This document shows positions 1-61,741 of a stretch of 61,741 nucleotides of DNA, in pieces. Below the pieces are notes generated by a model. The model had not been told where the DNA came from. It searched no databases and worked only from the letters and a program-made list of their open reading frames with translations. Source of the DNA: an uncultured Anaeromyxobacter sp. Its GTDB lineage: Bacteria > Myxococcota > Myxococcia > Myxococcales > Anaeromyxobacteraceae. Numbering within the stretch: position 1 is the stretch's first letter; each line of letters starts with the position of its first letter. The translations under genes and the position numbers were made by a program. Location: positions 1 to 61,741 of the forward strand of contig CAIVAR010000056.1 of NCBI GenBank assembly GCA_903904005.1, written 5' to 3'.

Positions 1-183
1 CGCCTCGGCGTACTTGAGGTACGTCTCGACGGAGGCGATGACGACGCGGGCCTCGATCGAGAGCAGCTCGATGCCGACCAGCGAGACCTTGGCCCAGGCG
101 TCGATCACGATGCCCTTGTCCAGGATCCGGTCCACCACTTCGGCGAGGCTCGACGAGTCCGTCGACTTCATGACCTTGGCCAT
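1..183 (-). CDS. gvpA: Gas vesicle structural protein GvpA (N-terminal part, runs off window)
   Basis: The first 61 codons read [20 protein letters not shown] and continue with [20 protein letters not shown], then the [19 protein letters not shown] segment. This is the highly conserved GvpA/GvpJ core; the family is about 70 residues, so only the last few residues are missing at base 1. GvpA assembles into the hydrophobic ribbed wall of gas vesicles, gas-filled protein shells giving buoyancy. The ATG at 181-183 is preceded by a strong ribosome site (GGAGGA, 189-194, five bases away). A sigma-54 promoter lies about 60 bases upstream. The paralogue GvpJ has the same fold, but the near-perfect [15 protein letters not shown] stretch favours GvpA. 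Other gvp genes, if present, would lie to the left of the window. Confidence 0.93.
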
Positions 184-240
184 TTGAATCCTCCAGCTGC
201 ATGTTCGAGTCGCTCGATTGCGACCTCTTCCCAGGACAAG

Positions 241-256
241 AGCAACTGCCGTGCCA
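241..256 (-). promoter_or_regulatory. Sigma-54 (RpoN) promoter of gvpA
   Basis: On the minus strand the sequence is TGGCACGGCAGTTGCT, which fits the -24/-12 consensus TGGCAC-N5-TTGCW at every defined position. The -12 C falls at base 242, predicting transcription from about base 230 and a 47-base leader that contains the GGAGGA ribosome site of gvpA. Such promoters need an AAA+ activator; one of that type is encoded at 6528-8036. Confidence 0.85.
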
Positions 257-361
257 CCGGGATCAGGGGGGACCGGGGCACCCACGGTCGGAGCCGGGAG
301 GCGAGATCACTTGGCATTCGGGAGAGGGCGCCCGGCTTCGCCCGCCCGGCGCACCCGGGAA

Positions 362-410
362 GGGAATCGGTTCCCGCATTCCGGGCCCTCGCCGGGGGAG
401 TTCGTTCCCC
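362..410 (-). terminator. Two short hairpins between receiver gene and gvpA
   Basis: GGGAA-tcgg-TTCCC (362-375) and GGGGA-loop-TCCCC (95% GC stem at 395-410) are stem-loops just downstream of the receiver gene on the minus strand. Neither has a U-tract, so intrinsic termination is only a possibility. Confidence 0.25.
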
Positions 411-444
411 GTCGCTCCCGCGCGGGACGCATGATCCCGGGTGA

Positions 445-870
445 TCACGGAACCAGCGATTCCCGGATCGCCGATTCGACCGAAGCGATCATCCGGAGGT
501 TGACGAACGGCTTCTCGAAGTAGCCGTGGAGGCCGCTCGCCCGCACCTCCTCGCGGAGGGCCTCGCTCCCGTAGGAGGTCATGAGGATGGCGCGCAGGCG
601 CGGCGCATCGGCCCTCAGCCGGGCGATGAGGGCCGTGCCGTTGGTGTCGGGAAGGCGGTAGTCGACGATGGCCACCTGGCAGTCGAACCCCGCGGCGGCC
701 CGGATCGCCAGGGACCCGCTCGCCGCGGTGCGCACGACGTGGCCGCGCTCCGACAGGATCCGGGCCAGCACCCAGCAGAGGTTCTCCTGGTCGTCCACCA
801 CCAGGATCCGCCCCGCGGGGGGCGCCTCCTCCGCGTACCGGCGGGGCCGATGGGCGGTATCCGTCTCCAT
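445..870 (-). CDS. Stand-alone response-regulator receiver protein (CheY-like)
   Basis: A 141-residue protein made almost entirely of one receiver domain (about 20-138). It has the acidic pair D26-D27 in RILVVDD, the phosphoacceptor D70 in AIVDYRLPDTNG, the T98-S99 switch position and K120 in GYFEKPF. It has no output domain. It follows the PAS histidine kinase at 909 by 38 bases on the same strand and is probably its phosphorylation partner or a phosphate sink. The ATG at 868-870 was chosen because homology to receiver domains begins about 20 residues later and the longer frame reads through the kinase gene out of phase. Its position next to gvpA is suggestive, but a regulatory link is not shown. 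Confidence 0.85.
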   Translation of the reverse strand: METDTAHRPRRYAEEAPPAGRILVVDDQENLCWVLARILSERGHVVRTAASGSLAIRAAAGFDCQVAIVDYRLPDTNGTALIARLRADAPRLRAILMTSYGSEALREEVRASGLHGYFEKPFVNLRMIASVESAIRESLVP

Positions 871-882
871 GATCCCGACGAT

Positions 883-900
883 GGAGCATCCGCCGTGCCA
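883..900 (-). promoter_or_regulatory. Weak sigma-54-like site before the receiver gene
   Basis: Minus-strand TGGCAC-GGCGG-ATGCT matches the RpoN consensus except A for T at the first base of TTGC. It would place transcription start only about five bases before the receiver ATG, so it may be fortuitous. Confidence 0.22.
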
Positions 901-908
901 GGAGGTGG

Positions 909-2330
909 CTAGGCTCCTGGCGGTGCGACCGGCAACTCCACCCGAAAGGTGGAACCCCTTCCGGCCTCGCTCGTCACCGTCAGCGCACCACCGTGCGCGG
1001 TCACGATGGCGTGGCAGATGGAGAGGCCGAGCCCCGTGCCCTTTCCCGGCGCCCGCGTCGTGAAGAACGGATCGAAGACGTGCTCCTGGATCTCCGGCGC
1101 CATCCCGCATCCGTCGTCGGCGACCTCCAGCCGGACCATGCCCGGCGCACCCGGTCCGACCCGGATGGCGATCTTCCCCGCCCGCCCGGCCGGCATGGCG
1201 AGCGCGGCGTTGGTCGCGAGGTTCACGATCACCTGTTCCAGTTGCCCCACCGAGGCGAGCACGTCGGGCGCCGCCTCGAGCCCGACCTGGATGGTCGCGA
1301 CCTCCCCCACCGAGACCCGCAGCCACCGGGTAGCCGACGCGACCACCGCAGCGAGCTGGACCGGACCCCGCTTGGCGTCGGGGCGGCCGAATGCGGCGAG
1401 GTCCTTCACGATGCGGGAGATGGCGACGCCATCGGCCTCGGCACGCCCCAGCATCTCGATCAGTTCGTCGACGCCGCGGGCCAGGGCATCCCGGTCGAGC
1501 GGCTCACCCGCGCGCAGCGCCTCGGCGAGCTTCCGCGCCTCCTGGACGGCCAGCGCCTGGCACGCCATGCTCCCGGCCAGGGGGTTGTTGATCTCGTGCG
1601 CGACCCCGGCGACCAGCGTCCCCAGGGCCGCCAGCCGGGAGGACACGGCGAGCTGCGCCTGGAGCGTCCGGAACTCGGTGACGTCGAGCGCCACGCCACG
1701 GAAGCCGAGGAGCTCCCCCGCGGGGGAGATCACGGGTACGGCCGAGACGTCCAGCCAGATCGGTCGGCCGCCCTTGTGGAGCGCCTCCTGCTGGAAATGG
1801 GAGATCCTCTCCCGGCGGGCCAGCCGCTCGCCCAGGAAGGCCGCGCTCCTCGCTCGCTCCGAGGGGCCCAGCATGAGGAGCGCGCTCCGCCCCACGACCT
1901 CGTCGGGACGGTAGCCGAGGATGACCTCCACGGCCTCGCTGACGTAGGTGACGGTCCCCTGCACGTCCATCTCGAAGATGTACTCGTCCGACGAGGCGGC
2001 GACGTCCCGGAACCGCTGCTCGCTCGCCTGCAGCGCTTCCAGCGTCCGCCGGTGCTCGGTGACGTCCAGGCAGAACGCCATGTAGCGGTCGTCGGCGACC
2101 TTCACGGCCCGCACGGCGATCCAGGCCTTCCGGCCATCGGGCTGGAACAGCTGGTAGTCCTTCTCCAGCTTGCCCTCGGCCAGGAGCGCCTCGAGCCCAC
2201 GGCGCGTCTGGTCGCGGTCCGCGGGCGCGGCAGCGTCGATGATGGACATCGACCTCAGGGTCACGGCGTCGACGCCGAGCAGCGCCAGGGCAGCCCGGTT
2301 GCCGTCCACGAATCGCCCCCGGCCATCCAC
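909..2330 (-). CDS. PAS-domain sensor histidine kinase
   Basis: It contains two or three PAS domains (about 1-50, 110-230; typical strings GNRAALALLG and YVSEAVEVILGYRPDE). A HisKA helix follows with the phospho-accepting His in VAGVAHEINNPLAGS (about residue 240), then a HATPase with N box IVNLATNAALAM and glycine boxes DDGCGMAP and [14 protein letters not shown]. No membrane segment is seen, so it is probably a cytoplasmic sensor of redox state or a small ligand. The GTG at 2330 begins inside the first PAS domain: the frame stays open upstream with homologous residues (LAPVPLFVV just before it) but no clear start codon. The true start is likely 60-100 bases further up. It is followed by the receiver gene. 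A close paralogue ends at 61640. Confidence 0.88.
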   Translation of the reverse strand: MDGRGRFVDGNRAALALLGVDAVTLRSMSIIDAAAPADRDQTRRGLEALLAEGKLEKDYQLFQPDGRKAWIAVRAVKVADDRYMAFCLDVTEHRRTLEALQASEQRFRDVAASSDEYIFEMDVQGTVTYVSEAVEVILGYRPDEVVGRSALLMLGPSERARSAAFLGERLARRERISHFQQEALHKGGRPIWLDVSAVPVISPAGELLGFRGVALDVTEFRTLQAQLAVSSRLAALGTLVAGVAHEINNPLAGSMACQALAVQEARKLAEALRAGEPLDRDALARGVDELIEMLGRAEADGVAISRIVKDLAAFGRPDAKRGPVQLAAVVASATRWLRVSVGEVATIQVGLEAAPDVLASVGQLEQVIVNLATNAALAMPAGRAGKIAIRVGPGAPGMVRLEVADDGCGMAPEIQEHVFDPFFTTRAPGKGTGLGLSICHAIVTAHGGALTVTSEAGRGSTFRVELPVAPPGA

Positions 2331-2524
2331 GACGAAGAGCGGAACGGGCGCCAGGTCGACCCAGGAGGCGCGGGGGACCCGCGACTCCCCTTCCGCCCGC
2401 GGCTTCGAGCGGTCACCCGTGACGGAACTTTTTTGCAGGCGACCTTCCCCTACTGGACGTCGGTTCCGCTGGATCCTCGCATGTCCGCTGGTCCGGTGCC
2501 AACAGTCTTGGCTAGGATGGCGGC

Positions 2525-4243
2525 ATGCCCGGAGCCCCCATGTTCCTCCTGAATCCGAAGCAGCCCTCCCTCCACTGTCCCGACGCCCGCTCCCGCGAGC
2601 TCATCGAGAAGACCATCGCTTTCTTCGAGGCCAAGGGGAAAGCGCGCCTCCGGAAGGACGACCTCGACCGGACCTGGTACGCGGACTTCCTCGCCTTCGC
2701 GGCGAAGGAGAAGCTCTTCGCCACCTTCCTCTCCCCGTCCTCGCTCGGCGGCGAGGGGGCGCGCTGGGACACCTGGCGGAACTGCGCCCTGAACGAGGTG
2801 CTGGGCTTCTACGGGCTCCCCTACTGGTACACCTGGCAGGTCTCGATCCTCGGGCTCGGCCCCATCTGGATGAGCGGCAACGCCGAGGCCCGGGAGCGGA
2901 CCGCGAAGCTCCTGCAGGCGGGGGGCATCTTCGGCTTCGGCCTCTCCGAGAAGGAGCACGGCGCCGACATCTACTCGACCGACATGGAGCTCGTGCCAGC
3001 CGGGGACGGAAACTACCTGGCCCGCGGCGACAAGTACTACATCGGCAACGGCAACGAGGCGTCCCTCGTGTCGGTCTTCGGCAAGATCGCCGGGACCAAG
3101 GACTACGTCTTCTTCCTCGTCGACCCGAAGCGCCCCGGCTACGAGCTCGTGAAGAACGTGGTGGCGAGCCAGTCCTACGTGGCCGAGTTCGTGCTCCACG
3201 ATTACCCGGTGACCGAGGCCGACATCCTCTCCTGCGGCCCGGCCGCCTGGGACGCGGCGCTCAACACCGTCAACGTCGGCAAGTACAACCTGGGCTGGGG
3301 CTCCATCGGCATCTCCACCCACGCCATGTACGAGGCGGTCCGCCACGCCGCCAACCGCCGGCTCTACGGGATGGCGGTCACCGACTTCCCCCACGTGCGC
3401 CGGCTCTTCACCGACGCCTACGCCCGGCTCGTGGCCATGAAGCTCTTCGCGCTGCGCGCCTCCGACTACTTCCGGTCGGCCACGAAGGAGGACCGGCGCT
3501 ACCTCCTCTTCAACCCGGTCATGAAGATGAAGGTCACGACCGAGGGGGAGAAGGTCATCGATCACCTCTGGGACGTGATCGCCGCCAAGGGGTTCGAGAA
3601 GGACACCTACTTCGAGATGGCGGCACGCGACATCCGGGCGCTGCCCAAGCTCGAGGGCACCGTCCACGTCAACATCGCCCTCATCGTGAAGTTCATGAAG
3701 AACTACCTCTTCGCGCCGGCGGCGTTCCCGCCGGTTCCGAGGCGGAACGACGCGGCCGACGACGACTTCCTCTGGGACCAGGGGCCGGCGAGCGGCCTCT
3801 CCAAGATCCGGTTCCACGACCCGGCGCCGGTCTTCGCCGCCCGCAGCGAGCCCAACGTGGCCCTCTTCCGGGAGCAGATCGCCGGGCTTCGAGAATTCCT
3901 CGTCCGCGCCACGCCCACCGAGGAGCAGGCCAAGGACGTGGACTTCCTGCTCGTGGTCGGCGAGCTCTTCACGCTGGTGGTCTACGCCCAGCTCGTCCTG
4001 GAGTCGGCGGCGCTCTCGGCCGACCAGGGGATCGACGGGGACACGATCGACCAGATCTTCGACGTGCTGGTGCGCGACTTCTCGCGCCACGCGCTCGATC
4101 TGAGCGCGAAGCCCGCCGCCACCGCCCTGCAGTCCGAGCTGGCCCTGAAGATGATCCGGCGTCCGGCCTTCGACGCCGGGCGCGCAAGCAGGGTCTGGGA
4201 GACCGTGCACGCGCTCAAGGACGCCTACGAGATGAACCCGTAG
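2525..4243 (+). CDS. Acyl-CoA dehydrogenase family flavoprotein
   Basis: A 572-residue protein of the long acyl-CoA dehydrogenase type, predicted to oxidise an acyl-CoA to the 2-enoyl-CoA with FAD and pass electrons to electron-transfer flavoprotein. The FAD/substrate strand is seen in IFGFGLSEKEHGADIYSTD (about 140-158), followed by a beta-barrel domain. The C-terminal helical domain contains GWGSIGISTHAMYEAVRHA and the KMKVTTEGEKVIDHLWDVI segment. It is longer than the usual 380-400 residues, having about 100 extra C-terminal residues, like the very-long-chain group and some delta-proteobacterial forms. The catalytic Glu cannot be assigned by eye. It stands alone on the plus strand, divergent from the histidine kinase and convergent with the kinase gene at 4262 (18-base gap). 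Confidence 0.85.
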   Translation: MPGAPMFLLNPKQPSLHCPDARSRELIEKTIAFFEAKGKARLRKDDLDRTWYADFLAFAAKEKLFATFLSPSSLGGEGARWDTWRNCALNEVLGFYGLPYWYTWQVSILGLGPIWMSGNAEARERTAKLLQAGGIFGFGLSEKEHGADIYSTDMELVPAGDGNYLARGDKYYIGNGNEASLVSVFGKIAGTKDYVFFLVDPKRPGYELVKNVVASQSYVAEFVLHDYPVTEADILSCGPAAWDAALNTVNVGKYNLGWGSIGISTHAMYEAVRHAANRRLYGMAVTDFPHVRRLFTDAYARLVAMKLFALRASDYFRSATKEDRRYLLFNPVMKMKVTTEGEKVIDHLWDVIAAKGFEKDTYFEMAARDIRALPKLEGTVHVNIALIVKFMKNYLFAPAAFPPVPRRNDAADDDFLWDQGPASGLSKIRFHDPAPVFAARSEPNVALFREQIAGLREFLVRATPTEEQAKDVDFLLVVGELFTLVVYAQLVLESAALSADQGIDGDTIDQIFDVLVRDFSRHALDLSAKPAATALQSELALKMIRRPAFDAGRASRVWETVHALKDAYEMNP

Positions 4244-4261
4244 CCGGACCGCCCGTTGCGA

Positions 4262-6538
4262 TCAGGGGGCCGGACGCGCCTTCAGCTGCGCGACCAGCCC
4301 CTGGTAGGTCCGGTCTCCCCGGAGCGATTCCAGATCCGTGTCCTGGTCGATGTTCCGGACGATCTCCTCCGGCATCCCGTACTGGACCGCCTCCCGGAGG
4401 TAGCGCATGGCGTCGTCCCGGTGGTGCTGCAGCGCCGCCTCGCAGATCAGGTTGTAGCGGGCGATGCCCGCCCCCCGACCGTCCGGCCCGCGCGCCTCGA
4501 TCTCGATGGCGAGGACCTCGCGGTTGATCCGCTCCGCCTCGGCGTAGGCCTTCTGCGCCGCGCGGGTGTTGGCGAGGTTGACCATGACCTCGAGCGTGTT
4601 GGGGTGCTTCGGGCCGTAGACGCGGCGCGCCGAGTCGAGGACCTGCAGCTGGAGGTCCGCCGCGCGAGCGAGCTCTCCCTGCTCGTAGAGGTCGTTGGCC
4701 AGGTTGGCGACGGCGGCCATGGTCTTCGGGTGGTCCGGCCCGTGGATGCGCCGGTAGGCGTCGAGCACCGCGGTGCGGATCGAGGCCGACTCGGCGACCC
4801 GGTGCTGCTTGGAGAAGGCGTCGGCGAGGTCGAGCCGGTACGGCATGATCTCGGGGGCGTCGGGCCCGTAGACCCGTTGCCCCACCTCGACGACCTCCCG
4901 GAGCATGGCCTCGGCTTCGGGGTACCTCCCCTGGAAGAGGATGCTGGTCGCCAGCTGGTCCTGGGCGGCGAGCGTGAGCCGGTGGCCGGGCCCCAGGGTG
5001 CGCAGGGAGCGCGCCACCGTCTCCCGGCCGAACGCCTCCGCGTTGCGGAACGCCCCCTCGCTGGAGAGGAGCGTCCCCCAGGCGATCCGGGAATCGAGGG
5101 TCTCCAGGGCGTCGGGGCCCAGCAGGCGCGTGCGGGTCTCCAGCGCGCGCTGGAGGAGTGGCCGCGACACGGCGGGGAGGCCCAGGTCGCCGTAGATGGT
5201 GCCCATGGTGCCCATGAGCCGCGCCTGCAGCTCCGGGTCGCGCACCAGGCCGGTCTCGATCTCGCGGGCGGCCCGGTCGAGCGCCTCCCGCGCGGTGAGG
5301 GTGTTGCCGCGCGCCTCGCTCGGATCGGAGACCTTGAAGATGCCGGAGAGGAAGCCGGCGATGCGGGTCGCCGCCTCGGCCTCCCGGTTGGCCCGGTCGC
5401 GCTCGCGCGAGACCTTGGCGACCTGCACGGCGAGCGCGATGGTGAAGGCGGGCAGCAGGAGCGCCACGGTCAGGCCCAGCGCGACCCCCGTCCGGTGGCG
5501 GCGAACGTACTTCCGGAGCCGGTAGGCGGCGCTCGCCGGACGGGCCCGGACGGGGACGTCCCGCAGGGCGCGCCCGACGTCCTCCGCCAGGTCGGCCACC
5601 GATGCGTAGCGCCGCTCCCGCTCCTTCTCCATCGCCTTCATGACGATGGCGTCGAGGTCTCCCCGGACCTCCCGCACCAGGGCTTCCGGGGTCGTCCCCC
5701 GGGACGCGGCCGCCGCGCTCCCGCCTCCGTCGGACGAGAGGAGGCAAGCGCTGGGGGCCCGGGGGTCGGTCTCGAGGAGGCGCCGCCGCAGCTCCGGCGG
5801 GGTGGCGCCCCGGAGCCCGGTCGAGGCGAAGGGAAGCGACCCCGTCAGCAGCTCGTAGAGCATCACGCCAAGTGAATAGACGTCGGCCCGGGTGTCGACG
5901 TCCCTTCCGGCCGGATCGGCCTGCTCGGGGCTCATGTACTCGGGCGTACCCACCGGGAGGCCGACCTCCGTCTCGAGCGCGTTCTCCCCGAGCCGCTGGC
6001 TCACGGCCTTGGCGATCCCGAAGTCGATGATCCGGGGCTGCGGGCGGCCGTCCACGGTGACCACGAGGACGTTGGAGGGCTTGAGATCGCGGTGGATGAC
6101 CGCCTTCTGGTGGGCGTGCCGGACGCCCTCGCAGACGGCCACGAAGAGCTCCAGCCGATGGCGCGTGGTGAGCCGGTGCGCGTCGCAGTAGGTGAGGAGC
6201 GGCTCCCCCTCCACGAGTTCCATCACGAAGTAGGGGCGCCCCTCGGAGCTCGACCCTCCGTCGAGGACCCGGGCGATGGCGGGATGCTCCATCATGGCGA
6301 GCGCTTGCCGCTCCGCCTCGAAGCGCGCCACCACCCTGCGGGTGTCCATCCCGGCCTTGATCAACTTGACCGCGACCGTCCGCCGGATCGGCTCCGTCTG
6401 CTCGGCGAGCCAGACCTCGCCCATCCCACCCTCGCCGAGCCTTCGCAGGAGCCGGTAGGGCCCCACCGATCGGCGCGCGGACTCTCCTCGCGGTCCGATG
6501 GGCACGGGCTCGCCGTGCACGACGGTGTCATCCACCAT
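4262..6538 (-). CDS. Transmembrane Ser/Thr protein kinase with C-terminal TPR repeats
   Basis: An N-terminal Hanks-type kinase domain (about 27-295) has a glycine loop LGEGGMGEVW (34-43), ATP-binding K58 in VAVKLIK, HRDLKPSN (149-156), DFG at 172-174 and an activation segment ending GTPEYMSPEQ. A membrane helix follows at about 352-375, then some eight TPR-type repeats (about 430-735; AVSRPLLQRALETRTRLLG, NDLYEQGELARAADLQLQ). The layout, with kinase inside and TPR outside or the reverse fold-back, is common in Acidobacteriota and Myxococcota. Its ATG lies 11 bases inside the upstream FHA/sigma-54 activator gene, so the two are translationally coupled. FHA domains bind phospho-threonine, so the kinase may phosphorylate that activator or its partners (inference). 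Confidence 0.92.
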   Translation of the reverse strand: MVDDTVVHGEPVPIGPRGESARRSVGPYRLLRRLGEGGMGEVWLAEQTEPIRRTVAVKLIKAGMDTRRVVARFEAERQALAMMEHPAIARVLDGGSSSEGRPYFVMELVEGEPLLTYCDAHRLTTRHRLELFVAVCEGVRHAHQKAVIHRDLKPSNVLVVTVDGRPQPRIIDFGIAKAVSQRLGENALETEVGLPVGTPEYMSPEQADPAGRDVDTRADVYSLGVMLYELLTGSLPFASTGLRGATPPELRRRLLETDPRAPSACLLSSDGGGSAAAASRGTTPEALVREVRGDLDAIVMKAMEKERERRYASVADLAEDVGRALRDVPVRARPASAAYRLRKYVRRHRTGVALGLTVALLLPAFTIALAVQVAKVSRERDRANREAEAATRIAGFLSGIFKVSDPSEARGNTLTAREALDRAAREIETGLVRDPELQARLMGTMGTIYGDLGLPAVSRPLLQRALETRTRLLGPDALETLDSRIAWGTLLSSEGAFRNAEAFGRETVARSLRTLGPGHRLTLAAQDQLATSILFQGRYPEAEAMLREVVEVGQRVYGPDAPEIMPYRLDLADAFSKQHRVAESASIRTAVLDAYRRIHGPDHPKTMAAVANLANDLYEQGELARAADLQLQVLDSARRVYGPKHPNTLEVMVNLANTRAAQKAYAEAERINREVLAIEIEARGPDGRGAGIARYNLICEAALQHHRDDAMRYLREAVQYGMPEEIVRNIDQDTDLESLRGDRTYQGLVAQLKARPAP

Positions 6539-8036
6539 CGGTCCTCCCGATCCCCAGCCGCCCCATCAGGCGCTGCAGGTTCGTCCGCGGCAGCCCGAGC
6601 TCCCGGGCCACCGCCGTCACGTTGCCCGCGTGGAGGCGGAGGAGGGCGGCGACGCGCTCTCGCTGCGCCTGCTCCTCGGGGTCGAGCGCCCGGTCCGGCT
6701 CCTGCAGCCGGGGGGCACGCGAGGCGCCCTCCCGGACGCCCGGCGGGAGGTGGTGGGGAAGCAGGACGACGGGCGAGCTGCCGTCCCCCCGGGCCAGGTC
6801 GACGGCCACGAGCAGCGCCTGTCGGAGCTCCCGCACGTTGAGCGGCCAGTCGTGGAGGAGAAGGAGGCGCAGCGCGTCCAGGTCGAAGCGGATGCCCTCC
6901 AGGGGAAGGGAGGCCGCCCGGAGAACGGACCGGATCAGGATCCCGAGGTCCTCGCGCCGGTCACGCACGGACGGGACCCGCGTGGAGAGGAGCCCCAGCC
7001 GGGCCAGGAGGTCCTGCCGGAAGGTTCCCTCGGCGACCAGCTTCCGGAGGTCCCGGTGGGTGGCGGCGATGACCCGGACGTCGACCGTGGTCTCGGCCTC
7101 GGTGCCGATGGGACGGACGCGGTGATCCTCGAGCACCCGGAGCAGCTTCACTTGAAGTGCGGGTGGCATCTCCCCCACCTCGTCGAGAAGCAGCGTGCCC
7201 TGGTGGGCGGCGCGGATGAGCCCCTGCCGATCGGACTGGGCGCCCGAGAAGGCGCCCTTCACGTGACCGAACAGCTCGTCGTCGAGCAGGTTCTCCGCGA
7301 GTGCGCCGCAGTTGACGCCGACGAGCGGCCCGGTCCTTCCCGACCGGCCGTGGAGCGCGCGCGCCAGGACCTCCTTGCCGACGCCGGACTCCCCCTCGAC
7401 GAGCAGCTCGTGGCCGGTCCGGGCCAGCCGCTCGATCCGGGACAGCTCGAGCTCCCACTCCGGGTTCAAGGTGCTCGGCTCGAAACCGTCCCGCCGCGCG
7501 GGGGCCGTCAGGCGAGGGGTGTCGGCCGCCCCGTCGGCCCCGTCCCGGAAGAGGAAGAAGGTGTGCCCGACCTCGAGCAGGGCCTCGTCGGCGAGGAGCG
7601 ACCGCTCCCCTCGCCCCAGCCGGCGTCCGTCGACGAAGGTCCCGTTGGTGGAACCCTCGTCGAGGGCAATCCACCGGCCGCCCTCCCGGAAGATCCGGAG
7701 GTGGTGCCCCGAGACGTACCGATCGTCGATGGCGATCGAGAGCGTCCGGTCCTGCGTCCGTCCCCCGTTGGCGTCGGAGCGGGAGAACACCACCTCGTCG
7801 CAGGCGCCCAGCCGGTGGCGGGACGACGGCGCCGCGAGGTCCTCGGCCGTGATGAGGCGGACCAGGAGGGCGCCGAGAGGGACCGACGCCCCGCCGGGCG
7901 GCGACGACTCCTCGTGAACCAGCGTCCCGCGACTCTCGACGGTGTCCAAGCGCCCCCCCCGGGGGGTGAGACTAGCCGGATCGCCGGCGTCGTCCAAGAC
8001 GCACCACGCCGCGAGCCGCAGATCGAGCGAGGGCAC
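6528..8036 (-). CDS. FHA-domain sigma-54-dependent transcriptional activator (enhancer-binding protein)
   Basis: Domains in order: FHA (about 78-165; RYVSGHHLRI and GSTNGTFVDGR), the phosphothreonine-reading module; an AAA+ sigma-54 interaction domain (about 190-425); and a FIS-type HTH (about 460-497; NVTAVARELGLPRTNLQRLM). The AAA+ part has Walker A GESGVGKE (214-221), the sigma-54 contact loop GAFSGA (251-256, Ser for the usual Thr) and Walker B LLLDEVGEM (272-280). It remodels RpoN-polymerase at -24/-12 promoters. The FHA input replaces the receiver domain of NtrC-type proteins, so a kinase rather than a histidine kinase should control it. It overlaps the Ser/Thr kinase gene at 4262 by 11 bases. 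Its start is a GTG at 8034-8036. The RpoN promoter upstream of gvpA is a plausible target. Confidence 0.92.
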   Translation of the reverse strand: MPSLDLRLAAWCVLDDAGDPASLTPRGGRLDTVESRGTLVHEESSPPGGASVPLGALLVRLITAEDLAAPSSRHRLGACDEVVFSRSDANGGRTQDRTLSIAIDDRYVSGHHLRIFREGGRWIALDEGSTNGTFVDGRRLGRGERSLLADEALLEVGHTFFLFRDGADGAADTPRLTAPARRDGFEPSTLNPEWELELSRIERLARTGHELLVEGESGVGKEVLARALHGRSGRTGPLVGVNCGALAENLLDDELFGHVKGAFSGAQSDRQGLIRAAHQGTLLLDEVGEMPPALQVKLLRVLEDHRVRPIGTEAETTVDVRVIAATHRDLRKLVAEGTFRQDLLARLGLLSTRVPSVRDRREDLGILIRSVLRAASLPLEGIRFDLDALRLLLLHDWPLNVRELRQALLVAVDLARGDGSSPVVLLPHHLPPGVREGASRAPRLQEPDRALDPEEQAQRERVAALLRLHAGNVTAVARELGLPRTNLQRLMGRLGIGRTDGG

Positions 8037-8070
8037 GGGGGCCTGCGGGAGCGGCGTCGGGGAGCGCCCC

Positions 8071-8358
8071 TCACCGTGCCGGGCTGGCGGGGGCCGACGC
8101 CGACGTGTCGTGCCGGTGGCCCCCGGCGGTGATGTCGGTCGACGTTGCGGTGGCGGGAGAGGCGAGGTGCAGGCCGGTGACGAGCGCGATCGTGGCAGTC
8201 ACGAGGAGCACGAGGCCGAGCCATCCGCGGGCGGACGGGAGGGTGACGATCTGGTCGGGACCCTGGTCCTCGGGCCTCCGGCAGTCGTCGAGCCGGATGT
8301 CGCGCCAGGAGGCGGCGGTGGAATCGTTCCGGGTGGGGAGCTTCTGGGCGTCGGACAT
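8071..8358 (-). CDS. Small single-pass membrane protein, unknown function
   Basis: A 95-residue protein with a polar N-terminus, one predicted membrane helix (about 46-68, WLGLVLLVTATIALVTGLHL) and a Thr/Ser/Ala-rich tail containing GGHRHD. No family is recognised. The ATG at 8356-8358 has a good ribosome site (GGAGG, seven bases upstream). It precedes the FHA activator/kinase pair by 35 bases on the same strand and could be the first gene of that operon. Confidence 0.6.
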   Translation of the reverse strand: MSDAQKLPTRNDSTAASWRDIRLDDCRRPEDQGPDQIVTLPSARGWLGLVLLVTATIALVTGLHLASPATATSTDITAGGHRHDTSASAPASPAR

Positions 8359-8512
8359 TGGAGGCCTCCGTGAAGGGTGGGTGGTCGGGTCCCGCCGTGC
8401 GGGATGGGAGGACCGATTTCACGATCCGGGCCAGCGGCCCCGGCGCGTGGAAGGTCATGTCCGGCGCGGGTTTCCGCACTTCGCCCGGGGTCGGGCCCCT
8501 CACGAACCGGGC

Positions 8513-8539
8513 GGGCGCCCCCGGGCGCCCACGGGCGCC
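8513..8539. repeat. Three GGGCGCC palindromes in 10-bp phase
   Basis: GGGCGCCC at 8513 and 8523 and GGGCGCC at 8533, each self-complementary and exactly ten bases apart, lie in the 287-base region between the divergent genes starting at 8358 and 8646. They could be a phased operator, but short GC palindromes are expected often in this composition. Confidence 0.3.
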
Positions 8540-8645
8540 AGGGCGAATCCGGCGGTGCGGTGTCGCGGCACCGGGCGGAAACGGGCGCGACGCGGGGCGA
8601 TCGCGCCCGGTCACCCCTGGCCCGCTTCCTGCTCCTCGCCGACAC

Positions 8646-8993
8646 ATGCACCTGCCTGGACTCGTCGACGCGCTGACCTGGATCTTCGTGACCACCAACG
8701 CGCTGCGGCTTTTCGCCTACTTGCCTCAGATCCACGCCGCCCTGCGTTGCCGGAACGGTGCCTCGGCCATCTCGCGGGTCACCTGGAGCTACTTCGCCGT
8801 CGCCCACCTGTCGGGCCACTTCTACAGCCTGTTCGTCCTCCACGACGCGAAGATGGCGTCGGTGCTGCTGGGGAACTTCCTCGCCTGCACGGCGCTCGTC
8901 GGGATCGTCACCTGGAAGAAGGTTCGGTACAGGGCGGCGAACCCGTCGCCAGAGGATCAGGGTGCTAGGATGCTCCCCGGAGTGACCCGATGA
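8646..8993 (+). CDS. SemiSWEET / PQ-loop-like small membrane protein
   Basis: A 115-residue protein with three predicted membrane helices. A proline-glutamine turn in LRLFAYLPQIHAALR (about 20-34) is followed by a second helix (SRVTWSYFAVAHLSGHFY) and a third (VLLGNFLACTALVGIVTW). This one-triple-helix-bundle layout with a PQ motif matches SemiSWEET sugar transporters, which work as dimers, and related PQ-loop proteins. The ATG at 8646 was chosen because helix 1 begins straight after it. It overlaps the next gene by an ATGA junction, so the two are co-transcribed. Substrate unknown. Confidence 0.62.
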   Translation: MHLPGLVDALTWIFVTTNALRLFAYLPQIHAALRCRNGASAISRVTWSYFAVAHLSGHFYSLFVLHDAKMASVLLGNFLACTALVGIVTWKKVRYRAANPSPEDQGARMLPGVTR

Positions 8994-9529
8994 AGATGCC
9001 GTTGCCCGTCCTGATCGTACCGCTCGTCATCCTGTTCGGGGGCGCGCTTCCGGTCTCCTCATCGGCAGCGGTGACCCATCCGTACGCTGCGGAGCTCGCG
9101 GCGGCTGCCCGTCGGCAGGGAACGGTCTCCGTTGCCGGCGTGACCTGGAGCTGCAAGGGCAACCGCTGCGCGTCGAGCAGCACGTCGACACGTCCGACGG
9201 TCGACGCCTGCCACTCCCTCGCGCTGCAGGTGGGTCCCGTTCGCAGTTTCGGTCGCAAGGGGCTCCTGCTCACGCGGGACGAACTGCGGGAGTGCAACGC
9301 GGGGATCCCGGCGGCCGAGACCTCGGACGCCGACCGGCGCGCCCGGTCGGTCACGCCCGCCGACTTCGCGCCCGTGGCCGGGCAGCTTCCCGGGGAAGCA
9401 CACGCGGTCCAGGTGACGCCTCACTCGGCACCGGCCGGGACGGTCGACAGGTCGACCAAGCTCCCGCCCCCGGCGAGACCCGTCCCGACCGGCGCGGGAA
9501 CCCCGGCATCTCCGACCCGATCCCCGTGA
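8990..9529 (+). CDS. Secreted protein with WxCxGxxC motif, unknown function
   Basis: A 179-residue protein with a signal peptide (about 1-27, LIVPLVILFGGALPVSSSAA). A short conserved block follows, VAGVTWSCKGNRC then ACHSLALQVGPVRSFG, and the C-terminal half is low-complexity and Pro/Thr-rich. The same block occurs in the secreted protein at 25322 (GGIDWKCDGTRC, ACQELGQKVGEVKNF), so the two form a family in this genome. The paired Cys probably form a disulfide outside the cytoplasm. ATGA overlap with the upstream membrane protein; GTGA overlap with the downstream DUF2461 gene. No enzymatic role can be assigned. Confidence 0.7.
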   Translation: MKMPLPVLIVPLVILFGGALPVSSSAAVTHPYAAELAAAARRQGTVSVAGVTWSCKGNRCASSSTSTRPTVDACHSLALQVGPVRSFGRKGLLLTRDELRECNAGIPAAETSDADRRARSVTPADFAPVAGQLPGEAHAVQVTPHSAPAGTVDRSTKLPPPARPVPTGAGTPASPTRSP

Positions 9530-10254
9530 TCCGAAACCCCGTGCCCAAGACTCCACCCGCCGCGACGATCGCCTTTCGCGGCTTCCACGACGCCCGGGGC
9601 GACTTCTTCCTCGCCCTGGCCCTGCACAACGACCGGGAGTGGTTCCAGGCCCACCGCTCCGACTACGAGGAAGGCTGGGCCGCTCCCATGGCGGCGCTCC
9701 TCGCAGGGGTTCGAGGCGGCCTGAATGGCGCCTACGGGCGCCGGGCGCCAGGCGATCCCAAGGTCTTCCGGATTCACCGCGACGTCCGGTTCGGCAAGGA
9801 CAAGACCCCGTACAAGACCCACGTGGCCGGCTGGATCCCGATCGATACGGGAGGTGTGGCGAGGCCCGGCGTCACCCCCGCGGCGATGTACCTCCAGGTG
9901 GGCGTCGACGCGGCTTTCACCGGTAGCGGATGCTGGACGCTCGAGCCCGATTCCCTGAAGCGCTTCCGGACGGCGCTCCTCGACCCCCGCCGGGGCGCCG
10001 CGCTGGCCCGCCGGCTGGACGGGCTCACGGCGGCGGGTTGGTCCTGCTCGTGCGCCGAGTCGCTGGTCCGCGTCCCGGCGGGCGTCGATCCGGATCACCC
10101 GCGTGCGGCGCTGCTCCGCATGAAGGGGCTGGTGCTGGATCCCGGCGGGGTTCCGAGGCGGCTCCTCACCCGGCCGGAGCTGGTCGGGTGGCTCGTGGAG
10201 CGGGCCCGCGCGGCAGCGCCCGTGGTGGGCTGGCTGGCGGAGAACGTGGCATGA
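9526..10254 (+). CDS. DUF2461 / TIGR02453 family protein
   Basis: It carries the family signatures LALHNDREWFQAHRSDYE (near the N-terminus) and KVFRIHRDVRFGKDKTPYKT, followed by the MYLQVG strand and a C-terminal basic helix. Members are about 220-240 residues, of unknown biochemical function. A start at GTG 9526 (overlapping the upstream TGA as GTGA) or GTG 9541 both fit; no strong ribosome site is seen, so coupling is assumed. The end overlaps the SDR gene as ATGA. Confidence 0.85.
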   Translation: MIRNPVPKTPPAATIAFRGFHDARGDFFLALALHNDREWFQAHRSDYEEGWAAPMAALLAGVRGGLNGAYGRRAPGDPKVFRIHRDVRFGKDKTPYKTHVAGWIPIDTGGVARPGVTPAAMYLQVGVDAAFTGSGCWTLEPDSLKRFRTALLDPRRGAALARRLDGLTAAGWSCSCAESLVRVPAGVDPDHPRAALLRMKGLVLDPGGVPRRLLTRPELVGWLVERARAAAPVVGWLAENVA

Positions 10255-11048
10255 CCGGCCAGCCGGTTGCCCTGGTGACGGGAGGCTGCTCCGGCATCGG
10301 CTACGCCATCGCGCGTCAGCTTGCGGCCCGTGGGCACGGGCTCTTCCTCGTCAGCGAGCGGACCGGTCCGCTCGACGACGCCGCCGCCCGGATCCGCGGC
10401 GAGCATGGCGTTCCTGTCGAGGTCGCCTGCGTGGATCTGTCTCGCCCCGGTGCGGCCGAGGAGGTCCACCGGCGGGTGCGTTCCCTGGGGTTGGAGATCG
10501 ACGTGCTGGTCAACAACGCCGGCTTCCTCCTCTTCGGGGAAGCGGTCGACGTGCCGATCGAGCGGGCCAACGCCATCCTCCAGTTGCACGTCGTCACCCC
10601 TTCCCTGCTCTGCACCCTCTTCGGGCAGGAGATGCGGGAGCGACGCCGCGGCCGGATCCTGATCGTCTCGAGCATCTCGGCCTGGCGCGACTTCCCCGGC
10701 ATCGCCTACTACGGCAGCAGCAAGAAGTACCTGCGCGGCTTCGCTCGCGCGCTCCGGAGCGAGCTCGGCGTGTACGGCGTCACCGTGACCTGTCTCGCTC
10801 CCGGCCCGGTCGCCACGGGGCTCTACGGTGTCGACTCTCCGGCGATCCGGCGGGGAAAGCGGCTCGGCCTCTTCCTGGATCCGGACCGGGTCGCGGAGGC
10901 CGGCGTCCGGGCGCTCCTCCGGGGCGACGCGGAGTGCATCCCGGGGATCTCGAGCCGTCTGATGGCGCTCGCCTCCGCGGCGACGCCGCAGTGGGTCGTG
11001 GACCTCATCCGACGCCGGGCCCCGTGGCTCCGGCGCGACGGCAGGTAG
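10251..11048 (+). CDS. Short-chain dehydrogenase/reductase (SDR)
   Basis: A 265-residue classical SDR. The NAD(P) loop is TGGCSGIG (10-17), the NNAG motif is at 88-91, the catalytic Ser lies in VSSIS near 140-142, and Y154-K158 is in AYYGSSKKY. The APGPVATGLY segment and the C-terminal VVDLIRRRAPW resemble SDRs of the DltE/YqjQ type that act on lipid or polyketide carbonyls. It ends a tightly packed four-gene plus-strand operon starting at 8646. Confidence 0.88.
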   Translation: MTGQPVALVTGGCSGIGYAIARQLAARGHGLFLVSERTGPLDDAAARIRGEHGVPVEVACVDLSRPGAAEEVHRRVRSLGLEIDVLVNNAGFLLFGEAVDVPIERANAILQLHVVTPSLLCTLFGQEMRERRRGRILIVSSISAWRDFPGIAYYGSSKKYLRGFARALRSELGVYGVTVTCLAPGPVATGLYGVDSPAIRRGKRLGLFLDPDRVAEAGVRALLRGDAECIPGISSRLMALASAATPQWVVDLIRRRAPWLRRDGR

Positions 11049-11072
11049 ACCTGGGACGATCCGCCCCGCCGT

Positions 11073-13091
11073 TCACGCCAGGTCAACTCCGCCGGCCGCC
11101 GCCGCGAAGCGTCGGGGGACGTCACCCTGATCGAGGATGCTCCGGACCCGGCACAGGAGGGTGTTGGCGTTGAACGGCTTGGCGATGAAGTTCACCTCGG
11201 TGGCGAGCACTCCCTTTCGCCCCAGCGCGTCATCCGTGTAGCCGGACATGAGGAGCACCCGGGCATCGGGCCGCTCCCGGAGCAGCAGTTCACGGAAGGC
11301 GCGGCCGTTCATGCTGGGCATGACGACGTCGGCCAGCACGAGGTGGATATCCCCCTCGTGCTCCCGGCAGCGGGAGAGCCCCTCGGCGCCGCTCTCCGCC
11401 ACCAGCACGGTGTAGCCGGCCTTCGCGAGCATCCGCCTAATGATCCCGCGTACGGAGGCGTCGTCCTCGACCACGAGCACGGTCTCGGTACCGGAGAGAT
11501 CCCCCTCCGAGGCTCCCTCCTGGGCCCGGGCCGACACCTCGCCGGTCCGCGGGAGGGTCACGTCGATGGTCGTCCCCTTCCCCACCTGGCTGGCCACGCG
11601 GATGGAGCCGCCGCTCTGCTGCACGATCCCGTACGCCGAGGAGAGACCCAGCCCCGTGCCCTTCCCCGCCTCCTTGGTGGTGAAGAAGGGCTCGAAGAGG
11701 TGCGCCTGGGTCGCCTCGTCCATCCCGGTTCCGGTGTCCGTGATCTGGAGCAGCACCCGGGACTCCTCCACGTTTCGGGTCCGGATGGTCAGGGTGCCCC
11801 CGTCGGGCATGGCATCCCGGGCATTCACCACCAGGTTCACGATCACCTGCTGGAGCTGGACCGGATCGGCCCTGACCGGCACGGGTTCCGGGGCGAGGTC
11901 GAGAAGCAGGGCGACGTCCTCGCCCACGACCCGCCGCAGCATCTTCTCGAGGCCGTGGACGAGCGCGTTCAGGTCGAGCACCTCCGGCTGAAGCATCTGC
12001 TTCCGGCTGAAGGCGAGCAACTGGCGGGTGAGCGCGGCGGCGCGCTCCCCCGCGCCCTCGATCTCGAGCAGGTCGGATCGGAGCGTGCCCTCCTCCGGCA
12101 CGGCCTCGATCGCGAAGCGAACGCTGCTCAGGATGACCGCCAGGATGTTGTTGAAGTCGTGGGCCACGCCCCCGGCCAGCCGCCCGACGCTCTCCATCTT
12201 CTGCGCCTGGAGAAGCTGCGCCTCGAGCTCGAGGCTCCGGGTGACGTCCTTCTTCACCGCGAGGTAGCTCGCGATCCTGCCGGCCCGGTCCCGCACCGGC
12301 GAGATGGTGGCGTCCTCGGTGTAGAGCTTGCCATCCTTTCGTCGGTTGACCACCCGACCGCTCCACGTCCGGCCGGACGAGATGGTGATCCAGAGCGCCC
12401 GGAAGAAGGCCTCGTCGTGGACCCCGCTCTTGAGGAGCCTCGGGTTCCGTCCGATGGCCTCGGCGACCGTGTACCCGGAGACCTCCTCGAAGGCCGGGTT
12501 GGCGTAGACGATCCTTCCCTCGGGGTCGGTGACGACGATGGTCTCGGCCGACTGCTCGATCGCCGTCGCGAGCAGCTCCCGGTCGGCCTCCACCTTCCGG
12601 CGCTCCTCGAACTCCTGCCGGAGCTGCCGGGTTCGCTCCTGCACCAGGGCCTCGAGCTCGTCCACCTGGTGCCGGCGCGCCCGGGCTCCGGCCTTCAACC
12701 GGGCCATGGCGCGGATCTGGGCCACGAGCTCCATCTCGTCGGGCGGCTTGGCGAGGAATCCCTCCGCGCCGGCGCGCAGCGCCTCGACCCGGACTCCCCG
12801 TCCGGTGCCCTGGGCGGTGAGGAAGACCACCGGGATGTCGAGAAGCGCCTCGTCGGCCTTCATCCGGGCGCAGACCTCGAACCCGTCCATCCCGGGCATG
12901 ACGACGTCGAGAAGCACGACGTCAGGGTCCTCCGAACGGGCCAGCTCGATGCCGCGCGCGCCGTCGGTCGCGGTGAGGAGCAAGCACTCCGGGAGGGCAT
13001 CCTCCAGGACCGCGCGCAGGGCGATCAGGTTGTCGGGCGTGTCGTCGATGGCCAGGACCCTGGTCCTGGACGGCTGCGCCGGTCCGCTCAT
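11073..13091 (-). CDS. Hybrid histidine kinase REC-PAS-HisKA-HATPase-REC
   Basis: A 672-residue soluble protein. It begins with a receiver domain (about 8-125, [18 protein letters not shown]), then a coiled coil (about 135-180) and a PAS domain (about 180-290, [20 protein letters not shown]). The HisKA site is [17 protein letters not shown] (about 312), followed by a HATPase ([42 protein letters not shown]) and a C-terminal receiver (about 545-660, [12 protein letters not shown]). It therefore accepts phosphate at the N-terminus and passes it onward at the C-terminus. Its ATG overlaps the stop of the upstream kinase (ATGA, 13088-13091), placing it last in the CheR-kinase-kinase operon. Confidence 0.93.
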
Positions 13092-16000
13092 GGTTGGAGC
13101 GCCTCCCCCACCGCGGCGAGCAGCACCTCGTGGTCGATGGGCTTCGACACGTATCCATCGAACCCCTGCGCGAGCAGGGACTCCCGGTCGCCCGTCATGG
13201 CGCTCGCGGTGAGCGCGAAGACGGGGATGGAGCGCAGCGCCTTGTCCTTGCGTAGCTCGGCCAGCGCGTTGAGCCCGTCCATCACGGGCATGGCGATGTC
13301 CATGAGGATGAGGTCCGGCGGGGAGGCCCGGGCTGCCTCCAGCGCCTCGATCCCGTCCTGGGCCTCGGCGATCTCGTAGCGATCCTCGAGGAGCGCCCGC
13401 GCCGTGCGCAGGTTGTCCGGGTTGTCCTCGACGACCAGCACCCGCGGCCGGGCCGGGTTGGAGACGGGCCGGCGCCCGACCACCCGGACCTCCTTCCCGT
13501 TCGCCGCCTCCTGCGGACGACCGTTCCGGGGAGCCACCATTCCCGCCACCGCGGCGAGAAGCTCCTCCCGGTCCACGTCCCCCTTCTGGATCAGCTGGTG
13601 CACGTCGTTGGCGACGAGCGCCCTCAGGTCTTCCTTGGTGACGTGCTTGGCGGTGAGGATGACGACCGGCAGATTCCGCGTGCGGGGCGAGCGCCGGAGC
13701 TCCGCCACCACCTCGATGCCGTCCATCCCCGGCATCATGAGGTCGAGGATGACCGCGTCGGGGAGTTCCCGGGCGATTCGCGCGAGCGCCTCCCTGCCAT
13801 CCCGGGCGGCCTCCACCCGGTATCCCGCCGCCCCGAGGACGTCGGTCATCTGCACGATGGCGGGTTCGCTGTCCTCGACGACGAGGACGTACTGTCCGCG
13901 CCCCGCAGGCGCCGGGCGGCGCGCGGTGGCGCCGTTCCTGCGTACGGGCCCCGTGCCACCGGTGGGCGGAACCGCCCCGGCGCCGTCGATGGCGAGCGGG
14001 AGGGTGAGCGTGAAGGTGGAGCCCTCACCCGGGGTGCTCCGCACCGTCAGGTCCCCCCCCAGCAGGCGGGCGTAGCGCCGGGCGATGGAGAGTCCCAGGC
14101 CCGTCCCGCCGAACCTTCGCGAGGTGGTCTCCTCGGCCTGCCGGAACTCCTCGAAGATGACCTCGAGCTTGTCCGCGGGGATCCCGATCCCGGTGTCGGT
14201 GACGAACACGCTGGCGCGGTCCCCCTCTACGGACGCGGAGACGTCCACCCGTCCGCGGGAGGTGAACTTCACGGCGTTCGCCACCAGGTTTTGCAGGATG
14301 TGCCGACACTTGTCGGGATCGGAGGCGAGGGCGGGTAGCGCCCCGTCCACCGCGTTCACGAGCGCGATGCCCTTCTCCTCCGCCTGGACCCCGAGGGTCC
14401 CGACGACGTCGGCGGCGAGATCCCGGAGCCCGACGGGGCCGACCCGGAGGTCCTCCTTGCCCGCCTCGATCCGGGAGAGGTCGAGGATGTCGTTGATGAG
14501 AGCGAGCAGGTGCCTTCCGTTCCTCTGGATGACCTCGAGGTATCCATGCTCGTCCACGCCGATCCTTCCGCCGAGGCGCCGTTCCAGGACCCCCGAGAGC
14601 GCGATGACCGAGTTGAGCGGCGTCCGGAGCTCGTGGCTCATATTGGAGAGGAACACGTTCTTCAGGCGGTTGGCCTCGTCGAGCTGCCGCTTCTGGGCCT
14701 CGAGCTCGGCGTTCTGCTCGGTCAGCTCGTTGGCCTGCGCGACCAGTTCGCGCCCCTGCGCGTCGAGCTCCCGGTTCTGCTCCTCCAGCTTCCGGGCCAG
14801 CTCCCGGGTCTTCTGGTCGGCGAGGACGCTGGTCAACCGGGCCGCCACGTTCGCGGCGACGGCCTGCAGCACCCGGATCGACCCGTCCGCGTACGGATGC
14901 ACCGCGGCCAGCGAGACCACGGCCAGGACCTGTTCCTCGGCGACGACCGGGAGGGTCACGATCTCGGCTGGCTGGATGTCCCCGGTGACGGCCCGGAAGG
15001 CGAAGCGGGAGGCCGCCGGGAGATCGCGCACGCGCTGCATCTGCCGGGTTGCCAGGACCGGGCCGAGCTCGCCCTCGAGCGCCTCCACCGAGAAGGAGCG
15101 ACGGACCGCGGGGGAGAGCCCGATCGACTCGAGGAGCTGGAACTCGTCCCCGCCCTCGTTCCGGAGGTAGACCGCCCCGACCTGCGACCCGGTGGCCAGC
15201 AGGAGTCCCTGGAGGAGGTTGCGGAAGAACTCGCGGGGCTCGGCGTGCCGCACCATGCCGGCGGTGAGGTCGGCCACCTCCGCGCGCACCCGGTCGTCGA
15301 TCTGGATCTCGGCGGCCATGTCGTTGAAGGCGGCGCCCAGCTGCCCCACCTCGCTGGCCGACGTGTCCGGAACGCGGACGTCGAGATTCCCGTGGCGAAA
15401 GGCCTCGGCCGCCCCGGTGAGCGTTCCCAGCGAGCGCCGGACGTTGCTCGTGAGGGCCCAGGCGAGGACCACCGAGAGGGTGAGGATCGCGGCGGCAACG
15501 CCGAGCAGCCCGCGCTCCACCGCGATCCGCTCGGCCCGTGCCTCGCCGAAGAACCGATCGGCCCGCTCACGCGCAGCGGCCTCGATGCTGTCGATCCCGG
15601 CCGTGACCGCGCCGAGCGTGAGGCTGGTCCCGTCCCGGCGCTGATCGAGCGCGAGGGCCTCGGCGGTATGGCCGTCGCGCACGAGATGCAGGATCTCCCG
15701 CTGGATCCCGAACCAGGCCGCGATCGACCCCTGGACGCGGACCACGTCCTCCCCGGGTCCGAGGTAGCGGTCGGCGAGGAGCGCGAGGCTGCGCTGGGCA
15801 CGCAGTTGCCGGGACTCGACCGTGACCAGGACGTCATTCGTCCTCGTCGGGGAGGACGAAAGAAGCAGGTCCTTCGTCAGGAGGTCGGTCATCGCGACGT
15901 CGTCCTGCAGGTCGGCGATCGCCTCCTGCACGAGCATCGGACCCTCGTGGAGCCTCTCGGTCTGTCGCCAGAGCGCACCCGCGCCGCGCCAGGCAATCAG

Positions 16001-16093
16001 CGTGAGGACGGCGGTGAGCACAACCATCAGTCCCAGACCGAGGGCGAGGCGTGTCCCGATACGGAGATCCGCGAGCCTCATGGTCACCTCCAC
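13088..16093 (-). CDS. Membrane hybrid histidine kinase (HAMP-GAF-HisKA-HATPase-REC-REC)
   Basis: A 1001-residue protein. TM1 is at about 10-32, an exported four-helix sensor follows (about 35-180, CHASE3-like), then TM2 (about 185-207), HAMP (about 207-260), GAF (about 275-430) and a long Gln/Glu-rich coiled coil (430-490). HisKA has FLSNMSHELRTPLNSVI, the HATPase has VANAVKFTS and FGGTGLGLSIARR, and two receivers follow (about 745-865, VILDLMMPGMDG; about 885-1000, LILMDIAMPVMDGLNAL). The dual C-terminal receivers suggest a phosphorelay with the next gene, which starts with a receiver. Its start overlaps the end of cheR by 10 bases. Confidence 0.93.
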   Translation of the reverse strand: MEVTMRLADLRIGTRLALGLGLMVVLTAVLTLIAWRGAGALWRQTERLHEGPMLVQEAIADLQDDVAMTDLLTKDLLLSSSPTRTNDVLVTVESRQLRAQRSLALLADRYLGPGEDVVRVQGSIAAWFGIQREILHLVRDGHTAEALALDQRRDGTSLTLGAVTAGIDSIEAAARERADRFFGEARAERIAVERGLLGVAAAILTLSVVLAWALTSNVRRSLGTLTGAAEAFRHGNLDVRVPDTSASEVGQLGAAFNDMAAEIQIDDRVRAEVADLTAGMVRHAEPREFFRNLLQGLLLATGSQVGAVYLRNEGGDEFQLLESIGLSPAVRRSFSVEALEGELGPVLATRQMQRVRDLPAASRFAFRAVTGDIQPAEIVTLPVVAEEQVLAVVSLAAVHPYADGSIRVLQAVAANVAARLTSVLADQKTRELARKLEEQNRELDAQGRELVAQANELTEQNAELEAQKRQLDEANRLKNVFLSNMSHELRTPLNSVIALSGVLERRLGGRIGVDEHGYLEVIQRNGRHLLALINDILDLSRIEAGKEDLRVGPVGLRDLAADVVGTLGVQAEEKGIALVNAVDGALPALASDPDKCRHILQNLVANAVKFTSRGRVDVSASVEGDRASVFVTDTGIGIPADKLEVIFEEFRQAEETTSRRFGGTGLGLSIARRYARLLGGDLTVRSTPGEGSTFTLTLPLAIDGAGAVPPTGGTGPVRRNGATARRPAPAGRGQYVLVVEDSEPAIVQMTDVLGAAGYRVEAARDGREALARIARELPDAVILDLMMPGMDGIEVVAELRRSPRTRNLPVVILTAKHVTKEDLRALVANDVHQLIQKGDVDREELLAAVAGMVAPRNGRPQEAANGKEVRVVGRRPVSNPARPRVLVVEDNPDNLRTARALLEDRYEIAEAQDGIEALEAARASPPDLILMDIAMPVMDGLNALAELRKDKALRSIPVFALTASAMTGDRESLLAQGFDGYVSKPIDHEVLLAAVGEALQP

Positions 16094-16974
16094 CTTGTGA
16101 ACAGCGAGGAAGGGAGCGCGGACGGCTGGAATGCTCCCGACGAGAGCACCACGTCACGTTCGGCGTCACCGGTGGCCAGGAACCCCTCGGGCCGGAGACA
16201 GGCCTGGAGCCTGTCCACGATCCGCCGCTGCACGTCGGACCGGTAGTAGTAGAGGACGTTGCAGCAGAGGACGAGATCGAAGGCGCCGAAGATGCTTGCC
16301 GGCGGACAGGTGCCGGCCGGATCGAGCAGGTCGTGCACCGAGAAGTCCACCGCCATGCGGAGGGCGTCACCCACGACCCAGTTCGTCCCCTCGGGTTCGA
16401 ACCAGCGCCGGAGCTGGCGGAGGCGGACGTTCCGCACCGACGTGTCGGCGTACCGGCCGGCGCGCGCCAGGGCGACCTGCTCCGGGGAGACGTCGGTGGC
16501 GAAGATGCGGAAGCGGACCGGTCTCCGCCAGGCCTCGGCCAGTTCCAGCAGCGTGGCCGCCACCGAGTAGGCCTCCTGCCCCGCGGCGCAGCCCGCCGAC
16601 CACACCCGGATCTCGGAGCCGCCCTCGGCATCCTTGCGGAGGGCGAGGCCCGGAAGCACCCGCTCCTCGAGGAGGGCGTGGAGAATGGGGTCGCGGAAGA
16701 ACTCGCTGTGGTGGACGTCGAGCGACGCGATGAGGATCGTGAGCTCCGCGGGGTCCGCGGCGAGGCGGGCCATGTACTCCCCGGAACCGGCCAGCCCGGT
16801 CGCCACGCGCCTCCGCTCCAGGCTGCGCGCGAGGAACGTGCGGTCCAGCTGGACGACGTCCCGCCCTGCCCGCTCGCGGACGAGCGCCGCCACCGTCGTG
16901 AGTTCGTGGTCGGGCCATGCCGGGTCGACGGGGACGGGAGTCTGGCGGTGGACCGTTGGCATGCGTGGATCCAT
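16084..16974 (-). CDS. cheR: CheR-type chemoreceptor glutamate methyltransferase
   Basis: An N-terminal all-alpha domain is followed by an S-adenosylmethionine-binding Rossmann domain. Seen are IASLDVHHSEFFRDP (family: T..FFR), the SAM loop VWSAGCAAGQEAYSVA, RIFATDVSP, and FDLVLCCNVLYYYRSDVQRR (family NVLIYF). CheR methylates glutamates on chemoreceptors. No receptor, CheA, CheW or CheB gene is near, so here it may modify a non-motility sensor such as the adjacent exported-sensor kinase (inference). The ATG at 16974 or 16962 is preferred over the longer frame to 17058, whose first 28 residues show no homology. The gene overlaps the next kinase by 10 bases. Confidence 0.88.
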   Translation of the reverse strand: MDPRMPTVHRQTPVPVDPAWPDHELTTVAALVRERAGRDVVQLDRTFLARSLERRRVATGLAGSGEYMARLAADPAELTILIASLDVHHSEFFRDPILHALLEERVLPGLALRKDAEGGSEIRVWSAGCAAGQEAYSVAATLLELAEAWRRPVRFRIFATDVSPEQVALARAGRYADTSVRNVRLRQLRRWFEPEGTNWVVGDALRMAVDFSVHDLLDPAGTCPPASIFGAFDLVLCCNVLYYYRSDVQRRIVDRLQACLRPEGFLATGDAERDVVLSSGAFQPSALPSSLFTRWR

Positions 16975-17084
16975 TCGGGTGGCGCGACGTCCCACCTTGT
17001 ACGTGGACCTGCCACCTAACGGGATTCCGCCGACACGACAGCACCTAATTGCCGTCACTCCTGGGTGCGATCGCCATCACGGAC

Positions 17085-17097
17085 TGTGATATTCACA
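17085..17097. promoter_or_regulatory. TGTGA-tat-TCACA palindrome upstream of cheR
   Basis: A perfect 13-bp palindrome in an AT-richer patch about 110 bases before cheR and near the end of the MscS gene. The half-sites look like CRP-type sites, but the 3-bp spacer is too short for the classical 6-bp CRP site. Candidate operator only. Confidence 0.35.
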
Positions 17098-17155
17098 TAC
17101 CGTGACTGACGGACGGGCCTCGGCGTCGACATTCCTGTGAGGTCCACAGACGTAC

Positions 17156-17172
17156 GGCCGGAAGGGCCGGCC
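17156..17172 (-). terminator. GGCCGG/CCGGCC hairpin after MscS gene
   Basis: A 6-bp all-GC stem with a 5-base loop begins 10 bases after the MscS stop codon on the minus strand. There is no U-tract, so a weak or Rho-assisted terminator at best. Confidence 0.35.
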
Positions 17173-17181
17173 CGGGACGCC

Positions 17182-18846
17182 CTACCCGGGCGGCGCGTCG
17201 CGCCCCAGGTAGAGGGTCTGCGACGGGAAGGCGAAGCCGGAGCCCCCCTTCTCGACCACGTCCATCACGCCGAGGAGGAGCTCCTCCTGGATGGCCAGGA
17301 ACTCCGACCGGCTGGTCGTGGCCACGTAGGCGCGGATCTGGACGTCGAGGGAACTCGCGCCGAACGCGACGAACCGCACCCGGAGCCCATCGGCGAGGAC
17401 CCGGGGGTGCCCGGCCAGCAGGTCGTGCAGCGCCGCCAGGATGGCGCGGAGCTTGTCCGGGCTCGTCTCGAATCGGAGCCCGATCCGGGTGTTCACGAGC
17501 ATCCGGTCGCGCCAGGACTCGTTGGCGATGGTCGCCCTCGCCAGCGAACCGTTCGGGATGGTGACGACGGTGCGATCGGGGGTGCGGATCCGCGTGGAGC
17601 GGATGCCGATCGCCTCGACGACCCCCACCGTCTCGCCGACCTTGCACCGGTCGCCGACGCGGAGGGGCCGATCGGCGAAGAGGTTCAAGCCCGCGATGAA
17701 GTTCTCGAGGGTCGACTGGGCCGAGAGCGCGACCGCCAGTCCGCCGACGCCCAGTCCGGCGACGATCCCGTAGACCGGGATGCCGAGCCGGTCCGCGGCT
17801 ACGGCGAGGAGGGCCAGGGCGCCCAGGATCCCGAGCACACGCGCGGCCAGGCGGATGAGGTGCGCATCCACGCTCTCCCGCGGGATGCGCGGGGAGGCGA
17901 GGACCGCCTCGGCCACCACCGGCGCGGAACGCCAGGCCACCCAGGAAGCGGCGACCAGCATGATCGTGGTCGCCACGATCTCCACCGCGCTCCCGACGCT
18001 GCCCACCAGGTTCACCTGGACGAGGGCGAGCCAGGCCCCGAGCGGCGTCGCCACGAGGAGGACGAGCGGAAGGGAGAAGCGCGCGAGCGCCCGGAGGAAC
18101 GGGCCGCGCTCCTCGTTGATGCGCGAGAGCCGGAAGGCGAGCCCCACGATGGGGATGCAGCCGGCGAGGAGCAGGAGGAGCGCGATCCACTTCCAGGCCG
18201 CCTGTCCCCACAGCGAGGCCCGGAGCCATTCCGGCATCGCCAGGACCCACCGGTACGGGATCATCCAGCCTCCTCCTGCGGCGACGATGGCGTGCATGTC
18301 CGGCAGGGGGACCGGTCGAAGGCGCGGCAGGGTGCGCGTCCGCTCGTAGAACTCCTCCGCCCGGGCGACGGTCTCGGGCGAGAAGAGGAACTCGGCCCCG
18401 GACGTCCCCGCCTCCACCCGCACGAGCGTGATCTCGGTGCCCGGGATGGTCCAGCTCCGGGCCGCCGCCTCCTTGCGCAGCGCCATCTGCTCGGCGTCGG
18501 GGACCTCGTCCATCGGCGGGAGCGGGATCCGGCTCAGCGTCTCGAAGAGGGCGAGCGCGGCCGCACGCCCGGCCTTGAGACGGGAGGCCGGCGGCACCTG
18601 CGACAGGTCCACGCAGCGGATGACCTGACGCCCGAGGGCCTGGAGGCTTCCGTACTCCGCCCGGGACTGGGAGGCGATGTACCGGTCGGCCAGTTCCTGG
18701 GCGAGCATGTCCCCGGTCGAGAGGAAGGTCCGGAGCGTGGCGCGAGGACTCGAACGGTCCAGCGGCTGGAGCGGATTCGCCGGCGCCGCGGCGCCGGCGG
18801 AACCGGCCGCTCCGAAAAGGGCGAGGACGAGAAGGAAGCGTCGCAT
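17182..18846 (-). CDS. MscS-family mechanosensitive ion channel
   Basis: A 554-residue protein with a signal-peptide-like start (1-20), an exported domain (about 25-210) and five or so membrane helices (about 215-375). The pore-lining Gly/Ala helix GIVAGLGVGGLAVALSAQST is followed by the conserved beta domain ENFIAGLNLFADRPLRVGDR, VVTIPNGSLARATIANES and the alpha/beta tail. MscS channels open under membrane tension to release solutes in osmotic downshock. The large exported N-terminal domain resembles YnaI/YbiO-type or plant-like long MscS proteins. It is 51 bases downstream of the helical-repeat gene and probably ends that operon. Confidence 0.9.
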   Translation of the reverse strand: MRRFLLVLALFGAAGSAGAAAPANPLQPLDRSSPRATLRTFLSTGDMLAQELADRYIASQSRAEYGSLQALGRQVIRCVDLSQVPPASRLKAGRAAALALFETLSRIPLPPMDEVPDAEQMALRKEAAARSWTIPGTEITLVRVEAGTSGAEFLFSPETVARAEEFYERTRTLPRLRPVPLPDMHAIVAAGGGWMIPYRWVLAMPEWLRASLWGQAAWKWIALLLLLAGCIPIVGLAFRLSRINEERGPFLRALARFSLPLVLLVATPLGAWLALVQVNLVGSVGSAVEIVATTIMLVAASWVAWRSAPVVAEAVLASPRIPRESVDAHLIRLAARVLGILGALALLAVAADRLGIPVYGIVAGLGVGGLAVALSAQSTLENFIAGLNLFADRPLRVGDRCKVGETVGVVEAIGIRSTRIRTPDRTVVTIPNGSLARATIANESWRDRMLVNTRIGLRFETSPDKLRAILAALHDLLAGHPRVLADGLRVRFVAFGASSLDVQIRAYVATTSRSEFLAIQEELLLGVMDVVEKGGSGFAFPSQTLYLGRDAPPG

Positions 18847-18897
18847 TCGGCTTCTTCTACTCCGGGACGGGGTGGGAGGCGAACCGATCCTGTCCGC

Positions 18898-20793
18898 TCA
18901 CCCCTGCTGGGCCTGCGCGCGCTCCACGAGCTCCCGGATCTCGAGCCGCCGGATCGGGCTGCTCGCCATGGCGGCGAGGAGCGCGCGGATCGCCTCGGAG
19001 GGCGAACCGCCCTGCCGCGCCCGCGCGGCCAGCAGCACCAGGTCGGGGAAGCCCATTTCGCCGATGGCGCCCGATTGTACGAGCGCCGAGATCCGCCCCA
19101 GCATCGCGGCGTCCAGCCGGTACCCGGCCAGCGTCTGCAGCGCCACGGCCTGCACGGGCCGGTCGGGATCGGCAGCCAGCCGGAAGAGGAGATCCTCGGC
19201 CTCCGCGGTCTGGGTCTGCCGCACGGCATTGGCGGCGGCGGCACGCACCGGAGGCGCGGGATCCGCAGCGTGGCGCGACACGTCGGCCACGTTCTCGGCC
19301 CGGCCGGCATTGGCCATCGCGGTGAGGAGCACCTGGCGGCGCTCGGGGTCGGCAGCCGACGCCAGCTCCGACCGGACCCGGGCGTTGAACTCGGTGGCCA
19401 GCGGGGCCGACTCCCCCTTCGCGGCGTGGATCGCGGCTCCCAGCGCCGCGGTGGCCGGTCCCTGGCCTGGCCCGGCGGTGGCAGACTCCTCCGCGAGGAG
19501 CCGGATCGTGGCCGGCTCCGGATCGCGGAGGTAGGAGAGGGTCGAGAGCCAGAACGGCCATCCTTCGTCCGACCGGAATGCGGGATCTCCCACCAGTCCG
19601 CGCAACGCACCCTGCGCCGTCGGCGTCCCGGTGGCGACGAGCAGGGTCACCGCGCCCCGACGCCCATCGGGCGGTAGCCCACGGAATCGGGCCGCCAGCC
19701 GCGCGCAGTCCTCCGGGTGGAGCTTGAGCCACGCCGAGCCGCGCCACATGAAGTCGCGGGGCAGATGCTGCCCGGGGACGAGCGCCTCGAGCTGGTCCAG
19801 GATGGACGTCAGGTCGTTTCCGCCGGCGACCCGGGCCAGGACCTCCTCCTCCCGCTCCGCCGTGGCCGGGAGGTCGAGCCGCGCCGGAGGTGCGCCTGCG
19901 ACCGAGGCGAGCAACCTCGCCGCCGCCGGGTCCACCGGCTCCGACAACGTGCCCACCCGGAGGAGGTCGAGAGAGAGGGCGCCGCTCGACTCGAGCACAA
20001 CGGTCCCCGCCCCGCTCTTCACCTCCAGCCGCTCCCGGGACCCGATCCGGCGCAGCTCGCCATGCATGGAGAGAACCACCTCGAGCCTGCTCTCGAGGGC
20101 CTGCTTCATCCCCTCGAGCCCGCGCGGCACGGCATGAAGGGACAGGTAGCGCCGCTTCTCTTTCACGGCCACGTCCTCCGCCACACCCCGGCTGGCGCGC
20201 CAGGACGCCTCGGCCTCGCCGCGCTGGCCGGCCTCCCGGACCTCCCAGGTGCGCGTCCCGACGCGCAGGTCGAGCCGACCGTCCGAGAGGACTGCGACGA
20301 GCGTGCGGCGGAAGAGGGACGGTGCCGAGGGCGGAAAGCGAAGCTCGCGAGGGGAACCGTCCGGCCCCAGGAGCAGCTCGGCTTCCACGCCGGTGAGCTG
20401 GGCACGGGCCGCCTCGAGCGACGGAAGCGACTCCTGCCCGCCCACCTCGACCGAGGCGGCGGTCACCTCGGGGAAGGAGGCCGCGAGGATCGTCGCGCCG
20501 TCCCGCTCCCCCAGCGCCGCCAGCCGGAGCACTCCGTCGAGCGCGTAGCGGGCGCGGATCAGCCCCGCCTGGCCGCCGCCTCCCTGCACGCCGAGCGCGG
20601 CCACCAGGTCCACCGCCTCCTCGCCTCGCCAGGAGATCCGGTAGCGGTACTCCCGGCCGGTCTCGAACCGGAGCGGCGCGCGCAGCCCCCCCAGGAACCA
20701 GCCCGCGGCGAGGATGCCCGCGAGCAGGAGGGCCCCCAACGCGAGGAACCCCGCCCGCCGGCGCGGCGGAGTGCGATGGGCGGCGGACGCCAT
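18898..20793 (-). CDS. Membrane-anchored helical (HEAT-like) repeat protein
   Basis: A 631-residue protein with one N-terminal membrane helix (about 14-36, GFLALGALLLAGILAAGWFL). A beta-rich region follows (about 40-300; starts FETGREYRYRISWRGEEAVD), then an alpha-helical region of HEAT-like repeats (about 380-630; DPAPPVRAAAANAVRQTQ, DPDRPVQAVALQTLAGYR). A beta-rich lipid-facing part followed by helical repeats, with a GxxYxYR start, recalls the vitellogenin N-terminal module of large lipid-transfer proteins. That is a weak resemblance by eye and not an assignment. It starts three bases after the large lipoprotein gene ends, so the two are probably made as a pair at the cell envelope. Confidence 0.75.
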   Translation of the reverse strand: MASAAHRTPPRRRAGFLALGALLLAGILAAGWFLGGLRAPLRFETGREYRYRISWRGEEAVDLVAALGVQGGGGQAGLIRARYALDGVLRLAALGERDGATILAASFPEVTAASVEVGGQESLPSLEAARAQLTGVEAELLLGPDGSPRELRFPPSAPSLFRRTLVAVLSDGRLDLRVGTRTWEVREAGQRGEAEASWRASRGVAEDVAVKEKRRYLSLHAVPRGLEGMKQALESRLEVVLSMHGELRRIGSRERLEVKSGAGTVVLESSGALSLDLLRVGTLSEPVDPAAARLLASVAGAPPARLDLPATAEREEEVLARVAGGNDLTSILDQLEALVPGQHLPRDFMWRGSAWLKLHPEDCARLAARFRGLPPDGRRGAVTLLVATGTPTAQGALRGLVGDPAFRSDEGWPFWLSTLSYLRDPEPATIRLLAEESATAGPGQGPATAALGAAIHAAKGESAPLATEFNARVRSELASAADPERRQVLLTAMANAGRAENVADVSRHAADPAPPVRAAAANAVRQTQTAEAEDLLFRLAADPDRPVQAVALQTLAGYRLDAAMLGRISALVQSGAIGEMGFPDLVLLAARARQGGSPSEAIRALLAAMASSPIRRLEIRELVERAQAQQG

Positions 20794-20796
20794 CGA

Positions 20797-23700
20797 TCAG
20801 GTGCAGCTGCTCGGCCGGCTCCACTTCGCGAGCTTGTCCAGGTTCTTCTCCGTGAGGTTGAAGCTCCGGTCCCAGATCACCGTTCCCTGCCGGAACCCGG
20901 TCCAGTCGAAGAGGGTGATGTCGAACTTCTTGCATAGCGGGCAGGCGCCCACCTTGGCCCAGGCGTAGAACCGGCCCGAGAGCAGGGTCGTCTCCAGCTC
21001 CAGTTTCGAGGTGAGCGCCACCGAGTTGGTGCTCCCGCCGGACGACCCGGGCGGGGTCGTCCGCATCGCCAGCCGGCCGGAGAAGACGGGGCCGATCTCG
21101 ACGACGTCGATCGAGGCACCAACGCCCGCTCCCACGATGCCTGCATCCACACCCCCTTCGACGAAGAGGCTCGTGAACGCCGTGGCGCTGGCGTCGACCG
21201 CTGGCTCGGGCGCGAAGGTCACCGCGGTGTCGATCCCCCACCCGCCCCCGATCCCGTAGGAGACCGAGATCGGGACGGGGCCGATCGAGAAGTAGTAGGT
21301 GTCGGCCCAGCCGGTGAACTCGCTGGTTTGCGTCTTCCGGGAGAGGGGCCAGGTCCGGTCGATCCCGGCGACCCTCACGATGATGGACCCCGACCCCGTC
21401 GTCCCGCTGGCCCTCTCCCCGTGGGCCGAGACGTGCAGGAACTCGGACTCCGAGCTCAGGAAGACGGAGGAGGCCGTGACCGTGGCGTCGAGAACGGAGG
21501 CGTCGGTGAGCCCGTCCTTCGACCAGAAGAAGTTCTCCGCCAGCGTGGCGCCGAAGAGGGCATTTCCGAACTGCTGGCTGGCCGTGTGCACCTCGGTCAT
21601 GGTGGGGGAGGTGCTGCACTGGGGGATGAATGCGGTGGCGACGGCGAAGGCCACCGCGTCCATCTTCTCGGCGCGGGAGATGAAGGTCTCGATGCCCCGG
21701 TGATCGTCCCGGTAGCCGACGGGCGGGTAGAAGACCGGATAGGTGACGGTGGCGGGGTCGTTCGGCGTGGACAGCTCGCCGCAGTGGTAGTGGTTCTTGT
21801 TCATGTCCCCGTCCGCCGCGACCGGGGTGCATCCGCAGACGTCGAACTGGCTCACGCCGGCCACGGGGGAGTTGAGCGGGCACTCGAAGGGGAAGCTGCT
21901 CTTCAGCCGGGTGAAGTTCACGCCGCGCATGAAGCCCATGCACCGCCGCTGGTCGGCCGAGGGACCGACGTTCGGGGAGTCGGCACGGGCCACCATCGGC
22001 AGGTTCATGAGCTGCTCCTCGCGGATCCCCTGGAACCGGTCGACGAACATCTCCGGGAGCCACGTGCACAGCACGTGCGGGTTGGTGGCGAGGCAGCTCG
22101 TGAAGGGCTCCGGCCAACCGCTTTGCGATGCCGCACCGAGCACCGACTCGATGTGCTCGTCGAGCCCCTTCAGGCGCGCCTCCAGGTCGGCCTGCGTGCG
22201 CGAGGCGACGTCGGCCTTCACGGCGACCCAGTCGCGGGCGAACTGCTCGCGCAGGAAGGACCGCTCACGCCAGGAGATGGAGCTGAGCGTGCTCGAGAGC
22301 TCGCCGCGGGCCAGTGCACGGGCGCGCGCGGTAGCGATGATCCCGGACGCCGGCGCCCACAGGACGTCGAGCGCTGGCGTGGCCACGTCACGGCCGGCCA
22401 GGCTCGCCGCCAGCTCCAGCTGCGCCCGCCGGGCGTAGAGGTCGAGCACCTGCTCCCGGCGAAGGCGCATCACCGTCTCCTGGACGGCGGTGATCCCGTA
22501 CCTCACGTAGGCCCCGTAGCTGTCGCCGTGCCAGGCCCAGGTCTCGTTCGTGGAGGCGGTCGTGCAGCCGGCGAGGCCCGAGCAGGGCTGGCTGTAGGAG
22601 GCGAGCGTCCCGGAGAAGATCAGGCGGTGGGCGTGGTCGGCGGCCTTCGCCCCGTCCACCTTCCGCTTCGTCCCCATGAGCAGTTCCTGGACGAGGCTGG
22701 GGGCGCGGGCAACCCCGGCGGTGAGCGGGAAGGACGGGTTGGGAGCGACCGAGAAGAGGTCCGGGTACCAGGAACGGGACACCACGCCCAGGTTCCGAGC
22801 GAGCCAGGCCACGTTGCCGCGGGCGGTGGCGTCGAAGGCGGCCGCCACGCGCAGGATGTCGGGAACATCGCCGAGACCCATGAGGTCCCGCTGCATCCGG
22901 ATCCGGAAGACTGCCCAGTCGTAGTACTTGTGCTTCGCGTAGTCGTCGCAGCTGGCCACGTCCTGGATCTCCTGCTTGTGGATGCCGAACGGGTCGTCGA
23001 AGTAGGCGTTCGACTTCCAGGAGATGTTGGGCTGGAGCTGTCCGTTGCTGACGCAGGTCAGGGAGAGTGGGCCCACGTTCAGGGAGTACTTCCCGGGCGG
23101 AACCACCGGGGTCGGGCTCGGCGCGACGAGCCGTCCCGTGCCCTCCGAGGCAGGGGGCGCTCCCGCCGCGATCGCCGCCGGGACCGGGATGCTGGTCGGC
23201 TCGACTGGCGTCGACACGGACGTGGTCGCGGTGGAAACCGGGTCGAAGGCCAGGGCCGCTCCGATCTCGAGGGTGTCGTACCAGGGGTTGATGCGCGACC
23301 AGATCGTCCCCTGGAGTTGCTCGTCGATCGGCGAGCCGGACACCGCCGTCTGCGGCCTGGGTGGGACGTGGTACTGCCGGCAGGTCATGCCGATCTCGTT
23401 TCCGCCCACATAGCCGTCCGACCGGAAGGTGGTCGGGTAGAGCGCGAGGACGACCCGGCTGCAGATCTTGGGCTGACTCCCCACGGAGCAGTCGGATGGG
23501 AGCGTGCAGGGCCTCCAGTAGTCGTCGCAGGCGGCCGTCTTGAGCCGTTCTGCACTCTGGACCGACGCGAAGGCCTCGTAGCAGCGGGTCACCAGCAGGT
23601 CGGCGCAGGTCGCCGGGAGCGCGGCGTTCTGGCTCGCCATCCACGCCTGATCGATGCACTGGTTGACGGTCGGCTGGGGAACGGTCGAGGCGCAATCGAC

Positions 23701-23814
23701 CGGCGGCGGGACCGGCGGGATCGTCGGGCCGGCCGAGCCGCCGCAGCCGGAGACGAGCGGCGCGGCGACGAGAAGCGCGAGTACGGCGACCGGGGACACG
23801 CGGGAAGGGTTCAC
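20797..23814 (-). CDS. Large Cys-rich lipoprotein, unknown function
   Basis: A 1005-residue protein with a lipoprotein signal (LALLVAAPLVSGCGGS, lipid Cys near residue 24). About 30 cysteines are scattered along it (CASTVPQ, CIDQAW, CADLL, CYEAF, FDVCGC), plus a C-terminal CPLCKK pair; the count suggests many disulfides in an exported protein. The middle is helical (about 300-560) and the last 200 residues are Gly/Ser/Thr-rich and probably beta. No enzyme motif is recognised. The GTG at 23812-23814 has a ribosome site GGAG seven bases upstream. It heads a minus-strand operon with the helical-repeat protein (3-base gap) and MscS. Confidence 0.8.
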   Translation of the reverse strand: MNPSRVSPVAVLALLVAAPLVSGCGGSAGPTIPPVPPPVDCASTVPQPTVNQCIDQAWMASQNAALPATCADLLVTRCYEAFASVQSAERLKTAACDDYWRPCTLPSDCSVGSQPKICSRVVLALYPTTFRSDGYVGGNEIGMTCRQYHVPPRPQTAVSGSPIDEQLQGTIWSRINPWYDTLEIGAALAFDPVSTATTSVSTPVEPTSIPVPAAIAAGAPPASEGTGRLVAPSPTPVVPPGKYSLNVGPLSLTCVSNGQLQPNISWKSNAYFDDPFGIHKQEIQDVASCDDYAKHKYYDWAVFRIRMQRDLMGLGDVPDILRVAAAFDATARGNVAWLARNLGVVSRSWYPDLFSVAPNPSFPLTAGVARAPSLVQELLMGTKRKVDGAKAADHAHRLIFSGTLASYSQPCSGLAGCTTASTNETWAWHGDSYGAYVRYGITAVQETVMRLRREQVLDLYARRAQLELAASLAGRDVATPALDVLWAPASGIIATARARALARGELSSTLSSISWRERSFLREQFARDWVAVKADVASRTQADLEARLKGLDEHIESVLGAASQSGWPEPFTSCLATNPHVLCTWLPEMFVDRFQGIREEQLMNLPMVARADSPNVGPSADQRRCMGFMRGVNFTRLKSSFPFECPLNSPVAGVSQFDVCGCTPVAADGDMNKNHYHCGELSTPNDPATVTYPVFYPPVGYRDDHRGIETFISRAEKMDAVAFAVATAFIPQCSTSPTMTEVHTASQQFGNALFGATLAENFFWSKDGLTDASVLDATVTASSVFLSSESEFLHVSAHGERASGTTGSGSIIVRVAGIDRTWPLSRKTQTSEFTGWADTYYFSIGPVPISVSYGIGGGWGIDTAVTFAPEPAVDASATAFTSLFVEGGVDAGIVGAGVGASIDVVEIGPVFSGRLAMRTTPPGSSGGSTNSVALTSKLELETTLLSGRFYAWAKVGACPLCKKFDITLFDWTGFRQGTVIWDRSFNLTEKNLDKLAKWSRPSSCT

Positions 23815-23919
23815 GGGGAACTCCTGCGGGGTTTGCGGAGGCCAGCGACGTTAGGGAGTCGCCCCGGCTCGTACAAGTCCCCCCCCAACCGGGAGTCCGC
23901 CGGACCCGCTTCACTATGA

Positions 23920-23933
23920 GACTCATATGAGTC
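23920..23933. promoter_or_regulatory. GACTCATATGAGTC palindrome in divergent promoter region
   Basis: A perfect 14-bp palindrome in an AT-richer patch of the 257-base gap between the divergent lipoprotein (23814, minus) and outer-membrane barrel (24072, plus) genes. Its central position fits an operator controlling both. Confidence 0.5.
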
Positions 23934-24071
23934 CAGCGAGGCCGCGGCGCCGCCGTCATGCCCCATCCAGGTCTCTGGACGGCGAAACCGCGTGTGCGAA
24001 CCTCTACGCGCCATGAAGGCGCCGCGGGCCCGGACGGATCCGGCACCCCGCCCGGACGGGAGACAGCACAC

Positions 24072-24719
24072 ATGAGGAAGATGGTTCTCGTGGTTGCAGC
24101 GGTGGCGGGGCTCGCGCTCGCGGGACACGCGCAGGCCCAGGTCACGCTGGACCTGAAGATCGGCTACGCCCTCCCGACGGGAAACATGGGAGCGGGAGAT
24201 TCGCTGTCCAGCGTCTGGGGCGGCGCCATCCCCATCGGGATCGACGCGCTCTACCGCTTCACCCCGAACCTGTCGGCCGGCGTCTTCTTCCAGTGGAACC
24301 CGGCCTTCGCCGCGTCCGGGTTCTGCGCCCGCGAGTACGGGAGCGCCGGGAATTGCTCGGGGTCGGACATGCGCGTCGGCATCGAGGTCGCCTACGCGTT
24401 CCTGCCGGCGGCCTCGTTCAATCCCTGGGTGAGCCTGGGCACCGGATGGGAATGGACCAACATGAGCGGCGACGTCGCGGGCGGGAGGGCCGGCATCACC
24501 TTCAGCGGGTGGGAGTACTTCAACCTCCAGGCCGGCGTGGACTTCCCGTTGGCCCGGATCTTCGCCATCGGCCCCTACCTCGGCTACTCGGGCGGCACCT
24601 ACACGTCCATGACGGGAACCGGCACCAACTCCGGCGCAGGCACCTTGACCATCGATCCGGCGAATCGCGCCTTCCACGGCTGGTTCCAGTTCGGCGTCAA
24701 GGGAGCCCTGAACCTGTAG
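24072..24719 (+). CDS. Outer-membrane beta-barrel protein
   Basis: A 215-residue protein with a clear signal peptide (MRKMVLVVAAVAGLALAGHA, cleavage after AQA). Alternating amphipathic strands typical of an eight-strand barrel follow: LDLKIGYALPTGN, GIDALYRFTPNLSAGVFFQW, MRVGIEVAYAFL, and it closes with WFQFGVKGALNL. The single pair of Cys (SGFCAREY and GNCSG) lies in an extracellular loop. The start ATG at 24072 follows a GGGAGA ribosome site; the longer upstream frame has no signal. It is probably a small porin-like or adhesion barrel. Confidence 0.82.
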   Translation: MRKMVLVVAAVAGLALAGHAQAQVTLDLKIGYALPTGNMGAGDSLSSVWGGAIPIGIDALYRFTPNLSAGVFFQWNPAFAASGFCAREYGSAGNCSGSDMRVGIEVAYAFLPAASFNPWVSLGTGWEWTNMSGDVAGGRAGITFSGWEYFNLQAGVDFPLARIFAIGPYLGYSGGTYTSMTGTGTNSGAGTLTIDPANRAFHGWFQFGVKGALNL

Positions 24720-24843
24720 GGCGCCGAGCCGCGGCCGTCGCGCCGGTCCCCTGTGCGACTCTCCGTCCTGTCTCGTTCGGGGCATGACGGGGCCGTATTG
24801 CCCACGGGTGAACCCGGGCGTGCCACCGATGCCGCCGGTCGCC

Positions 24844-25314
24844 TCACCCCTCGCTCGCGTCCAGGGCCCGAGTCAGCAGACCGACGTGGTTGCGGTCCTG
24901 TCGCGCCAGCGCGGAGAACAGGCCCTGCATCCCCGGCGCGAAGTCCTGGGCCAGGTACTCGGCGTGGACCGACACGAATCGTGACTCGAAGTCGATCACC
25001 TTCTGGAGGATCTCGGCCGGTTCGTCGAGACTCCGTCCGTCGGCGCCCACCTCCATCAAGGCGACCAGTTCCGCCTCCATCGCCCTCAGGGTCCCGGCGA
25101 GCCGGTCCCTCGCCGCGTCGCCCAGGTCCTCGTTCGTCCGATGCTGGGCCAGCGCGCGGATCCGGTCCGCGTGCTGCTCTTCCTCCACCGCGAGTGCGTT
25201 GAACAGCTCCCGGAGGTCGGCACGCTCCCCGTAACGGATGGCGAGGACGCCGTAGAGGCTCTGCGCCAGGGTTTCCATCCGCGCCGCGGACTCCAGGCAT
25301 TCGACGGGAGTCAT
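24844..25314 (-). CDS. Ferritin-like / rubrerythrin-type four-helix protein
   Basis: A 156-residue all-helical protein with the di-iron pattern of rubrerythrin-like domains: an N-terminal Glu in ECLESAARMETLAQ, ExxH in VEEEQHADRI, a third-helix Glu in DFESRFVSVHAEYLAQ, and DxxH instead of ExxH in the last helix (QDRNH). It lacks the rubredoxin tail. Such proteins reduce peroxide or act in iron handling. A close full-length copy lies at 60555. It is seven bases upstream of the secreted WxCxGxxC gene on the complementary map but transcribed ahead of nothing else; convergent with the barrel gene. Confidence 0.75.
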   Translation of the reverse strand: MTPVECLESAARMETLAQSLYGVLAIRYGERADLRELFNALAVEEEQHADRIRALAQHRTNEDLGDAARDRLAGTLRAMEAELVALMEVGADGRSLDEPAEILQKVIDFESRFVSVHAEYLAQDFAPGMQGLFSALARQDRNHVGLLTRALDASEG

Positions 25315-25321
25315 GGTCTCC

Positions 25322-25780
25322 TCACAGCATGCCGGTCGCGCCCGTCCAGGAACCGGCCGGTGAACCCGCCGGACGGGTCGGGGCTGGACTCGGACTCGCC
25401 GCGGCGGCGACGGGCTTCGCCTGGATCGCCCCGCCGGTGGGCGTCGGCTTGTTCTTCGGGACGGGCGCGGGCGCCGGCTCCGGCACCCGGCAGTTGATCA
25501 GGATCTTCCCGCCCCCGATGAAGTTCTTCACCTCCCCGACCTTCTGGCCGAGTTCCTGGCAGGCGCCCTCTGCGCTGATCGCGTGGCCTCGCCCCCGGCA
25601 CCGGGTCCCGTCGCACTTCCAGTCGATCCCACCCAGCTTGAACGGGGGAAACTTCTTCGGCTTCACCGGGTTCGAGAGCGTGGCGGAGAAGGTCTCCGGC
25701 GGCGGGCTTCCGGCGGCGGCAGGAGTTGCCAGGAGGAGCAGGAGAAGTCCTCCGGCGACGGTTCGTGCGGTCGAGATCAT
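25322..25780 (-). CDS. Secreted protein with WxCxGxxC motif (paralogue of 8990)
   Basis: A 152-residue protein with a signal peptide (MISTARTVAGGLLLLLLATP, cleavage near AAA). The conserved block GGIDWKCDGTRC ... ACQELGQKVGEVKNF is followed by ILINCRVPEP and then a Pro/Ala/Lys-rich tail. The block is shared with the protein at 8990. The start at 25780 was chosen because the signal peptide begins there; the frame is open further upstream but encodes Arg-rich noise. Its stop lies seven bases before the ferritin-like gene, so the two form a likely operon. Function unknown. Confidence 0.7.
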   Translation of the reverse strand: MISTARTVAGGLLLLLLATPAAAGSPPPETFSATLSNPVKPKKFPPFKLGGIDWKCDGTRCRGRGHAISAEGACQELGQKVGEVKNFIGGGKILINCRVPEPAPAPVPKNKPTPTGGAIQAKPVAAAASPSPAPTRPAGSPAGSWTGATGML

Positions 25781-26059
25781 GCGAATCACTCCCTGTTCGT
25801 CGAGGAACTTCACCCTTCGCTCGAGACCCTTCGCTCGAGGACGACGGTATGAAGCCGACGGCACGGGGATCAAGGGGGGTGGCGTCATGCCGAGAGTGAA
25901 CTTCTCGCCTCGTGAATTTTTCGCGCGGGACGCTGTGGACTCCACAGTCGTCCGGCCCGCGCCCCGTCTCGCGCCCGGCGTGGCGCACCCGACCGGCGTT
26001 GAGAACATCTCAGCCGTCGCGCGGGATCACGATGTCAGGATGCCTCGGCTCTCCTGTCT

Positions 26060-26088
26060 TTGACATGGGGTTTGCCTCGGGCTGGTAC
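26060..26088 (+). promoter_or_regulatory. Possible promoter of small HTH gene
   Basis: A perfect -35 TTGACA (26060-26065) with a 17-base spacer to a poor -10 TGGTAC (26083-26088). Transcription would begin only a few bases before the ATG at 26098, which would make the mRNA nearly leaderless. Confidence 0.35.
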
Positions 26089-26097
26089 CATGCCCGC

Positions 26098-26274
26098 ATG
26101 CCCGACCCCGCCGACCTGCTCACCGCTTCCAAGATCGCCGCGCAGCTCTCCGTCTCCGACGCCAAGGTGAAGAAGGCCATCGCCGCCATCGGCCTGAAGC
26201 CCACCGCGAAGAAGGGCGTCTGCAACCTCTACGCGAAGTCGGACGTGGCGAAGATCAAGAAGGCGCTGACGTAG
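26098..26274 (+). CDS. Very small helix-turn-helix protein
   Basis: A 58-residue protein, LLTASKIAAQLSVSDAKVKK then AIAAIGLKPTAKKGVCNLYA, that reads like a single winged-helix/MerR-style DNA-binding unit followed by a basic wing and recognition end (SDVAKIKKAL). It has no effector domain. The ATG at 26098 is preferred over an in-frame ATG at 26065 that overlaps the predicted -35 box. Convergent with the phosphofructokinase gene (25-base gap). Role unknown; it could be an excisionase-like or accessory regulator. Confidence 0.7.
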   Translation: MPDPADLLTASKIAAQLSVSDAKVKKAIAAIGLKPTAKKGVCNLYAKSDVAKIKKALT

Positions 26275-26299
26275 GGGACGCGCAGCCCGTCCGGGCCGG

Positions 26300-27505
26300 T
26301 CACCCCTCGCTGGTCATGATGAAGAGCGGCGTCATCTCGAAGCTCTTGTAGTGCGGCCGGTACCGATCGGCGTTGTAGAACCGATCGACGTTCACCACCT
26401 TCTTGGTGCTGGTCACGATGTCGAGCGGGATGTTGTCGTACCGGCCGTTCTTCAGCACCACCAGGCGGCCGTGGATGCCGGCGAGCAGCAGATCGAGCGC
26501 CAGGTTGCCGTAGGCCATGGGCACGATGGAGTCGACCGCGTCCGGATCGCCGCCGCGCACCAGGTAGCCCAGCTTCTGGTTGATGATGTGGACTTCCTTG
26601 CCTTTGTTGTGCTGCGCGGTGCGCTTCTGGATCTCGGCCGAGACCAGATCCCCGATGCCGCCGAGCTTGGCGTGTCCGAAGGCGTCGGTGGTGGCGCTCT
26701 GGAACACCATCTCGCCGCCCTCGTACATCGAGCCTTCCGAGACCAGGCAGATGGCGTACTTGCTGGGATTTCGCGCCCGGTCGTACATCAGCAGCTCGGC
26801 CAGCCGGTCCATGTTGAACTTGTACTCGGGGATCACGCAGCGGTTCGCGGCGCCCGCCATCGTGGGCAGCATCGCCGTGAAGCCCGCGTAGCGGCCGAAC
26901 ACCTCCAGCACCAGCAGCCGCTCGTGGGATCCCGCCGACGTGCGCAGCCGGTTGGCCATCTCGATGGTGCGGGTGACGCAGGTGCTGAAGCCGATGCAGT
27001 AGTCGGTGCCGGGGACGTCGTTGTCCATCGTCTTCGGGATGGCGATGACCTTGACGCCCTCCTTGTATAGGCGGACGCCGTAGCTGAGCGTGTCGTCCCC
27101 GCCGATGGGGATCAGGTAGTCGATGCCCAGCCAGTCGAGGTTCTTTAGGACCTCCGGCGTCAGGTCGTTGGTCTTCTCCTTGTACCGATCCTTCAGGTGA
27201 TCGGGCACTGCATCGGCCTTCACCGCGCTGGGGCGCGTGCGCGACGTGTGAAGGAACGTGCCGCCCGTGCGCCCGGCCCGGTTGACGATCTCCTCGGTCA
27301 GGTGCTGGAAGTTGTCGCTGTTGTCGTGATCGTGCTCGCGCACGATGTCGATCGCGCCCGCCCAGCCGCGCCTCAGGCCGATGACCTCCCAGCCCTCCCG
27401 CAGCGCCCGGATGGTCACGGCGCGGATGGCCGGGTTCAGGCCGGGAACGTCGCCGCCGCCGGTCAGGATGCCGATCCGCTTCTTGCCCGTGTTCACGTTG
27501 GCCAT
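26300..27505 (-). CDS. Phosphofructokinase, pyrophosphate-dependent type
   Basis: A 401-residue PFK-family enzyme that phosphorylates fructose 6-phosphate at C1 in glycolysis. Seen are ILTGGGDVPGLNPAI (nucleotide/PPi loop), PIGGDDTLSYG, PKTMDNDVPGTD, and MANRLRTSAGSHERLLVLEV. Two sites distinguish donors: ATP enzymes have GGDG and PGTIDND, PPi enzymes GGDD and PKTIDND. This protein has Asp and Lys at those positions, so PPi is the likely donor and the step would be reversible. The ATG at 27505 has a GGAGGT site eight bases upstream; the GTG nine bases earlier lies inside that site. It is last of a four-gene minus-strand group with 55 bases to the next gene. Confidence 0.9.
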   Translation of the reverse strand: MANVNTGKKRIGILTGGGDVPGLNPAIRAVTIRALREGWEVIGLRRGWAGAIDIVREHDHDNSDNFQHLTEEIVNRAGRTGGTFLHTSRTRPSAVKADAVPDHLKDRYKEKTNDLTPEVLKNLDWLGIDYLIPIGGDDTLSYGVRLYKEGVKVIAIPKTMDNDVPGTDYCIGFSTCVTRTIEMANRLRTSAGSHERLLVLEVFGRYAGFTAMLPTMAGAANRCVIPEYKFNMDRLAELLMYDRARNPSKYAICLVSEGSMYEGGEMVFQSATTDAFGHAKLGGIGDLVSAEIQKRTAQHNKGKEVHIINQKLGYLVRGGDPDAVDSIVPMAYGNLALDLLLAGIHGRLVVLKNGRYDNIPLDIVTSTKKVVNVDRFYNADRYRPHYKSFEMTPLFIMTSEG

Positions 27506-27560
27506 GCTTGCCACCTCCGGGGCCTAGCCTACCTCCAAAGTCCGGGTGGCTGGGGCACGG

Positions 27561-28247
27561 CTACGCGCGCTTCTCGACCTCCTCCGGAAACGCGCACCAG
27601 CGCCGCATCCTGTCGAGGAGGGGGTGGAGGGCGCACCGCTGCCGGAACCCTTCCGGGTCGTTCACCTCGCCGGCGCAGCAGATCCCCGAGCAGTAGGCGT
27701 CGTCCATGTCGGTCGGTTCGTGCCGCCCCGACGCACCCCCCAGGGAGGTGAAGTACCGGCCACACGCCCCCCTGGCGAGCAGCACCAGGTCGGCGCCGGT
27801 GGTGACGACCCGGAGACCGAGGACCGCTGTGCGCAGGACGTTCCCCGCCATCATCGTCGCCATCAGTTGACGGAGCGTGAGCTTCCGGAGTGCCTCGCGG
27901 AAGGCGGCGCGGTCGAGGTCGACGCCGCCCCAGAGCCCGAGGAGCGCCGCCTGCTGCGCCGGGGAGGCGGGCCGGTGGATGAAGAGATCGTCTGGCCAGA
28001 TCGACGCGGTGTTCTCCTCGAGGGCCTCCCGCCGCACCGGGATCCCGAAGTCGAGGTAGGAGGCCTGCAGGCTGTACATCGTGGTCTTGGCGGTCGGATC
28101 GGCGCCGTACCGGGCGACGTCGGCGGCGACCTCGTCGATGAGCTCCCGGTGGTGGCTCACCACGGGTGTACCGGCCGGCGTCCGGACGGGGTCGTCTCCC
28201 GACGCGACCACCCACCAGCCCTCGAGCCGCTTCGCCTGGATGTCCAT
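27561..28247 (-). CDS. Conserved-looking hypothetical protein
   Basis: A 228-residue soluble, acidic protein with no membrane segment. The N-terminal KRLEGWWVVASGDDPVRTPAG followed by an alpha-helical region is faintly like ATP12-type F1-ATPase assembly chaperones, but the match is too weak to call. Four Cys cluster near the C-terminus (GACGRY, YCSGICCAGE), which could bind a metal or a cluster. ATG 28247 follows an AAGGAC site. Lies in a short operon with the two genes upstream. Confidence 0.6.
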   Translation of the reverse strand: MDIQAKRLEGWWVVASGDDPVRTPAGTPVVSHHRELIDEVAADVARYGADPTAKTTMYSLQASYLDFGIPVRREALEENTASIWPDDLFIHRPASPAQQAALLGLWGGVDLDRAAFREALRKLTLRQLMATMMAGNVLRTAVLGLRVVTTGADLVLLARGACGRYFTSLGGASGRHEPTDMDDAYCSGICCAGEVNDPEGFRQRCALHPLLDRMRRWCAFPEEVEKRA

Positions 28248-28273
28248 TCGATCCGTCCTTCCGGGGCGGCGAT

Positions 28274-28519
28274 CTACCCGTTGGCCCCGAAGAGCTCCTG
28301 GAACTCCTCGTAGGTCCCGCCGTCCTTCCAGAGGGCCTGGACGTCCTCCCAGCCCGGCTCGTGGACGACCTCCCAGGCGAAGCCCTGCTCCATCGTGCGG
28401 AAGTCCTCCAGCTCCAGCCCCGGACCGTCGGGGGCCGTGTCCCTGCGGTGCTCCAGGTAGAGGCCGATGCGCCGCTGGACCTCTGCCTGGAACTGGGCGG
28501 TTCGCTCGTCGGAGATCAC
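28274..28519 (-). CDS. Small acidic hypothetical protein
   Basis: An 81-residue protein, MISDERTAQFQAEVQRRIGL ... FRTMEQGFAWEVVHEPGWED, ending TYEEFQELFGANG; acidic and helical. The GTG start at 28519 has an AGGTGA ribosome site five bases away; a GTG at 28528 is also in frame. No family recognised. It sits between a zinc-finger-like gene (10 bases) and the hypothetical at 27561 (26 bases) in one transcription unit. Confidence 0.6.
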   Translation of the reverse strand: MISDERTAQFQAEVQRRIGLYLEHRRDTAPDGPGLELEDFRTMEQGFAWEVVHEPGWEDVQALWKDGGTYEEFQELFGANG

Positions 28520-28529
28520 GGCGGTCACC

Positions 28530-28733
28530 TCAGGTCGCCGGCGGACCGGCCGGGGCCCGGTGCTCCGTGTAGCTCGGGTTCCGGTGGTTCTGGTCCGGGT
28601 TGTGGGCGTCCCAGCAGGAGTCGGAACAGAAGTAGAGCTGGAAGCGCTTGCGGTTGCAGGTGGAGACGCCGCACTTGAGGTAATCGCCGCCGAACGGGAT
28701 GGGCTTCTTGCAGACGCTGCACTTCTGCCACAT
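28530..28733 (-). CDS. Small Cys-rich zinc-ribbon-like protein
   Basis: A 67-residue protein with three CxxC-like groups: CSVCKKPI, KCGVSTCNRK and YFCSDSCWDAH. This matches a treble-clef or MYND-like metal-binding knuckle (FCSDSCWDAHNP is typical of FCS/MYM zinc fingers). It probably binds zinc and contacts protein or nucleic acid. ATG 28733 has an AGGA site eight bases upstream. First gene of the short operon running down to 26300. Confidence 0.7.
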   Translation of the reverse strand: MWQKCSVCKKPIPFGGDYLKCGVSTCNRKRFQLYFCSDSCWDAHNPDQNHRNPSYTEHRAPAGPPAT

Positions 28734-28784
28734 GCGGCCATCCTAGCCCGACCGGGGCCCCCGCTGCCACGCTCGCCGGGGCGC

Positions 28785-31568
28785 TCAATCCACCGGCAGC
28801 TTCATCCTCCGGAGCAGTGCCGCGTAGCGTGGGTCCGACCGCAGGTTGCGCAGGAGTGGGTCGTAACGGAGGTGGGTCATCCCGGCGTCGTGATCGGCGA
28901 GCGCCTTCTCGAGCCAGAGGAATGACTCGTCGAGCTCCCCGCGCCAGGCGTGGGCCTGGGCGATCTGGTAGGCGAGGCCTCCCCTGCTCTCGTCCTCCGA
29001 GACGAGCCGGCCAAGCGCGGCCCGCGAGTCGGCGTCGCGGCCGAGCTGGTGATAGGCCACCGCCTGTCCGAGGTCGCGTATCCACCCCACGCTGGCATCG
29101 AAGGCCTGGAGGGATTCACTGGCCTTGCCCGAGAGGAGATACGCCGTGCCGAGCTCCCGGAAGAGGCGGGGATGGCCGGGGGCGACCTCGAGCCCGTGCC
29201 GCAAGGTGACGACCGCCTGGTCGGGGCTTCCGGAGGCCGTCTGGAAGACCCCCAGCCAGCGATACACGTCGGCCGACAGGGGATCGGCCTCCGCCGCCTG
29301 GCGGGCGAGGTCGAGGGCCTCGGCAAGGCGACCCGTGGACGCCAGCGCCCGGGCCAGGTCCATCCGGGCCCGGACGTCGCCGGGCTCGAGCTCCAGGGCG
29401 CGACGGTAGTCGTCGATGGCTCCCGCCTGGTCCAGGGACACCGTGGAGCGGAGGAACCCGCGGACCCAGTGGGCGGCGGCGTCATCCGGAGCCGTCGCGA
29501 CGACCTGCTCGGCCTCCAGCAGGGCGGCCCGGTTCGTGCCGACGTAATCGGTGGCCGGGCGCGATCGGCTCACCGGCGTGACGACGTCGGCTGCAAGCCA
29601 CTGCGCATAGGCGTGCCAGGCTCGAGCAGGAACGTAGCCCGGGTCGAGGCGGATCGCCTCATCGAGGGCGCGGAGCCCTTCCTCGACGCCCTCCGGGGTC
29701 TCCTTCCCGATGAGCTGCTTCCCGAGCAGGTAGAGCCGGTGGGTCTCGGGATTGGTGGGCCGCTTCTCGGTCAGCAGCGCGGCTTGCGCCGGGAGGAGCT
29801 TCACCCGGAGCGCCTGGACCACCGCCCGTGCGATCTCCTCCTGCACCGCGAAGACGTCGGTGAGCTCCCGGTCGAAGGTCTGGTTCCACACCCGCTCGCC
29901 ATCCCTCGCCCTCACGACCTCGGCGGAGACGCGGAGCTTCTTCCCCGAGACGCGAACGCTCCCTTCGAGAACGTGCTCGACCTTGAGCTCCCGCCCGATC
30001 TCCTCCAGCTTCGTGTTCCTGCCCTTGAAGTAGAACGACGACGCGGTGCCGGGAACCTTCAGCCCCTGCAGCTTCGAGAGGGCCGAGAGGATCTCCTCGG
30101 CCACGCCCTCGGAGAAGTACTCCTGGTCGTGGTTCGGCGAGAGGTCCTTGAACGGGAGCACGGCGATGGAGGGTGTCGCGGATGACGGGGGCGTCGCGTC
30201 TCGTCGCCCGACTTGCCAGGCGAAGGCCCCGGCGGCGGCGATGGCGAGCACCGCGGCGGACGCCGCCAGGGGCAGCAGGAAGCGGGAACGTCCGGACCCG
30301 GGCGCCCCGCTTGCCGAGGGGGTTCGCTTCACCCCCTGTGCAGTGAGGTCGAAGATCCAGGCCAGGATCACCGCGACCGGGAACCCCACGGCGAGCGCCA
30401 CCAGGACGGCCTTGAGGACCCAGTTTGGCAGGTCGGCGCCGTGCATGATCGGCTCGGTGACCTGGAGCACGGCGAAGGCGAAGACGCCGTAGCCCAGCAT
30501 GACCCGGAAGACGTGCCGCCGCTTGAGCTCCGCGAGCAGGTCGCCGAACGTGGCCTTCCGCCGCTTCGCGTGCTCCGGCGGCTTGCCGTCGGCGGGCTTC
30601 GCCCGGAGCTTCTCCTCGATGGGCGTGAGCGCTGACAGGACCGCAGCGCCGTCGCGAGTTCTGTGGGTCGGGACGGGGTCGAGCATCTTCTCGACCAGCT
30701 CCGCGAGCTCGGGCGCACCCGGCACGTCGAGCTTCCGAACCGTCGCCGGCTCCGACGACCACTTCCCCTGCCCTTCCGGGAACGGGTACTCCCCGGTGAG
30801 CATCCGGTAGAGCATCACGCCGAGTGCGAAGACATCCGTCCGCTCGTCCTCGGGCGCGTCCTCCCATTGCTCCGGCGCCATGTAGGCCGGCGTGCCGCCG
30901 CTGAGCCGGCGGCGCCCGAAGGCGTGCGCCATCCCGAAGTCGAGGATCTTCACCTGCCCCTTGTTCGTGACGAAGACGTTGGCGGGCTTGAGATCCCTGT
31001 GGATCACCCCTTCGGCGTGGGCGTGCGCCAGGCCCCGGGCCACCTCCATCGCGACGTGGACCGCCTCCTGCACCGGGAGTGACCCTTCCTCGATGCGCAG
31101 GTCGAGCGTCTTCCCGCGAAGCAGCTCGAACACCAGGAATGGCCCGCTCTCGCTCCGGCCGACCTCGTGGAGCGCGATCAGGTTCGGGTGGGAGAGACGG
31201 GCGATGGCCTCGGCCTCGCGGGAGACCTTCCCTTCCTCCTCCGTGATGCGACCGGGGCGGACGACCTTCACCGCCACCTGGCGGCCCAGGTCGCGATCCT
31301 TGGCCTCGTAGACCACGCCGAACCCGCCGCGCCCCAGTTCCCGGATGATCTCGAAGCGCCCGACCACCGTCCCGGGAGGGAGCGAAAGCGGTTCCTCCTC
31401 GCGCTTCTTGGGGGCCGCAGCGACCTCCTGGAGGAGGGCCGTCAGCGCACCGGGCACGAGGCCCGTCGCTCGACTGCCTCCATCCCCGGCGCCTTCGCCC
31501 ACGCGCACCCCCCTGGGAGGGATCGAGGCTATCCGATCGGGGGAGCGGTTCGCCAGACGGGCAAGCAC
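28785..31568 (-). CDS. Membrane Ser/Thr kinase with TolB-like and TPR domains
   Basis: A 927-residue protein. The kinase domain (about 68-325) has LGRGGFGVVYEAK, VAVKVV, HRDLKPANV, KILDFGMAHAFG and GTPAYMAPEQW. Three membrane helices follow (about 355-450; GYGVFAFAVLQV, VLVALAVGFPVAVILAWIF, FLLPLAASAAVLAIAAAGAF). After these come a TolB/FlgO-like segment (SIAVLPFKDLSPNHDQEYFS ... EILSALSKLQGLKV, about 475-610) and TPR repeats (about 620-925). This resembles kinase versions of CadC-like sensors. It lies 30 bases downstream of the HigA antitoxin gene at 31599, so it may be read from the toxin-antitoxin promoter. The first 60 residues lack homology and the true start may be a later GTG. A decayed copy lies at 32319. 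Confidence 0.9.
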   Translation of the reverse strand: MLARLANRSPDRIASIPPRGVRVGEGAGDGGSRATGLVPGALTALLQEVAAAPKKREEEPLSLPPGTVVGRFEIIRELGRGGFGVVYEAKDRDLGRQVAVKVVRPGRITEEEGKVSREAEAIARLSHPNLIALHEVGRSESGPFLVFELLRGKTLDLRIEEGSLPVQEAVHVAMEVARGLAHAHAEGVIHRDLKPANVFVTNKGQVKILDFGMAHAFGRRRLSGGTPAYMAPEQWEDAPEDERTDVFALGVMLYRMLTGEYPFPEGQGKWSSEPATVRKLDVPGAPELAELVEKMLDPVPTHRTRDGAAVLSALTPIEEKLRAKPADGKPPEHAKRRKATFGDLLAELKRRHVFRVMLGYGVFAFAVLQVTEPIMHGADLPNWVLKAVLVALAVGFPVAVILAWIFDLTAQGVKRTPSASGAPGSGRSRFLLPLAASAAVLAIAAAGAFAWQVGRRDATPPSSATPSIAVLPFKDLSPNHDQEYFSEGVAEEILSALSKLQGLKVPGTASSFYFKGRNTKLEEIGRELKVEHVLEGSVRVSGKKLRVSAEVVRARDGERVWNQTFDRELTDVFAVQEEIARAVVQALRVKLLPAQAALLTEKRPTNPETHRLYLLGKQLIGKETPEGVEEGLRALDEAIRLDPGYVPARAWHAYAQWLAADVVTPVSRSRPATDYVGTNRAALLEAEQVVATAPDDAAAHWVRGFLRSTVSLDQAGAIDDYRRALELEPGDVRARMDLARALASTGRLAEALDLARQAAEADPLSADVYRWLGVFQTASGSPDQAVVTLRHGLEVAPGHPRLFRELGTAYLLSGKASESLQAFDASVGWIRDLGQAVAYHQLGRDADSRAALGRLVSEDESRGGLAYQIAQAHAWRGELDESFLWLEKALADHDAGMTHLRYDPLLRNLRSDPRYAALLRRMKLPVD

Positions 31569-31598
31569 CGAGACCCGGGCCCTCCCGTGTCCCGAGCG

Positions 31599-31913
31599 CT
31601 ACTTCCCCGCCCTGGCGATCCGATGCACCGTTGCCCGGGACCTCGCCAGCCGATGCTCGGCGTCCCAGAGATCCACGGCGACCTGGAGATTCATCCACAG
31701 CGCCGCCGTGGTGCCGAGCGCGCGAGAGAGCAGGATGGCCGTCTCCGCCGAGACGGCCCGGCGACCGGCGATGACGGCGTTGACCCGCTGGATGGGCACG
31801 CCCATGCGTGCCGCGAGATCCACCTGGGTGATGCCCGCAGGCCGGAGGAACTCCTCGAGGAGCATCTCACCCGGGGGCGTCGGCCGGCGCTTCATGGTGG
31901 CGGTGGTGAGCAT
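31599..31913 (-). CDS. higA: HigA-type antitoxin (XRE helix-turn-helix)
   Basis: About 104 residues with the HigA signature PPGEMLLEEFLRPAGITQVD, LAARMGVPIQRVNAVIAGRR (the recognition helix) and LSRALGTTAALWMNLQVAVD. It neutralises the HigB toxin and binds its operator through the HTH. The ATG at 31913 has a GAGGA site six bases upstream. The gene starts ten bases after the higB stop. Toxin-before-antitoxin order is typical of higBA. Its own operator is the 7-5-7 inverted repeat at 32238-32256. Confidence 0.93.
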   Translation of the reverse strand: MLTTATMKRRPTPPGEMLLEEFLRPAGITQVDLAARMGVPIQRVNAVIAGRRAVSAETAILLSRALGTTAALWMNLQVAVDLWDAEHRLARSRATVHRIARAGK

Positions 31914-31922
31914 GTTCAATCC

Positions 31923-32213
31923 TCAGTGGGAGTCGACCAGTTGGACCCGGGATAGGTTGCCGCCCTCGAACTGGAAGATGATCCGGAACTGGTCATTCAC
32001 CCGGATGCTGTAGAAGCCCGACCGGTCCCCCTTGAGCCGCTCCAGTCGGTTCCCGGGCGGGACGGCCAGATCACGAATGTCGCCGGCTGCACCGAGGAGG
32101 TCGAGCTTGCGGCGAGCCACCCGACGCACGTCCTCCCCGAAGCGACGGGCCGCGCGGGACTCCGTTCCGACGTGGACGTCGCGGGTGGCATCGTCGAGGT
32201 AGCCGACGATCAT
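31923..32213 (-). CDS. higB: HigB-type mRNA endonuclease toxin (RelE superfamily)
   Basis: A 96-residue protein with the conserved end NRLERLKGDRSGFYSIRVND then QFRIIFQFEGG and VQLVDSH, diagnostic of HigB ribosome-dependent mRNA interferases; the C-terminal Asp/His tail contributes to catalysis. The start ATG at 32211-32213 coincides with the predicted transcription start of its promoter and there is no ribosome site, so a leaderless mRNA is expected. Length is normal for the family (about 92). Confidence 0.93.
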   Translation of the reverse strand: MIVGYLDDATRDVHVGTESRAARRFGEDVRRVARRKLDLLGAAGDIRDLAVPPGNRLERLKGDRSGFYSIRVNDQFRIIFQFEGGNLSRVQLVDSH

Positions 32214-32219
32214 GGAGCC

Positions 32220-32256
32220 AGGATAGCCAGTACCCTATTGAACGTCAAGCGTTCAA
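32220..32256 (-). promoter_or_regulatory. higBA promoter and HigA operator
   Basis: On the minus strand, -35 TTGACG (32243-32248), a 17-base spacer, and -10 TATCCT (32220-32225) predict transcription from about 32213, the A of the higB ATG. The -35 box sits in the middle of a perfect inverted repeat TTGAACG-N5-CGTTCAA (32238-32256), the natural place for HigA to block polymerase. Confidence 0.8.
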
Positions 32257-32318
32257 GCATTCACGAACGCCACCCTGACGGCCGGCCCAGACGCCATGAC
32301 TGGCACCGCCACGGCCGT

Positions 32319-33845
<1,527 letters not shown>

Positions 33846-33955
33846 TGGCGGCGACGGAGCGTGCCGTTCGCCCGCCATCGTACGGCAGGGCGCTTCCATC
33901 CGTCGCCAAGGAACACTTCGGCAATCAACGCGGCGCCCGACGGCAGTTGAATGAT

Positions 33956-34252
33956 CTACGCGTGGGTGACCGAGTGGATGGCGCGAAGGCGTCGCCCGAT
34001 CGCGGCCTCGGCGGTCTTGAGGTCGTGGTCGGACTGCAGATTCAGCCAGTACTGCGGAGACTGCTCGAAAGCCCTGCCGAACAGCAGGGCCAGTTCCGCC
34101 GTCACCGGCCGAGTTCCCTTCACCACGTGGGAGATCCGCATCGGGGATACCCCGATGGCACGCGCGAACGCCGCCTGGGAGAGCCCAAGCTCCCCGAGCG
34201 TCTCGGCGAGGAACTCCCCCGGGTGAATGGTGATGAGGTTCTTCCTGGCCAT
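33956..34252 (-). CDS. higA: HigA-type antitoxin, second copy
   Basis: A 98-residue protein, ITIHPGEFLAETLGELGLSQ then AAFARAIGVSPMRISHVVKG and FGRAFEQSPQYWLNLQSDHD: the HigA family with its HTH. It is diverged from the copy at 31599 and so probably specific for its own toxin. Ribosome site GAGGGAG lies about eight bases before the ATG and the gene follows higB by 12 bases. The decayed kinase lies about 110 bases downstream, mirroring the first unit. Confidence 0.93.
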   Translation of the reverse strand: MARKNLITIHPGEFLAETLGELGLSQAAFARAIGVSPMRISHVVKGTRPVTAELALLFGRAFEQSPQYWLNLQSDHDLKTAEAAIGRRLRAIHSVTHA

Positions 34253-34264
34253 GATCTCGCTCCC

Positions 34265-34504
34265 TCAGTGACAATCCACGATCTCGACGTCGAACGCGTC
34301 CCCATCCTCGAAGCGAAAGCAGACCCGCCACTGGTCGTTGATGCGAATGCTCCACTGCCCGGAACGATTTCCATGCAGTTGCTCCAGTCGGTTGGAAGGC
34401 GGCATTCGAAGGTCCTCGACCCGGGTAACCGCGTTCAGCTGGACAAGTCGCATGGCTGCGCGTTTCTGGATCTCCGTCGGGACACGACGGGACCTTCCGC
34501 TCAC
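34265..34504 (-). CDS. higB: HigB-type toxin, second copy, short at the N-terminus
   Basis: A 79-residue protein with the family core PTEIQKRAAMRLVQLNAVTR, MPPSNRLEQLHG, WSIRINDQWRVCFRFEDGD and VEIVDCH. The usual first 15-17 residues are absent if GTG 34504 is the start. The frame is open upstream and encodes residues that still look homologous (EHKQYVYGRSV), but no ATG, GTG or TTG lies there, and the HigA operator occupies that DNA. Either translation begins at the GTG close to the transcription start and yields a shortened toxin, or the original start has been lost. Activity is therefore uncertain. Confidence 0.8.
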   Translation of the reverse strand: MSGRSRRVPTEIQKRAAMRLVQLNAVTRVEDLRMPPSNRLEQLHGNRSGQWSIRINDQWRVCFRFEDGDAFDVEIVDCH

Positions 34505-34512
34505 CGACCGAC

Positions 34513-34531
34513 CATAAACGTATTGTTTATG
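34513..34531 (-). promoter_or_regulatory. Operator of second higBA
   Basis: CATAAAC-GTATT-GTTTATG is a perfect 7-5-7 inverted repeat just upstream of higB, the same geometry as the first higBA operator but a different sequence. It overlaps a possible -10 (TTTATG, minus strand 34518-34513) with CTGGGA 17 bases before it, giving a start near 34506. Confidence 0.75.
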
Positions 34532-34582
34532 CTCGTCCCAGCCGAGCCGCCCGCCGGGACCCTGGCTGCTCGTGATGGGTGA

Positions 34583-34855
34583 TCAGAGCCTCGCATTCAC
34601 GTACTTCGCGAGGATCATCTTGGCCGCGGTCTGGTACCCCACTCCCAGCTCGCGGCCACGCCGCCGAAGGGCCTCCTTCAACTCGTCGCTGAGCAGGATG
34701 GACGTCGGCCTCTGAGGACGGACGACGACGGCCGCTCCCGCCGACGCGATGTCGCCACCGAGGTCCTGGTGTTCGAATTCGTGCAGTGTCGCGTCACGGC
34801 GAGTGGTCGCGGTCTTCATCTTCCGCGCACCGGCAGTCTTCTTACGTCGCTGCAT
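34583..34855 (-). CDS. Ribbon-helix-helix / BrnA-like antitoxin, solitary
   Basis: A 90-residue basic protein. The C-terminal part, RPTSILLSDELKEALRRRGR then ELGVGYQTAAKMILAKYV, has the strand-helix-helix of CopG/BrnA-type antitoxins; the N-terminal 30 residues are Lys/Arg-rich. The ATG at 34855 has a perfect AGGAGG site. No BrnT or other toxin gene is adjacent: the second higBA lies downstream on the same strand and the PH-domain gene is divergent upstream. It may be an orphan antitoxin or a regulator. Confidence 0.75.
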   Translation of the reverse strand: MQRRKKTAGARKMKTATTRRDATLHEFEHQDLGGDIASAGAAVVVRPQRPTSILLSDELKEALRRRGRELGVGYQTAAKMILAKYVNARL

Positions 34856-34960
34856 CGTACGCCTCCTTCTTCCGCATCGCTCGGCAACTGATCGGGCGTA
34901 GCTTCTCGCCACTCCGCGCCGCGTCCGACCCCACCCCTAACCTACCGCCACGACTAGCGT

Positions 34961-34989
34961 TTGACCCCCGCCCTGCGACGCCTTACGCT
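34961..34989 (+). promoter_or_regulatory. Promoter of PH-domain membrane protein gene
   Basis: TTGACC (34961-34966), a 17-base spacer and TACGCT (34984-34989) lie about 40 bases before the gene start at 35031, with a GGGAGG ribosome site in the leader. Confidence 0.5.
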
Positions 34990-35030
34990 TCACCTACGGT
35001 CGCATGACCGCAGCGGGAGGACGAGTGGAC

Positions 35031-35570
35031 ATGGTGCGATATGAAGCCCCGCGCGGCGGCGATGTAAAGATCCTCACGGCAGCGACCGTCTTCATCATGG
35101 GTAGCGCCGCCGTTCTCGTGGTCGGAGGCTTCGGCCAGACGCTATACGCCAAATACAACAACCCGGCGGTGATGCTCGTCCCGCTCGTCTTCCTGGTCAC
35201 GCCGGTCTTGTTGCTCTTCGCCCTCAGGGGAGAAGCCCCCACCGGCTACACCCTCGACGACAACGCCGTCCATATCGAGCGGCGTTGTGGCGCTGTCACC
35301 CTCCCCCTCTCCGCGATCCGCGAGGTCCGCGAGCTCCCGCCGCAGGTCACCTTCATGCGCATCGGCGGCTCGGGCGGATGGTACGGGTACTACGGGGAGT
35401 TCAAGAACCGGGAACTGGGCCAGGTGACGATGTACGCCACGCGAAGCGACGGCATGGTTCTTCTTGCCACCGACGGCAGGAACTACGTCATCACCCCGGC
35501 GTCGCCGGCGGCGTTCGTCGCGGATCTGGAGGCGCGGTTACGGTCTCGGGACGCTCACGTCCACGGGTGA
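35031..35570 (+). CDS. Membrane protein with bacterial PH-like domain
   Basis: About 179 residues with two predicted membrane helices (ILTAATVFIMGSAAVLVVGG and VMLVPLVFLVTPVLLLFAL, about 15-65). A C-terminal beta-rich domain follows (GYTLDDNAVHIERRCGAVTL, PLSAIREVREL, VLLATDGRNYVITPASPAAF), which has the layout of bacterial PH domains that bind lipids or proteins on the cytoplasmic face. ATG 35031 or GTG 35025 can be the start; both use the GGGAGG site at 35015-35020. Stand-alone gene. Confidence 0.72.
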   Translation: MVRYEAPRGGDVKILTAATVFIMGSAAVLVVGGFGQTLYAKYNNPAVMLVPLVFLVTPVLLLFALRGEAPTGYTLDDNAVHIERRCGAVTLPLSAIREVRELPPQVTFMRIGGSGGWYGYYGEFKNRELGQVTMYATRSDGMVLLATDGRNYVITPASPAAFVADLEARLRSRDAHVHG

Positions 35571-35800
35571 TGCGTCCCGCGGCCGAAGCTGGTGCTGGTG
35601 GCGTCCCCCCCCCTGCCACGCACGCAGGTGACGGTGGCACGGGGGAGTGCAACGGGTTCGACATCGCGACTCGATGTCACAGAATGGTGCCCCGTTCGTC
35701 CTGCTAGATGGACCTCCTGGGTCCCCGACGCTGCGCCTGATCGGCAGGGTCGATTCCTGGTGACCTGATTCCTGGTGACCTCGACACAGAGTCTGGTCTA

Positions 35801-36346
35801 GTGCCGCAGGCATCTTCAGCCCCTCTTGAACTGATTGTCCTACACGGAGCTCTCACCGCCCTTGGCTGCGGCGCGGCGACGCCGGACCCCGCCGCTGACG
35901 AGATCGCGACCGTCCCGATGTCGGGCGACCCCGTGGCCCTCACGGAGATCCGGGTGAGCCCGGCACCCCAGATACCGCTCACCTGGAGCAGCGGCTTCAC
36001 GTCGCCCCAGCGGATCGTCGTTCGGACGCAGCAGGAGTGGGCGACGACCTGGGCGACCATCTGGTCGCGGCAGACTCCTGTCCCCGCACTTCCGGTCGTG
36101 GACTTCACCTCGGAGGTCGTCGTGGTCGCCGCCTCCGGGTACCAGAGCAACGGGGGCGTTCGGATCGCAATCCCCAACGCGGCTCTCGACCAGGGGGCCG
36201 TGAAGGTGAGCGTCGTCGAGACGTTCGCTGGTGCGAACTGCGTGGTCCCGGCGGTCAACTCCAGCCCGGTGTTCGCGGCCCGCATGGTTCGATTCGACGG
36301 GCCGATCTCCCTCACGGATGTGCGGACGACGACGGACTGCGAGTAG
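35801..36346 (+). CDS. Probable lipoprotein with PrcB-like domain
   Basis: A 181-residue protein with a marginal lipoprotein signal (LIVLHGALTALGC, Cys near residue 23) opened by GTG 35801. The domain TQQEWATTWATIWSRQ ... VVDFTSEVVVVAASGYQSNG then GVRIAIPNAA resembles the C-terminal domain of PrcB, the subunit that stabilises the PrtP protease complex of Treponema. The signal is weak and no ribosome site is obvious, so the start may lie elsewhere. No protease gene is adjacent. Confidence 0.62.
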   Translation: MPQASSAPLELIVLHGALTALGCGAATPDPAADEIATVPMSGDPVALTEIRVSPAPQIPLTWSSGFTSPQRIVVRTQQEWATTWATIWSRQTPVPALPVVDFTSEVVVVAASGYQSNGGVRIAIPNAALDQGAVKVSVVETFAGANCVVPAVNSSPVFAARMVRFDGPISLTDVRTTTDCE

Positions 36347-36579
36347 CGGAACGGTTGGTCCCGAGCTACCCGCCGGCTCCACCGGCAGCGGCCCATCCCG
36401 TGGCCCGGTGTAAGACTTGGTCGCCCATCTGTGCGCACCAGGCCGAAGATTCGGCGCGATGTCGCCCTTGCTTGGCGGCCCGTCACCGGGACGGCGTGTA
36501 CGGGATTCGTGTCAGGTTTCTCCAGCTCGACGTGCTCTAGAGACAGGGAACGCGTCGCTCCGTACACTGGAGGTCAGGG

Positions 36580-38238
36580 ATGTTCAGGGCTTCGACGACG
36601 ACGGAAGCTGAAGTGCTCCTGGCCAGCCGGGGCGACCGGGAGGCTTTTGGCCGCCTCGTCGCGGCCACCCGCTCGCTCGTCGCCTCCATCGCCCTCGTCG
36701 AACTGCGAGATGTCGAGGCTGCCCGGGACGTCGCCCAGGACGTCTACCTCCAGGTCTGGGACGACCTCCACGCGCTCCGGACCCCGGCCAGTTTCCTCCC
36801 GTTCCTGCGGCAAGTGACGCGACTCCGTGCCCGCCGGGTGGCGGAGCGGCGCGCACGAGAAGTCAGCGGCCCCGTCGCGGAGGAACTGCTGGCTGGTGCC
36901 ATTGACCCGGCCCTCGACCCGGGCAGCAGGCTGCTGCGGGCGGAGCAGGAGGCAGTCGTCCGGAAGGCGCTCGACAGCTTGCCGGAGGACGCACGGGAGA
37001 CGGTCGCGCTCTACTACCTGGAGGGCCACTCCGCGGCGCGAGTCGCTCGCCTGCTCGGACTGAGCGAGCAGGCGGTCTTCCAGCGCCTCTCCCGGGCGAG
37101 GGCCCTGCTCCGGGCCGACGTCCTCGCCCGCCTCGGGGACGCGCTCGTGGACGTGGCGCCCGGGGCGGGCTTCACCGCCGCTGTCATCGCCTCCTTGCCG
37201 TCCGGGGCGTCGGCGATGGCAGGCATCACCGGCCTCGCGGCAGCATCGGTGGGTGCAGGAAAGATCACGGCCCTCGGCGCGGGCATCGCGGTGCTCGCGG
37301 CCATTCTTGCCGTGACGGTGGCATCGGGAGGTGGAGGCGGGAGGGTTCCTGTCGAGTCGGTGGCCTCGCCGTCTGGTATCCGTTCGCCCGGGGATGAGCG
37401 GGCGCCCGCTGCCGGTGACGACCACCTTCGGCGGCGCATCGCGGAACTGGAAGAGCAGGTTCGGCTCCAGGCGGCCGTCCCAGTTCGCGCAGCGGCACCG
37501 CAAGAGAATCCCCCTGAGCTTTCCCCGCCAGTTCCGTTCCCCTCGGTGACCCCGCCCGCGAACACGCCGGCCGAGTTCCGCCCCGTGGTCGAGGCGCTAC
37601 TGGCGAAGTGCGCGCCGGGCGTGAAGGTGCAGGAGGTCGAGTGCTCGGAGTTTCCCTGCATCGCCTGGACGAGTGTGGATACGGCGCTCACGCCCAAGCT
37701 CGACCTGCTCGGCTGCGAGGAGTGGAAGGCGACCTTCGGCGAGAAGCTCATGGTCTACGGGAGAAGATCGGAGGACGGCTCCAGCCAGTTCGCCGGGCTC
37801 TTCTCCCTGCCCGACGACCCGGAGGCCATCAAGAACATCCAGAAGCGCGCCCGACTCCGACTCGATGCTCTTGGCCAGTCCTATGGCATCCAGCCTCCGA
37901 AGGGCCCCTTGGCCGCTGCGTGCCCGGACTGCCCGGACGGCGCCGTGTTCATCGGGTGCACGCAGGGGGACGCGACCATGATGCTCGCCTTCCCCCCGGG
38001 CATGAAGACGGGGTTCACCATGAAGGGCTGGAAGTCGATGCTCCAGGTGACCGCGACCCGGACGAGGGAGGCGCTCCTGCGCCTGGAACTCCAGTCCCCA
38101 GGTCCCGGCGGTGTCGGGAAGGAGAAGGCCGTCACGCTCCGCATCGGCGAGACCGTGACGGTGGTTCCGGGCAAGGACGTGGATGTGGCGGCCGTGGGCG
38201 GGAACGCCGCTCCGGTGCGCTGCGCGTGGCTGGAGTAG
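36580..38238 (+). CDS. ECF-type sigma factor fused to membrane anchor and exported domain
   Basis: A 552-residue protein. Residues about 1-180 are a sigma-70 factor of the ECF kind: region 2 in EAARDVAQDVYLQVWDDLHA and region 4 in LPEDARETVALYYLEGHSAA, RVARLLGLSEQAVFQRLSRA. A Gly/Ala-rich stretch and one membrane helix follow (about 227-248, ITALGAGIAVLAAILAVTVA), then an exported domain of about 300 residues with paired Cys (VECSEFPC, AACPDC, GC). No anti-sigma gene is present; the sensor and sigma appear joined in one chain, so release may need proteolysis or the sigma may act from the membrane. ATG 36580 has a GGAGG site. Two lipoprotein genes follow and are candidate targets. Confidence 0.85.
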   Translation: MFRASTTTEAEVLLASRGDREAFGRLVAATRSLVASIALVELRDVEAARDVAQDVYLQVWDDLHALRTPASFLPFLRQVTRLRARRVAERRAREVSGPVAEELLAGAIDPALDPGSRLLRAEQEAVVRKALDSLPEDARETVALYYLEGHSAARVARLLGLSEQAVFQRLSRARALLRADVLARLGDALVDVAPGAGFTAAVIASLPSGASAMAGITGLAAASVGAGKITALGAGIAVLAAILAVTVASGGGGGRVPVESVASPSGIRSPGDERAPAAGDDHLRRRIAELEEQVRLQAAVPVRAAAPQENPPELSPPVPFPSVTPPANTPAEFRPVVEALLAKCAPGVKVQEVECSEFPCIAWTSVDTALTPKLDLLGCEEWKATFGEKLMVYGRRSEDGSSQFAGLFSLPDDPEAIKNIQKRARLRLDALGQSYGIQPPKGPLAAACPDCPDGAVFIGCTQGDATMMLAFPPGMKTGFTMKGWKSMLQVTATRTREALLRLELQSPGPGGVGKEKAVTLRIGETVTVVPGKDVDVAAVGGNAAPVRCAWLE

Positions 38239-38309
38239 GGCCGATGCATTCGTGAAGTTCCATGAAGTCGGGATCGGGGCCGCCCTGGCATGACGTACAG
38301 TCACCACCC

Positions 38310-38666
38310 ATGAAATCCCGCATGCGCCGCACCATCGTCGTTGCGTCCTTGCTCCTCTCCGCCTGCGCGACCGCGCCTGCCGTGTCGTCGGGCTACCAGC
38401 TCGACCCGGCAACCCGTCCGGCGTGCGCCGCCAACTGCGAGAAGATGGGCCTGAAGCTTGCCGCGGTGGTGCTCGTCCGGAACTCCGCGGGCTGCGTATG
38501 TGCGGTTCCCGACGCGAAGCCCGGGGTGGGTCAGGGCGTTCAGGCCGCGGCAGGGACCGTCGCGGTGGCCGGGGGAGTCCTCATCGCCGACGAGGATGCC
38601 CAGAAGAACCAGACCGTCGTCATCGAGAACCAGCAGGTCCAGCAGCAGTTGCAGGTCACGCAGTAG
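38310..38666 (+). CDS. Small lipoprotein, unknown function
   Basis: A 118-residue protein with a lipoprotein signal (TIVVASLLLSACATAPA, lipid Cys about residue 17). A short Cys-containing region follows (ACAANCEKMGLKLAAVVLV, GCVCAVPDA), then a Gly/Ala stretch and a Gln-rich tail ending NQQVQQQLQVTQ. No family recognised. It lies 71 bases after the sigma-factor fusion and 32 bases before another lipoprotein; probably one operon. Confidence 0.75.
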   Translation: MKSRMRRTIVVASLLLSACATAPAVSSGYQLDPATRPACAANCEKMGLKLAAVVLVRNSAGCVCAVPDAKPGVGQGVQAAAGTVAVAGGVLIADEDAQKNQTVVIENQQVQQQLQVTQ

Positions 38667-38698
38667 ACCATCGACCACTCGATCATCTTGGGGAACGC

Positions 38699-39418
38699 TT
38701 GAACATCCGTAACGTCGCAACCACTCTCGTTCTGTTGGTCCTCGCTGCCTGCGGCGGCTCGGTGCCGACCGCCCCTGACCCTGCCCCGCCGCCTACGATC
38801 GACTTCCGGGACCCGAGCATCGCTTGGACCGCTGGGTTCGCCGATGCCGCGCTCTACATGACCGACCAGATCGGGTTCGTGGCAGAGCGCCGACCTCTGC
38901 CGGCGCCCTTGCAGGGAAGCGCGCTCTATCAGTATGGGTACAATACCAGCGACGACCTGTGCATGTGGTTTGCGTTCAGCAGGCCTGGCTTCGACCCTGC
39001 GAAGGAGTATGCGGTCGCGTTCGACGTCGGGATCGCGAGTGATGCGGGCCTCGCCTGCGAGGCCGGGACCGCGGTCGCGACGTACGTGAAGGCGGGCGCA
39101 TCCTCCTATCTCCCGGGCAGGGTTGAAGTGAACGGGTATTGGCAGATGAATGTCGACAAGGGAGTGCCCCCGGCGGGCGACGGCAGGCAGGCGCTCGCCC
39201 TGGGAGACATTCGCAACGACATCCCCGGTTGCCCAAGCACGAACAGGCCCTGGGGGGAACGCAGCCTCTCATCCGGAAGCCGTGAGATTCGCGTTCGGCC
39301 CTCGAACGATGGGACCATCTGGTTCTTCGTGATGACGGACTCGGGATTCGAGTCCCCCTACCAGCTCTACTTCACGTTCTTGAACCTCCGGATACGAGCC
39401 GTACCGCCGACCGGGTAG
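38699..39418 (+). CDS. Lipoprotein, unknown function
   Basis: A 239-residue protein beginning at TTG 38699 (GGGGA site upstream) with a lipoprotein signal VATTLVLLVLAACGGS. The body looks beta-rich (FAFSRPGFDPAKEYAVAFDV, WFFVMTDSGFESPYQLYFTF), perhaps a jelly-roll or carbohydrate-binding fold; this is inference from the pattern only. The longer frame before the TTG overlaps the previous gene and has no signal. Last gene of the sigma-factor group. Confidence 0.75.
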   Translation: MNIRNVATTLVLLVLAACGGSVPTAPDPAPPPTIDFRDPSIAWTAGFADAALYMTDQIGFVAERRPLPAPLQGSALYQYGYNTSDDLCMWFAFSRPGFDPAKEYAVAFDVGIASDAGLACEAGTAVATYVKAGASSYLPGRVEVNGYWQMNVDKGVPPAGDGRQALALGDIRNDIPGCPSTNRPWGERSLSSGSREIRVRPSNDGTIWFFVMTDSGFESPYQLYFTFLNLRIRAVPPTG

Positions 39419-39586
39419 GACGGCACGTGTCCGGCATGCCGACTAGGGCGTCCTGTCGGGACGTGCCCCGCTCGTGAGGTCCGGGGGCAACGGGTTCAGG
39501 GGCCACCCTCCCGAGTCGACGCCCCAGCGCGCCGCGATGGCAGCCAGGGCGACCTCCGGGAACTTCGGGTTCTCCAACTGGGCCGC

Positions 39587-39970
39587 GTCTCCTTCGAGTT
39601 GGCACCGCGTTTCCTGATCTTCGACCGCTACGCCATCTTCTCGGCCGGGCTGACGGCGACGATCCGGTCGATGCTCATGGAGCCAACACGCACCAGCCAC
39701 CGGAGCACCTGGCACAATGGGCTCGCGGAGAGGTTTGTCGGAACCGTCCACCGAGCTTCTCGACCACTTCATCGTCCTGAACGAGCACCACCTGCGGCAG
39801 CTGATCGAGTCCTTTGTCGCCTACTACAACGCCGACCGAACGCATCTCGGGGTAGGCAAGGACTCACCGCGCGGGCGTCCGGTCGAGCAGAGGCCCGGTG
39901 TGACGTCCAACGTCGTCAGCCTCCCACGGGTCGGTGGCGGCGTCCATTCTCGCGTCTGGCGCCACGATCC
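39587..39970 (+). pseudogene. Transposase remnant (rve/DDE integrase core)
   Basis: Two frames carry pieces of an integrase-core transposase: FELAPRFLIFDRYAIFSAGL, then TSHRSTWHNGLAERFVGTV in one frame, continuing after a frameshift near 39755 as LLDHFIVLNEHHLRQLIESF and VAYYNADRTHLGVGKDSPRG in the other. In intact relatives the first motif is FDRDAIFS: the catalytic Asp is Tyr here. The N-terminal half is missing. It is an inactive 3' fragment of an IS3/IS481-like element lying directly beyond the end of the pga operon. No terminal repeats or target duplication could be found. Confidence 0.82.
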
Positions 39971-40059
39971 AGGCCCCGTTTCCGTCGGCAGCACCCTGCC
40001 CCACCCCTCTTCGAACGCCGTTCTGTTCACGGATCGTGTTTTGGCGAACGACACGGGGT

Positions 40060-41988
40060 TTACCGGAACGACGGCCGCGACCGAAGGGAGAAGACCGGGA
40101 CGATCTCCTCCAGCCGGGGCAGTTCCCGCAGGAAGTCGTCCGGGTAATAGGCGAGGTTGCGCGCGCCACCGACCTCGAGCAGGCGCATCCAGCGCGCGAG
40201 TTGCTTCCCGCACACGTCCGCTCCCGAGCGCCAGTCCCGCGCCTGCAGCTCGAAGACGGTTCGCTCGAGGGCTCCCGGCCGAGCGGACACCGAGCGGAGC
40301 AGTCGCTGCAGGAACGCCTCCGGGTCCCGGGCGTTCTCGAGAAACGGCATCGCCATCACGGCCGTCTCGTCGTAGGCGGCGAGGAACGCAGGGAACGACT
40401 GGGCCGTCCAGGCCTCGGCCGCCGGATCGAGCACCGGGCCCGCCAGGATGCTGCGCGAGGTCCGGAGCGGCTTCCGCGTGCGCTCCGTGCGGTGGCGGAG
40501 CTCCTCCGTGAATCCCACCAGGTAGGCCGTCTTTTCGCGTGCCCAGCGGGCCGAGAGCGCTGGATCGGCCCGGATGGCCGACACCGAGGCGGGCAGCCCC
40601 CAGTCGCGAGCGTAGACCGCGAGCGCCTCCGGGCTCGCGTCCTCCCGGTCCCCGAGGATCGCGTCGTCGTGGAACGCGATCCCGTCGAAGATGCCCGCCG
40701 CGCCCAGGTCCTCGTAGATCTCCCCTACCACCCGCCGCACGTCGGGGGAGAAGGGCGAGAGCCGGTGCGTTCCCCGTTCCCCTCCCTCGGCCACCACCAA
40801 CTTTCCGGCGGCCGGATCCCCGGCAGGAAGGGCGAAGGCCATCACCGGCATCCACGCGAGGACCCTCACGCCCGCCCGCGTCCGGAGCTGCCAGGCCACC
40901 CGGTTGAAGAGGTCCGCCCGGACCGGCATGTGGCGATTCGGGAAGTAGAGCTCGCGGACCACGCCGTCGCCCCGGGGATCGGAGAAGGCCTGCAGGTAGA
41001 CCGCGCCCGGCTTGAGGGCCACGATCCGGTCGAGGAGCTTCGACAGGTTGCGCTCCGCGACGGCCGGATCCGGGTCGTACACGTAGTCGAGATCGACCCG
41101 AACGGCGCGGACCGGATCGCCGGGCCAGCTCGCCTCGAGGAGCGCTGCGAAGTCGAGGAGCGGGGGATCCTCGACGACGATGGACCGGTGCAGCTCGTCG
41201 ATCGGCGTATCGGGACGGTTCGGGCCGCTCCGCAGGGTGAGCATGACGGGCATCCCCGCCGCCCGCGCCGCATCCTGCAGTTCTCCCGTGTAACGCCCGT
41301 AGGGCCAGACCACGAGGCGCGGCCGCCGCCCGGTCTCCCGCTCCATGGCGTCGGCGCTCCGCGCGAGGTCCCGCCGGACCCGCTCCCGCAGTTCCGCCGA
41401 CGTCTCGTATCCGGCGGCACCGCGCCACTCCCGCGTCACCGCCGCCGGCTGCGTGTTGCCCTGCGGGTTGGACCGGATCCCCCGGTGCAGGTCCCAGGTG
41501 TGGGAGGCGACCTCCACGAGTCCGGATCGCTGCATCTCGCGGACCTGCTCCCAGGAAAGGAAGCTGCTCCGGGGCACCTTCCGCCCGTCGTAGTCGACCT
41601 CGCCGCCGTCGGGGATGTCCATCCAGGAACCGACGGGCGCGACCACGGCCGGGTAGCCGTGCCGTCGCAGCAGCGGGTAGACGGTGGTGTACACGTCGGC
41701 GTACCCGTCGTCGAAGGTGAGGAGCACGGCCTTGGGCGGCAGCGGATGCCCTCCCCGGCGAGCCTCCAGGATCTGGTCGATGCTCACCGGATGCCAGCCG
41801 TTCGCCTTCATCCAGGTGAACTGCTCCTCGAGCTTCCGGGCCTCCACCGCGTGCCGGGCGGCGCCTCCCGCGTCGGGCGCGGCGCCGCTCCCGTTCTCGA
41901 TGCCGTGGTAGGAGAGCGCGGCGAAGTCACCCGGGCGCGGAGAGGCTGCGAGGAGCGTCGAGACGACCACGAAAAGGGCCGGTGTCAT
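40060..41988 (-). CDS. pgaB: Poly-beta-1,6-GlcNAc N-deacetylase PgaB
   Basis: A 642-residue exported protein (signal 1-15, ALFVVVSTLLAASP). The N-terminal polysaccharide-deacetylase domain has LSYHGIENG, LLTFDDGYADVYTTVYPLLR (metal Asp pair) and SHTWDLHRG (metal His). The C-terminal glycoside-hydrolase-like domain has DYVYDPDPAVAERNLSKLLD and GIFDGIAFHDDAILGD, matching E. coli PgaB FHDD. It partly deacetylates PNAG so that it can be exported and retained. Starts two bases after pgaA. The start ATG 41988 was chosen over a longer frame that runs back through pgaA. Length close to the 672-residue E. coli protein. Confidence 0.94.
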   Translation of the reverse strand: MTPALFVVVSTLLAASPRPGDFAALSYHGIENGSGAAPDAGGAARHAVEARKLEEQFTWMKANGWHPVSIDQILEARRGGHPLPPKAVLLTFDDGYADVYTTVYPLLRRHGYPAVVAPVGSWMDIPDGGEVDYDGRKVPRSSFLSWEQVREMQRSGLVEVASHTWDLHRGIRSNPQGNTQPAAVTREWRGAAGYETSAELRERVRRDLARSADAMERETGRRPRLVVWPYGRYTGELQDAARAAGMPVMLTLRSGPNRPDTPIDELHRSIVVEDPPLLDFAALLEASWPGDPVRAVRVDLDYVYDPDPAVAERNLSKLLDRIVALKPGAVYLQAFSDPRGDGVVRELYFPNRHMPVRADLFNRVAWQLRTRAGVRVLAWMPVMAFALPAGDPAAGKLVVAEGGERGTHRLSPFSPDVRRVVGEIYEDLGAAGIFDGIAFHDDAILGDREDASPEALAVYARDWGLPASVSAIRADPALSARWAREKTAYLVGFTEELRHRTERTRKPLRTSRSILAGPVLDPAAEAWTAQSFPAFLAAYDETAVMAMPFLENARDPEAFLQRLLRSVSARPGALERTVFELQARDWRSGADVCGKQLARWMRLLEVGGARNLAYYPDDFLRELPRLEEIVPVFSLRSRPSFR

Positions 41989-41990
41989 GG

Positions 41991-43805
41991 TCAGAACCGC
42001 CAGTCCAGCATGACGTTGCCTCCGAGCGCGAAGGCGAGCGCGCCGTCGTAGGGGATCTGCGACGCGACGATCCCGTACTGGAGGGCGAGGTCGTACCCGA
42101 GCTGCCACACGTGCTCGTAGCGGGCCTTCCAGAGCGGCAGGGCGCCGTAGTTCACCTGCCAGGACGCGCCGGTCGAGGCGGTGAGCCGCTGGTCGAACCG
42201 GCGCTCGTACCGCTGCCAGGTCTGCCAGTCCACCCGCGCCTCGGCCGACGCGCTCCAGGCCCAGGCGGGGTTGAAGTAGGGCGCGTTGGCCAGCGTGTTG
42301 AGTCCCCCCCAGAGCGAGAGCGCTCCGGTGATCACGAAGCGCGACGACCCCAGCAGCCGCTGGGTCGCCGCCCCGGAGATCGAGACCCTCTGGTTGGTGT
42401 CGCTGAAGGCCTGCCAGGAGGCGCCCACCGACGCGCGGGTCGACTCGCTCCAGGAACGGGTAGCCGCGAGCGCCGCGTCCAGGTTCACGAGAATTCCGGA
42501 CCGCCAGGCCTGCATCGGCAGCGCGTCCGAGATCGTGGCCAGGTGGCCGTCCAGGCTCCAGCGGTCGGACGGGGTCCAGACCGTGGAGAGCGAGGCCCCG
42601 AGCCGCTCGCTCGTTCCCTCGGAGAGGTCGAGCCGCAGCCGCCAGTCGGGCGGCGTCCACTCCACGCCCGCGGCGCCGCGCGCCCAGGTCGTCACGTCAC
42701 CGGAGAAGGTGGCGCCGGTCGCGATCGCGCGGGCGTAGAGGCGCCAATGGAGGTCCACCGGCTCGCTGAACCCCCAGAGGGTGGCCATCCACTCCTGGGC
42801 GCCGAGGGGGTTCTGGTTCGAGGAGGCCGCGTAGGTCGCGTCGGCGTACACCTCGGCGCGCTGGAAGGTCTCCCAGGAACGGGCGGCCCGCTTCACGCTG
42901 GAGGCATCGGGATGGCACTCCCGGGCGCGCGCCAGCGCCGCCTCCGCCTCCTCGTATCGGTGCAGCGTGAGGAGGAGATCCACCTCCCGTCCCCGGTCTC
43001 CCAGGTCGGCGGGGTCGATGGCGGCGAGCAGGGCCAGGTCCTCGAGCGATCGCCGGGTGAGGCCGCGGGCACCCGACACCGACGCCACCGCCTCCCGGAC
43101 GCCCGCGTGGAACGGCGCCACCTGCTGGAGCTTGCGCACCTCGACGTGGGCCTCGCCGGGCCGGTTCGAGCGGAGGAGTTGCAGCACCCTCAGGATGCGG
43201 AGCTCGAGCCAGGCGGGGTTCGGCTCGCCGCTCCGCAGCCGGGCGGGAGCGTCGGCGATCCAGCGGGTGAGGAGCGCGGAGCCCTCCGCCTCCCTTCCCG
43301 CGTCGTCGAGGGCCCAGTAGAGGGCCACGGCCGCCTGCTCCCACTCGTCGGACCAGAGCTCGAGTGCCCCCACGGCGCGCTCGAGGAGCGGAATGGCCCG
43401 CTCCGGCTCCCGCATCTCGAGGAGCGAGGTGCCCGCGGCGGCGGCCACGTAGGGACGGACGGGACGCCCCTCCACGCTCTCCATCCGCTGCTCGAGCGAC
43501 GCGACCTCTGCGAACCGCCGGAGATCCACGAGCGCCGAGGCGCGGTCGGAGAGGATGGACCACTCGTCCCACGACGGGACGAAGGAGCGATCCGACTCCA
43601 GCCGGTCGGCGAGGGGCTGGCTGTAGGCGACAGCGTCCTCCATCCGCGCGGTGCGGCCTGGGTCGCTGCGGAGCCGCAGGTCGATGCGGCCCCACTGGAC
43701 GAGCCGCGACATCTCTCCCGCCGTCGGCCCCACCGTCGGGGGCGGTCCCGCGACGGCCGACGCCGTCGAGGCCAGCAGGACGAGTGCGAGCCCTGCCGCC
43801 TTCAC
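41991..43805 (-). CDS. pgaA: PNAG outer-membrane export porin PgaA
   Basis: A 604-residue protein with a signal peptide (KAAGLALVLLASTASAVAG). A TPR-rich superhelix follows (about 30-330; LVDLRRFAEVASLEQRMESV, LLTLHRYEEAEAALARAREC), then a C-terminal beta barrel (about 340-604; WSLDGHLATISDALPMQAWR, ending FALGGNVMLDWRF with the terminal aromatic). This is the layout of PgaA, which carries the polymer through the outer membrane. E. coli PgaA is 807 residues, so this is a short form with fewer repeats. GTG 43803-43805 overlaps the TGA of pgaD (GTGA). Confidence 0.9.
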   Translation of the reverse strand: MKAAGLALVLLASTASAVAGPPPTVGPTAGEMSRLVQWGRIDLRLRSDPGRTARMEDAVAYSQPLADRLESDRSFVPSWDEWSILSDRASALVDLRRFAEVASLEQRMESVEGRPVRPYVAAAAGTSLLEMREPERAIPLLERAVGALELWSDEWEQAAVALYWALDDAGREAEGSALLTRWIADAPARLRSGEPNPAWLELRILRVLQLLRSNRPGEAHVEVRKLQQVAPFHAGVREAVASVSGARGLTRRSLEDLALLAAIDPADLGDRGREVDLLLTLHRYEEAEAALARARECHPDASSVKRAARSWETFQRAEVYADATYAASSNQNPLGAQEWMATLWGFSEPVDLHWRLYARAIATGATFSGDVTTWARGAAGVEWTPPDWRLRLDLSEGTSERLGASLSTVWTPSDRWSLDGHLATISDALPMQAWRSGILVNLDAALAATRSWSESTRASVGASWQAFSDTNQRVSISGAATQRLLGSSRFVITGALSLWGGLNTLANAPYFNPAWAWSASAEARVDWQTWQRYERRFDQRLTASTGASWQVNYGALPLWKARYEHVWQLGYDLALQYGIVASQIPYDGALAFALGGNVMLDWRF

Positions 43806-44272
43806 GGGATGACATCCACCGAGCGCGCCGTGGCCTCGGCGATGGCGCCGCCAGGCCCCGACCGTACGTCGATGATCCGAGCGGCTCCCAGCTGGAGCAG
43901 CTTCTCCTCCGGGAGACCGGAGACCCTCGCCACCTCGGCGGACGCGACGGCCTCGAGGGGCGCCCGGTGGATTCGGATGCTGCGCTGCCGGAACGAGAAG
44001 ATGAGCCCCCAGACGAGGACCCAGATGACCGCCGCGCTGACGACCCACTTGTGCCGGAGATAGATGCTCAGGATGGCGTCCCAGGTAGGGTTGGTGACGG
44101 TGAGCTCGAAGCGCGGCGGCGTCAGGTAATCGTAGGCCACCTCGATGAAGTTTCGCAGGAGCAGGATCGCCACCGCCCAGGTGGCGAAGGTCAGGATCCA
44201 GTCACGGGCGCGGATCCCCCAGGGCAGGGCGGACTGGATGATGGGGGGCTCGGCGCGTCCCGGCGCGGTCAT
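43802..44272 (-). CDS. pgaD: PNAG synthase subunit PgaD-like
   Basis: A 156-residue protein with two membrane helices (WILTFATWAVAILLLRNFIE, about 28-47, and KWVVSAAVIWVLVWGLIFSF, about 80-100) and a cytoplasmic tail (PLEAVASAEVARVSGLPEEK). PgaD pairs with PgaC to make the c-di-GMP-activated polymerase. Sequence conservation of PgaD is low, so the call rests on topology, size and position between pgaC and pgaA with ATGA and GTGA overlaps. Confidence 0.88.
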   Translation of the reverse strand: MTAPGRAEPPIIQSALPWGIRARDWILTFATWAVAILLLRNFIEVAYDYLTPPRFELTVTNPTWDAILSIYLRHKWVVSAAVIWVLVWGLIFSFRQRSIRIHRAPLEAVASAEVARVSGLPEEKLLQLGAARIIDVRSGPGGAIAEATARSVDVIP

Positions 44273-45528
44273 CGGATCCCCCGGTCCGGGCTGACCCAGA
44301 CCCCCCGCGCGCTCCGGTCCCGCAGGATCGCGCGCGGGAAGCCCACCACCGCCGTGGCCGCCTGCAGCACCCAGAAGACGAGCGGGTACCACACCACCCA
44401 GAAGAGCGATCGGAGGAGACCCTCCTCCGATCGCCGGTCCACGACCGTGCTCAGGAACGCCTGGAAGAGATAGGTGACGAGGAGCAGCGCACCCCACCAG
44501 TCGGGGATGAGTCCGACCCCGCTCACGGGGATGAGCCCATCCGGCAGGACGAGGAGCCCGATCCCCAGGACGAGCGCGGTCAGGACCGAGTAGGCCCAGA
44601 CGATGGACACCATGTAGTTCAGCCATACCGGAATGAGCCGGGCATGGTCCCAGGAGAAGACCCGACGGGTGGTGGCGAGGATGGCCTGTGTGCCTCCCTC
44701 GCTCCATCGGACCCGCTGGCGCCAGAGGCCACGAAGCGTCTCGGGCATGAGGATCCAGGCGAGCGCACCCGGCTCGTACACCGCCCGCCAGCCCTCGAGC
44801 TGCAAGCGGAGCGTGAGGTCCACGTCGTCGGTCAGCGCCTCGGGGGCCCACAGGCCTGCATCGAGCACGGCGCGCTTCCGGAAGGCGCAGATGACGCCGG
44901 AGACCGTGAAGAGGATGCCGTAGAGCGACTGCGTTCGCTTGATGAGCCCGACGATGGAGGAGAATTCGCCCACCTGCAGGTGTCCCAGGAGCGACGTCCG
45001 GTTTCGGATGCGCGGGTTGCCGCTGATGGCCCCCACCTTCGGATCGAGCTGGAAACGCCGAACGAACCAGTGAAGGGCGAACGGGTCGATCATGGAGTCG
45101 CCATCCATGCAGACGAGCAGCTCCCCGCGGGCAAAGGTCACGCCGGTGTTGAGCGCCACCGACTTGCCCTGGTTCGCGAGCAGGCGGACCACCCGCAGCC
45201 AGGGGTGGCGGCGAGCGGCCGCCTCGAGCCGTGCGCCAGTGTCGTCGCGGGATCCGTCGTCGATCGCGATGACCTCGAAGTTCGGATAGGTGATGGCGGC
45301 GAGCGCGGCGACCGTCTCGTCGAGCTGCTCGGCCTCGTTGTGGCAGGGAACGAGGAGCGACACGAGGGGATACGAGGGGAGCGGCGGCGGCGTCCGCGGA
45401 TCGGGCTCGTGCCGCCCGCGAACCAACGCGAACATCACGCCGCCGACCATCCAGTACCAGGACATCACGAACGGGTAACCGAACAGGAACGTCGCGACGG
45501 CGTCGATGAGCTTGGGCAACCGGTGCAC
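44269..45528 (-). CDS. pgaC: Poly-beta-1,6-GlcNAc synthase PgaC (GT2)
   Basis: A processive family-2 glycosyltransferase that polymerises UDP-GlcNAc in the inner membrane. Seen are VSLLVPCHNEAEQLDETVAA, the nucleotide Asp pair in AIDDGSRDDTG, LLVCMDGDSMIDP (DxD), EALTDDVDLTLRL (catalytic base) and WRQRVRWSEGGTQ (QxxRW). Membrane helices are at both ends (FLFGYPFVMSWYWMVGGV; SIVWAYSVLTALVLGIGLLV). First gene of pgaCDAB. The start was placed at GTG 45528, just before the first helix; a TTG at 45519 is equally possible, and the frame is open to an ATG at 45612 whose extra residues look unrelated. Confidence 0.94.
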   Translation of the reverse strand: MHRLPKLIDAVATFLFGYPFVMSWYWMVGGVMFALVRGRHEPDPRTPPPLPSYPLVSLLVPCHNEAEQLDETVAALAAITYPNFEVIAIDDGSRDDTGARLEAAARRHPWLRVVRLLANQGKSVALNTGVTFARGELLVCMDGDSMIDPFALHWFVRRFQLDPKVGAISGNPRIRNRTSLLGHLQVGEFSSIVGLIKRTQSLYGILFTVSGVICAFRKRAVLDAGLWAPEALTDDVDLTLRLQLEGWRAVYEPGALAWILMPETLRGLWRQRVRWSEGGTQAILATTRRVFSWDHARLIPVWLNYMVSIVWAYSVLTALVLGIGLLVLPDGLIPVSGVGLIPDWWGALLLVTYLFQAFLSTVVDRRSEEGLLRSLFWVVWYPLVFWVLQAATAVVGFPRAILRDRSARGVWVSPDRGIR

Positions 45529-45693
45529 CCCCCGATGGAGCCTAGAGGATTTCCCGATCCGGTCCCAGCGCTTTGCGGCGCGAGCCCGGACGAACCGCGG
45601 GTCGTCGACCACGACGAGCGCGGAGGACGGCTAGGGTTCGGAAGCCTTCCCGGAGCACATTCGCGGACCTCGCGAACGGGCGGGGGATCGCGC

Positions 45694-46035
45694 TTAACGC
45701 GGCCGAGAACCCGCGCTTCCTCGTGATCGCTTCCAAGACGTGCGGGAGACGGGACACATTGGCGCCTGCTTGGTCAGCCCCCGCTCGCAAGCGCTGGTTC
45801 GAAGCGAACCGTCACAGGTGCCTTGAACGGACGCCTGGAAGCGGCGGCCGTCCGGAGCCGGTCCTGCGTCCCGGTGCGCCCCTCGAGCCGGTCGTCGAGC
45901 CGGCTCACGGCACACCAGGGCGGGCACGTTCTCCACGACCGCGCGCACCTTGCCGCTGCGGGACGGGAATGTCCGCTCAACCATGGTCCTCCCCTTCGTC
46001 AGGTTGCTTCTCTTGCAGCTTCGGCAGCGCTTCAT
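45694..46035 (-). pseudogene. Broken YgiT-type zinc-finger antitoxin gene
   Basis: The N-terminus MKRCRSCKRSNLTKGRTMVE then KVRAVVENVPALVC is the start of YgiT/MqsA-like zinc-finger antitoxins, with the first CxxC and the Cys of the second. After VPALVC the family needs xxC and an HTH domain, but the frame reads Arg-rich noise (REPARRPARGAHRD). So only the zinc-finger half survives. The ATG overlaps the stop of the toxin-like fragment at 46032 (ATGA), the normal arrangement of such pairs. Confidence 0.55.
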
Positions 46036-46109
46036 GGTTGCTCCCCGAACACGGTCACGGCGGGGAGGCCGTCCTCGATGGCCACCGCCACCACCAGATC
46101 GTCGACGCC
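46032..46109 (-). pseudogene. C-terminal scrap of a DUF4258-like toxin
   Basis: About 25 codons, VDDLVVAVAIEDGLPAVTVF then GEQP and stop, look like the last two strands of DUF4258/RelE-fold toxins that precede YgiT antitoxins. The ATGA overlap with the next gene supports this. The rest of the toxin is gone and the fragment abuts the end of the prodomain-like gene at 46120. Confidence 0.35.
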
Positions 46110-46119
46110 AGCCCGCCCG

Positions 46120-46749
46120 TCAGTTGGGGACCGCGAAGTGCTCGCGGACCTCGGGGTAGGCGGTCACCACCCGTGGGTCCTTCGCCAGGGCGGCGGCTGC
46201 GGTGACGGGGTCGCCGCCCTCGGGTACGCGGAAGAAGCCGTAGCGGGTCATCTGGGCGACGTAGTCGATCTGGAGCCCGTTCGCCTCGGCGAGTGAGGCG
46301 GCGTCCGCGGTGTCGCGGAGCTTTGCGATGACGACGCCGGGGAGGATGCCGAGCCCGCCGGTACGGGGGTTCAGGACCACCGGGTAGGCCGGCGTGCGGT
46401 CGATGGCCGTGACGGCGCTCGCCGCGGCCAGCCTTGCCGTGGCGGTGGCGCCGGTGGCCGCCTGCTGGAAGATGACGAAGGGGCCCTTCACCTCGACCGC
46501 GTCGGAGGCGGGGAGGCCGAGGGCCTCGAGCCGGGCTTCGGGCGTGGCGCTGCCCCGGGCCACGGCGCGCAGCCCCACCACCACCTGGTAGCTCTCCCTG
46601 GTGCCGGCGGCGAAGGTGGAGCCCCTCGGTGCGGAGGAGAGGAGCTGCGCGCGACGCGCGGCCGCGGCGGAGGGAGCGACCTGCGCCAGCGCGGGAAGGG
46701 CGGCGAGGCCGGCGACAGTCAGGAAGGCGATGCGATCCAGGCGAGTCAT
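46120..46749 (-). CDS. Exported subtilase-prodomain-like protein (possible protease chaperone/inhibitor)
   Basis: A 209-residue protein with a signal peptide (FLTVAGLAALPALAQ). The C-terminal 80 residues, GILPGVVIAKLRDTADAASL, YVAQMTRYGFFRVPEGGDP and AAALAKDPRVVTAYPEV, read like the I9/fervidolysin-type prodomain of subtilases. That fold is made of two beta-alpha-beta units which fold the protease and then block its active site. The gene begins ten bases after the subtilase gene at 46760 and its GAGGAG site overlaps that stop. The adjacent protease has no prodomain just before its catalytic domain, so this protein may supply it in trans (inference). Confidence 0.68.
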   Translation of the reverse strand: MTRLDRIAFLTVAGLAALPALAQVAPSAAAARRAQLLSSAPRGSTFAAGTRESYQVVVGLRAVARGSATPEARLEALGLPASDAVEVKGPFVIFQQAATGATATARLAAASAVTAIDRTPAYPVVLNPRTGGLGILPGVVIAKLRDTADAASLAEANGLQIDYVAQMTRYGFFRVPEGGDPVTAAAALAKDPRVVTAYPEVREHFAVPN

Positions 46750-46759
46750 GGTGGTCTCC

Positions 46760-49363
46760 TCACTTGTGCCCGTAGACGCGGATCTTCCACTGGTCGATCG
46801 TGCCCGTCACGCCGGCGACCCCGTCCACCAGCTTGACGGTCCAGACGCCGATCGACGGCTCCCCGTAGAACAGGTTCGACAGGAAGATTCCCTGGACGTT
46901 GGACGTCGGGACGTCGACGGCGGGGGGCATGCCGTTTCGGATGTTGAGCAGGATGCTCTTCGAGCCGGAGGGGCTGGTGAGCTCGATGCCCACGTCCCCG
47001 GGACGCATGTGGGTGAAGGCGATGTCGATCTGGACCGCCTCGACGACCAAGGACCCGGTGACCGTCAGCGTGGAGGAGATCCCGGTGACGCTGTTGTCGG
47101 GGATGCCGAGGGCGAGCCCTGCCGCGCTGGCGATCCAGCCGGTGTTCTCGAAGGTCCCGAGCGAGCCCAGCGTGAAGGTTCGGGCGGCCTCCAGCGCGGC
47201 GCTGGCGTCGACGGCGCCGAAGCCGTACCAGTTGTGGAAGTTGTACCCGGCCCTGTTCGTCGTCCAGGGAAGCTCGGCCACGTAGGTGCCGTTCGACAGG
47301 GCGGCGGGCACCGCCAGGATGTCGGGGTCGACCTTGCGCCCGGTCCTGGCGAGGAGGTGCTTCACCTCGCGCCAGGTCAACTCGGGCCGGGCCTCGAGCA
47401 GCAGCGCGATGACGCCGGTGGTGGAGGGAGCGGCCGAGGAGGTGCCGTTCATGGAGTTGGTGTAGTTGCAGGGAGTGTTCGGGGAGGCGCCGCGGTCGAA
47501 GGAGCTGAAGGTCTTCTCGGTGGGAACCGGGGTCGAGTTCTCCGCGTAGCCGACGGTGCAGTTCATCCGGTCGCTCGTGACCATGGCGGCCTCGAACTCG
47601 GTCGCCGGCCAGTCGCTGGGCGGGACGGTCCCGGGGTTCTTGGCGGGCGAGACGGAGGCGTTCGACCCGGTCTCCCCGCCGGTTGCGCTCGCCCAGAGGG
47701 CCGAGCCGGCCGTGGAGTAGCTGGCCCTCTTCCCCTTGGCGCCGAGCGCGCCCACCACGACGTTGTAGGGGAGGGTGTTGTTCCCGTCCAAGCTGGCGTT
47801 CTGGCAGGTGACGGGCAGCGCGTTCGCCGCGGTGCAGTCGCCACCCCGGAACGACTGGAAGTCATTCCCTGCGGACTTCACGTAGAGTGCTCCGCGACCC
47901 AATCGCAGCGACTGCGTGCCCGCGGCGTACTGGTCCTCGATCACCGGATTCACGGGGTGTGGCCGGGTCGTGCTCGTGCCGTAGCTCTGGTTGAAGACCC
48001 AGACGTCGTTCGAGGTCGGGTTGGACGAGGACCCGCCCAGCGCCTTCTGGAACCACTCGACCGGCATCGGCGAGGCATCGGCGATGACGTTGTACCCGTT
48101 CAGGGACGCACGGGGCGCCACTCCCGCGCCCCCCTTTGCGTTGCCGTAGACCATGGCCGTGATGCCGGCCACCGCCGTCCCGTGGTTGTCCCCAGGAGCG
48201 TCTGGCGACGGATCCGCCGTCTTGTTGAGGAAGTTCCACGAACCCGGGACCATGTTGTCGGACAGGTCCTCGTGGGCAGTCTGCAGCCCGTCGTCGACGA
48301 TGGCGACCTTCACGCCCTTGCCGGTGACGCCGAGCGACCAGGCGGTGGCGAGCTTCAGGTCCTGCCCGGCCACTCCGCCGTTGTCCGCGTAGGCAGCCTG
48401 CCCGGTGTTCCGGATGTACCACTGCTGGGTGATGAGCGGGTCGTTGGAGAGGTCGGGTCCGTAGGCGGCGGCGCGCACGACACGCAGGGCCGAGCTGCCA
48501 TGCAGCCCCGCGAACGAAGCCGTCACCGTGGCGATGGAGCCGACGAGGGCGGTGGCCGGCGCCGTGGCCGACCCGCTGGCCGAGACGACGACCAGGCCCG
48601 CGTCGGAGGTCGTCCAGGTCGCCTGGCTGGAGACGTCGACGGTCGAGGAGTCGGAATAGGTCGCCCTGGCGGTGAGCGCCACCGCAGCCCCGGCGGCGAT
48701 GACATCGGAGGTGGCCGGGGTCACCGCCACGGCGACAGGGACCAGCGGAACGGCTGTCACCGTGACCGTGGCCGACCCTGAGATGCCTTCGCTGGTGGCC
48801 GTGATGACAGACGTTCCGATGCCGGTCGTCGTCACCAAGCCGTTGGAATCAACAGTCGCTACCGAGTTGCTGGCCGATGCCCACGCGATTGTCCGGCCGG
48901 TGAGTACGTTGCTGCTAGCGTCCCGAAGGACTGCCGAAGCCATCGTGGTCTGGCCAAGCGTCACACTGCTGGCTGCCAAGCTGACCGCCACCGAAGCAAC
49001 TGGAGCAGGCGGCGCGGCGCTTACCGTCACCATCGCTGCCGCCGTGGCGCTCCCACCCGAATTCGTCGCTGTCAGCGTGTAGGTCGTCGTTGAAGTCGGG
49101 CTGACGGTCGTGCTGGACCCGGTCACCGCCCCGACGCCCTGGCTGATCGAGACGGAGGTAGCTCCCGACACGCTCCAGGCCAGGGTGGAAGATGAGCCCG
49201 AGGTGATGGTCGAAGGCGTCGCGGTGAACGAGGAGATGACCGGGGCCGCAGGAGGTGGTGGAGTCGGCGAATCACTCGTGCCGCCCCCGCAGGCCGAGAC
49301 GACCCAGGCGACCAAGAGCACCGCGACCACCGAGGCCTTCCGCAGCACGCTGGATGTCGTCAT
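46760..49363 (-). CDS. Lipoprotein kexin-like subtilisin protease with P domain
   Basis: An 867-residue protein. A lipoprotein signal (VVAVLLVAWVVSACGGG) is followed by a Thr/Ser-rich Ig-like domain (about 40-115) and two Big2-type Ig domains (about 120-290). The S8 catalytic domain (about 305-750) has Asp in VKVAIVDDGLQTAHED, His in DNHGTAVAG, oxyanion Asn in YVKSAGNDF and Ser in MNGTSSAAPSTTGV. A C-terminal proprotein-convertase P domain follows (about 765-867, FTHMRPGDVGIELTSPSG, GVWTVKLVDGVAG). Kexin-type enzymes usually cut after basic residues. It is anchored in the envelope or on the surface. ATG 49363 has GGAG nine bases upstream. Confidence 0.93.
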   Translation of the reverse strand: MTTSSVLRKASVVAVLLVAWVVSACGGGTSDSPTPPPPAAPVISSFTATPSTITSGSSSTLAWSVSGATSVSISQGVGAVTGSSTTVSPTSTTTYTLTATNSGGSATAAAMVTVSAAPPAPVASVAVSLAASSVTLGQTTMASAVLRDASSNVLTGRTIAWASASNSVATVDSNGLVTTTGIGTSVITATSEGISGSATVTVTAVPLVPVAVAVTPATSDVIAAGAAVALTARATYSDSSTVDVSSQATWTTSDAGLVVVSASGSATAPATALVGSIATVTASFAGLHGSSALRVVRAAAYGPDLSNDPLITQQWYIRNTGQAAYADNGGVAGQDLKLATAWSLGVTGKGVKVAIVDDGLQTAHEDLSDNMVPGSWNFLNKTADPSPDAPGDNHGTAVAGITAMVYGNAKGGAGVAPRASLNGYNVIADASPMPVEWFQKALGGSSSNPTSNDVWVFNQSYGTSTTRPHPVNPVIEDQYAAGTQSLRLGRGALYVKSAGNDFQSFRGGDCTAANALPVTCQNASLDGNNTLPYNVVVGALGAKGKRASYSTAGSALWASATGGETGSNASVSPAKNPGTVPPSDWPATEFEAAMVTSDRMNCTVGYAENSTPVPTEKTFSSFDRGASPNTPCNYTNSMNGTSSAAPSTTGVIALLLEARPELTWREVKHLLARTGRKVDPDILAVPAALSNGTYVAELPWTTNRAGYNFHNWYGFGAVDASAALEAARTFTLGSLGTFENTGWIASAAGLALGIPDNSVTGISSTLTVTGSLVVEAVQIDIAFTHMRPGDVGIELTSPSGSKSILLNIRNGMPPAVDVPTSNVQGIFLSNLFYGEPSIGVWTVKLVDGVAGVTGTIDQWKIRVYGHK

Positions 49364-49670
49364 CGTCGGGCACTCCTAGAGCGGGTCGCCGGGAGAGGCA
49401 GACTCGAATCAGATACCGGTGCCCCTACTATCTGCACGAACGGTGCCCCCTGGGCGACTCCCAAGGGCCCAGAAACACTCCGGGAAAGATGTTCACAGGC
49501 ATGAACGTCGTACCCCGGGTCAGGTGCGCTTCACCCACCGTGGATTGCAGTTTCCTCATGATTGGGATGGGACGAGACTGCTCGGCGAACCTGACGTTCC
49601 TACACACCCCCCAGCATCACCGTCCGCAGCACCTCCCCCTCCCCCTCACGCTGCACGCGGATGGCGCGGT
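49364..49670. other. Intergenic region between subtilase and pentapeptide gene
   Basis: About 307 bases upstream of the subtilase and downstream of the frameshifted pentapeptide gene. No coding frame with family resemblance, no clear -35/-10 pair and no strong hairpin were found. It should hold the promoter of the subtilase. Confidence 0.5.
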
Positions 49671-50778
49671 CTACTTGCACTCCCCGATGGAACCCTGGGC
49701 GCAGACCTTCTTGCCGTCGGTCCAGGTAGCGCCGGAGAAGTCCGCCCCGGTCAGCGTCGCCCGGTTCAGTTTCGCACCGGTCAGTCTGGCGCCGGTCAGC
49801 TTGGCACCGGTCAGGTTCGCGTCCGCCAGGTATGCATTGACCAGGATCGCCTCGGTCATGTCTGCCCCGGTCAGGTCCGTGTTGTTCAGGAGGGCGGTGG
49901 TCAGGTTGGCCTTCACCAGGATCGTGCAGGTGAAGGTCGAGTAGGAGAGGTACGCCCTGTCGGTCACGATGGCGCTCGTCATGTTCGCGCCGGTGAAGTT
50001 GGCGCGCACCCCATTCACGCCGGTCAGGGTCGCGATGGACAGGTTCGCGAGAGTCAGGTTCGCGCCGGTCAGATTCGTGAAGGTCAACCGCGACGGGTTC
50101 AGGCTGGCCCGGCTCAGGTCAGCGCCGGTCAGGTCGGCGTTGTCCAGGAATGCGCCGTACGGGCCTCCGTTCAGCTTCGCGCCGGACAGATCGCATCGGA
50201 CACAACTCAGGGTGCTGAAGAGCCGCCACTCCATCTCGAAGCTGGTGCGCGTCGTTCTCCCGCCCCGTGGCAGCGCCTCAGCGAGCATCTCCGCGCCGGA
50301 GGGGTTCGCCAGCGCGACGAAGACGGGCCTCGAGGCTCCCTCCGCTCCCGGCGCCGTCGTGTAGCCCGAGTGGATGACGAACCGGTAGTCACCCGGCTCG
50401 TGGGCCACGGTCGCGGTCGGGGCACCCTGGCGTGAGCGTCGCGAGCACCACTCCGCTGGCGTCCTCGATCTCGATCTTCGCGATGGTTCCTGTCGTGTCG
50501 GAGGCGGCCAGTGCGTACGTACGCGTTTCCGCCTCGAAGATGACGAAGGGAATGATGTCCACACCGAACCCTCCGGTGTCGGTCAGCGCCTCGTCCTGGC
50601 CGGGCTCCTCGCCCACCGCCTCCAGGAAGGTCACGCCGACCTGCCCGGGCTGGAGGCTAAGCGTCGGGTCGGCCGCGAAGTCGTACTCGGTGAGGGGGCG
50701 CGGGGTCTCGGTGCTGCTCGACTTGCCGCAGGCAGCGAGCCCCAGCACGATGGCCACTGTCCATAGCCTCGTCGTCAT
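49671..50778 (-). pseudogene. Pentapeptide-repeat lipoprotein gene with one-base frameshift
   Basis: The N-terminal frame (50778 down to about 50424) has a lipoprotein signal TVAIVLGLAACGKSS and the block TEYDFAADPTLSLQPGQVGV. The frame then breaks at GGG-T-GCCCC. Dropping that T (an A at 50424 on the plus strand) restores PGAPTATVAHEPGDYRFVIH, which matches the intact paralogue at 55893. The rest carries a CxxC (CVRCDLSGA), about 30 pentapeptide units A(D/N)LxX forming a right-handed beta-helix, and the end ATWTDGKKVCAQGSIGEC. With the correction the protein is about 369 residues. Either a real inactivating mutation or a sequencing error. Confidence 0.85.
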
Positions 50779-50791
50779 GACGGTCTCCTTG

Positions 50792-52320
50792 TCACCTCGT
50801 CCTGAACTTCAGGACCCACTGCTGGCCGGGCCTGGCGGGATCACACGTGTTCTGGACGAGTGCGTTGCCGTTCCACGTCTCGCTGTTCCGGACGTCCAGG
50901 CACTTCCCGCTGCTCGCGCTCTGGAACATCGTCACGTTGCCGCTCATGTTGACCGGCAACCACCGGTGGTTGTTGCCGCCTCGGTCCGGCCAGGCGATCA
51001 CGTCTGCGTTGTCCTGCCTCTCGTCGTTCTTGACGGCGAGGTAGCGCCAGGCCTGGATGCCGACCCGGTCGTAGATGCGGAAGTAGCCCGTCCCGTCCGG
51101 CTCGAAGTACCCGATACGGTTCGACGTGGAGCCCGCGTCCCAGTCCCAGAGGACCACGTAGGCCGCGTTCGCCCAGATGAGCCAGAGGTTCTGCGTGAGG
51201 GTGCGGGTTGGGGCGCGGTGACGGCAATCTGGAAGTCGTCCCAGAGGCCCAGCCACACGCCGCAGATCATCTGCCAGTAGTACGTCGAGGACACGTACCA
51301 ATCTCGCACCAGATTGATGAACCCCCTTGAGTTGTTCTCTTTGCTATCGGCGGACACCGTCGAGATGAACTCGGGCCCCGTCTTGAGACCTCTCAGTTCA
51401 TCCGCGGCGGGAATCCTCCATTCTCCGCCGACCGAACCATCGGTGAGCCCGCACTGACCATTGCCGAGAAGAGCGACTTTCTGGTCCGCGTCGCCCTTGG
51501 TGATCAACCCCCAGCAATTCGCGTTCTTCAGCCAGGCCAGCCCCGTCGTCATGTCCAGGATCGTCCCGTCGTTCAGGTCGCACCAACGGGCCGAACCCGG
51601 CATGAGCTTGCCCGGACAACCTGCAGCGGCAGCAGCCGTGCTCACACCGGCAGCCTGGATCGCGACCGGTGCGCCGACCGGCTCCGTGGCCAGGCACTGC
51701 CCGACCGAGCCCTCCGCGCACGTCCGTCCGTCGGTCCAGGTCGCCCAGGAGAGCGTGGCAAACGTGAGGTCTGCACCGGCCAGCGCCGCGCCCGTGAGGT
51801 CCGCCACCGAGAGGTCCGCGCCACGGAGGTTCGCCTCACTCAGGTCCGTGTACGAGAGCACGTTCATCGTGAGAGCGACGTCGGAGAGGTCCGCGCCAGC
51901 CAGGCTGCATGCCTCGCATCGCGTGCCGCTGAAGAAGTGGAGCGCCGCGATCTGGGAAGCAGCGGCCGCCTGGTCCTGCAGGACTGGGACCGAGTAGAAG
52001 TACACCGGTCGCCAACCAAGCGTAGCGCTCGTCGTCGAGACGTAGCCCGAGTAGACGGATGCCTTGTAGACGCCCACCGGTAGCGTGGCCGTGACGGAGG
52101 GGGAGTCCGGCGTGAGCAGCACCTTCACGACGCCGCTCGCGTCGGCGATCTCGGCCCTCCCGATGGTCCCGGACATGTCGAGCGAGTCGAGCGTGTAGAC
52201 GATGCTCTGCGCGACATCGACCGCAAACCGGAAGCTGTCCACTCCCAGTGGGCCGCTGTCGGGCTCCGTGGGAGTGGCGTCCTGCGGTTCCATGTAAAGG
52301 ATCACGGCACACCGACCCAT
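50792..52320 (-). pseudogene. Pentapeptide + DUF1566 + ricin-lectin gene, 5'-truncated and frameshifted
   Basis: The frame from 52320 has lost the signal and TEYDF block and starts at the equivalent of VGVTFLEP (AVILYMEPQDATPTEP). A CxxC (CEACSLAGADLSD), about 12 pentapeptides and ATWTDGRTCAEGSVGQC follow, then a DUF1566 domain (CDLNDGTILDMTTGLAWLKN ... WRIPAADELRGLK). Near 51218, in GCGCCCCAACCC, the frame shifts and continues as a ricin-type beta-trefoil (SGNVTMFQSASSGKCLDVRN, PARPGQQWVLKF) to 50792. The complete ancestor would have been an exported lectin-bearing beta-helix protein. A stop lies directly before the first ATG, so it probably has no secretion signal now. Confidence 0.8.
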
Positions 52321-52373
52321 TCACCGACAGCATGGGGCCGGCGAAGCGTGTGGGAGAAATCGATGGAGGTAAC

Positions 52374-53450
52374 TCATGGCAAGGAAGTGACCTCCACGAC
52401 ACCATTGCCCATGACGGCGTAGAGCGACGTGCCAATGACCGCCACGCCCTGAGGGTTGATCAGTCCTCCTGGCAGGGAGCCGGGTACGAATCCAGCCCGG
52501 CCCGCGAACCCCACCGGCGTGGTCACCACTCCATCCGGCGTGATCTTGCGGATGGTGCTGTTCCAGGAATCCGCAACGTAGACGTTGCCGGAAGCATCCG
52601 TCGCGGTGCTGATCGGTCCGAAGAACCTTGCCGCCGCACCGATGCCGTCGACCGCGCCAGACGAACCTGCCGTCCCCGCGAGCGTCGTCACCACTCCACC
52701 CGGCGTGATCTTGCGGATGGTATTGTCAGAGGGATCGGCCACGTAGACGTTGCCGGAAGCATCCGTCGCGGTGCCGGCCGGATAACGGAACCTTGCCGCC
52801 GCACCGATGCCGTCCGCCGAGCCGGAAGATCCTGCTGTACCCGCGAGCGTAGTCACCACTCCACCTGGCGTGATCTTGCGGACGGTCGCGTTAAAGGTGT
52901 CGGCCACGTAGACGTTGCCGGAAGCATCGGTTGCGATGCCAGCCGGCGTGTTGAACCTTGCCGCCGCACCGATGCCGTCCGCCGAGCCGGAAGATCCTGC
53001 TGTACCCGCGAGCGTAGTCACCACTCCACCTGGCGTGATCTTGCGGATGGTATCGTTTCCGGAGTCCGCAACGTAGACGTTGCCGGAAGCATCCGTCGCG
53101 GTACCGACCGGATACTGGAACCTCGCCGCAGCCCCGATGCCGTCCTCGGAGCCGAAAGATCCTGCCGTGCCCGCGAGTGTGGTGACCACTGCGCCAGGCG
53201 TGATCTTGCGGATGGTGCTGTTGGTGGTATCCGCCACGTAGACGTTGCCGGACAAATCGGTTGCGGCGCTTCCGGGGTGGTCGAACCTAGCCGCCGCACC
53301 GATGCCGTCCGCCGAGCCAGGGCCGTCGACGTTACCGGCCAGCAGCGACAGCTGCGATGGACTCGGTGCCGAACCCCCCGTCCCTCCGCCGCATCCTGCG
53401 AGAAGAAATAGCGCACCCACAACGGCCATCTTCTCTGTCTTGGCGTTCAT
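52374..53450 (-). CDS. NHL-repeat beta-propeller lipoprotein
   Basis: A 358-residue protein with a lipoprotein signal (MAVVGALFLLAGCGGGTGG). Five nearly identical 55-residue NHL repeats follow (DASGNVYVADSGNDTIRKIT, PGGVVTTLAGTAGSSGSADG, IGAAARF), then a degenerate sixth (INPQGVAVIGTSLYAVMGNG) that could close a six-blade propeller. NHL propellers bind proteins, RNA or sugars; on the surface an adhesive or binding role is likely. The start ATG 53450 (or 53462) was chosen because the signal begins there. The high identity between repeats indicates recent expansion or gene conversion. Confidence 0.9.
   Translation of the reverse strand: MNAKTEKMAVVGALFLLAGCGGGTGGSAPSPSQLSLLAGNVDGPGSADGIGAAARFDHPGSAATDLSGNVYVADTTNSTIRKITPGAVVTTLAGTAGSFGSEDGIGAAARFQYPVGTATDASGNVYVADSGNDTIRKITPGGVVTTLAGTAGSSGSADGIGAAARFNTPAGIATDASGNVYVADTFNATVRKITPGGVVTTLAGTAGSSGSADGIGAAARFRYPAGTATDASGNVYVADPSDNTIRKITPGGVVTTLAGTAGSSGAVDGIGAAARFFGPISTATDASGNVYVADSWNSTIRKITPDGVVTTPVGFAGRAGFVPGSLPGGLINPQGVAVIGTSLYAVMGNGVVEVTSLP
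52505..53330. repeat. Five tandem 165-bp repeats inside the NHL gene
   Basis: The string TGATCTTGCG recurs at 52541, 52706, 52871, 53036 and 53201, exactly 165 bases apart, inside a largely conserved unit (GGCGTGATCTTGCGGATGGT and TAGACGTTGCCGGA(A/C)). The exact in-frame period lets copy number change without frameshift. Confidence 0.92.
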
Positions 53451-53703
53451 GAAACCAAGCATGGGCCTCGCGGAATGCACACGCCAGAGACCCAATTGAG
53501 AAGAGCAATCTGCATCTGTAGGTGTGCATGGATTGACACGGTAAGTCCCACTTATCGTGCCACAACGCGAGTGGACCAGGAGCCGGCTCGTCATTTGGGG
53601 CGTAGCGCGGGCGAGCGTTCGGTGGGCATCCTGTTCACTGAAAGTTTCTTCGTCACCGCGCTCGGGGGAACGCGGGGGCTGCTGCTCACGACAGGAGAGC
53701 CCA

Positions 53704-55044
53704 ATGTTGAATCGCCCCCGAATTCTCGCAGCACTCCTCGCAGCACTCCTCGCAACCGGCCTGCTCTCCGCCTGCGGAAGCACCTCGGAACCCGCGCCCG
53801 CTGGCCTCACCTACTCCACGACGTTGGGCATCTACACCGTGGGTGTCGCCATCACGCCCAACACGCCGACCAGCACGGGTGGAGCGATCACCTCCTACAC
53901 CGTCTCTCCGATCCTTCCCGTGGGCCTCGCGCTGAACGGAACGACGGGCGTCATCAGCGGGACGCCGACCACGCCGACCGCACGGACCGCATACACGGTC
54001 ACGGGTTCGAACGGATCGGGAAGCACCTCTACCGCAATGACCCTGGGGGTACCGGGGTTCGCCGCGACGGGGAGTATGACGGTCGCCAGGTCCGCTGCCA
54101 GGGTTGCACTTCTGGCGAACGGCAAGGTGCTCGTCACGGGTGGCTATGACGCTGACGGCTTCGATCTGGCCTCTGCGGAGCTCTACGACCCCGCCACGGG
54201 AACCTTCTCGTCGACCGGGAACATGAACGTCAGGCGGGCAAGCTTCACGGCTACCCTCCTTCAGAGCGGCAAGGTCCTGGTGGCGGGGGGCTACTTCCTG
54301 CCCATCGGCTCGCCCAGTGCCGAGGTTTTCGACCCGGCAACCGGAACGTTCTCCGTGACCGGGAGCATGACCGTGGAGCGAACCGGACACGTCGCTGCCC
54401 TGCTCCCGAACGGGAAGGTTCTACTGGCAGGGGGCCGCGACAGGGCCGGCGACTCGCTTGCATCTGCGGAACTCTACGACCCGGTGACGGGAACCTTCGC
54501 TGCCACGGGAAACATGACAACGGCCCGTGGCACGACTGTCGGGGCGCTCCTCGCATCGGGCAAGGTCATCGTGACCGGGGGATCTGGCCCTTCCGCGGAA
54601 GTGTACGACTCGTCGACCGGAGTCTTCTCGTCGACGGGGAGCATGGCCATTGCCCGCTACATGCACTACGCGGTCACCCTTCTTTCGAGTGGCAAGGTTC
54701 TCGTCAGCGGCAGCATGTTTTCCGATCCCATCGCGGAACTCTACGACCCAGCTACTGGACTCTTCGCGACCACGGGAAGCATGATCACCGGTCGCGAACA
54801 GCAAGCCGCCATCTTGTTGGCGAGCGGAAGGGTTCTCGAGGCGGGTGGGCGACCCATCCAGGACATTCCCCTGGCAAGCGCGGAACTCTATGACCCGACC
54901 ACTGGAGCCTTCTCGAGCGCCGGGAACCTGAGGACGGCTCGAAAAGAGGCCGCCGCGATCCTCCTCCAGAGCGGCGCAGTTCTCGTCGCGGGAGGACGGG
55001 GTGACAACGGTACTCTTTCCAGTGCCGAGCTGTACTACGAGTGA
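53704..55044 (+). CDS. Kelch-repeat lipoprotein with Ig-like domain (first of three)
   Basis: A 446-residue protein. The lipoprotein signal LAALLAALLATGLLSACGST is followed by a cadherin/putative-Ig domain (about 30-115, ITSYTVSPILPVGLALNGTT, GVISGTPTTPTARTAYTVTG) and then about six Kelch units (ATLLQSGKVLVAGGY ... SAEVFDPATGTFSVTGSM). The units form a beta-propeller. ATG 53704 has AGGAG six bases upstream. Close to the genes at 57182 and 58561. Probably a surface-displayed binding protein; no enzymatic motif. Confidence 0.92.
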   Translation: MLNRPRILAALLAALLATGLLSACGSTSEPAPAGLTYSTTLGIYTVGVAITPNTPTSTGGAITSYTVSPILPVGLALNGTTGVISGTPTTPTARTAYTVTGSNGSGSTSTAMTLGVPGFAATGSMTVARSAARVALLANGKVLVTGGYDADGFDLASAELYDPATGTFSSTGNMNVRRASFTATLLQSGKVLVAGGYFLPIGSPSAEVFDPATGTFSVTGSMTVERTGHVAALLPNGKVLLAGGRDRAGDSLASAELYDPVTGTFAATGNMTTARGTTVGALLASGKVIVTGGSGPSAEVYDSSTGVFSSTGSMAIARYMHYAVTLLSSGKVLVSGSMFSDPIAELYDPATGLFATTGSMITGREQQAAILLASGRVLEAGGRPIQDIPLASAELYDPTTGAFSSAGNLRTARKEAAAILLQSGAVLVAGGRGDNGTLSSAELYYE

Positions 55045-55098
55045 CGCATCGGCTGGCTTCGGATTCGCCCGGTCGGGGTGTCGCGGCGGACCGTCCGT

Positions 55099-55180
55099 GA
55101 TCGGGATAGGGGACGGCGGGCGTAACCCCGCCGTTCCCCTCCCACACCACTGGACATGCGGGTCCGCATCCGGCGGTTCG
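55099..55180 (-). ncRNA. Group II intron 3' end (domains V and VI)
   Basis: The minus-strand RNA contains a domain-V-like hairpin: GAACCGCCGGATGCGG pairs with CCGCATGTCCAGTGG, followed by TGTGGGAGGGG. A second stem (ACGGCGGGG-TTACG-CCCGCCGT, domain VI) then ends in CCCTATCCCGAT, the usual 3' terminus of bacterial group II introns of this class. It lies immediately downstream of the maturase fragment, as expected. One stem position is mismatched (A for G). Without its 5' half the intron cannot splice. Confidence 0.75.
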
Positions 55181-55191
55181 AACGGTTGAGG

Positions 55192-55683
55192 TCAGCCGGC
55201 GAGCCTGGGAACTCCCATTCGGTCGTAGTAGTTCGTGGGCAGAGCGACGTGGAGTGCCCTGTGCCCGGCCGTGCTCCACCAGGGGGAGGGATGGGCGGCG
55301 GCCGCGCGGGTCATGCGGTCGGGAACTCCCCGAGCGCGCAGTTCCCGGTAAACCGTAGTGCCCCGCTTCCACTGGTGGAGTTGGACCAAGCGCAAACGGT
55401 GGCGGATCCACTCGTCGAGGATGCTGAGCACCTGGGGCGTCTCGGCCAGCCGGAAGTACTCCTTCCAGCCCCGGAGGTAGCCCCGCAACTCCGCGATGAC
55501 CCGATCCATGGACCTTCCGCCGTTCCGGGCGGTGATTCCCCGGACCCGGTCCTTCATCGCTGCAAGGGCCTTCGGCGCGACGCGACGCTTCACCACCCGT
55601 CCCGGGGCTACCCAGAAGCTGTAGCCCAGGACTTTTCGGTGTTGGGGTCGCGCCACCGCACTCTTCGCCTCGTTGACTGGAGG
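55192..55683 (-). pseudogene. Group II intron reverse transcriptase/maturase, C-terminal fragment
   Basis: About 160 codons of the maturase (X/GIIM) domain: VNEAKSAVARPQHRKVLGYS, APKALAAMKDRVRGITARNG then GRSMDRVIAELRGYLRGWKE, DEWIRHRLRLVQLHQWKRGT, and the end YYDRMGVPRLAG. The entire reverse-transcriptase part with its YADD motif is missing; homology stops abruptly near 55683. Domain V/VI RNA follows at 55180. It is a 5'-truncated, dead intron lying between a Kelch gene and a pentapeptide gene. Confidence 0.88.
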
Positions 55684-55892
55684 CGAACCCGATGAACCGC
55701 TGGTTCTCGACCGCGCCTGGCGCGGTCGCCACCGATGCCGTGGCTCCGGTCGGCAGGCACTTCACGCAGCAAGAACCCCGCGGAGTCCGTGATCGCCTCC
55801 ATAAGGGAGCCCAGCCGGGGGTGACCGTCGCGGCCAGGTCCTTCGCCGTGGGTGTCGGCACGAGCAAGCGTGCCGGTGATGGACGGGGCGGG

Positions 55893-56912
55893 CTACTTGC
55901 ACACCCCGATGGACCCCCCTGCGCAGACGCGGCCGTCGGTCCAGGTCGCGCCGATCAGCCAGGCTCCCGTCAGGTTCGCTCCGCTCAGGTCGGCGCCTGA
56001 CAGATCCGCACCTATCAGCCAGGCATTGGTCAGGTTTGCGGATTTCAAGATCGCGCCTTTCAATATCGCGTAGTTCAAGCCCGCCTGGACCAAGCTCGCG
56101 CTGGAGAGGTTCGCCCCAGCGACGTAGGACGACTGCAGGGATGCCCTGTCGAGGGTCGCTCCCGTCAGGTTCGCGTTGTTCATGTACGACATATAGAGCT
56201 CGGCGCGGGTCAGGTTCGCGCCGGTGAGGTTCGCGCCGGTGAGGTTCGCCTGGTTCAGATTTGCACCGCTCAGGTTTGCACCGCTCAGGTTCGAGCGGGA
56301 CAACCCGACCTTGAACAGTTTAGCGCCTTCCAGGTTTGCTCCGCTCAGGTCGCATTCGAGGCAGACCTTGATCGTGAGTAACTGCGTCAGGTCCGCGTCC
56401 TTCGCCTTCGCCGTCGGCGCCAAGGTCCGGAGCGAGGTGGTCGGCACCGCGTGGCTCAGGAACACGGTCGCGTCTCCGGGTTCAGTCTCCTGCGCCTTCG
56501 TGTAGCCGGAGAAGAGGAAGAGTTCGTAGTCGCCCGGCACAAGGGTCACGCTCGCGCTCGGCGAGGCCGGGGTGAGGGTGAAGAGCACCGTCCCGTCCGG
56601 CTTCCGCAGCTCGGCCTTCGCAATGGTCCCGCTCGTGTCGGCGGGGTCGAGACCGTAGGTGTACGTAGCGGCCTCGGTGATCCGGAGCGGGATCCCGTCC
56701 TGGCCGAGACCGTCGGTGTCGGGCTCCTCGGTCGATGACGCGTCCACCGGCTCCAGGAAGGTCACACCGACCTGTCCGGGCTGGAGGCTCAGCGTGGGAT
56801 CTTCGGCGAAGTCGTACTCGGTGAGGGCACGTGGAGTATCGGCGTTGCCTGACTTCGAGCAGGCCGCCAGCGCAAGAGCCATCACGCCCGTCAGCAGGAT
56901 CCGAAACGTCAT
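55893..56912 (-). CDS. Pentapeptide-repeat lipoprotein (intact member)
   Basis: A 339-residue protein. The lipoprotein signal ILLTGVMALALAACSKSG is followed by the shared block TEYDFAEDPTLSLQPGQVGV, then a beta-sandwich domain (about 50-150, GTIAKAELRKPDGTVLF, VTLVPGDYELFLFSGY). A CxxC (CLECDLSGANLEG) comes next, then about 26 pentapeptides (LSGANLSGANLNQANLTGAN) predicted to form a four-sided right-handed beta-helix, and the cap ATWTDGRVCAGGSIGVC. It is the only undamaged one of three homologues here. The start at 56912 aligns with the paralogue start; an ATG at 56927 is also possible. Confidence 0.9.
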   Translation of the reverse strand: MTFRILLTGVMALALAACSKSGNADTPRALTEYDFAEDPTLSLQPGQVGVTFLEPVDASSTEEPDTDGLGQDGIPLRITEAATYTYGLDPADTSGTIAKAELRKPDGTVLFTLTPASPSASVTLVPGDYELFLFSGYTKAQETEPGDATVFLSHAVPTTSLRTLAPTAKAKDADLTQLLTIKVCLECDLSGANLEGAKLFKVGLSRSNLSGANLSGANLNQANLTGANLTGANLTRAELYMSYMNNANLTGATLDRASLQSSYVAGANLSSASLVQAGLNYAILKGAILKSANLTNAWLIGADLSGADLSGANLTGAWLIGATWTDGRVCAGGSIGVCK

Positions 56913-57181
56913 TGCATGGAGCGCCACGGCGCCCGCCCGTTCTCCCCCTCACACCACTTCTGTTGAAGAGCATGGGCGCTCCATGGGGGGGGTGGCAACG
57001 GGTTCATTCGCATCCCCCGGCCCAGGGACACACTCCAGGTGTAGTCGATGATCGTGACCGGCGTGGTCGAGGTTGTGGCGGGCTTAGAGCGGCCAGCCGG
57101 GGCGTATCCAAATGCGGCCAAGGGCCTACCATTCGAGGCAGGGGGAGGAAGAACCTTCGCTGGCTCGAACGGAGATCGTTC

Positions 57182-58531
57182 ATGTTCACCAGTCGTGATG
57201 TCCTGGCAGCCCTCGCCGCCTCCCTCGCTGCAGCGCTCCTCTCCGCCTGCGGGAGTACCGCCGAGCCCGCTCCCGGCGGCCTGACGTACTCCGCGAACCC
57301 GGGCATCTACACCGTGGGTACGGCCATCACGCCCAACACGCCGACGAGCAACGGAGGCGCGGTCACCTTGTACACGGTGTCGCCAGCCCTTCCCTCGGGC
57401 CTGGCCCTGAACGCGGCGACGGGCGTCGTCACCGGGAACCCGACCACGCCAACCAGCCGGGCCGTCCACATCGTCACCGGATGGAACGGAGCAGGGAGCA
57501 CCTCCGTCGCCCTGACGCTGGGTGTGCCGGGATTCGGCTTCACGGGGCGGATGACCATCGGCCGTCAGAGCCCGGCCACGGCACTTCTCGCCGACGGCAA
57601 CGTCCTCGTGGCAAGCGGGTTCGGCAACCTCCCCGGCAGCTCGGAACTCTTCGACCCCGACACCGGACGCTTCACCGCGACGGGGAGCGTGATCACGCCT
57701 CGGTACAACGCGCCCGCCACGCTGCTCCTCGACGGTAGGGTACTCATCGCCGGCGGAGAGCGCATCCCCGGGGACCCGACCGCCAGCGCCGAGTTGTACG
57801 ACCCGGCAACGGGGTTCTTCTCGGCCACGGGGAGCATGGTCGTCGCACGCCAGGGCCATGTGGCGGTCCTCCTCGCCAACGGCAAGGTGCTCGTGCTCGG
57901 CGGCCTGAAATACATGGACATGCTGGACAGGATGAAGAGCGCGGAACTGTACGACCCGGCGACGGGGACCTTCTCCGCCACGGGAGACATGACCGTCCCG
58001 CGGACCATGCCCACCGCAACGCTGCTGCTCGACGGCAGGGTGCTCGTGGTGGGCTCGGACTTGACCCCCACCGCAACCGCGGACCTGTACGACCCCGCGA
58101 CGGGAACCTTCGCTGCCACCGGAAGCATGACCAGCCGGCGATACGAGTTCGCGGCCACGCTCCTCCGGAGCGGCAAGGTGCTGATCGCTGGTGGTGGAGA
58201 AGGCAAGGGGACCGCGGCGGAGCTCTACGACCCGGTGACGGGGCGCTTCTCCGTCACGGGAAGCATGGCCACCGAGCACCCCGAACCGTCCGCCATCCTC
58301 CTGCCGAGCGGCAAAGTGCTCGTTGCGGGCGGCTATGTCATGGACCCACGCGCATTCCTTACCAGCGCGGAGATCTATGACCCCGCCACCGGGACCTTCA
58401 CGGCCTCGGGGAGCATGACGAGCGGACGCCGGGGGACTTTCACCACCCTCCTGCGAAGCGGTGCGGTGCTCGTGGTGGGTGGCGTGAGCGCCAACGGCGG
58501 TTCGGACTCCGCCGAACTTTACTTCGAGTGA
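57182..58531 (+). CDS. Kelch-repeat lipoprotein with Ig-like domain (second)
   Basis: A 449-residue protein. The lipoprotein signal VLAALAASLAAALLSACGST is followed by the Ig-like domain (VTLYTVSPALPSGLALNAAT) and about six Kelch units (GKVLIAGGGEGKGTAAELYD, PVTGRFSVTGSM). It is closely related to the genes at 53704 and 58561. ATG 57182 was chosen as the signal start; the open frame before it is Arg-rich noise. Followed by the third Kelch gene after 29 bases with its own AAGGAG site, so the two are one operon. Confidence 0.92.
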   Translation: MFTSRDVLAALAASLAAALLSACGSTAEPAPGGLTYSANPGIYTVGTAITPNTPTSNGGAVTLYTVSPALPSGLALNAATGVVTGNPTTPTSRAVHIVTGWNGAGSTSVALTLGVPGFGFTGRMTIGRQSPATALLADGNVLVASGFGNLPGSSELFDPDTGRFTATGSVITPRYNAPATLLLDGRVLIAGGERIPGDPTASAELYDPATGFFSATGSMVVARQGHVAVLLANGKVLVLGGLKYMDMLDRMKSAELYDPATGTFSATGDMTVPRTMPTATLLLDGRVLVVGSDLTPTATADLYDPATGTFAATGSMTSRRYEFAATLLRSGKVLIAGGGEGKGTAAELYDPVTGRFSVTGSMATEHPEPSAILLPSGKVLVAGGYVMDPRAFLTSAEIYDPATGTFTASGSMTSGRRGTFTTLLRSGAVLVVGGVSANGGSDSAELYFE

Positions 58532-58560
58532 CGGAAGCGCGGTTCACAAGGAGATCAACC

Positions 58561-59883
58561 ATGTTCCACCGATCCGGAATCGCCACCGTTCTGCCTACGC
58601 TTTTCCTGGCCAGCTTGCTCTCCGCGTGCGGCGGGTCGTCGGACCCCGCCCCCGCCGGGCTCTCCTACTCCCGGAACCCGGCCGTCTACGCCCTCCGCGT
58701 GCCCATCGGCCCGAACTCACCGTCCAGCACGGGTGGACCGGTCACCCTGTACTCGGTCGACAGGGCCCTCCCCGATGGTCTTCTCCTGGACCAGGCCACC
58801 GGCGTCATCACCGGAACCCCCACCGCACCCGCCGCGAGGACCGTCTACACGGTCACCGCCTGGAGCAGCGCGGGGAGCACCTCCACCGCACTGACGCTGG
58901 GGGTGCCCGGCTTCGTCCCCACCGGGAGAATGACCGAGACGCGCCATGACTCGACCACGACGCTGCTCGCCACGGGTAAGGTGCTCGTGGCGGGCCAGGG
59001 CGGGCCCGGGCCGGCCAGTGGAAACCTCTACGACGTGGCCACCGGGCGATTCACCGCGACTGGAAGCATGGCCGGGGAGAACTTCGGACACTCGGCCTCG
59101 CTGCTCCGGAACGGAAAGGTGCTGATCGCGGGCGGCGACCCTGCAGCATTCACCCGTGCAGAGCTGTACGACCCCGCAACCGGCCTCTTCAGGGATACCG
59201 GAAGCATGACGGCCGATCGCGCCAACCCGACCGCCACGCTCCTGGCGAACGGCAAGGTGCTGATGGTGGGCGGGGTGCGTGACGCCGGTCTCGCGGCGTG
59301 CGCGGAACTCTACGACCCCGACACCGGCCTCTTCACGGCCACGGGGAACACGGCCAGGAACCGGTACGCTCCTTCCGCAACGCTCCTGCCGAGCGGAAAG
59401 GTGCTCGTGGCGGGCGGCGAGGACCCGGTCTCCATCGGGGCGGAGCTCTTCGATCCCGTCACGGGGACCTTCGCGACCACGGGCAGCATGACCACTGCGC
59501 GCCAGGGGGCTGCGGCCGTACTCCTCCCGAACGGCAAGGTGCTCGTAGCTGGTGGTGGGGGTACGAACGGGCCCGGCAGCGCCGAGTTGTATGACCCCGC
59601 ATCCGGAACCTTCATGGGCACGGGTGGGATGGCCGTCGACCGCTTCCGACCCTCCGCCACGCTCCTGCCGAGCGGCAGGGTGCTCGTGGCCGGAGGCTTT
59701 GTCATGGACCCAGCAGGTGCGTTGCTGACCAGCGCGGAGATCTACGATCCCGCCACCGGGACGTTTTCCTCGGCCGGCACCATGGCCTACGGACGTGCGG
59801 GGAACTTCGCAGCCCTCTTGCCCACCGGAAGCGTGCTGGTAGCCGGGGGGGACACGTCCATCGCCGAACTCTACCTCGAGTAG
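58561..59883 (+). CDS. Kelch-repeat lipoprotein with Ig-like domain (third)
   Basis: A 440-residue protein with signal IATVLPTLFLASLLSACGGS, Ig-like domain (VTLYSVDRALPDGLLLDQAT, GVITGTPTAPAARTVYTVTA) and about six Kelch units (ATLLPSGKVLVAGGEDPVSI, AELYDPASGTFMGTGGM). The last repeat shares nearly the same DNA with the previous gene (DPA.A.LTSAEIYDPATGTF), pointing to tandem duplication. ATG 58561 has AAGGAG about seven bases upstream. Confidence 0.92.
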   Translation: MFHRSGIATVLPTLFLASLLSACGGSSDPAPAGLSYSRNPAVYALRVPIGPNSPSSTGGPVTLYSVDRALPDGLLLDQATGVITGTPTAPAARTVYTVTAWSSAGSTSTALTLGVPGFVPTGRMTETRHDSTTTLLATGKVLVAGQGGPGPASGNLYDVATGRFTATGSMAGENFGHSASLLRNGKVLIAGGDPAAFTRAELYDPATGLFRDTGSMTADRANPTATLLANGKVLMVGGVRDAGLAACAELYDPDTGLFTATGNTARNRYAPSATLLPSGKVLVAGGEDPVSIGAELFDPVTGTFATTGSMTTARQGAAAVLLPNGKVLVAGGGGTNGPGSAELYDPASGTFMGTGGMAVDRFRPSATLLPSGRVLVAGGFVMDPAGALLTSAEIYDPATGTFSSAGTMAYGRAGNFAALLPTGSVLVAGGDTSIAELYLE

Positions 59884-60300
59884 ACGACGTAGGTTCCGCC
59901 CCGGGCCCTTGTCTCCTCGAAGTGCACGGACGCATCCATATCCCCCAGGCCAGGGACACGGGACAGGGGGACACGAGGCTGTTCACCATTGGGCCGCTCT
60001 CACACTCCCCGTCATCCGGGGCGTCCCCATTCGGTTCTGACCTCGGGTGAACCGGAGCATGCTACCCATGAACTCCCCACACGCGTGGGACAAACCGACG
60101 CTGAGAGCTGAAGTGGCAACGCATGCCGGGAACCCCCCTCCCTTGGAATGCGCTGTCCAACAGCGATGCCGCCCGCACGAGGCGTCGGGGCTCGACAGTC
60201 ACCCACGCGTGTGGGGGTTTCTCACGCCGCCCGTTTCACTCCATCAGCTACACCCCTCGAGGGTCTTTTCATCTGTAGGTGAAGTAGCAGACTTTTCCTC
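59884..60300. other. 417-base intergenic region with inverted repeats
   Basis: Contains no coding frame with family resemblance. It holds a pair of complementary 15-mers (see 60076-60216), the imperfect palindrome TCTGTAGGTGAAGTAGCAGA at 60272-60291 just before the XRE gene, and a stretch (CCAGGCCAGGGACAC near 59945) also found before the Kelch gene at 57182. It probably holds the Kelch terminator and the XRE promoter. Confidence 0.5.
60076..60216. repeat. Perfect 15-bp inverted repeats upstream of XRE gene
   Basis: CCCCACACGCGTGGG (60076-60090) and CCCACGCGTGTGGGG (60202-60216) are exact reverse complements 111 bases apart. Each is itself close to a palindrome around ACGCGT, so they may be two copies of one operator in opposite orientation, for instance for the XRE regulator at 60301, or ends of a small mobile relic. 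Confidence 0.65.
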
Positions 60301-60510
60301 ATGAACCTTCAGACCCGCTTTGCGACCAATATCCGCATCCTCCGGAAGAAGAAGAAGCTCTCCCAGCAGGACCTCGCCGACAAGATGGGGGTCTCCAACT
60401 CCTACGTGTCCATGCTGGAGCATGGGCAGCGCTCGCCGCCGCTCGAGACCATCGAGTTGATCGCCAAGGCACTTGGCGTCCGGGCGGAGGCGCTGCTGTC
60501 CAGGATGTAG
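60301..60510 (+). CDS. XRE-family helix-turn-helix regulator
   Basis: A 69-residue protein that is a single HTH_3 domain: TRFATNIRILRKKKKLSQQD, LADKMGVSNSYVSMLEHGQR (recognition helix), LETIELIAKALGVRAEALLS. It has no other domain. Such small proteins act as repressors of restriction-modification, phage or toxin-antitoxin genes, but no partner is adjacent. No ribosome site is visible before ATG 60301. Convergent with the ferritin-like gene. Confidence 0.92.
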   Translation: MNLQTRFATNIRILRKKKKLSQQDLADKMGVSNSYVSMLEHGQRSPPLETIELIAKALGVRAEALLSRM

Positions 60511-60554
60511 GGGCAGGACAGGCGACTTCCTGGAACTGCCTTCCATCCAGCGAT

Positions 60555-61025
60555 TCACCCAGCGCGTGCGCTCAGCGCCTGTCTTAGCAACTCGACGTGG
60601 TTGCGGTCCTTCCTCGCCAGCGCAGAGAAGAGGCTCTGCATCCCCGGGGCGAAGTCCTGGGCCAAGTACTCCGCGTGGATGGATGCTGATCGACACTCGA
60701 AATCCACCAGTCCCCGAAGGATCTCGTCGGGATCCTCGAGCCTCCGGCCATCAGCGCCAGTCCTCGACAGCGCGACGAGTTCTGCCTCCATGAGGTTCAG
60801 GGCCCGGACGAGGCGCGCCTTCGATGCATCGCTCAGGTCCTGGTTCGTTCGGTGCTGGGCGAGCGCGCGGAGGCGGTTCGCGTGCTGTTCCTCCTCCATG
60901 GCGAGTCCGCTGAACAGTTCGAGCAGGTCGGGCCGATCCCCGTATCGGATCGCGAGGGCGCTGTAGACGTCCTGCGCCAGGTCTTCCACCCGAGCGGCAG
61001 CTTCCAGGCACTCGACAGGAGTCAT
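60555..61025 (-). CDS. Ferritin-like / rubrerythrin-type protein, second copy
   Basis: A 156-residue protein closely similar along its whole length to the one at 24844 (MTPVECLEAAARVEDLAQDV, AMEEEQHANRLRALAQHRTN, HAEYLAQDFAPGMQSLFSAL). It has the same length, the same ExxH and the same DxxH in the last helix (KDRNH). It is a paralogous pair 36 kb apart. Likely di-iron peroxide or iron metabolism; the loss of one Glu ligand in both copies is shared and so ancestral. Confidence 0.75.
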   Translation of the reverse strand: MTPVECLEAAARVEDLAQDVYSALAIRYGDRPDLLELFSGLAMEEEQHANRLRALAQHRTNQDLSDASKARLVRALNLMEAELVALSRTGADGRRLEDPDEILRGLVDFECRSASIHAEYLAQDFAPGMQSLFSALARKDRNHVELLRQALSARAG

Positions 61026-61305
61026 GATGCTCAGTTCCTCCCCTCTGCATGGATAGCCTGACGACCGGCCTACGGGGGATCAAGGCGTTCCGCGTTACTC
61101 AGCGTGCACAGGCAACCGGGTTGACAGGGAGTCACTGAGAAGCCCTTAGACGGCCGGGTGCCGAAGAGCCATCCACTCGACGAGCCGAAGAGGCGCGTGT
61201 CATCCTTTCGCTGCCAGTCGTGCGGCATCTCCCTCGCGGCCACTCACTTGCACATCGTCGTGCTTGTCGTTCTGGCTGCGGTGGTCTTGCTGACCGGTGG
61301 TCACC

Positions 61306-61623
61306 ATGCGATTCGCAGGTCCAGTCATTTCAGTTCTCCTCGTTGCGTTGGTTCTCGCACGGGTTGCCTACTCTTCGTCTCGCGGACGGCAGGCAAGGTC
61401 AGGGAGGCGCTTCATGGTCGGGTGCTGCATCTGTGGATGGAGGACTCCTCGCGAACTGATCCGTGACGGACGCTGCCTGGAGTGCAGCGAGTTCCGGCGA
61501 CGATCAGGTTGCGACCGCGAGCCTCCCACAACACCTGGACAGCTTCACCGTGGCGAAACGTGGCCCAGCGTCTCCGACCCGGTCGTCCGGGCCTTCATCG
61601 CCGAGGCCAACCGGCGGCGATAG
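61306..61623 (+). CDS. Small protein with membrane helix and zinc-ribbon Cys pairs (tentative)
   Basis: A 105-residue frame with an N-terminal hydrophobic helix (FAGPVISVLLVALVLARVAY) followed by two Cys pairs (GCCICGWRTPRELI, GRCLECSEF) like a zinc ribbon, and a basic tail. A second frame just upstream (GTG 61197: FRCQSCGISLAATHLHIVVL) also has a CxxC and a hydrophobic helix, so these could be pieces of one broken gene. No ribosome site is evident. Confidence 0.4.
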   Translation: MRFAGPVISVLLVALVLARVAYSSSRGRQARSGRRFMVGCCICGWRTPRELIRDGRCLECSEFRRRSGCDREPPTTPGQLHRGETWPSVSDPVVRAFIAEANRRR

Positions 61624-61639
61624 GCAGGGTGGCCCGAGG

Positions 61640-61741
61640 TCACGGCTCCACAGGCGCCGCCGGTAGCTCCACCCGGAACGTCGATCCCTTCCCGACCTCG
61701 CTCTCGACGGTGAGCGTTCCACCGTGTGCCGTGACGATGGC
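61640..61741 (-). CDS. Histidine kinase, C-terminal end (runs off window)
   Basis: The last 33 codons read AIVTAHGGTLTVESEVGKGS then TFRVELPAAPVEP and stop: the G2 region end of a HATPase domain. It is almost the same as the C-terminus of the PAS kinase at 909 (AIVTAHGGALTVTSEAGRGS), so this is a close paralogue continuing to the right. Confidence 0.88.
   Translation of the reverse strand, partial: AIVTAHGGTLTVESEVGKGSTFRVELPAAPVEP

Follow-up and report, generated by a model that had tools for sequence, protein, structure and literature searches.

Introduction

Gas vesicles are costly organelles that are widely used as acoustic reporters, and to our knowledge how bacteria decide on their production is understood in few species only. 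In Serratia sp. ATCC 39006, the transcription start of gvpA1 was mapped behind a −24/−12 site, and transcription needs GvrA (PMC4982088). A passage of PMC11778176, citing the Hill 2021 thesis, adds that an rpoN insertion abolishes gas vesicles in this strain and lowers gvpA1 transcription. The principle of sigma-54 control of gvpA is therefore not new. Here we analyse a gvpA gene at the end of a 61,741-nt stretch of DNA (referred to as the window in the rest of the paper), which is the whole of contig C56 of a 4.56-Mb draft genome in 186 contigs. All genome-wide statements below come from pattern searches.

Results

A predicted sigma-54 promoter upstream of gvpA

The first base of the window falls inside an open reading frame identified as GvpA (PF00741, 6e-17, 61.9 bits versus a cut-off of 25). 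Because the window begins at the first base of its contig, this gvpA is truncated to 61 of its ~73 codons, and the rest of the gene and everything downstream are missing. Contigs C56 and C151 both terminate within gvpA at an identical stretch, making the region downstream of the window gvpA unreadable. The features of the window copy are collected in Table 1.

Table 1. Features of the window gvpA and of the region preceding it (window coordinates).
Feature	Position	Strand	Remark
gvpA, gas vesicle structural protein	1..183	minus	ATG at 183..181; 3' end lost at contig end
Shine-Dalgarno GGAGG	190..194	minus	6 nt to gvpA ATG
Possible 5'-proximal leader stem-loop GAGgTCGC-AATCGA-GCGACTC	207..227	minus	weak alone; trend across leaders
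Predicted transcription start (+1)	230	minus	inferred from the −12 position
Sigma-54 (−24/−12) promoter TGGCACGGCAGTTGCT of gvpA	241..256	minus	exact consensus; same element at the C32 and C151 copies
Proximal enhancer-like palindrome GGGAACCGATTCCC	362..375	minus	centre ~−138 from predicted +1
Distal enhancer-like palindrome GGGAACGAACTCCC	396..409	minus	centre ~−172 from predicted +1
Single-domain response regulator (PF00072)	445..870	minus	~70% identical to the regulator before main-locus gvpA
PAS-PAS histidine kinase	909..2330	minus	upstream of regulator and gvpA, same strand

The core promoter stands 57 nt ahead of the gvpA ATG, and its GG (255,254) and GC (243,242) are spaced by 10 nt, the ideal −24/−12 spacing. 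The earlier note on this DNA had placed the element 58 bases before the ATG, with ideal spacing and a start at base 230, followed by a 47-base leader with a ribosome site. Recounted from the letters, all of these numbers held: read directly on the minus strand, the predicted leader spans 230..184 (47 nt), with GGAGG at the distance given in Table 1.

Sigma-54 promoters depend on rpoN and start transcription about 12 nt past the GC, and the dyads of their activator sites usually lie 80-200 nt upstream. A rpoN gene is present in the genome. The consensus TGGCACN5WTGCW occurs twice in the 61.7-kb window (241-256 and 885-900), compared to 0.02 expected, and exact matches number 12 in the genome compared to 5 in the reversed control, with 4 of the 12 at gvpA-linked loci. 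The remaining exact sites precede glnA (glutamine synthetase), a type IV pilin gene, a gene for a GspC-like protein adjoining an activator gene, a gene for a sigma-70-family factor and a few others, all named from their translations. As RpoN is known to control glnA and pilin genes in other bacteria, these two sites serve as inner positive controls. The second exact site of the window, TGGCACGGCGGATGCT (885-900, minus), lies between the histidine kinase and response regulator genes, and its 16-mer is identical to the C32 gvpA promoter. It would leave a leader of only about 3-5 nt to the likely ATG, has no palindrome pair of the kind described below ahead of it, and may be either a promoter whose leader is very short or what is left of a kinase-gvpA junction of the type found in L133/L134.

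A stable hairpin was rejected as a window-specific feature of the leader, its stability not exceeding that of its own shuffles (z = −0.45). As a group, gvpA leaders were more stable than shuffles (mean z −0.93, with −0.03 for the 40-nt stretch preceding −24). Leaders from many phyla (L026-L105) show an inverted repeat right after the predicted start, the letters of which vary while the pairing is kept, as in GACCGC..GCGGTC, ACGAAG..CTTCGT and AGGCATGCCT. This repeat could possibly act as a 5' mRNA stabiliser or as a protein site near +1.

Several scattered gvpA copies and a main gvp locus

The genome holds four closely related gvpA genes, on C56 (the window), C151, C32 and C110, and the cluster contig C83 adds two that are gvpA-like. 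The sigma-54 core lies 71-73 nt before the ATG in three of the four paralogs (C56, C151 and C32), and the C110 gvpA has kept the leader and lost the −24 box. Among all gvpA copies, the promoter score is best in that of the window. Leaders and 5' coding parts are near-identical in all copies; since the leaders and part of the promoters are shared by descent, the paralogs are not independent tests of the promoter.

The order of the main locus was reconstructed from contig overlaps and from L128, L130 and L026, with sister genomes as a guide; contigs C64 and C151 overlap within an AAA ATPase gene. The resulting order is GvpH, GvpF, GvpF, response regulator, CDC48-like ATPase, histidine kinase, NtrC-type activator, response regulator and gvpA, and C83 probably comes next. 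The window copy belongs to an extra module in which a PAS kinase, a single-domain response regulator and gvpA follow each other on one strand. Upstream of the C32 gvpA, in L009 at 9921-11144 (−) and 11156-16054 (−), are two large PAS/GAF histidine kinases as well as an XRE-type helix-turn-helix apparently fused to a hemerythrin-like domain (named by eye), which may possibly be an oxygen sensor. A stretch like GACCTGGCAGGTGAAGAAGTGT is common to the upstream region of the C110 gvpA (L008 ~8440-8500) and the 3' end of the kinase at 11156 in L009 (C32), and is possibly a dispersed repeat.

A palindrome pair at fixed distances, found at gvpA loci

Upstream of the core promoter lie two GGGA-N6-TCCC palindromes (Table 1), which the earlier note had missed and of which an exact pair has an expectation of 0.00 in the window. 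Three exact pairs occur in the 4.56-Mb genome, all upstream of gvpA (on C32, C56 and C151), with none in the reversed control. The glnA, pilin and GspC promoters of the same genome have no exact pair, nor do C110 and the sister-genome copy G003:C150, both of which carry a degraded −24/−12. Of 24 family genomes searched for exact pairs, only members of the gvpA-bearing genus have them; the 20 from other genera have neither pair nor gvpA. An exact pair in G001, an incomplete genome of the same genus, does not stand at gvpA: no gvpA match is present in that genome, and the pair is probably due to chance.

Distances from the −24 box to the two palindrome centres are 112 and 146 nt in the window, 111 and 145 nt at C151, and 111 and 146 nt in G002. 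The same arrangement recurs in the distant Myxococcota L077 and L091 (111 and ~144 nt) and in the planctomycete L075, which has the same gene order and weaker palindromes (111 and 145 nt). In C32-type copies, the 34-35 nt between the sites are kept, but the pair lies 12-23 nt nearer to the −24 box. Between the −24 box and the palindromes the gvpA copies have diverged, with the palindromes and their spacing retained. Activator sites would be expected to hold such constant positions, leftover sequence would not, and the paired palindromes, as predicted enhancers, would supply the upstream activator sites of a sigma-54 promoter.

NtrC-type activators of gas vesicle loci

The NtrC-type activator of the main locus (C151, L010:2114-3502) consists of a receiver, a sigma-54 AAA+ domain (PF00158) and a Fis-type helix-turn-helix (HTH_8). 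Its gene lies beside the main-locus gvpA, on a contig other than the window's, and has 80% identical orthologs in sister genomes. Of 51 loci reaching 7 kb or more upstream, 25 contain an activator gene in the fetched stretch.

A tree built from 81 activators groups together 24 proteins of gas vesicle loci from many phyla (SH-aLRT 95) and separates them from 53 others; the activators of the window's genus form, with that of the planctomycete L075, a second group elsewhere (SH-aLRT being the only support measure of this tree). A smaller first tree, which had outgroups from one genome only and left out 17 proteins, placed all gas-vesicle activators, those of the genus included, on the same side of a branch (support 98/94); the larger tree added 30 outgroups. 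Either the activator may have been exchanged in this lineage along with the change of enhancer, or the branch may be too deep for the resolution of the tree. The C151 activator probably uses the GGGA-N6-TCCC palindromes. The window itself codes, at 6528-8036 (minus), for a sigma-54 activator with an N-terminal FHA domain replacing the receiver.

Sigma-54 sites and a putative enhancer motif at gas vesicle loci of other phyla

We fetched the 80 named loci closest to the window GvpA, 77 of which had enough upstream sequence. Within 250 nt upstream of gvpA, 56/77 loci carry a strong sigma-54 site, compared to 0.9% in shuffles, 2.2% in random stretches of the same loci and 4/77 on the opposite strand. 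This fraction is not valid for all gas vesicle genes, because the loci were chosen for their closeness to the window GvpA. According to their record titles, the loci span Myxococcota, Thermodesulfobacteriota, Pseudomonadota, Acidobacteriota, Planctomycetota, Lentisphaerota, Riflebacteria and SAR324, although single phylum assignments may be wrong since most loci are metagenome-assembled. Named plasmids of Thiodictyon, Methylocella and Methylosinus are further positives. The scanned gvp loci of Halobacterium (haloarchaeal), Streptomyces, Spartinivicinus and Octadecabacter have no sigma-54 site, and those of Rhodococcus and Nostoc give weaker matches only. In presenting most known gvp clusters as sigma-70-type or archaeal in their control, the earlier note overlooked the sigma-54/GvrA control of Serratia sp. 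ATCC 39006.

A de novo dyad count, made with no prior motif, revealed GGAA-N4-TTCC in 20/69 upstream regions versus 0.25 expected; ATGG-N8-CCAT, TGGA-N6-TCCA and TATG-N10-CATA are parts of the same longer palindrome, refined to CTATGGAATCGATTCCATAG. Trained on half of the loci, the motif was present in 24-26 of 35 held-out loci versus ~0.5 in shuffles. Because motif refinement gives weak "motifs" on shuffled input as well (8-20 loci), evidence is taken solely from the held-out test and the de novo dyad count. The strict form has matches in 4 of 7 whole genomes (13 counting both strands; reversed control 0). In several cases a sigma-54 site lies ~110-125 nt away and gvpA adjoins it, e.g. on four Thiodictyon contigs; other matches are not beside gvpA, one preceding a kinase-like gene. 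The myxobacterial pair has the GGA..TCC core in common with CTATGGAATCGATTCCATAG and lacks the outer CTA..TAG.

In L201 (1389-1550), two conserved enhancer palindromes 35 nt apart are followed by a sigma-54 site, downstream of which stands a histidine-kinase-like gene instead of gvpA; this gene is possibly a further member of the gas vesicle regulon. A solitary gvpA on the Thiodictyon plasmid pTs485 (L142 9001-9219) has a sigma-54 site and an enhancer of its own, and the annotation shows no second gvp gene within 9 kb; in another Thiodictyon genome (G046 contigs), several more enhancers are linked to gvpA. Scattered gvpA copies are therefore not special to myxobacteria.

Discussion

The claim that gvpA is under sigma-54 control gains support from the recurrence of the motif at paralogs and across phyla, from the paired palindromes at a fixed distance and from the NtrC-type activator in the main gvp locus, and we consider such control almost certain. 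Very likely, too, is the fuller reading in which an RpoN promoter of gvpA and a palindrome pair bound by the main-locus NtrC-type activator would switch several gvpA copies together. From the promoter, the pair, its exclusive co-occurrence with gvpA and the presence of an activator gene in the locus, all read directly in the sequence, we infer the following steps. Sigma-54 polymerase would wait at the −24/−12 element of gvpA. A gas-vesicle-linked histidine kinase, relaying its signal, would most likely phosphorylate the receiver of the C151 activator, and this receiver/AAA+/Fis-HTH protein would bind the paired palindromes, which precede the −24 box by ~112 and ~146 nt. It would then loop to the sigma-54 polymerase and open the promoter by ATP hydrolysis, with transcription predicted to begin at base 230. 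A single activator could in this way induce several scattered gvpA copies together.

The promoter might be real and the pair be bound by another regulator, either a different activator or a repressor, with the main-locus activator controlling something else. The genome does hold ~25 strong sigma-54 activator domains, the C151 protein is a predicted binder of the palindromes, and the activators of the genus group apart from the gas-vesicle clade of other phyla in the larger tree. This reading is nonetheless unlikely, given that the pair is exclusive to gvpA loci, that its exact form is missing at the glnA, pilin and GspC promoters, and that an NtrC-type activator lies in the gvp locus of this genus and of many other phyla. 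We give still less weight to the view that the window gvpA is a non-expressed relic or the product of a local duplication, its promoter intact only through recent copying. The divergence of the stretch between the −24 box and the enhancers, with palindromes and spacing kept, speaks against it, as does the best promoter score of all copies, even though leaders and 5' coding parts are near-identical throughout, the C110 copy is without −24 box and pair, and the cut at the contig end leaves the 3' end and neighbours of the window copy unreadable.

It is barely credible that the core promoter is a chance match and that gvpA is transcribed from another, non-RpoN promoter. The scan used would miss promoters read by other sigma factors, and base 230 is a predicted start, but the consensus counts in window and genome, the exclusive palindrome pair, the conserved distances and the 56/77 loci all argue against coincidence, and no sigma-70-like promoter (TTGACA/TATAAT-like hexamers) was found in the scan of window 1-1000. 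A terminator scan of the same 1000 nt found nothing.

Beyond the RpoN reading of the window copy, we lean towards a wider one, with less assurance. A dedicated RpoN module, made of an activator, its cognate palindromic enhancer and a −24/−12 promoter, would travel with, and be kept at, the gas vesicle genes of about eight phyla. Outside the genus, the activators would form one clade and the enhancer would be CTATGGAATCGATTCCATAG; the Myxococcota would have a different activator, the GGGA-N6-TCCC pair at fixed distances and several scattered gvpA genes, some beside their own sensor kinase. Control known from one Serratia strain would thereby be extended to a wide bacterial group. Should the enhancer prove to be what it looks like, a pattern search would be enough to list the gas vesicle regulon in any such genome, a laboratory host could serve to test the activator, and buoyancy would join the RpoN-gated lifestyle traits. 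The signal that turns on floating would become directly testable via the linked kinases. In the open-access literature searched (subscription journals and preprints being outside the scope), we found no description of the enhancer motif or of wider sigma-54 control of gas vesicles; the predicted enhancer, the multi-phylum spread and the apparent dispersed multi-gvpA regulon are what is new here.

The locus resembles the Serratia gvpA1-gvpY operon in that gvpA stands as first gene behind a −24/−12 element and the gas vesicle cluster includes a gene for an NtrC-family activator, here in the main locus on C151. In Serratia, there is one cluster, which has been 5'-mapped and genetically tested and is under direct quorum-sensing repression by SmaR, whereas the present organism, an uncultured myxobacterial relative known from sequence alone, has at least three scattered sigma-54-type gvpA genes, a defined palindrome pair and kinase and regulator genes beside gvpA. 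Core, spacing and an activator-site pair 100-200 nt upstream are as in the classic NtrC/RpoN promoters of glnA and type IV pilin genes; the glnA and pilin genes of the same genome have the exact core consensus seen at gvpA, but without the exact gas-vesicle palindrome pair. As in the haloarchaeal GvpD/GvpE-controlled gvpA of pNRC100, regulator genes adjoin gvpA, whereas pNRC100 uses the archaeal transcription system and carries no −24/−12 element in the stretch scanned.
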